Of a stretch of DNA of 32,929 nt, positions 1 to 32,929 are shown piece by piece (within the stretch, counting starts at the first letter, position 1; every line of letters begins with the position of its first letter). This DNA comes from a virus: the IMG/VR virus record IMGVR_UViG_3300035698_023555, positions 1 to 32,929 of that record. One strand, written 5' to 3'. The notes beneath the pieces were generated by a model that was not told where the DNA came from, ran no database searches, and worked only from the letters and a program-made list of their open reading frames with translations. A program made the position numbers and the translations under genes.

Positions 1-66
1 AAAGTGAAAAGACCAGCTTTACCACTGTTATTAGCATTACCACTGGTGAGAACATCACATCAGTAA
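1..66 (-). repeat. DGR template repeat (TR), truncated by window edge
   Basis: This non-coding stretch lies just downstream of the adhesin gene and aligns without gaps to that gene's 3' end at an offset of 163 bases. Positions 1-55 match 164-218 except at 5, 19, 26, 29, 37, 38, 44 and 47. On the coding (minus) strand every one of these is an A in this copy and a non-A in the gene (A to G four times, A to T four times). None of the 41 non-A positions differs. This is the signature of adenine-specific mutagenic retrohoming from a TR to a VR. Positions 56-66 still align but include three non-A differences (56, 59, 63), so the 5' edge of the TR is probably near 55. The copy runs off the window at base 1, so its 3' end is not visible. 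Read in the VR frame it shows AAT, AAC and AGT codons, as usual in TRs. Confidence 0.9.
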
Positions 67-102
67 CATAAGACCCAAATATATCATATCATTCTTTAAT
101 GT

Positions 103-1371
103 TTAAAAGCATAGCCGAGCGCCGATAGTCGGATAAACGCTAGACCAAGGACCAGAAACATCCAAAGCGAAAAGACCAGCTATACCACCGTAATTAGCAA
201 AACCACCGGCGAGAACATAACGCCAATAATCACGCGTACTCTCACTATATTGTCAATAGTAATCAGAAATTAAATCTGAAGCACCACTAGCAGATGGAAT
301 AAACCCAACAGCATTTACTATGTCTCCAATATAACTTCCACTTGGTCCAATAAGAGGAGCATCACACAAATAAGTCATACTTCCAGATTGACTATCTTCA
401 AAATCGTTAATATTGTTTGATACATATACTGGTTGTGGAGCAGCTACTCCCGTTCATGTACCATCTCAAGCTATTCCATCTATAAACTTTCACACATTAC
501 CATATAAATTTTCTATTCCTCTATATGACATATAACTATTATTTTGATATCCTGTAGAATTATCTGCATTAGTAAAATTACCATCATTAACAGAGTTTCC
601 AGTAATACCTATATACCCCCCTACATTATAGGCTGATCACCCACCACTACCACTATCAGATGTAGTAGTTCTACCATTTCCAATTTTATCTTGTGAATCA
701 AAGTCTGCATATTCTATTAAATATAATAATTGTATAGCAGAACGTAAATAATAATCTTCTTGTCTTCACTTAGCGTTTCCCGTATTACGATTAGATGCAA
801 ATAGTCTAAAATGATTCCTTTGTGCATTTGTCAGCTTTGGTCCTGATGGAGTTTCTCCAGTCATATCCCGTTCTGTAGCTGGATAAGAGCCAGAAATAGA
901 ATATAATTTTCCAATTCCAGTATCATTATTATCGACATATCCTTCGAAGGCCCCATAATATCGATATTCCACTTCCGTTTCATCCTTTATAAAGGCTGGG
1001 TGTAAAGTATATCCCGTTAGATTTGCTAACGATACATAATAAGAGCGATCATCCGATGTATAGCTACTGCTATAATAAAATTTTGGTATTTCTACCATAA
1101 TTTGACCATCGGTTCCCGATAAATCACTAGCATCTCCATTTGCTTTATAAGCAGAATTAGAAGCAGATAAATAATAGTTAACGGTTCCATCATCGTTTAA
1201 TACACATCTTTTCATCTCACGTTGAATCGGCAATAATGCATCTGGAACCGCATCTCCTGCAGCATAATTAGAGACCGCACCTGATCTTGTGTAAGAATTG
1301 GTAGATTTGTTTCAAGATACTCCGTAGCTAGTTCAACTTAATTCATGTAATCCACTGTGTCCTATTTTCAT
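103..1371 (-). CDS. DGR-diversified tail adhesin (C-type lectin/FGE-like C-terminus), 422 aa
   Basis: Predicted receptor-binding virion protein. The ATG follows a good ribosome site (GAGGAATAAAAAATT) and the stop is TAA. Eight of ten Trp codons are TGA and two are TGG. The central part carries motifs I associate with gut-phage tail proteins of this type: TGYTLHPAFI near residue 125, then AIQLLYLIEYADFDSQ in the 210-230 region. The latter is preceded by NAKWRQED, in which the W is TGA. The C-terminal third has ENLYGNVWKFIDG, close to the GNVWEWV motif of the formylglycine-generating-enzyme/sulfatase-modifying fold, a subtype of the C-type-lectin fold used by DGR targets. The last ~40 residues are the variable repeat. 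It is the distal gene of the fibre operon and the template repeat follows directly, so the family and the DGR assignment support each other. The ligand is unknown; a cell-surface polysaccharide or protein is the usual target. Confidence 0.9.
106..225 (-). repeat. DGR variable repeat (VR) at the 3' end of the adhesin gene
   Basis: The segment 164-218 is the demonstrable partner of the template repeat. The remainder, down to the stop codon, is inferred to belong to the VR because the matching part of the TR is cut off by the window. It encodes roughly residues 385-421 of the adhesin, including GGFANYGGIAGLFALD and ending IGARLCF, the layout usual for C-type-lectin-fold DGR targets. Codons opposite template A are the diversified ones: ACC to GCC, AGT to GGT (twice), AAT to TTT, AAC to TAC, AAA to ATA and ACT to GCT. 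The G+C-rich stretch just before the stop (about 108-125) is where an initiation-of-mutagenic-homology element would be expected. That last point is inference. Confidence 0.85.
118..141. other. Interrupted inverted repeat near the VR 3' end
   Basis: On the plus strand AGCG (118-121) and CCGA (122-125) can pair with TCGG (129-132) and CGCT (138-141). This leaves a TAG loop and a five-base ATAAA bulge, giving an 8-bp interrupted hairpin. DNA hairpins or cruciforms at the 3' side of VRs aid target recognition in the Bordetella phage BPP-1 DGR. The position here, inside the last codons of the adhesin, is compatible with such a role, but the structure is short and could be chance. Confidence 0.35.
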
Positions 1372-1392
1372 AATTTTTTATTCCTCTTCATG

Positions 1393-3543
1393 TTAAAATT
1401 GTTCAAAATTTTTTATTGAATCATAAATTCTAATTTCTGATATGCTTCCAGAATATCCATCGTTAAACGATACTGATCCTGTATTGTCGATGTGATTAAT
1501 ACTAGTAATATTTAATGAACTAGAATTCCATACATTACTACTTTTATTATAAAAATTACAATCATAAGAACCACTATCTCAAGTTAATACAAATACATTT
1601 TCTATATTATTAGTTAATGTCGTTCACAATCGATTGAGACTACTAGAATCAGGATTCACAGTAGCAGCTAATTCATAATTACCACCCTTATATAATATAT
1701 CAACTCCAATACTAACGTCTCCATTAATATAAAGTAATCCCATATCGCCAGAAGATGTTTGTGGCGTATACGTTGCCACAATTGTCCATGATGATGTCAT
1801 AGCATAATTATCAGTAATATAAGTATCATCCATTAATTTAAGACTACTGCTCGCATCAAAAACTAAAGTACTACTACTCATAATTACACTACCAGTATGT
1901 GGATATAAATTATGTCAATTTTCAGTAGAAACATCCATTCATTCATTAACTGCTTCAGATTGAGTTGCTATATAACCATTACTAAATACTCCAAATTCAC
2001 CGTCATAAGTTACGATAGCTTCTTTTCTATTTAATCATTCTGCTATACTTGCACTTGTAGTTGTATTATCAAAAAACGTAGCTATCGTCGCTATTTCTGC
2101 GTTTGTTCTGTTGCTATTATATGTAATTGCATTTTCAATTGATGCTAGATTTCCAATAGAATTATAATTTTCTTCTGTAAATAATCTTCTTCACACATTT
2201 TCCGCTGAGAATGTAAAAATGGAATCGATATTAAACTCACCTGAAGCTGAAGATATATTCCAATAAGTAGGTGCTTCATTAGTATAATCTTGTTTAGGAC
2301 TATTTATTTCTTTTCTTCAATATTGTGGATAATCTTGTTGATTATTAATTACTGCTTCTTTATTAAAGAGTTGTATTTCATATGGTTTTGTATTTTCGTA
2401 TAGTTGAGTGATTTCGGATGGAGGGAGGACTCTGTTGTAAATACGGACGTTTTTAATGTCACCATCAACACCCCAACTTACATTAGTAGAACTAATAGAT
2501 ATATCAGAATTTGTGGTTATATCTGCATTTGCTGAAGAAATATCTACCGTAGTTGTTTGTTTGACACCATCAATATATCCAGTTACTACCCCATCTCTAT
2601 CAAAGGTTATTGTAAGACCATGCCATAATCCATCCATATAATTATTATTATCAGTAACGTCACCACCAACTTGAGTTCCATCATTATCTTTAATCCCTAT
2701 CTCAATTACATCACTACCTCTATACCAAATAATAAAGGAATTGTTGTTGGCTCAATTGCTATAATAGAATCTACAGTCATTAGTAGTATTAGATGAACGG
2801 AAAGAACACATATATGTAAAATCACCAGTACCAGGGTCTAAAGTAGTAGTCGTTGGAATTTGTATACTACTAGTCACAAACCCAGCACAATACCCATCTA
2901 TTCTACTACCATTATTAGTACCATCATTCGAATTTCCACTTATATCCTTAAATTGAGTTTCTTTTGATAATGGCATATCTAGTACTGCTCCTGGTACATT
3001 TTCATTGTTGTATAGAGCTGTTATTTCTTGGGTAGTTAATGCTCTGTCGTAGATTTTTACGTCGGAGATTGAGCCGTCGAAATAAGTAGTATCTAATAAA
3101 CCTAATCTAAATGCAGAAACATCTACATTTGTTGTAGAAGTTAAAACTACATGACGTCAACCTATTGTAAATGTATCTGTATCAACGCCATCAACATAAC
3201 AATTATCCCAACTAACATAACTTAAAGTCCCACTACTTCCAGAAACACCAACGTTGTCAATTTCTTCTAATATTACTTCTGTAGTAGAATTTGGATTAAT
3301 TCAGAAAGAAAGGGCCCTAGCAATAGTCCCTACATTCCCACAATCTACATAATCACTACTAGTAAAATACGCTCCATGATTACGGACATCAGCACCGTGA
3401 TTTACACCATTGTTATTGTTTCCAGAATAATCACGAATATCATATACACTACTACTATTATACAAAGGCCACCAGCCAACGAGGCCATTTTGGAGACTAT
3501 CAAATGATACGCCGCTTCCTACAGCTATACTATGAGTTGACAT
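1393..3543 (-). CDS. Multi-domain LamG/concanavalin-A-like tail protein, 716 aa
   Basis: Probably a fibre or baseplate decoration protein that binds carbohydrate. It reads continuously only when TGA is Trp; TGA codons occur for example after ARALSF and after QQDYPQY. I see three LamG-like jelly-roll repeats. The first starts at about residue 18 (NGLVGWWPLYNSS, then DYSGNNNNG). The second starts near residue 187 (LDMPLSKETQFKDISGNSNDG). The third starts near residue 550 (STLVFDASSSLKLMDDTYI). The first two end in the typical form DVKIYDRALTTQEITALYNN or DIKNVRIYNRVLPPSEIT, and the protein itself ends with SISEIRIYDSIKNFEQF. The short last strand 'xxVRIYxRxL..EI..LY' is a LamG hallmark. The start codon lies two bases after the stop of the homing endonuclease gene, whose last codons contain its ribosome site (AAGGAG). 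Precise ligand and virion position are unknown. Confidence 0.85.
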
Positions 3544-3545
3544 TA

Positions 3546-4643
3546 TTATTTCTCCTTAAAACTTCTGAACCCTAGTTTCCAACCATTATCTAACCATTCT
3601 TGTGGTTCTTTAACCGTTTTATTTTTCTTCAGTTTTTCATTATATATTCACTTTTTCCCAAAATTTGGATGGTGTCCGATTCTTGTTTTATTTAATTTCC
3701 TGAGAGATTCAGATATATTTTTCTTATGTTCTTTTGATAAAGTTTTTCCTAATTGAGCCTTAGACATCTTTCTCTTGGATTCTTCGAGGTGTTTTTTACC
3801 AAGCATCCCAGCCTTCTTACCGAGGCGAGCCTCAGACATTTTCTTTAATGCTTCCTCTGAATATACTCCAATTTTACCTTTATTTCAAGGAATTCTACCT
3901 CTACTTTTCTCTGACATTTTTCTTCTAGACTCTTCTGTATGATGCTTACCATAAAAAGGATGATCCCTTCCAACAAGTTTTCCCTTTCTCGACTTTGATA
4001 TTCTTTTCTTAGTTTCTTCGGAGAGGTGTCGACCAATTTGTCTTTCGGACATTTCTTTTCTAATCTTTGGATCTGAAAAATACTTTTTGTTAGCTTCTGA
4101 TATTTTCTTTCTTGTCTCTTTGGTTACAATTCTTCCTTTACCGCTTCTAGATATTGCTTTTTTATGTTCTTCTGTTAGTTTTCTACCGGTTAGTGCTACT
4201 CGTATTTTTTCTTTAACTTCTTCAGTTCTATGTTTTCCATATAAGCAATGATTTTTACCACTTCGCTTTGCTATTGTTTCTGGACTATTCTTTTGTCCTT
4301 TACAAGCTTCTGACATTTTTCTTTTATATTCTTCTGTATGTTTTTTGCCTTTTCAATAATTTGCTAACCCTGCTTGTTGTCCACCAGTTATTAAATTATA
4401 CGTATCTGTTCTTTCTATAAATTCTTCATTGACTAATTCTATCTCTTTATCAATCATTTGCTGTATATTATTAAAGTCAAATAATACTTCTTTTTTAAAA
4501 TTATTTCGACCGTATTTCTTTATAGCTTTATTAAGAATGAATCCTGATCCCAAATAACTATCATTAATATTTTCTGTTCTGTGCAATCCAATATATATTT
4601 TATTATTCATTAAATTTGTTGTTTTATATACTAAGTAATGCAT
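3546..4643 (-). CDS. GIY-YIG homing endonuclease with NUMOD3 repeats (SegB-like), 365 aa
   Basis: Free-standing homing endonuclease predicted to cut intron- or gene-less alleles and spread itself. The N-terminus MHYLVYKTTNLMNNKIYIG is the GIY-YIG catalytic start. An ITGG motif near residue 86 closes the nuclease domain. From about residue 97 to 330 there is a run of NUMOD3-type DNA-binding motifs (patterns such as KHTEEYKRKMSEA and HLSEETKKRISKSRKGK). The C-terminus (EWLDNGWKLGFRSF) resembles the end of Seg-type enzymes. Three Trp codons are TGA (NYWKGKK, IPWNKGK, KKWIYN) and two are TGG, so the gene works only in a TGA=Trp genome. Its ATG overlaps the stop of the upstream LamG gene by one base, and its own stop is two bases from the next start. 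It is therefore embedded seamlessly in the fibre operon and probably translationally coupled. Confidence 0.92.
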
Positions 4644-5413
4644 TATATCAAACTCCCTGTCACCAGATAAGCGTTAAACTGACATCGACCGGTAAAGTAT
4701 AAATTATGGCCGTAAACGTCAATCAGATTTGTCTCTGGCGGTATGAGCACTCCATTATCAAGTTGTGTTGGTCATACTAGTGAACTACTTTGATAGCTCC
4801 CAGAATCATTATATCCACTTCAATTATTTAAGTTAGCCGATACATTCTGCGGTATTCAAGTAGGTGTGTTCTCCAAAGATCCACTATTTCTATTACCGGA
4901 TGCATCATGCAAAACCGACCCTGTTGTTTCAGACATAGGAAAATGTATGACTAAATTATCTGTTATTCTTTTGCCTTGGTACAAATCTTCAATTTCGGCA
5001 GCAGTTAGTATATCAGAATAAAATCTCAAGTCAGTAATAGAGCCTGTAAAATAATTAGTTGAAAATCTACCAATATCAATATTAGACGCTGTAATTCCTG
5101 TATTAGTAGTCGTAATTACAAAATGAGATCAAGATGAAGTACCTATTGTCCTTTCACCAAATACTGAATTAATATAATAAGTTGGAGTAGCAATATTTGT
5201 AGCTAACTCTCCAGATGACATTGATATATAACCATCACCGGTATCTAATATGTATTGAGTTAAAGAATCACTTCTAACTCATACTACTATTGATTTAATA
5301 CCTTTATCGACACTATTAATATCAACATAACTATCGCTACCGCTCTGGAATTTTAAACAGTACCCAGATTGTATAGTTCGGTCTGACCCAACTTGTGAAG
5401 TAATTTTACTCAT
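4643..5413 (-). CDS. LamG/concanavalin-A-like tail protein, 256 aa
   Basis: First gene of the distal fibre operon. ATG with ribosome site AGAGGAATAAAATT; stop TAA. In-frame TGA is read as Trp several times (for example SIVVWVRSD, TSSWSHF, NNWSGYN, LVWPTQL). Residues ~15-150 form one LamG-like jelly roll: GYCLKFQSGSDSYVDI at the start and GSITDLRFYSDILTAAEIEDLY at the end, followed by the usual second-domain opening HFPMSETTGSVLHDASGNRN. The C-terminal ~90 residues are not recognised. A lectin-like role in the fibre is inferred from the fold and from its neighbours, a giant fibre upstream and a multi-LamG protein and DGR adhesin downstream. Confidence 0.82.
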
Positions 5414-5426
5414 AATTTTATTCCTC

Positions 5427-5442
5427 TATATTTATAAATATA
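5427..5442 (-). promoter_or_regulatory. AT-rich palindrome upstream of the distal fibre operon (possible late promoter)
   Basis: TATATTTATAAATATA is a perfect 16-bp palindrome 13 bases before the LamG start codon, in the short gap after the giant fibre gene. It contains TATAAATA, identical to the T4 late-promoter box. Similar boxes precede the giant fibre gene and the operon beginning at 27689. Here the box is so close to the ribosome site that a transcript starting 6-8 bases downstream would barely contain it, so an alternative role (operator or processing site) is possible. Confidence 0.4.
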
Positions 5443-5468
5443 TTGAAGTCTATAAATTTAAATGCTTT

Positions 5469-8400
5469 TTATTCCCTAATCTTTTGTAATTTCTTGATGT
5501 CTTTTCTTTCGGCGTGAACCATAAAGAAACAATTTATACTATTTTTACGTTTGAATAACCCATTTACATCTAAATAAATTTTATTATCTTCTATCTTATC
5601 TACATAAATTTGCTGATATGAACCGATGGGTGTTATTTGGACTGAAATAGTCTCTTCATATATTAATCATTTCCACTCATCTGGAAGTTGAATAATTCAA
5701 TCATTTGTTAATCTACCTCTATAAGCTACTATATTTTCTGGTGCCTCAACAGCTCCGTACACGAGTTTTTTATCAGTACCGGGTATATTAACTACGAAAG
5801 ATTTTTGTGTAGCTTCGAGGGATCCGACAATAGAAAGAGTATCAGTATTATTATCTCAATTTAAATTACTATTATTTTCAATTAGTTGACCCGTAGCATC
5901 GGCAAAAGGTATTGAACCCTCGGTTAAATCTAAATCAATACTACCCGAGAAACTATCGGCATATACTATACCTGATGCAGAAATATCACCGGTAACTACT
6001 ACCTTATCTCCGTCTCATGTAAACTCACTACTTCCAGTAATCCCATTAGCACTAGAATAAACAGCGACATAATTATCAATTCCACCAGAACTACTTATAA
6101 AGGTTGCACTTGTATCTCATACTATTGGATTAATTTCATCTGTTTTGAATTGTCCATCACTACCTGATATAAATACTATATTACTCTCACCGCCTATAAT
6201 ATTTGAAGCATATATTTGATCAGAAGCTATAATATCACCACTAGCTGTTATACTAGAATTAACATATAAATCTCCTGTCATTGTATCACCTGATTTAGAT
6301 ACAAATTGAGCAGTAATTTCAGTTTCAGTATAGTATCTACCGTCTAAATCATAGGAACCACTATCGGTTGCATGGCCGTCTGAATCAAAGGTTAATGATT
6401 GAATAATATTACCATCAGATAAATTAATACTAATAGCACCTGCTACATCATGATTGATTACTCCACTGCTCCAAGATAATTTATCACCAGCGATACTACC
6501 ACTAACTGCTACAGTTTTGGCGGTAGTTCCATCATAAGTAAATGCTGTTATTCCATCGCCGTCTGTTAAATCTTCTAAATCAAAGGCTTCTGGATTCAAG
6601 TTTGTTAATCCATTTCCGTCTCCAGCAAAATGACTTGCTGAAACGAAACCAGAAGCTGAAATATTATCACTAGCTGTAATATCGTTAAATGTAACATTAT
6701 TATTAGTTCCTAGAGATTGTACAAAATCATAATCATCTATTAACACGGAACTTGTTGTTTCCTCATTAGTTACTCTAGTACTAAAACTAGCTGAATCTGA
6801 TTGAAGATCATCAATTTCACTTTCATTAGTTGTAAATCTTGTACTTATTGATTGACTAGTAGCTAATATATCAACACTATCAACAGTTCCACCTACATAA
6901 ATATCGTTGGTGACATCTATGTAATCAAATGAACCTGTCCCAGCTCTGACCTCTGATCACATCTTACCATCTGCCCCGAGCTCATAAACATTATTTGCAT
7001 CAGGATATAAACTACCTGTTGCTACAATACTTGCTGTTATTTCTTCTTTAGTTTGTATTTGTAGTATTTTATCGTCGCCTTCAGAAGCACCGGTATATAT
7101 AATTTCCATGTTTCTACCTGGAATAAATATTACATTTTCACCAGGTTCAATTGTTTTTTGTGAATATCCGCTACCACTTAGGTATCATATTGGTTTATTT
7201 GCAAGACTATATAATGAACTAGATTCTGTTGAATATTTCTCTATAGCAGGAGATAATGAAGTTGATATGTTGAGAGCTTCATTAGAAGCTGTAGTATTGG
7301 CATAGTCTTTAGTAGCTATTGACGATGATGATGTAGTTCTCCAAGTTGTATTCGATTCCCAGGAGCCAGTTTTATTAACATATTGTGATTTTTCACTTGA
7401 TCATAAATCTCAAGTCGGTTTATTAGTAACAATTGAGCCTGACGCATCAACACCATATGATATGTCGATAGCTAATGAACTAGATAATGAACTTGTAGCT
7501 GCATTGGTATAATCTTCTCCAGCTTCTTTGATAGAACCAGAGTTAGTGTTAAAGTATAATTCAGCAGCTTCTTTTATTGACCCTGAATTTGTATTAAAAT
7601 ATAATGAGGCTGTTTCATTGGCATAGTCTTTAATCGAACCGGAATTAGTATTAAAGTATAATTCGGCCTCAGCCGAAGCAGTCGTATTAGCATAGTCTTT
7701 TATTGAACCAGAATGATCATTAAAATAAACTGAAGCTGTTTCATTAGCATAAATTTTAGTGGCTATAGAAGATGACGATGTAGTTCTTCAAGTAGTGTTT
7801 AGTTCCCAACTTGCTGATTCAGCAGTCACTTTAATTTCTGTAGTCTCCCAAGAACCTGTTTTATTAACATATTGTGATTTTTCTTCAGATCATAAACTTC
7901 AATCTGAACCACTTATATCAATTAATGAACCGGTATAATTTCCAGCTATAACAGAGGCAGTATTATTAGTTTCAGTCTTATTGTAATAATTACTTTTTTC
8001 ATCATTTCACTCATCCCATTTAGAGCCACTTATATCAATTAATGAACTGGTATAATCACCTGCTATGATTGAAGCTGTGGTTTCGGCATAAGTTTTAGTT
8101 GCAAGGGAACCAGAAGTTTCAAACCATGAAGCTGAAGTTTCAGAACCTTTATCCCATTCAGAACCACTTATGGTAACTAATGAACTGGTATAATCTCCAG
8201 CTATGATTGAAGCAGTAGTTTCGGCATAAGTTTTTGTAGATAAAGACCCAGAAGTTTCAAACCATGAAGCTGAAGTAATTTTCGCAGAACTAGAAATATC
8301 ATTATACTCAACAGTATCGATTATTGCAGAACCAGTAATTGTACCTTCTATAATAAATCCTGGATTAATATGACCGCCTGTTAATAAAATACTAGAAGCA

Positions 8401-11400
8401 GTTACTTCGCCTGTTGGAGTTACTAAAAAATTAGAAGATGATATGAAATAAACACCCTCGCCTTCGTTACTTGTACCATCTATATAAAATTTTGTTCCTT
8501 GTTCTAATTTAGTGCCATTAATATTAAATCCGGCTATTTTACCAGCCGATGCGGTAATCTCACCAGTAGGTCTTACTAGAAATCCAGATGACGAAATAAA
8601 ATAATCGTCAGCAGTATCGTTATTTGTACTGCCAATATAGAATTTATCTGTACTTAACCTATCTGCGGCGAGTGTAAACCCGGCTATTGTTCCACCGGTA
8701 AAATGAACGTTAGAACCACTAATATCGCCGTCTGGAGTTACTTGAAACTTAGAGGAAGAAATAAAATAATCATTTCCCGACTCTTCAGTATTTCCGTCCA
8801 GATAATAATAGTTTCCGGCTTGTAATAATGTGTTTTCTACAGTAAATCCCCCGATATATCCTGAAGAAGCACTGATAAACCCAGATAAATGAACATTAGA
8901 AGCTGTTATATTACCTTCATTACTTACAAAGAAATTACTACTACTTATTTCTCCGTTACCTGTTAATTTTAAGTTAAGGTTTACTATTTCCTTATTAAGA
9001 ATATTTCAATCACCAATATAACCGGCAGAAGCGGAAATTGTTCCATCAAACCAAGCATTAGAAGCAGATACATTACCTGTTGGAGTTACTAAAAAATTAG
9101 AAGATGAAATAAAATAATCATCGGCGGCATCATTATTCGTACTACCTATATAAAAATTATTTGTTTGTAATCTATCTGACTGTATTGTGAATCCTGCGAT
9201 ATGACCAGTTGAAGCAGAAATAGTTCCTGATATATCCACATCAGAAGCAGTTAAATCACCATTTTCTGATACATAAAAATTAGATGATGAAATAACTCCA
9301 GAACCCGATAACATCATATTATTGTTATCAGATTGTAATCTGTCACTAAGTATCTGTCATCCACCAATTCAACCAGCTGAAGCAGTAATACTACCACTTA
9401 TGAATACACCAGAGTCATCAAGTCTGAATCCTGATGAAGATATTGTTAATAAATTATTAGATGCAGATATATAAGCATCAGTATTTCCAACATAGAAATT
9501 GGGTGTAATAAGTTCTACATTTGTTCCGCTGACATAGAAATTTTCAACATTAATGTCAACACTAGAACCACTAATCAAAGCATTGCTTGCTGTGATATTA
9601 CCGTCTGTGATATCGAAACCGCTACCTGAGATGTGGCCACCTGATTGTACCGTAAGAATATCTTTTATATCTAAAGTATACAGTTCACCAGAATTAGCTT
9701 TAATTGAACCACTAAGTATAGCATCTGATGCTGTAATGTTACCACTTACATCAACTTGGAAATTAGACGATGAAATAACATATGGGCCAGCGGGTCTTAG
9801 TTCAAATAGATTAGATGAATCTCTTAAATAACCATCTTCTAACTCTCAGCCAGAAAGAGATCCAGTATTAACATATATAAATGAACCAGATAGCTCACCG
9901 CCTATGTATACTGAACCACTAAAATAAGCATTGGATGCAGTTAGATCACCATCTTCCGACACGTAGAAATTAGAAGAAGATATAACTCCACTACCTGATA
10001 ACATCATATTATTGTTTTGTGATTGTAATCTATCAGAAAGTATTTGCCATTCACCAATATATCCTGCAGAAGCTGTTATTGACCCACTGATAATAATATT
10101 ACCACTAGAGTCTAAACTAAATCCTGATCCAGAAATAACTAAATTATTACTTGAAGCAGAAATATAAGTACTGGTCGAATCACCTATAAAGAAATTAGGT
10201 GCTAAAATTTCTATATTTGAACCACTTATTTTAATATTTGTTCCAGAACCAGATATAAAAGTATTATCATCACCGAAATAGAAATCGTTAGTTTTTGCAT
10301 ATAACCCATTATCATCAAATGTTAATCTCTCTCCAGTTGGGTCTCCTACTAATAAGCTACTTGCCGTAATAGAACCGCTGATATTTGCATTACCTGATGA
10401 ATCAACACTAAAATTAGATGCACTTATTTCAATATTATCATTAATATACGAAATGTATGCCCCAGAAGAACTACCAATTGCAAATTCACCTGAGCCGGAT
10501 AAGTATATTCCGTTATAATTTGTAAACGATTGGGCATCTGCATTATTACCAAGTTTTATCCTTCCATCTTCACCAGAATCTACAACTATTGTAGATGCAC
10601 TTAAATGAAAATTATCTGTTGTTAGGTCTATATCAGAAGCTGTAACTATTAAATTATCGGATTTTATGTAAAGATTTGAACCAGATCACCATAGATATTC
10701 ATCAGGTCCACCAATTTTGAACTCTTCATTATCATATCAATAATTGTCATCAGTAAGTCATAAACCGTCTCTACTACCGTTTACATTCTGCCCTAATTTA
10801 AAATTACCAGCATGTACTATCCCTGTAAACGAACCGGTCCTAGCATAAATACTTCCTTCAAAATAGCCGTTTTTAGTATATAATCCGTTGCGCTTACCAT
10901 CATTATCATATGTGTAAGTTGGACTTAATCCTGATAGATCACCAAGTCTGACTAATAATTCTGTATCATCTACACTACTACCTGTTCTTTCTCAAACATC
11001 TATATATGGTGTATAATCATCACTAGGATCAGCATTCATATGAATATAGCCAGAACCTGATACTCCTAATGAAACTATTACTTGCCCTTCAGATATAACA
11101 GGTATAACCCCATCCATATTTATTCCATCAGTAAACAGTCAAGAATAAAGATCTTCATATTCTGGTGGTGTATTCACCGCTCTATCTAAAGTCAATATAC
11201 TTTCGGATAAATTTACATTTGTTATCTGGGCTATTTCACGTCAAAATCCACTAGCTCCTATTGCTTTCATAACAACAAATTCATCTACCACAAATCCGCC
11301 AGCATTCTCAACAGGAAATAATGATTGAGTAGGATAAATATCACTACCTGTCACAACTGTTGCATTTGAAATAATAACCTGTCCGCCTACAGCACTAATA

Positions 11401-14400
11401 GTATCTTTTTCAAAAACGGTAGTAGACAGAGTACCCCTAATTACGGCATTTTCGAATTCTGCTCTGCCGTCACTTGTTATTTGCCAACCTTTTGCTCCAG
11501 GAAGACCCGAACTAATAAAATCATTTGTTTGTAATGTACCATTACTATTTATTCTAATATTATTACTATCTAGATATGTGTCAGTTATACTTCATCCAGC
11601 AACTTTACCACCCGTAAATAATACTTGGGATCCTGTAATATTACCAACCGCATCAACTTTAAAATTAGAAGATGAAATGAAATAATCACTCTCCCCTGTA
11701 GCACCGCCGTCTAATTGATATTCAGATCCGTGTTTTAATACATCACCATCGATATCTCATGCTGCTATCTTTCCACCAGTAAACAATACTTGAGAGCCGG
11801 TTACATCTCCTTGTTCAGTCACATAAAAATTAGAAGCAGAAATAACACCACTACCCGATAGCATCATATTATTACCGGCTGATTCTAATCTATCAGATAA
11901 TATTTTTCAACCGCCAATATATCCAGAAGAAGCTGAAATTGAACCACTTATAATTACTCCATCATCAGACAAATAAAAACCGGATGAAGATATAAATATT
12001 TCATTATTAGATGCTGAGATATACGCACTATCATTTCCTACAAAGAAATTAGGAGTTATTAATTCTACACTTGTTCCACTAACATAAAAGTTTTCTACAT
12101 TTATACTGACATCGGAACCGCTAATCAAAGCAGACGAAGCAGTAATTACGCCATCAGTTGTGGCAATGAATTTATTATTTATATTGATAGAGCCGCTGTA
12201 TAATGTGAACCCTGTATCATTTAAAGTATACGCATTATTTGCAGTAGTTATTTCACCACCATTATCAACTGTTATTGTACCAGATACAAATAAATTTCCT
12301 AAAGTTCCTTCTTGTGCATGAATTGTACCAGAAATAAATGCATTAGTAGCATACATACCACCATCAACATATACTCTAAACTTAGCAGAGCTCTCTGCAG
12401 TAGGATCAGCTGTAGAATGAGTGTAAGCTCCCGCATAAAAAGATATTGCATTAGAACTAGTTGAAGACATCAGTCCTACATGTTGTCAATTTGTTAAAGT
12501 ATCATTTCTTATTCTATCACTATTTATCCTCCACCCACCTATAGAACCTGTTGCCGCTGTAATTTCTCCTTCTATCACTGCACCAGAAACTATTAATAAT
12601 CCAGATGAAGAAACCGCAAAATTTGACCCAAAACGAACATAATAACCATCCCCTGGAGTAAAATCAATATAATACCCCGTAGTTTCACCCTGAAGATTAG
12701 GATTATATATTTTAGATCCAGCAGCATCTAGTATGATATTTTGACCAACTAACATACTAGAACTTATTTGTCAGTCACCAATAGCTCCTTCACTAGCACT
12801 AACATAACCTAATAATCTTGCGTTTGAAGCTGTCATGTTACCGCTAGAATCAACTTGGAAATTAGAAGACGAAATAACATACGGTCCAGCTGGTCTCAAC
12901 TCGAATAAGTTATTGTTATCTCTTAAGTAACCATCTTGAAGCTCTCACCCTGAAAGTGAACCGGTGTTAACATAAATAAAAGAACCAGATAGCTCACCAC
13001 CTATAAATACTGAACCACTAAAATACGCGTTGGACCCAGTTAAATCACCCTCTTCTGATACATAAAAATTAGAAGCACTGATGACACCTGATCCAGATAA
13101 CATCATTTTATCATTACTAGATATAAGTTTGTCGGATTGAATCTGTCAACCACCAATAGAACCACTAATCGCTGAAATGGAACCACTGATAATGACATCA
13201 GAACCAATATATAATTCACTACCACTATTATATACTATACCTTCTGGGCCGCCTAAACTGAAACTTACTTCATTGCTATCTGTTGTTACTCAATAGTTAT
13301 CACCATCTTCAAAATATATACCATCAGTAGTACCTAATACATTTATACCTAATTCTAAATTACCAACGTGAACTTTACCCTCGAATGAACCGGTTTGGGC
13401 AACTATAGCTCCCTCAAAATAACCATTTTTAGTATATAGACCATAAGACCTATCTGATCCGTATTGTCTTAATATATTTGCAATACCACTCAAATCACCT
13501 AATCTTACTATTAAATCTGTATCGTTTAAATTACTTCCGGTCCTTTCAATTATATCAATATAGGGAGTCGAAGTATCTGTAGGATTAGCATTTAAAAGTA
13601 TATATCCCGAACCCGATACCCCATAAGAAACTATTACTTGACCTTGATAATAAGCTTGAGGCGTTGAACTAGCGTATCCTCGTTGGAGATATAGTTCGTT
13701 TGAACCTGTTCCTTCAACCAATACATACTCAATATTTGTTTCTTTTTGAACTTGTAATATTTCATTTACAACAAATCCACTTTCATTATCAACACTTCAA
13801 GTTGTTTCAGAATCACTTACAGTATAAGGTTGTGGGGGGTCCGTCATCTGGTTCATAGACCCACTTAGTATGGTCGAATTAGCAATTCATAATTGTCCAC
13901 CAACAGCATTAATAGTATCTTTTTCGAATACCGTTGTTTTTAGTGTTCCTCTAATAACTGCATCATTAAATTCAGCATGACCTATATTATCAATTTGTCA
14001 ACCTTGTATATTTGTTATAAAGTCCGAAGTACCTATCAAACCACTACTATCTAATATTATATTTGAAGAACTAATTGTTGTTGAATCAATATACCAACCA
14101 CCAACACGACCCTTACTAGAACTTAGAAATCCTAATTTGTCAACTGAGAATCCTGCTGAGGCTTTATCTGTATCAGAAGTACTATCGGCTCCTGCATAAA
14201 ATCTGAGATTTCCATCAGTAGACATTCCAACGTATGTACCAGCTTCATTAGTTTTTTGTAATGAGGCTGTAGTAATTTCTCATCCAGATAATTCACCTTT
14301 TTCAGGGTATAGATATGCATAAGAACCAGTCCCTGATGATTTTGTTCAAATTCATGTGTCATATAAACTTCTATCTTTATAAGAAGCAGTAATGTAAACT

Positions 14401-17400
14401 TCCCCTCTATCTTCACTTCCAACTGAAACTAATTCAAATTTATTGTTATTAGTTTTTATTGTAAAGTCACCCGACGAACTATCATATACAAAAATATAAT
14501 CGTCTGTTATATTTCTAGACACCCTAGCAATTGCATCGTTATAATATACAGAAGCTGTTACTTCACACCCCTTTACAGAGTAATTTCATGCATCATCGCT
14601 TCTACTCATAAACAGAGTATATCGTTCTGGTCTAACTATAAGTTGTGGATAGTTGAGTATATTTAAATCTATTGAAGAAGTAGTTTCAACATCACCCACT
14701 GAAGCTAATATTATTACGCTACTACTAATTGTTCCATTGCAATACGATGCCGATAAAACATTACTATATAGTTCTGCTCTATTTCCATTCGTAGAATAAT
14801 AATTTGAATCTACTGAATTTCCATCGTTATATTCAAAACCTCAAGATATATTTCCAATATCGTTAAATGGATTAAGTTCTTCGGCTTTTAAAGACGCAGT
14901 TTCTTTACCTTTAATATCGAATGTATATCAATCTGCATCAAAAGAATTTACATTTGAAGTTATTATTAATCCAATGCTACTGGTCGGAATAGGCTCTTTT
15001 GATGCTTCCCATGTTACTATATTATAACCTATCTCTTCCTCATTATGAGAAGCGGTTATATAAATTTCTCCTTTTCTGATATTGTTAAAGTTAATACTAC
15101 TACTTATTACACAATATTCATTGTAATCTCCCGAAATATTTAGTTCGAAAGCATTAGAGGATGAAGTATATGTAAATAAACAGTCTGAGGTTACGATCCC
15201 TCTACCATAAGAAACCGAGGAAGTAACACCGGTAGGATCTATATAGTAACTAGCTTTATCAACAGAATCATGAGGAAAGATTAAATTTTGACGGTCCGAA
15301 AAAACTCTGTATCCTAGATCTCTTAGTGTTGATTCTATGGAGCTTATTCCTTCAAGCGTTAAATAACTGGCGTGTACATAAATACTGCCACTAATAGTAC
15401 TGTTGTTATAAGATTCTGAAACTGCATCCATATAAAGTTCGGCTGTGTTATCCCCATTATCAAGATAAAAATTACTTGATACATCACCACCACCTTTATA
15501 TTGAAACGATCAAGTTACTGATCCTGCCGGGGTTGTTTCTTGTTTGTTTATATTTGTTGAAAAAGATGCTGTGGATACGGTTACTGCTTCCAATGTATGT
15601 CTATCTATTTCTCAAGTTAAGGTATCAGATTTAATATATAATTCAGGTGCAACCTTATCATCTCTAACTCATCCACATGATGTATCATTAAGATTTATTG
15701 TTTCACCCGTTTCTTCATCTTCACCAGATGCTGATATATAAATTCTTCCTTTTATTGCTTCTGATTTAATCCAATCAATACTGAATTTTCTTGAATCTAT
15801 ATTATCAATAGTAAAATCTGCTGAACTGGTTGTAATCAAAAATTCTCAACCAGCATAACTACCAATTTCATTAGTAGAAATTCCTGTGTTTGTGTCTGAA
15901 GTTTTTTGGTAAATTGATGCCGTAAAACTTCCTGAATTTAAATTTGTCTCATTACCAAGTCAATCAAATGGAATTATGGCTAATGCTGGAGATACTTTAC
16001 ATCAATAATTTGCTGTATCACTATATTTTTTTCATATTATTAAAGATTGTGTAACGCTAGTTGCTATCGGCGTGTAATATACACCAAATTTTATCGTACT
16101 ATCTGCCGAACCACTTGAAATTCCACCCAATAATGATGCAGAATATTCACCCGAAGAATTAATTGATGCAGTGTCAACCAGTGAACCAGTAGACACTACT
16201 GAAAAAATACAATCCGTAACATAATTAACTTCTTGAGCATTATAATATAATTTAAAATTACCATTACAATTATCATAACTTCCACTATTACCTAAATAAT
16301 CTGTATTAACAAAAAACATAGATGGAACCAAATCTCAATTCAATGCATCGCCAGGAGTTGACGAACCAGAAAATCTAATATTATCAACTTTTGAAATAAA
16401 CGGTGCCATATTATTATTTGAATCGAAAAATTCTGTTTTGAAATTTAAAACGTCGTCAATTTCAAAAGTAGGCATTGGTACAACAAAATTATATCTATCC
16501 GGAGAAAATCCAGTTTCTTGATCTACTTTTAACGAAACCTTTGATAAATAATAATTACCGCCTTGGGTTTCAATACGAATCGAACCGGAACCATCAACAT
16601 CTGCTAGAAAAGGTATTGAAATATTTTGTTCGTTAATAACAGTTTTAGATGTATTTGAATAAATTAATTTACCAGAACCAAATTTATTATCACCAAATCC
16701 TGAACCAGACATATATATTTCAAATTTTTGATCAGCTGTTGTTGGAATTCCATAAAGTGAAAACGTTAATCTATATTCACCGTTTTCATAAACTTTTGAT
16801 TCTGAAACATAAGTAATAGAATTAAAAGTTGGAGAATCAAATTGCATCGCATCTATGTATTTATTACTATCATGGGTTAAAGATATAGTGTTTGTGACTC
16901 ACCAATTATCGATTGTATCTTGGTCGTAAAAATATCCAGTTCTTGTGTTTTCTGGAAGTGAACTTGCATCTACTAAAAGTTCTTTACCTTCAACTATTGA
17001 ATCGTTAAGAAGTACATAATCAGAATGTCCTAGCGCCCCTTGACTTTTAAGATAAGTTTTTATTCTATATATTTCTCCAGAGAATGTATCTATGTCATCT
17101 AAATTTATATTTGCATATGATTTATAATTACTGCCTGTATAATATGCTGGTACGTTTTCGTATGACATTGTATATTCTTGTGCTTTAAAATTAGTTATAA
17201 CTTGGGAATCCGCTTCAGTATTATAATAAGGAGTTACTACATATGTACTACCTGTTGTAATAATATTGTCAATTTTTGTAGTATAACTTAAATCAGGAAC
17301 AGTTAAAGTTCCACCGGCCATATTATATGTAAGTGTATTATCATCAAAAGTTAATTGATATTGTTTAACTTTATTGCTTCATAGGCCATCTAATTTACTA

Positions 17401-17906
17401 CCACTAATTATACTTGTTGTTTCTCCATCAGTAAAACTACGACTAAGATATGGCACACGCTTTTCAGCTATTGTCATTATCGGATCATTATAAAATCTTA
17501 TAGGACTTGTATTTCTAAGTGGTTTATTTATTATTATATTTCTTTGGTATCTAACATTAAATTTCCCTTTCCATTCTTTAGGAACATCCTTTGCAATACC
17601 AACTATTGTTAATAAGGCTTCTCCGTTTTTTACATCATCATAGATGACCATAGAAGCACGTCTTAAATAGCCTTCTCTGTATTTCGGAACGTTTGTATAT
17701 ATAATATTATTTTGTGAATCTAATAATTCTATGCGTATTTCACTATCAAAAACTAACTTATCATTCGTAACGTCGATTAAAAATGAATGTTTTCCTGTTC
17801 CAATCATATCTGGAACATCATAGACTTTAATATAATCATTAAATTTATCTTCTAATCAAATTTTGGCGTCTTTTAATCCTTGATAATTACTGATAGTTTT
17901 TCTCAA
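5469..17906 (-). CDS. Giant tail fibre/adhesin, about 4145 aa
   Basis: A single frame runs from a TTG start (GGAG seven bases upstream; the nearby ATG is in another frame and hits a stop after eight codons) to a TAA. It is uninterrupted if TGA is Trp. By hand I count about 50 TGA and 20 TGG Trp codons. Residues ~1-200 resemble the N-terminal virion-anchoring part of large T4-like fibre proteins. Residues ~200-1100 are beta-rich sandwich-type repeats. Residues ~1100-3270 are modular repeats built from short motifs (MMLSGSGVISSSNFYVS, GYIGGWQILSDRL, ITASN, ISGSISAS), as in long triple-beta fibres. Residues ~3270-3560 are Ala/Thr/Ser-rich repeats such as LYFNTNSGSIK. The last ~120 residues start at KSFVVNIPGTDKKLVYGAVE and match the conserved terminal domain found on many phage fibres (K-x-F-x-I-x-H-P-...-E-x-P-E-...-Y-x-G). 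It follows the terminator and AT-rich box that open this module. Receptor unknown. Confidence 0.88.
7540..7720 (-). repeat. Short repeats encoding LYFNTNSGSIK in the giant fibre
   Basis: The plus-strand text 'ttaaagtataattc' preceded by variants of 'attgaaccagaattagta' recurs several times between about 7540 and 7720. It encodes four near-identical copies of LYFNTNSGSIK separated by DYANETAS or EAAE spacers. The spacing is irregular (roughly 20 to 30 residues). This is a low-complexity, helix-prone section between the beta-repeat shaft and the C-terminal part of the fibre. Confidence 0.7.
7924..8278 (-). repeat. Tandem repeats (117- and 138-bp spacing) in the giant fibre
   Basis: The plus-strand sequence aatgaactggtataat (or aatgaaccggtataat) begins at 7924, 8041 and 8179, giving spacings of 117 and 138 bases, both multiples of three. 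The protein repeats are built from SWFETSGSL-TKTYAETTAS and IIAGDYTSSL-ISGS-W. The last two copies differ at only a few bases, so the duplication is relatively recent and the tract may vary in length. Confidence 0.75.
9650..11620 (-). repeat. Internal duplication of the giant fibre, copy 2
   Basis: This part of the giant gene repeats the module order of the block at about 12840-14110. Shared landmarks in order are AVIRGTL-TTVFEKDTI-AVGGQ, GQVIVS-GVSGSGYI, ERTGS, VRLGDLSG, LYTKNGYFEG, MMLSGSGVIS-SNFYVSE, GSFIYVNTGSLSGWEL and LFELRPAGPYVISSSNFQV. Copy 2 is longer because extra NFFVG/YISAS modules sit between the VRLGDLSG and MMLSGSG sections. Limits are approximate. Confidence 0.7.
12840..14110 (-). 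repeat. Internal duplication of the giant fibre, copy 1
   Basis: N-terminal copy of the duplicated shaft section. The 24-residue stretch from GSFIYVNTG through WEL into LFELRPAGPYV is nearly identical to copy 2, while the linking segments have diverged. This suggests a large tandem duplication of the shaft followed by divergence, with some gene conversion in the most conserved part. Limits are approximate. Confidence 0.7.
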
Positions 17907-17936
17907 TTAACATCTCCAAATTATTTATGTTTCCTC

Positions 17937-17948
17937 ATATATAAATAT
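17937..17948 (-). promoter_or_regulatory. AT-rich box upstream of the giant fibre gene (possible late promoter)
   Basis: On the minus strand the sequence reads GATATTTATATATGAGGAAA, about 30 bases before the TTG start and right after the terminator of the upstream module. The core ATATTTATAWATA is shared with the boxes at 5427 and 27719, and each precedes the first gene of a structural operon. No classical -35 is evident, as in T4 late promoters. The function is inferred from position and recurrence only. Confidence 0.45.
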
Positions 17949-17956
17949 CAACAAAC

Positions 17957-17989
17957 AAAAAAATAGGTAAGAAAATGTTCTCACCTATT
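17957..17989 (-). terminator. Rho-independent terminator after the Mre11-Rad50 fusion gene
   Basis: On the minus strand AATAGGTGAGAA, a CATT loop and TTCTTACCTATT form a 12-bp stem with one G-U pair, followed by an uninterrupted T run. On the plus strand the same position is an A-C mismatch and no T run follows, so the signal is directional for the minus strand. It lies about 30 bases beyond the stop of the 1126-aa gene and separates the nucleic-acid module from the giant fibre gene. Confidence 0.9.
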
Positions 17990-18016
17990 CAAAAATTAGT
18001 TATACTTATTTGTTTC

Positions 18017-21000
18017 TTATTCAATCATTATATTGCTGAATCCATCATCATCAACAGTTATCATATATGCACTATCAACAATTTCTTTTATTGAATTTAT
18101 ATGTGTTATCAACAAAGCAAAATCATACTCCATACTTAAATATTCCAGTATTTTGTTAGCTGAAGCTAAATGATCCTCATCAAATTTACCCCATCCTTCA
18201 TCAATTATTATAAAATTAGACACACTAATATTCGTTATTTTAGATATAGCTATTCTTATCGCCAAACTAGTTACAAACGACTCAAATCCAGAACATAGTT
18301 CTATCGGCCATTCTCCTCTTTCGCCTTTAACAATATACGCATTGATATTTTTGTCTTCTAATTCTATCCTCAGTGTAAAGTCAACTAATAGAGACAAAAC
18401 CTCGTTAGTTACTTGTTCTAATATTGGGATAATATCATTTAATAACTGTAAGGGTATTCCATTTTTATGCACAGCAGAAGTATAATAATCAAATAAAATT
18501 ATTTTGTCATTCAACACATTCATCTGATCTACATCATCTTTGGCTTGTTGTAGTTTTGATTCAATTACAGCCTTTTCTGATTTCATATCGGATATAGTAT
18601 TAATAATGACATCTGTGATCTCCTCTTGTTTCGCTATATCTCTACCTATTGACTCTATTATTTCTTCCGTTTTCTCGTTTTTCTTTATACTCTCTTCGTT
18701 CTTACGATAATTTTCTATATTTTTATTAATACTAGCTAGTATGTTTTTAGATTCTACTAGTCTTATATCAATGTCTTTATCAGTATTTTCTATAGAGTTT
18801 TTCAGATTCAATTCTTCTAATTGGATGTTCATTTTAGCTGTTTCTATATTTCTATCAGACGTCGCTTTCTTGGATTTTTCACCTTGTATCTTTAATTTAT
18901 ACTCGTCAATCTCTTTACCAAACGCTTCTAATTCTTTTAATAGCTTGTCGACTTTGGCTTTCTTGGTTTCTAGCGCGCTTTTACTTTTTATTTTCGCGAT
19001 AATTTTTTCCAGTTTATCTCTTGTGGCTGCGAATTTACTCTTCTGCTCTTCAATATCTTTTTTAGTTTCTATAGCATCAAGAGTGAATGGGTTTGCCATA
19101 CAAAATTTACAATTTTCATCATATTCCAGAGTCAATAGAGTTTTAACTTGTTTGGTTTTATTATCAATTTCTATTTTATTTTTTTCGTATTCATTCTTTA
19201 ATTCTTTACCTTCTTCAACTAACTCTAAATATTTATCATATTTATCTATTATATCCTCATGACCCATATCCTCCAGATCTTTAGTTATCTTTTCTTTGTT
19301 CTCTTCTAGAGAATTACGTGTTTCGTTAATTACTTTGAGTCTGTTGTCATGGGTTTCGGACTTCATCTCTTCTTCTTCGATCTCTGTATTCAATTCTGCT
19401 ATTTTTTTCTCAGTCTGTTGTTTCTTAATGACCTTATATTCTTTAAATTTACTTATATCATCTGTCACAACTATTTTTTCTTTCTTCAGCTGTTCCTCTA
19501 AGATGTCGATGTTTAATACTTCATCTATAGTTATTAGATCTTTTGTTGCTTCATTTAATTTATTACGTAGAACTAAATGTTTTTTACTTTCTATCGATTG
19601 TTTATGGATCTCATCTTTTAATAACTCTTCATTCGAGCCTAGAGATTTAGTCAGGTCTTCTATAACTTCTTGTATATTTTTTGTCTCGTATACATCTAAG
19701 GCTGCTTTGTGTTTTAATAATCGTTTATTTCCTAGTTTATATAAATCGTCGAAGATATCTATGCCGTGTAGCATTTGTTGTGATATAGACTTTTTTCTTT
19801 CTGCTTGTTTTTGGTAAATTAATCCCTCTTTATTATCCTGTAACGAAATAACAGTAGTTACTATATCATCGTATTTACCAAACATTTTTCTAATTATTTT
19901 GTTGGTCTCATCAATGTCTTTACCGTTTAATGATATTTCTTGATCATCTTTCATTTTCCACAAATTTAAAGTACTCGAGACACTAGTTCCTTTTTTATCA
20001 CCAGTTCTTTTTATGTAGTGTATTTCACCACCAAAGTCGAATTTAAATTTACAACTGAAGTTTTCCTTTCTATTATTTAATATATTTATTTTCTTTTGGG
20101 TGGGTCTTCCGCATTTTTCGTATATACAGTATAAAAAAACATCTACAATGGAAGATTTCCCTTGAAAATTCCCGGCGAACAATCCTACAATATTATCAAG
20201 TATAGAAAAATCTATATAATTCCCTTCGCCAAAAACGAACATATTATCAAATTCGAGGCTCAGCGGTTTCCACTGGACTCTGCTTGATCCTTCACTCTTA
20301 TCTATTTGTTCATTCAGTTGTGTGTTTACTTTCATTATTTCATCGGCAAGTTCTTTAGTTATACTATATTTAGTTTTTAAATATTCGATAATTATCTTAT
20401 TTTGGTAATTAGTATCTAATAAGTCGTTCTTGTTAAAAGATTCTGTTATAGCTTCTAACTTAGTCGATCCCTTCTTCACTATAGAATACCCTGCAATCTG
20501 ATGGAACTTTCTGTAGGTTGTCAATACTTTGTTGAACTCTGCTATTGATAGATCATTCAGAACGAATCGTATAATTGGAGCCTCGGGAATATCATCAGGT
20601 TCGTGTATTCCGTCTTTGTCTACATTTACTTGTATATACCCTCTTCTGTTCGGTATTTTAATAAGCTTATGACTGATTTTTTTATCTGTTATTTTCCATT
20701 CCACAAAGCCATGCTCTCTTAATGATTCTCCATGATTCTGCTGAAGGAGTGAACTCGGGTAAACTATATTTCCGATGGATTGAAATTTGTGAATATCACC
20801 TAGCAGAACGGCATCAAAATTACTAAAGGTTTTTATATTAAAGTTATCATTCTCAAAGGTAAATCCATATTCGTTCACGGACCCATTAAACCTACCATGA
20901 TATGTTGCCAATTTAAATTTATCTTTATTTAATAATTTTGATGATATTGGTACTTGATTATAAACGGATGAATGGGCAATCGATAAATTACTGAATTCTA

Positions 21001-21397
21001 AGATCTCGGTATCCTTGGAATATATTACAGGACAGTCTTTAAGAAATTCAACTACAGGGGTTATTGCATCCATTCTCTTCTTATTTCTCATTAACATATC
21101 ATGATTTCCAGGTATTATTATAACAGGAGCGATATTACTTAAATTTCTTAGAAACCTTTCACCATAATACACTAGTTCAGGTGATAATATATTATAGGAG
21201 TGAAATAAGTCCCCAGCTATAAATATTATAGAATTTTCAGTACTTCTAGCACGTAATTCTTTATATAAAGTCTCAAATACCTCGTTATATTCGTCTTGCC
21301 TATTATATAGTCTCAAGTGTATATCAGCTAGATGAAATATCTTATCTATCGGGCTTTCTATAAGATTCGTACAATCTTTGATTTTTATTGTTTCCAT
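18017..21397 (-). CDS. Single-chain Mre11-Rad50 (SbcD-SbcC / T4 gp47-gp46) fusion, 1126 aa
   Basis: Predicted double-strand-break nuclease-ATPase of recombination-dependent replication. Residues 1-~250 are the Mre11/SbcD calcineurin-like phosphoesterase with all motifs visible: D25-x-H27, GDLFH (62-66), GNHD (97-100), a YHGRF motif and LLGDIH. After a linker, residues ~385-1126 are Rad50/SbcC. They hold a Walker A AGNFQGKSS near 406, long coiled-coil arms on either side of a zinc hook CKFC near 763, an ABC signature-like CSGFESF near 1036 and Walker B NFIIIDEG near 1066. T4 and bacteria encode these as two adjacent genes in the same order (47 then 46), so this looks like an in-frame fusion. 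Ribosome site GAGGTG; stop TAA. All five Trp codons are TGG and none is TGA, unlike the structural genes. It is the last gene of its operon and is followed by a terminator. Confidence 0.93.
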   Translation of the reverse strand: METIKIKDCTNLIESPIDKIFHLADIHLRLYNRQDEYNEVFETLYKELRARSTENSIIFIAGDLFHSYNILSPELVYYGERFLRNLSNIAPVIIIPGNHDMLMRNKKRMDAITPVVEFLKDCPVIYSKDTEILEFSNLSIAHSSVYNQVPISSKLLNKDKFKLATYHGRFNGSVNEYGFTFENDNFNIKTFSNFDAVLLGDIHKFQSIGNIVYPSSLLQQNHGESLREHGFVEWKITDKKISHKLIKIPNRRGYIQVNVDKDGIHEPDDIPEAPIIRFVLNDLSIAEFNKVLTTYRKFHQIAGYSIVKKGSTKLEAITESFNKNDLLDTNYQNKIIIEYLKTKYSITKELADEIMKVNTQLNEQIDKSEGSSRVQWKPLSLEFDNMFVFGEGNYIDFSILDNIVGLFAGNFQGKSSIVDVFLYCIYEKCGRPTQKKINILNNRKENFSCKFKFDFGGEIHYIKRTGDKKGTSVSSTLNLWKMKDDQEISLNGKDIDETNKIIRKMFGKYDDIVTTVISLQDNKEGLIYQKQAERKKSISQQMLHGIDIFDDLYKLGNKRLLKHKAALDVYETKNIQEVIEDLTKSLGSNEELLKDEIHKQSIESKKHLVLRNKLNEATKDLITIDEVLNIDILEEQLKKEKIVVTDDISKFKEYKVIKKQQTEKKIAELNTEIEEEEMKSETHDNRLKVINETRNSLEENKEKITKDLEDMGHEDIIDKYDKYLELVEEGKELKNEYEKNKIEIDNKTKQVKTLLTLEYDENCKFCMANPFTLDAIETKKDIEEQKSKFAATRDKLEKIIAKIKSKSALETKKAKVDKLLKELEAFGKEIDEYKLKIQGEKSKKATSDRNIETAKMNIQLEELNLKNSIENTDKDIDIRLVESKNILASINKNIENYRKNEESIKKNEKTEEIIESIGRDIAKQEEITDVIINTISDMKSEKAVIESKLQQAKDDVDQMNVLNDKIILFDYYTSAVHKNGIPLQLLNDIIPILEQVTNEVLSLLVDFTLRIELEDKNINAYIVKGERGEWPIELCSGFESFVTSLAIRIAISKITNISVSNFIIIDEGWGKFDEDHLASANKILEYLSMEYDFALLITHINSIKEIVDSAYMITVDDDGFSNIMIE

Positions 21398-21411
21398 TTT
21401 AACACCTCACT

Positions 21412-21921
21412 TTAGCTCCATGTTATTTGATTTTTTTCGTTTCCTGGGAATGAATATCTATATCTATATGGTTTTATTTTGATATTAAATATTTTTTTGT
21501 TCTTATATGTTTCGCCGGCCCCCGACTTTACGTAAGCTAGAGTCATGTGTGGTTCGTAATCAGGATAATCTGAAGTATAATCAAAATTATTTCTGACCTT
21601 CTTATTTAACTTTGTTAGATTTGGTGAATCAATTTTAAATACTACAACATCATAAATTTCGTTTTCAAAGATATCAAATTTACTTATTGTCGCCACGAGG
21701 TCGTTTATATCCGGAGTAATTTTTTTAAGTTTATCTAAGTCAATATTTTCGTGAAAACCGTATAGAATAGAAATGTGTGGTTTATCTTCTAAACCGGGGT
21801 CCCCAGTTCTATCATTATATATATCATTTTTATCTATTGCTAGATCTAATAACTCTTCTCCATTGGTTATTTTAAAATCAACCATTAAACACCCATAAGG
21901 ATAGTTTGCATTTGTTGGCAT
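21412..21921 (-). CDS. 2H phosphoesterase (2',5' RNA ligase-like), 169 aa
   Basis: Two H-x-S/T motifs of the 2H superfamily are present, HISILYG near residue 49 and HMTLAYV near residue 125, spaced as in the family. Length fits a single-domain enzyme. 2H enzymes act on 2',3'-cyclic phosphates or 2'-5' linkages in RNA or cyclic nucleotides. Phage members include the anti-CBASS enzyme Acb1 and RNA-repair-type proteins of unknown role. The single Trp is TGG. The ATG follows GGGGTAAAG, and the gene sits 14 bases upstream of the Mre11-Rad50 fusion in the same operon. The exact substrate cannot be told from sequence alone. Confidence 0.82.
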   Translation of the reverse strand: MPTNANYPYGCLMVDFKITNGEELLDLAIDKNDIYNDRTGDPGLEDKPHISILYGFHENIDLDKLKKITPDINDLVATISKFDIFENEIYDVVVFKIDSPNLTKLNKKVRNNFDYTSDYPDYEPHMTLAYVKSGAGETYKNKKIFNIKIKPYRYRYSFPGNEKNQITWS

Positions 21922-21929
21922 CTTTACCC

Positions 21930-22136
21930 CTAATCTAGTAATAACTCTTTATTTGCACTATAGAAATCGTTAAAATCCTCTACAACTCTTTCTGGTGATC
22001 TATCAAAATCCATGTTGTCTACTTGTATCTCTCTGTTCGTTTTCATATAAAGAATTATAAACTTTTCTCTCCTCTCAATATACGATATACTTAACATCGG
22101 TATATTTTCTGTCTTTGTTATGATTACATTTTTCAT
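21930..22136 (-). CDS. Small protein of unknown function, 68 aa
   Basis: Not recognised. The start is firm because AGGAGAATAC precedes the ATG and overlaps the TAG stop of the upstream gene. Ends with TAG. The first half is beta-prone and basic (KNVIITKTENIPMLSISYIERREKF). The second half is acidic (DNMDFDRSPERVVEDFNDFY). No Trp. Tight packing in the operon supports a real gene. Confidence 0.75.
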   Translation of the reverse strand: MKNVIITKTENIPMLSISYIERREKFIILYMKTNREIQVDNMDFDRSPERVVEDFNDFYSANKELLLD

Positions 22137-22144
22137 GTATTCTC

Positions 22145-22456
22145 CTATACTCTATTTTTTCTATATAAACTTGTCAAAATATTTCTTGTGAAGGTATTAA
22201 TTTCTTCACCATAATTAAAATGATTTAATTTAGATTTTGTTGAACCCCTAACCAAACTTATTATATATCTTTTTTCTCTAATTGTCATAGTACTAGCCTT
22301 TAAATGTTTGAGAATTGCTGAAAATTCAGATATCAATTTTCCTATTTTTCTTTTTGTTTTGCCATCTTTTTCGTTTAATATTTTTGTTAAAATTATTGAT
22401 GCACCTCCTTCACAGAAACTACCGTTTACGTTCTCTAATCTTGAAATTTCTTTCAT
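22145..22456 (-). CDS. Small basic protein of unknown function, 103 aa
   Basis: Not recognised. Lys/Arg-rich and mostly helical in appearance, with a central KTKRKIGKLISEFSAILKHL segment and a basic C-terminus (LTSLYRKNRV). No Trp. The ATG is preceded by AAAGGAACC, and the start lies 14 bases after the primase stop. Stop TAG. A nucleic-acid-binding role would fit its charge and its place between the primase and the recombination genes, but that is inference. Confidence 0.72.
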   Translation of the reverse strand: MKEISRLENVNGSFCEGGASIILTKILNEKDGKTKRKIGKLISEFSAILKHLKASTMTIREKRYIISLVRGSTKSKLNHFNYGEEINTFTRNILTSLYRKNRV

Positions 22457-22470
22457 CTTATCGGTTCCTT

Positions 22471-23418
22471 TTAAATTTTGAACTGTATTAAATCTTTCAT
22501 TATTTTAGACCCGTCATATCTAATTGCAGCTTTTATCAACTGCTGCATCTTATTAAAACCTAAAGAACTAGGGTCTTTACCTTTCGGTATCTTAACGATG
22601 TATATTTCTAATCCCTGGTTTAATAAATCATTAGAATTCTCAAGAGCCTCTAGATATGCATCCTCATCTAACGCTATATATACTCTTTGTCCGTGTTGTA
22701 AAAGCTTCATTTTTAACATAGGTGTTATAGATTTGCCTAGTAGTGGTATTGCATTTATCCCTATCGCTATACCATCTAATATTCCTTCACACAAAACAGT
22801 TGGAAAATTCCAATTTATAAATAACTCATTTATTATACTATCTTCTCTATTATAAGATGGGTTTAAGTATTTCTTATTAGAGTATCCATAGAAATCCCTG
22901 GCTGTAAAGTAATTCAACTTACCTCTTTTATCGTAGGAAGGTAGTATTATTCTATTTTTATATCTTCCGTTCTCGCAGAACCCTATACTATATTTCATTA
23001 TATCTGTTTTAGATATACCTCTTTTTTTTAGAAAAGCTACAGCCCCTCTATATTCTGGTGTCTTTTCCTTAATATATAAAGGTTTATATTCTTTTGGTAA
23101 TCTTACTTCTTCTATGCGTGATGATTCTTCTATTTCGCTGTATCGGTATTTTGCGTTATTGAATATTTCTTTTAGCTTTGTTAAATAAAAAGAACTTACG
23201 TCTAATTTAGAAAAGAGTAAAAACAGACCCCTTCCTTTCGTGTTACAGACTCAACAATGCCAGTATTGGAACTTACTACTATTCTTATCTAAGTTAATGC
23301 AGAATTTTTTCTTATGATGGTGACAGAACGGACAAAAATATATCACTTCGCCTGGCTTACCTTTTTTAGTTCCTTTCTTAAGTATCCGATCTAGTAAGTT
23401 CTTTAATTCTATAAACAT
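22471..23418 (-). CDS. DnaG-type DNA primase (zinc finger plus TOPRIM), 315 aa
   Basis: Makes RNA primers for replication. The N-terminus has a four-Cys zinc ribbon, C29-x2-C32 and C55-x-V-C58. Residue 56, inside the second Cys pair, is a TGA codon read as Trp (HCWVC). The standard code would stop the protein at 55 residues. The catalytic half carries a TOPRIM domain with CEGILDG near residue 208 and ALDEDA near 245. The other two Trp codons are TGG. It is short compared with bacterial DnaG (about 580-600 aa) and lacks a helicase-binding domain of that type; the size is like phage primases. ATG with AGGAG seven bases upstream. A sigma70-like promoter lies 25-55 bases upstream of the start. 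Stop TAA. Confidence 0.9.
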
Positions 23419-23443
23419 AAAACTCCTATATGAATCTAGAGTT

Positions 23444-23471
23444 ATTATATCATTTTTTTAAATATTGTAAA
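23444..23471 (-). promoter_or_regulatory. Sigma70-like promoter for the primase operon
   Basis: Minus strand: TTTACA (23466-23471), a 16-base spacer, then a perfect TATAAT (23444-23449). Transcription would start near 23437 and give a leader of about 20 bases before the primase ATG, including its AGGAG. The same -35 and the same spacer length occur in the promoter before the nuclease gene. Confidence 0.75.
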
Positions 23472-23478
23472 GAATTAT

Positions 23479-23823
23479 TTATTGTTTTTTGATAAGTTCG
23501 ATAAAGTGATCGAGGGTGATACACACATAGGACGGCTTATGATTCTTCGAAAATACTATTATAGATTCTGTGTTATTAGTTATATTGCTCTCATTCTGGT
23601 CTATCGCAGCTCAAATATTAATCCGTTCCGTGTTTTTGCACTCAACTGTATACGGAAAATGTTTCCGGGCCGCAGGCGATAATTGGATGTCAGGGCCGTT
23701 CACACCGAGCGGTGTTGATCTTACGTCGTCCGGCTCTAAAACTGGATATTGTTCTAGTATAATTGCTTTTACTTCGTTTTGGAGCCGTTTTCCCTTCTGC
23801 TTCCTGGATTTAATTTTCGTCAT
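23479..23823 (-). CDS. PD-(D/E)xK nuclease, Holliday-junction-resolvase/VRR-type, 114 aa
   Basis: Small nuclease with an N-terminal basic RKQKGKR, then GVNGPD near residue 42 and VECKN near residue 62, the D...E-x-K catalytic core. NIW follows seven residues later with a TGA-coded Trp, at a position where relatives I recall carry Trp (ECKNxEKxxxW). Likely role: trimming or resolving branched DNA during replication or packaging, or restriction-like cleavage. I prefer the ATG at 23823 because GGAAGG precedes it and because a promoter's -10 box (23864-23869) covers the alternative ATG at 23865. Stop TAA. Confidence 0.82.
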
Positions 23824-23863
23824 ATTTCGCCTTCCTTTCTGACTATGTTGGTCTATTCTAATC

Positions 23864-23891
23864 ATTGTAAACGTATTTTAAAAATTGTAAA
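23864..23891 (-). promoter_or_regulatory. Sigma70-like promoter for the nuclease gene
   Basis: Minus strand: TTTACA (23886-23891), a 16-base spacer, then TACAAT (23864-23869). It lies in the 80-base gap after the stop of the preceding gene. The architecture is the same as the primase promoter about 420 bases downstream. The predicted start near 23857 leaves a leader of about 35 bases. Confidence 0.6.
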
Positions 23892-23903
23892 TTGTTTTTT
23901 GTT

Positions 23904-24149
23904 CTATTTTAACCCAGCTATTATATGAGCTGCTAGATCTTCTAGTACTTCTTTAGATTTTTTTGGGAAGTGTTTTTCCACTTCTTTTTTTATACTTTGA
24001 CAAGTAAAAAACATTTTATTGTTAATTTTGTCAAAGTCTTCAATAACTTTAACTTCTTTTGTTTCTCTCAGCATCTCCGAATATGAAACATTTTTAAGAA
24101 GCTTAGAGTAAGCATTATTTACTTGTTCATTTATTAGTTTTTTATCCAT
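23904..24149 (-). CDS. Small helical protein of unknown function, 81 aa
   Basis: Not recognised. Charged and predicted mostly helical (KLINEQVNNAYSKLLKN, then KKEVEKHFPKKSKEVLEDLAAHI). The ATG has GGAGAATACA upstream; two weaker in-frame starts lie 4 and 6 codons earlier. Stop TAG. No Trp. It is the last gene before an 80-base gap containing a promoter, so it may belong to the operon that starts at 27689. Confidence 0.7.
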   Translation of the reverse strand: MDKKLINEQVNNAYSKLLKNVSYSEMLRETKEVKVIEDFDKINNKMFFTCQSIKKEVEKHFPKKSKEVLEDLAAHIIAGLK

Positions 24150-24169
24150 TGTATTCTCCATCTTCAATT

Positions 24170-24442
24170 TTAATTTAGATACTTAACGAAAATATACTTA
24201 CCATCCTCAACTTTCATTAATGCAAAGTCGGTGAGCCCACGTGTAGCAAAACCTGTTTTCACCATATTATCAATAATTTTTTGAGCGGTTTTTTCATTCG
24301 TAACTTTCTTAAGATGGTGTCATCTCGCTTTATTGCTTTTAAATTGAGGACTAAAAGTAAATAGATGTAGTTCTTCTTCACTTGATTTTTTAATATCTTC
24401 CATTTCTTCTTTAATCATTTTTTTTAGTTCTGATCTTTTCAT
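24170..24442 (-). CDS. Small protein with MKxSELKK leader, 90 aa (copy 2)
   Basis: Function not recognised. The first residues MKRSELKKMIKEEMED closely match the start of the 107-aa protein at 25691-26014 (MKKSELKKVIREEFKK), while the rest is unrelated. A shared short N-terminal helix on otherwise different virion-operon proteins suggests a targeting or docking peptide, such as a capsid-targeting or scaffold-like signal; this is inference. One TGA-coded Trp lies in KARWHHLKK. Ribosome site GAGGAAG; stop TAA. It follows the second structural paralog by 10 bases, as its counterpart follows the first by 11. Confidence 0.75.
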
Positions 24443-24452
24443 TTTTCTTCCT

Positions 24453-25304
24453 CTAGGCATCAAATCTTATTTTAAATGTATAGTTTATATCTTTATCATT
24501 TTTTATCGGTTTTGCCAATCTACCTACAACTAAACAATTTTCATTCTCATCGTATAATCCTATAGTTGTAATATACGGTCCAAATCCGTCTGTATCCATT
24601 ATAGACGAACCACTTCATTGACTAGAAGCACTAGTATATACTAATGGGTATCCACTACTAGTTGTTCAATGTAAATCTACATTTTCTTTAAATAATGAAA
24701 TATTTGTTGTAGAGTTAAATTCGCCTCTTCCTATCTCCGTTATTATTTCATGCTCATATAATGTCTGTTGACCTTTATAACTCAAACTGCTAAATGAAGA
24801 TGAGTGAAAGTTAGTATAATAACTTCCTGTATCTGTTATTATAGCATTACCGTCATTATAAAAAATATTTCCTACATGAAAACTAGAACTATTATTGTCT
24901 ACTAAGTTTCCCTTATAGTCATCTATAATATCATAAGTACTATATAACAATCTAAACGATCCTGGTTTTATTTCTTCACCATATTTTTGCTGTGGTATTC
25001 CAAAACAGATGAATCTATCGTTTATCGTTCTCTCTATGTCTGGGCTAGTGACGATATGATAACTACTAGTATTGACATAATATTTATTATTTATAAAAGC
25101 GTATAGTAATTCTTTATAAGAATCGTCTGGGTTTTGAGCAGACGAAGTAGAGAAAACAGAACTGGTAAGTAGAGTCCCATATGATATTTGGATGCCACTA
25201 GCATCATAACTACTCGGTACAAAATTTCATGATTTATGAGTTTTATACGGAGTAATTGTGTAGTCTGTTGGACCTAAAGTTTTAAATATTTGTCCTTCAT
25301 GCAT
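24453..25304 (-). CDS. T4-type virion structural protein, 283 aa (paralog 2)
   Basis: Likely a neck, tail or baseplate component; I recognise the family by its C-terminus but not a specific T4 gene. It starts MHEGQIFKTLGPTDYTITP. The C-terminal segment SSIMDTDGFGPYITTIGLYD followed by ENENCLVVGRLAKPI aligns with the end of the 331-aa protein at 26026-27021 (MHTDPKVYVSTVGLYNDENE), so the two are paralogs. TGA is read as Trp in HKSWNF, in LHWTTS and in SSQWSGS. The ribosome site is weak. Stop TAG. Confidence 0.78.
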
Positions 25305-25315
25305 TATTCTTATGC

Positions 25316-25687
25316 CTATTTATTTCCAAGATCAATTAGTTTTGTTCCTTCTTTCGTATGAAAGTCAGGATGATACATAACCGTTATAATTGTCAATTTC
25401 AATCTATCTTCTGTTGAAGTCGTTAATTTACAAATTAAATTTAAATCATCCTCACCTTTTATATGAATATTATCGAGAATATCTATTTCGTCATGTATAA
25501 GACTTTGTGTTAGTTGTGGAATAGCTCTTCTTGCCGTAGCCATTATTGCCTCATCTGTAATAGGCCTCTTCGGATTTCTTTTTTGTCTATGTTGAGCGTG
25601 TTGTGTCTTATCCAAACGAATAACTATTTCGATGTTTTGAGCTACTTGACCTATTATGGACTCATAGAGATTTAATAGGTTTATCAT
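25316..25687 (-). CDS. Conserved phage protein of unknown function, 123 aa (possible DUF4258-like fold)
   Basis: The pattern HAQHRQKRNPKRPITDEAI near residue 30 and a C-terminal TIITVMYHPDFHTKEGTKLI resemble small single-domain proteins of the DUF4258/BrnT-like type that are frequent in large phages. This is a weak, memory-based match. No Trp. Its ATG is three bases after the preceding stop, with no clear Shine-Dalgarno, so translation is probably coupled. Stop TAG. It sits between the two copies of a structural cassette and may have been inserted there. Confidence 0.7.
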   Translation of the reverse strand: MINLLNLYESIIGQVAQNIEIVIRLDKTQHAQHRQKRNPKRPITDEAIMATARRAIPQLTQSLIHDEIDILDNIHIKGEDDLNLICKLTTSTEDRLKLTIITVMYHPDFHTKEGTKLIDLGNK

Positions 25688-25690
25688 AAT

Positions 25691-26014
25691 TTAGTTTTTA
25701 GAATTTCACTTTGCTAAATCTGACTTTATCCCATTAGAATCTTTATCAATATAATCCTTAAATAATCCTTTGACAAAATCGACTATTTTATCGCCTACTG
25801 TATCATAGAATCATCTAGTGTGCTTACTTCTAAAAACTTCTTCTGCTCCTTTGTCATCACCGTCCGATTCCCTCACAGCGTCTAATATTGCATCGCCTGC
25901 TACATATCCTATCTTATCGAATGAATATGCATCTTTCATATCGTATGTCGAAACATTTTCATTAAGTTTTTTAAACTCTTCTCTAATAACTTTTTTTAAT
26001 TCTGATTTTTTCAT
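25691..26014 (-). CDS. Small protein with MKxSELKK leader, 107 aa (copy 1)
   Basis: Function not recognised. N-terminal leader MKKSELKKVIREEFKKL as in the 90-aa protein downstream. Residues ~30-60 contain GYVAGDAILDAVRESDGDDKGA. The C-terminal part (ARF-free, helical) has DTVGDKIVDFVKGLFKDYIDKD. Two TGA-coded Trp (TRWFYD, AKWNSKN); without recoding the protein would end at residue 67. Ribosome site AGGAGAAAAAAG; stop TAA. It follows structural paralog 1 by 11 bases. Confidence 0.78.
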
Positions 26015-26025
26015 CTTTTTTCTCC

Positions 26026-27021
26026 TTAGAAGTCTAATCTTACTTGAAACGTTCTTTCGTTTGATTTAGACTTTAAAACAGGTTTATTCAACTTTGCTAT
26101 TGCTAATAATTCATTTTCGTCATTATACAATCCAACGGTGGATACATATACTTTAGGATCCGTATGCATACTAGTATATTTTATCTCACTAGACGAACCG
26201 GTTACTCAAGTTGGGTTATTAGAATAGTTAAATTCACTGTTATACATCCTCGTAAAATAGTTTGTTGATGAAATTACTTCACTACCTCTAGCTTTAAAAC
26301 TACTACCAGATTGTATGTATTCTAGGAAAGTTTTTGTTATATCTCTTGTACTTCCAGCACTACCTGAAGTAGGTGTGCAAATAGCACTTGTATTTAATAC
26401 TATTATTCCCGGAGTAGGATAAGCAATACCATATGGTGTTGCTGAAGATGAACTCGGTCCATCTACAATACTTCCGGTTGTTACATAATAAGCTGTACCG
26501 ACCCCAGTTCTAGCTGATGGTCTCGTCCAAGTTTTAGTACTATCGTCTATCATTGTTATTGAATTACTACCACTACCTATTATTAGTTCCCAGTTACCAG
26601 GATCCAATTCTTGTTTGATTCTATTTCGTTTGAATGCAATTACAAATATCTCTCCACTTCCTGTGACAGTTCCTGCAAATTCAAAGGCTGTAGAATCTCT
26701 AGGTAGTAATATATTTCTGAATTGGTAATAATTAGATTTAGATGGATCATAAGTATCGTCATAGGAATCACTATTGTAGTAGCCTCGTGGATTTCCGTAG
26801 GCTATATCAAATTGATTCAAAGCAGTTGAACCTGTTAAACAACTATCATATACATCCACATAGTAATGAGACGAACTTAATGGTCACTGTGTAGATGATG
26901 TATAAAAACTAGTCATTACACCAGACGCGTCAACAGTAGAAAAAGCATTAGTTGTTACGATTTGTTGACTGTTTGCCACTATATCTGTTTCTGGGTCTAA
27001 AATTTTGTATATATTATTCAT
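26026..27021 (-). CDS. T4-type virion structural protein, 331 aa (paralog 1)
   Basis: Paralog of the 283-aa protein downstream, sharing the C-terminal SMHTDPKVYVSTVGLYNDEN and a following AKLNKPV segment. The N-terminus is MNNIYKILDPETDIVANSQ. The middle is rich in Ser, Thr and Tyr, like other virion proteins here. TGA is Trp in TQWPLSS and in PTWVTGS. ATG preceded by GGAGAATAACAA; stop TAA. It comes 11 bases after the 218-aa protein. Likely tail or baseplate; the exact role is unknown. Confidence 0.8.
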
Positions 27022-27032
27022 TTGTTATTCTC

Positions 27033-27689
27033 CTAGACTGATAAGCCAGTTGTAGTAGTGGTCGTCGGCTCAATAGTCACCGTTATTGTGGCTCTTGCAC
27101 CAGAAGCATTTCCTTCTATTTCTATAGTTGTAGTTCTTTGAACTGACGTTGCTTTCCTACTCAAATAGAAACTCTTTCCGATGATTGATGCTGGATTCAG
27201 GTTCATACCATCCCCTTCCAGCTTCGTACTTGTAGTACCGCCAGCCCTCACAGAGTCTTTGACGATTAATTTCGCGTAAGTTCCGTCCATTATTGTAGCT
27301 TTATATCCTTCAGCTTCGTCTGAATCAACAGGCTCAGTTGTCGGGGATATAGTTTCTACAGCATTGGAATCTAAAGTTATCGTTGGTTGTACGTTCGCTA
27401 AATATACTACATGCGTTGATTTTGCAGCCAATGTTATCAGTTTATATGCGAGAGACACTTGTCCATTAGGATTAGCTTCTTGAGTCGGTGTATTTTCTAT
27501 TGCTTGTCCGTAATAATTTGAACCATTTTGATTATTAGGGTTTCACAACCCATAATCTATTCCATCGTCCGCAAAAGCATATTTAGTTATTTTGAAGTCA
27601 CCATTACCTTCTGCCATTATCTCTCTACCTCTCTTTGTTAAAATAGCGTCGATAACTATTTCGCTCGAGTCTGCATTTAAATATGCCAT
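27033..27689 (-). CDS. T4-type virion structural protein, 218 aa
   Basis: I recognise the N-terminal signature SSEIVIDAILTKRGREIMA, then KITKYAFADDGIDYGLWNPN and NGSNYYGQAIENTP, from a structural protein widespread in large T4-like phages. The Trp of IDYGLWNPN is TGA, a position that is Trp in the relatives I know, which supports the recoding. The C-terminal half is Thr-rich, and its ITVTIEPTTTTTTGLSV end looks like an exposed tail. First gene of its operon, ATG preceded by AAGGAGAAAATTT; stop TAG. The position in the virion is not known to me. Confidence 0.82.
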
Positions 27690-27718
27690 AAATTTTCTCC
27701 TTAAAATATTTTATTCAT

Positions 27719-27734
27719 CTATATATAAATATAG
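27719..27734 (-). promoter_or_regulatory. AT-rich box upstream of the 27689 operon (possible late promoter)
   Basis: Minus strand CTATATTTATATATAG, about 30 bases before the ATG and in the 77-base gap after the 1171-aa gene. It shares the ATATTTATAWATA core with the boxes at 17937 and 5427. Just upstream is a short direct repeat TCAAACAAAA (two copies, 14 bases apart). The recurrence at three operon starts argues for a promoter-like element; the assignment is inferred. Confidence 0.45.
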
Positions 27735-27766
27735 TTTTGTTTGATTTTTTGTTTGAATTTTTTCGA

Positions 27767-30700
27767 CTACTCTACTTTTAAGTGCACCAGCCCGTCATCT
27801 TTAACTGTTACTTTATTCTGTTCATTAACCGATTCTTGGACAGGTTTATCCAAATTTGGTGTAGTTTTACTAGTTTGTAAACAACCATCGTATCTAGCTC
27901 TATTTCAACCTGTGGATTGATCTCTATAATATTTAAAATGGTTTCAACGATATCCGATTAAATTATCACCTATCACGTCAGTTGGGGTGTCAGGATAATT
28001 AGAACCCGTAATATATACATCGTAAATCGGTGTAAAAGACCCTGTACTAGATAAAGCGTTGGACGAAGTATTATTGAAATTACAAATAGGATAATGCATA
28101 CCCTGTATCGCGTCTCGTTCTCAATAAGGGTTGATAGTAGACGAATACGAGCTAGAAAATATTACATTATAATATTCATATACACTTCCGTTATATACAC
28201 TTTCGGTAAATTCTCCTAACGTAGCTTCATATGATAAATATTCTCCAGAAGCAGACAAATAATTACTTTGAGATATTGTTCCAAATTTATCTATACTGTT
28301 TCCTGATGCAGACAAATAATTACTTTGAGATATTGTTCCAAATTTATCTATACTGTTTCCTGATGCAGACAGATATAAACTTTCTGAAACAATTCCAAAT
28401 TTATCTATACTGTTTCCTGATGCAGACAGATATAAACTTTCTGAAACAATTGCGAATTTATCTGCATTAGAAGCTGTTACAATATATACATCAGTTTCAT
28501 CTATGGTTGCTGATAACGACATATTTTCTATACTTGCTGTGTGCCATCTTATTTTTGATCGATCTAAGATATGTGGTTCAATACTAACACCAGTTATGAC
28601 CAATGACCTCGCTGGTACCATTTTTTTTATTATGTCACCTAATGATTGATCGTATAATTTTATTAATTGTATATAATCTCAGAAATTATTAGCATTGTCA
28701 TATTTTCCTCAATAATTTTTATTAGCAATAGCAAGACCTGAATATTTATCATTTCACATGTCACCTGGATCGCCAATAAAATCATCAAAATTATAATCCG
28801 CGTATTGAGCTATTATATCCATATTTATTGTTTCAACGGGTGAATATTGTATACCTATTTTATTTGAATCTCGTGTAGCGTCTTTAAACTCGCCACTCTC
28901 AACACTCGAATTAGGATCTAAATTGGCTCGTAGGCTACAACTTTCGATTCTAATTTTATTAGAGTTATAACCTATACCTATTATAGGTGTTGTCGCACTC
29001 ATATCTTGAATATAATACTCATAATTATATGGATAAGCGGTAACGTCAGAATACCCAACACACTGGCCTTGATTTAGCCAATCTTGATTAGACTTAATAT
29101 CTGATACATAACTAACCCCGGCTGGACCATGATTAAGTGCATCGTCAAATGAATATCTAGTAATCAAATCATCGTATGATGATGAAATACTGCTACCGAT
29201 ATTTATAGATCTTATAAATCTAGAATGATTATTAAAATTATGAATAGTTGGTATACTACTTCACAACCTAAATTCTTGTATATTTCCAACAAAACTTCCA
29301 CTAGTTATATAAATAGATGTATTTGATTCTCAGGATTGTGTATTCATAGATCCACTGAAATACGCACTATAGTTTATCGTATCTCCGTTCGTCTGGTTAG
29401 AGTATACGTAGAATTGTGATCCGGAACCTATCATTACATTTCAGAAGGTCCCGTCAAAATAAGGTAGAGCAGTAGATGATGATAAAAGCGATCCGCTAAA
29501 ATCTTCGTAAACTAACCACCCTTTGTCAGACCCACTGTGTAATAAATATAAGCTAGAAGATTCCGCTCCATTAAATGATAATAAAGGTTCAATTGTGGAA
29601 TATGTTCCGGACCCAGTTACTTTAAATCTTAATTCTATGGCTTCTGGCTTTATACTATTCGGGTAGAAACTAGATGTTACATAATTTGTAGACTTGACTA
29701 TTAAGGCATGGTTTAGACTTTGAAAATCATAGTGACTGTATCCATCATTCGATCCACTAATCTGTGGTCCGCCATATTCTCTAATTTTCAGTATTGTGCT
29801 AGGTATACCATAACAATTCAACAAAGCAGTAATACCGCGTTTAGTACCTTTCGCCTTTAATAGATACGGTAAATTATTTAATATACGATTCCATACTTCG
29901 TAAGTCATGTCGCTAGATGGTACAGACCTTATTGGATCGGTTATAGATCCAGTAGATATATAACTACCAGTAGAATCAGAACCTATCGAATATTTTCACA
30001 GATCGTCTAATGACTTTCCGTTTACTAAATCAACACCGAAGGACTTAACAACAGAATCTATTATGTCGTTTGATACCCCTTTATTAATGTCGTTTTCTCT
30101 CTCGTATAATTGTTCTAATCTTTTAATATATAGTCAGTGAACATCAAAGTATTGACCAACCATGTTTAAAAATGTAATATATTCATCGTTGTAGTCATCA
30201 TATAGAACGTGTTCTGGTAATGTATATTTTAATTGATGAACGTTATCGCGGTCATAAGTATCTGATAAATCTAAAATATCACTATACCATGATATGACTT
30301 CAGATCCTGTTGTTGGATAATTTACATATGGATGATCCGAGCTAACTTTTGGTCATGGGGTTATACTATGAGTTCCATAACTATCTGAATAGGCCGAGCC
30401 ACTATTATAATATAAATATCGCTCGAATCCATCGAGACCACCTAGCAGATTATTCTTTTTATAATCAACTGTTAATTTACTTTCTGATACCGCCGTAGTG
30501 GATTGAGACACACTAGAGTATCATGCACTTTGGGATGTATATAGTTCCATTAATTGCATTTTATAATGAAAATTTTCTATTCTATTTCTAGCATTACTAA
30601 AGTGTATATAATTTTCAAATGAAGTATAATCTACATTTAATTTTATTCCTTCTAGAGAACTTTGGCTTAAGTAAGTAGTTACTAGTGTTTCTGAAGTAGA

Positions 30701-31282
30701 TGAATTTGTCGAAAGGACATCATCTCAACTTTTGTAATCCACAGAATTTTCTGATATTTTGTTAATATCTATATCAAAATTCGGTACTAACGTTTGCTCT
30801 GGTATTTCGTCTTCTATAGTATCTATTAATTCTATTTCTGTTTCTATCGGAGACGTCAAGTATTTAGATATTCATAATTGATCTTTTATAACAATTTCTG
30901 ATGGTAGAGGTTGATATAGTTTTAAAACATAAGAACCTCTATTCGAATTTAATATTTCTTCTGTATCTCCGACCTCACCGGTGGTATCAAATAGTCAATT
31001 TGTGATAAGAAATAATCTATTTTCTCCTAGATTCATAACATAATTATTAATTTTATCTATTTCAGAAGAATTGAATTCAACTCATTGTTCTGGAAAATTA
31101 TTTTCAACAGGCCTTATTCTTATCTCTGTTCTGGAACGAGAAATTTCATCTATATATACTCTGCCTGTCTCTTGTGATCCTAAAATATCTCTCACAATAT
31201 TATAGACAAGTTTAAATTTACCGTTTCTTATGTCGGTATTTAATAAGTTATTTTTGTTATAGAATCTAATTTTTCTTCCCAT
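27767..31282 (-). CDS. Large tail/baseplate protein with P2 gpI-like motif and lectin-like domain, 1171 aa
   Basis: Read through many TGA=Trp codons; stop TAG. Residues ~375-505 contain FDVHWLYIKRLEQLYERE, then SMVW-type helices and LPYLLKAKGTKRGITALL, the KGT(K/R)R-A-L core of the P2 gpI/tail-protein family that links baseplate to fibres. Residues ~505-690 form a concanavalin-A-like domain (ALIVKSTNYVTSSFYPNS ... GNIQEFRLW). Residues ~936-1011 are four 19-residue tandem repeats (FGIVSESLYLSASGNSIDK type). The start follows a 17-base gap and a weak ribosome site. I recognise similar ~1000-1200-aa proteins from large T4-like marine and gut phages. A baseplate-periphery role connecting fibres is likely but not proven. 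Confidence 0.82.
28251..28478 (-). repeat. 57-bp tandem repeat, four copies, in the 1171-aa tail gene
   Basis: Units start at 28251, 28308, 28365 and 28422 with exact 57-base spacing and encode 19 residues each. Units 1 and 2 share the text gcagacaaataattactttg. Units 3 and 4 share gcagacagatataaactttc. The remaining half (ccaaatttatctatactg) is common to units 1-3, and unit 4 has diverged. The two near-identical pairs suggest stepwise slippage or unequal exchange. Confidence 0.95.
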
Positions 31283-31299
31283 TTTAATCTCTATTCAGT

Positions 31300-31539
31300 T
31301 TATGCTGCTCCGCTACCAGTAGGTACTGTGGTCTCTGGAATATCTTCTATTATTTCTCATTGTAATATATTATTTTTTGATGGTGCTAAATTATAATAAG
31401 ACTCTATATAATTATTTATACCATCGTATATATGTAACTCTATTCTGTCTTTAGATAGATCTAAGGTTTCTATTGTTTCTATTCCTGTTATAGTTAACAA
31501 TTCTCTATCTTTATCTGTAATTATTTTATTTACTTCCAT
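31300..31539 (-). CDS. Small structural-operon protein of unknown function, 79 aa
   Basis: Not recognised. MEVNKIITDKDRELLTITGI start, then a beta-prone RIELHIYDGINNYIESYYNL. It ends TVPTGSGAA just beyond a TGA-coded Trp (LQWEII). Ribosome site AAGGAAACC is 10-11 bases from the ATG; stop TAA. The gene lies between the FN3 protein and the 1171-aa tail protein, with short gaps on both sides, so it is probably a small tail or baseplate component. Confidence 0.72.
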
Positions 31540-31570
31540 CTAATTGGTTTCCTTTAATTTTAACATATTT

Positions 31571-32929
31571 CTATGCTGGGCCAATGAAAGTATATTGTGG
31601 CGATCAATCACTGGATCCATAGTTATTATGCGCCCTCACTTTTCAATGATATGTGACTTCTGGATGTATTATTACACTGTCTTGAGTATAGTCCATGTGT
31701 AGAGATGTTTCAACAAATCCTTCTTCTGGATATGAATCCACAATCATCTCTATTTCATAGAAGTCATTTGGGTCGGGTGACGATCCGAATCATGTGAAAG
31801 TTATATCATAAGGATTTCCATTCATAAATTCTGGAAGTATCCCCCCATTATAGTATAAAGATCCTAATATAATAATCACATTTAGATACGGTGTTCGAGG
31901 AAGTTCTTCACAAAGTGTAAAGGTTCCATTACTCTCATCAAATTCATTTAGATCGTCAGTTTCAGATATTCTAATTTTGAACTTATCGCCGCTACCAAAA
32001 TTATATACTGTATTGTCTAAAATCTGTCAATTATAATAACCCTCGTTAGAAATGTCATTAGCAATATTCAAAATTGGTTCAGTAGAACCTGTATCATAAA
32101 GATCTATATTAACATGTGAACTCCCGCTCCCCGCTAGCGACCAAATTATCCTGTAGGAATCTACAGCATTTATATCTATTTTTGTTGTTGGATCAGGTTG
32201 TTGGATGAATATATTTTCAGAAGTATGCCCATACATTTTTTCTAATTTAATATTATCATATTCTACTCATTGACCAGATATTCCTGCATCCGTCGTCCCT
32301 GGATATAATTTTATTCTCAAATGAGTATCATTATGATTTTGATTAAATTCTGGAATAATTAATCTGAGTCCGGTGGATGCGATATCGGACCATTCTTTAT
32401 TTGTTGAGGGTAGTGTAATAGAATTACTTCAAATATATGTTTCACCATCTTCATGTCTAGGATCATCAAATCCTATCAAAACCTGATTAGAATCATCCGA
32501 AGTTCTATATCTCCCTGATACTTTGAGGGGTTGATAAGCATTAACAGCTATCGATTGAGAAGTATATATCATACCAGGATGTTCGCCCAAATTTGAATTA
32601 CGAATTAATTTAACAGCATTTCCTTCAGTTTCCCCGGCCACTTGTATTACTTGAATAGGAGTTGTTCCTTCACCATTATAAATCGATCAATCTTCTAAAT
32701 TTCCATTTACTCATAAATCTAAATTAGAGTTCAATATATTTAAGAAGTCCCCTAGTGGAGTATCACCTGCCGATAATATATTGTTTAAGTTTTCATTATC
32801 TACAACTAGTGAAGCACTTTCAATCAATATTATATTATAGTTCGTCAAAAGATTGTTATAATCAATTGACATAGACTCGTATTGTTCTCTCCATGTGTCT
32901 CTTTCAATTACTAGTGAAGCACTTTCAAT
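31571..32929 (-). CDS. Fibronectin III/carbohydrate-binding-like tail protein, 3' part (at least 452 aa)
   Basis: The gene enters from the right edge and ends at TAG. The visible N-terminal part is helical with a repeated IESASLV motif. A jelly-roll-like module starts LWVNGNLEDWSIYNGEG, typical of carbohydrate-binding modules in phage fibres. The C-terminal ~100 residues form a fibronectin III domain ending YHWKVRAHNNYGSSDWSP, in which both signature Trp are TGA codons. That is some of the clearest evidence for the alternative code. It probably decorates the tail or binds host glycans. The true start and full length lie outside the window. Confidence 0.85.
32805..32929 (-). repeat. 20-bp direct repeat, 105-bp period, coding for a coiled-coil-like segment
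   Basis: Plus-strand actagtgaagcactttcaat occurs exactly at 32805-32824 and again at 32910-32929, the window edge. It encodes IESASLV twice, 35 residues apart, which is five heptads. Further copies may continue outside the window. Confidence 0.85.

Follow-up and report, generated by a model that had tools for sequence, protein, structure and literature searches.

The left end of the window (the whole linear record of 32,929 bases that was analyzed here) most probably carries a phage diversity-generating retroelement (DGR) that is cut off on its left side, a reading to which we assign a probability of about 0.96. Phages use DGRs to diversify the tip of the tail protein with which they bind the host. 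In the proposed mechanism, a reverse transcriptase (RT) encoded beyond base 1 would copy RNA made from the template repeat (TR), misincorporating opposite its adenines, and the mutated cDNA would replace the variable repeat (VR) at the 3′ end of a tail protein gene (positions 103 to 1371, minus strand). The resulting changes would alter residues on the binding surface of a tip with a C-type lectin fold and hence the attachment of the phage to its host, with the tip of the tail protein presumably acting in host binding. About half of the TR is missing from the contig, which counts against this explanation.

The initial annotation had reported that bases 1 to 55 match bases 164 to 218 with eight differences, all at template adenines, at a chance of about 2.5 in a million. 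Ungapped re-alignment gave the same coordinates and the same eight mismatches, and the true repeat proved to be longer. Read on the coding (minus) strand, all eight mismatches in the core have A in the downstream copy, and the reverse never occurs; with A at 14 of the 55 positions of the TR core, the recomputed hypergeometric P value for 8/8 is 2.5e-6. On the coding strand, the TR core (positions 55 to 1) reads ATGTTCTCACCAGTGGTAATGCTAATAACAGTGGTAAAGCTGGTCTTTTCACTTT, and the VR core (positions 218 to 164) reads ATGTTCTCGCCGGTGGTTTTGCTAATTACGGTGGTATAGCTGGTCTTTTCGCTTT. The match extends more weakly to positions 1 to 66 and 164 to 229 (minus strand), with 12 mismatches, 9 of them at A, and the three non-A differences are confined to the 5′ edge of the 66-base repeat. 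The VR lies inside the gene at 103 to 1371, and the TR, of which the contig end at base 1 leaves only the 5′ part, lies in noncoding DNA at positions 1 to 66 (minus strand), separated from the stop codon of the gene by a short noncoding spacer (positions 67 to 102, minus strand). When the whole window was scanned on either strand, the VR had no non-A mismatches to the 55-nt template, compared with 17 for the runner-up. Tandem repeats elsewhere, in coding regions with periods of 57 and 138, do not favor template A over other bases.

In relatives of the phage, the repeat reaches about as far as the stop codon and spans 107 to 128 nt in most cases. Thus, approximately 60 nt of template are missing beyond base 1. 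Judging from the extent of the VR in these relatives, positions 103 to 163 (minus strand), up to the stop codon, probably hold the remainder of the VR together with the initiation-of-mutagenic-homing (IMH) region, and the matching part of the TR would lie off the contig. The predicted fold of positions 67 to 165 is no more structured than those of shuffled sequences (z = −0.93), and no hairpin beyond chance expectation was found downstream of the VR.

Comparison of 80 loci with homologues of the target gene revealed de novo that 42 of them carry a TR on the same strand as the homologous VR and downstream of it. These 42 viral contigs share one layout, with the VR at the gene end and the TR usually 140 to 205 nt downstream; the start-to-start spacing between VR and TR has a median of 170 nt (n = 41; total range, 95 to 223), and that in the window is 163 nt. 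Pooled over the pairs of the relatives, 907 of 945 mismatches fall at template A, a proportion that is partly selected, since the score used to detect TRs tolerated A mismatches. However, selection by this score does not explain the scarcity of non-A differences over 107 to 128 nt or the constant position of the repeat. The assignment of a DGR TR/VR pair to the left edge made in the initial annotation thus stands on the restriction of differences to A, on the uniqueness of the pair within the window, and on the equal layout of homologous loci. Two of the closest records (L002 and L003), however, lack TR and RT matches in their available sequence, which weighs against the DGR reading. A degenerate DNA search of viral contigs for sequences close to the TR returned none, and no contig nearly identical to the window emerged. 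Large repeats of a different kind were observed near the target homologue in another contig (L056, positions 3917 to 4522; 219 nt with 5 mismatches); their direction is not that of an ordinary TR/VR pair.

No RT gene was found within the 32,929 bases; since the window ends inside the TR, none is to be expected there. The RT of this phage very likely lies to the left of base 1, as the initial annotation predicted, because the homologous loci have an RT after the TR on the same strand. Matches to RVT_1 (PF00078) above the Pfam cutoff are present in 32 of 43 records of relatives, and the motif IGNY[LTMI]SQ occurs in the open reading frame (ORF) directly after the TR at 36 of the 42 TR-bearing loci, with a YCDD site also present in most of these 36 ORFs. 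IGNYxSQ (GxxxSQ) is the form that motif 4 takes in DGR RTs. The RT of one relative (L007) matches phrog_1423, annotated as reverse transcriptase (E = 2.5e-117), and its best match in the PDB is 8ub7 (E = 2.9e-32), which we take to be the RT of the BPP-1 DGR. An Avd-like gene (PF05635) was not found beside the RT in 25 relatives, in a search that had no positive control and in which control genomes were also silent. Avd or a similar accessory protein is not present in all DGRs.

Turnover of the VR can be seen between relatives that are ~99% identical and whose contigs come from different samples: strong divergence is limited to the VR and falls nearly always at template A. One pair (L049 and L052) has 19 differences in the VR (18 at TR adenines), 1 in the TR, and 17 across the other 3046 nt, and another (L050 and L061) has 21 in the VR (18 at template A), 0 in the TR, and 7 in the rest. 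The DGR of the phage studied here may likewise be active at present.

The VR forms the 3′ end of a gene for a 422-amino-acid protein that belongs to the tail protein family phrog_5302 (E = 2.2e-78) and whose closest relatives are only ~50% identical. A profile of the family (40 members) matches one solved structure, 5vf4 (E = 1.5e-9), which is also the best structural match (E = 9.9e-10) of the AlphaFold model of the protein (pLDDT, 85.8; pTM, 0.90). Both matches bear out the FGE-type C-type lectin layout that the initial annotation had read from the C terminus, so that the VR sits at the C-terminal end of a protein with a predicted C-type lectin fold. Weaker matches of the model, after 5vf4, are to Mtd variants (E = 0.009 to 0.05) and a formylglycine-generating enzyme. 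The TM-scores of 0.45 to 0.51 between the model and its fold matches result from a conserved core around which the insertions differ, and we do not claim that the match spans the full length.

The standard genetic code breaks the target gene at eight in-frame TGA codons, and the 422-amino-acid frame requires TGA to be read as Trp. In an alignment with 66 homologues, three of the TGA columns hold Trp in 63/66, 63/66, and 57/66 sequences. A search with a 218-amino-acid structural protein of the window found a single TGA-recoded relative, L112, the contig of which stops short of the DGR region, and 15 of the 17 TGA codons in the gene at 27767 to 31282 face Trp in L112, itself read with TGA as Trp. 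TGA is therefore read as Trp and not as Gly, and code 25 was rejected on these same counts. For a 1171-amino-acid structural protein, no relatives were found in viral contigs. Genes of structural type use TGA more often than TGG (about 107 to 41), whereas an SbcC/D-like gene (positions 18017 to 21397) has TGG only (5) and the genes of DNA type together have 3 TGA to 8 TGG (Fisher P = 0.004, with the genes grouped by the author). This codon pattern fits a recoding concentrated in late genes. Searches of the window for tRNAs, including suppressor tRNAs, and for known RNA families returned none.

Recoding also bears on the repeats themselves. The TR has a TGA at bases 60 to 62, opposite the TGG of Trp codon 383 in the VR, but it cannot be claimed as a product of the DGR because the 5′ edge in which it sits also contains non-A differences. 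It is an unlikely proposition that recoding and the DGR interact, such that A mutagenesis could make or pass through TGA in the VR while translation continues, giving a wider set of mutable codons than in a phage with the standard code. The visible core shows no sign that the TR has adapted to the recoded code: only AAA in it could yield a stop codon by A mutation, as is likewise the case in the standard-code relatives.

Three other explanations of the repeats were weighed. The pair could be a remnant, in which TR and VR persist with frozen differences after the RT was lost or died; such a history would accord with the invisibility of an RT in the window and with the 11 of 43 records of relatives that have no RT match, although most of them are perhaps truncated or come from contigs in which no TR was found. 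We regard it as unlikely, since a 55-nt core with eight A differences and no others has accumulated no ordinary decay, and the RT is kept right after the TR in most relatives. Much less probable still is an artifact of assembly, whereby positions 1 to 66 would be no template but a VR allele from the population put in the wrong place. Repeats are a frequent site of contig breaks, and the present contig does end inside a repeat. However, the differences run in one direction only, and a second VR allele would not have A at every differing site; furthermore, the 163-nt spacing falls within the range of the relatives, the flank at 67 to 102 is unique and noncoding, and the copy at 1 to 66 resembles the TRs of other phages (AAT GCT AAT AAC AGT), being closer to those of relatives than the VR is to theirs in 30 of 41 cases. 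Chance, or an ordinary duplication of the gene end, might be entertained because the window has other tandem repeats, but the restriction to A and the recurrence of the layout at 42 homologous loci leave it a negligible probability, and the comparative evidence already refutes it.

Taken as a DGR, the locus is of a known type. Among solved structures, the one nearest to the target in both sequence profile and fold is TaqVP (PDB 5VF4), an FGE-subtype variable protein of a Thermus aquaticus DGR (PMC6328139), although identity over the fold match is only ~16% and TaqVP is cellular, in contrast to the phage tail family protein in the window. The DGR of Bordetella phage BPP-1 is alike in its TR/VR pair, adenine mutagenesis, and lectin-fold target at the tail tip (Mtd), but Mtd matches the target model weakly. 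Metagenomic viral DGRs with lectin-fold tail targets have been well surveyed by Roux et al. in 2021 (PMC8144416), and their adenine bias, C-terminal VR, C-type lectin fold, and viral tail targets show no substantial difference from what is described here. DGRs in phages with TGA as a Trp codon have also been published, namely for Lera and ct1yV3, two Zeta crAss-like phages (PMC12386605), which likewise combine a tail fiber DGR of the C-type lectin type with an RT bearing GxxxSQ (for the window, seen in the RTs of relatives only). Those phages differ in being crAss-like phages of the human gut that have Avd and three TR/VR pairs, whereas structural and recombination genes of the window have their matches in Microcystis phage Mel-JY01, Flavobacterium phages, and huge phages. 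The locus is thus an ordinary phage DGR in a TGA-recoded phage of another lineage, and its coexistence with recoding is the one mildly unusual trait. This lineage, with TGA recoding and with structural and recombination genes like those of Mel-JY01 and huge phages, lengthens the list of phage lineages in which a DGR diversifies a tail adhesin. In such a recoded phage, gene callers that use the standard code split the target gene and could overlook the cassette. Neither the added lineage nor the gene-calling point alters current knowledge of DGRs.

Several other genes in the window have features of their own. An ORF at 3546 to 4643, between tail fiber genes, contains six NUMOD3 motifs and is of homing endonuclease type. 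The open frame at 5469 to 17807 spans 4112 amino acids with 50 in-frame TGA codons and many repeated stretches and probably encodes a giant tail fiber. In the SbcC/D-like gene, one ORF (positions 18017 to 21421) unites an SMC/SbcC-type ATPase with a calcineurin-like phosphoesterase (an SbcD-SbcC fusion by Pfam) and is 31% identical over 98% to its counterpart in Microcystis phage Mel-JY01.
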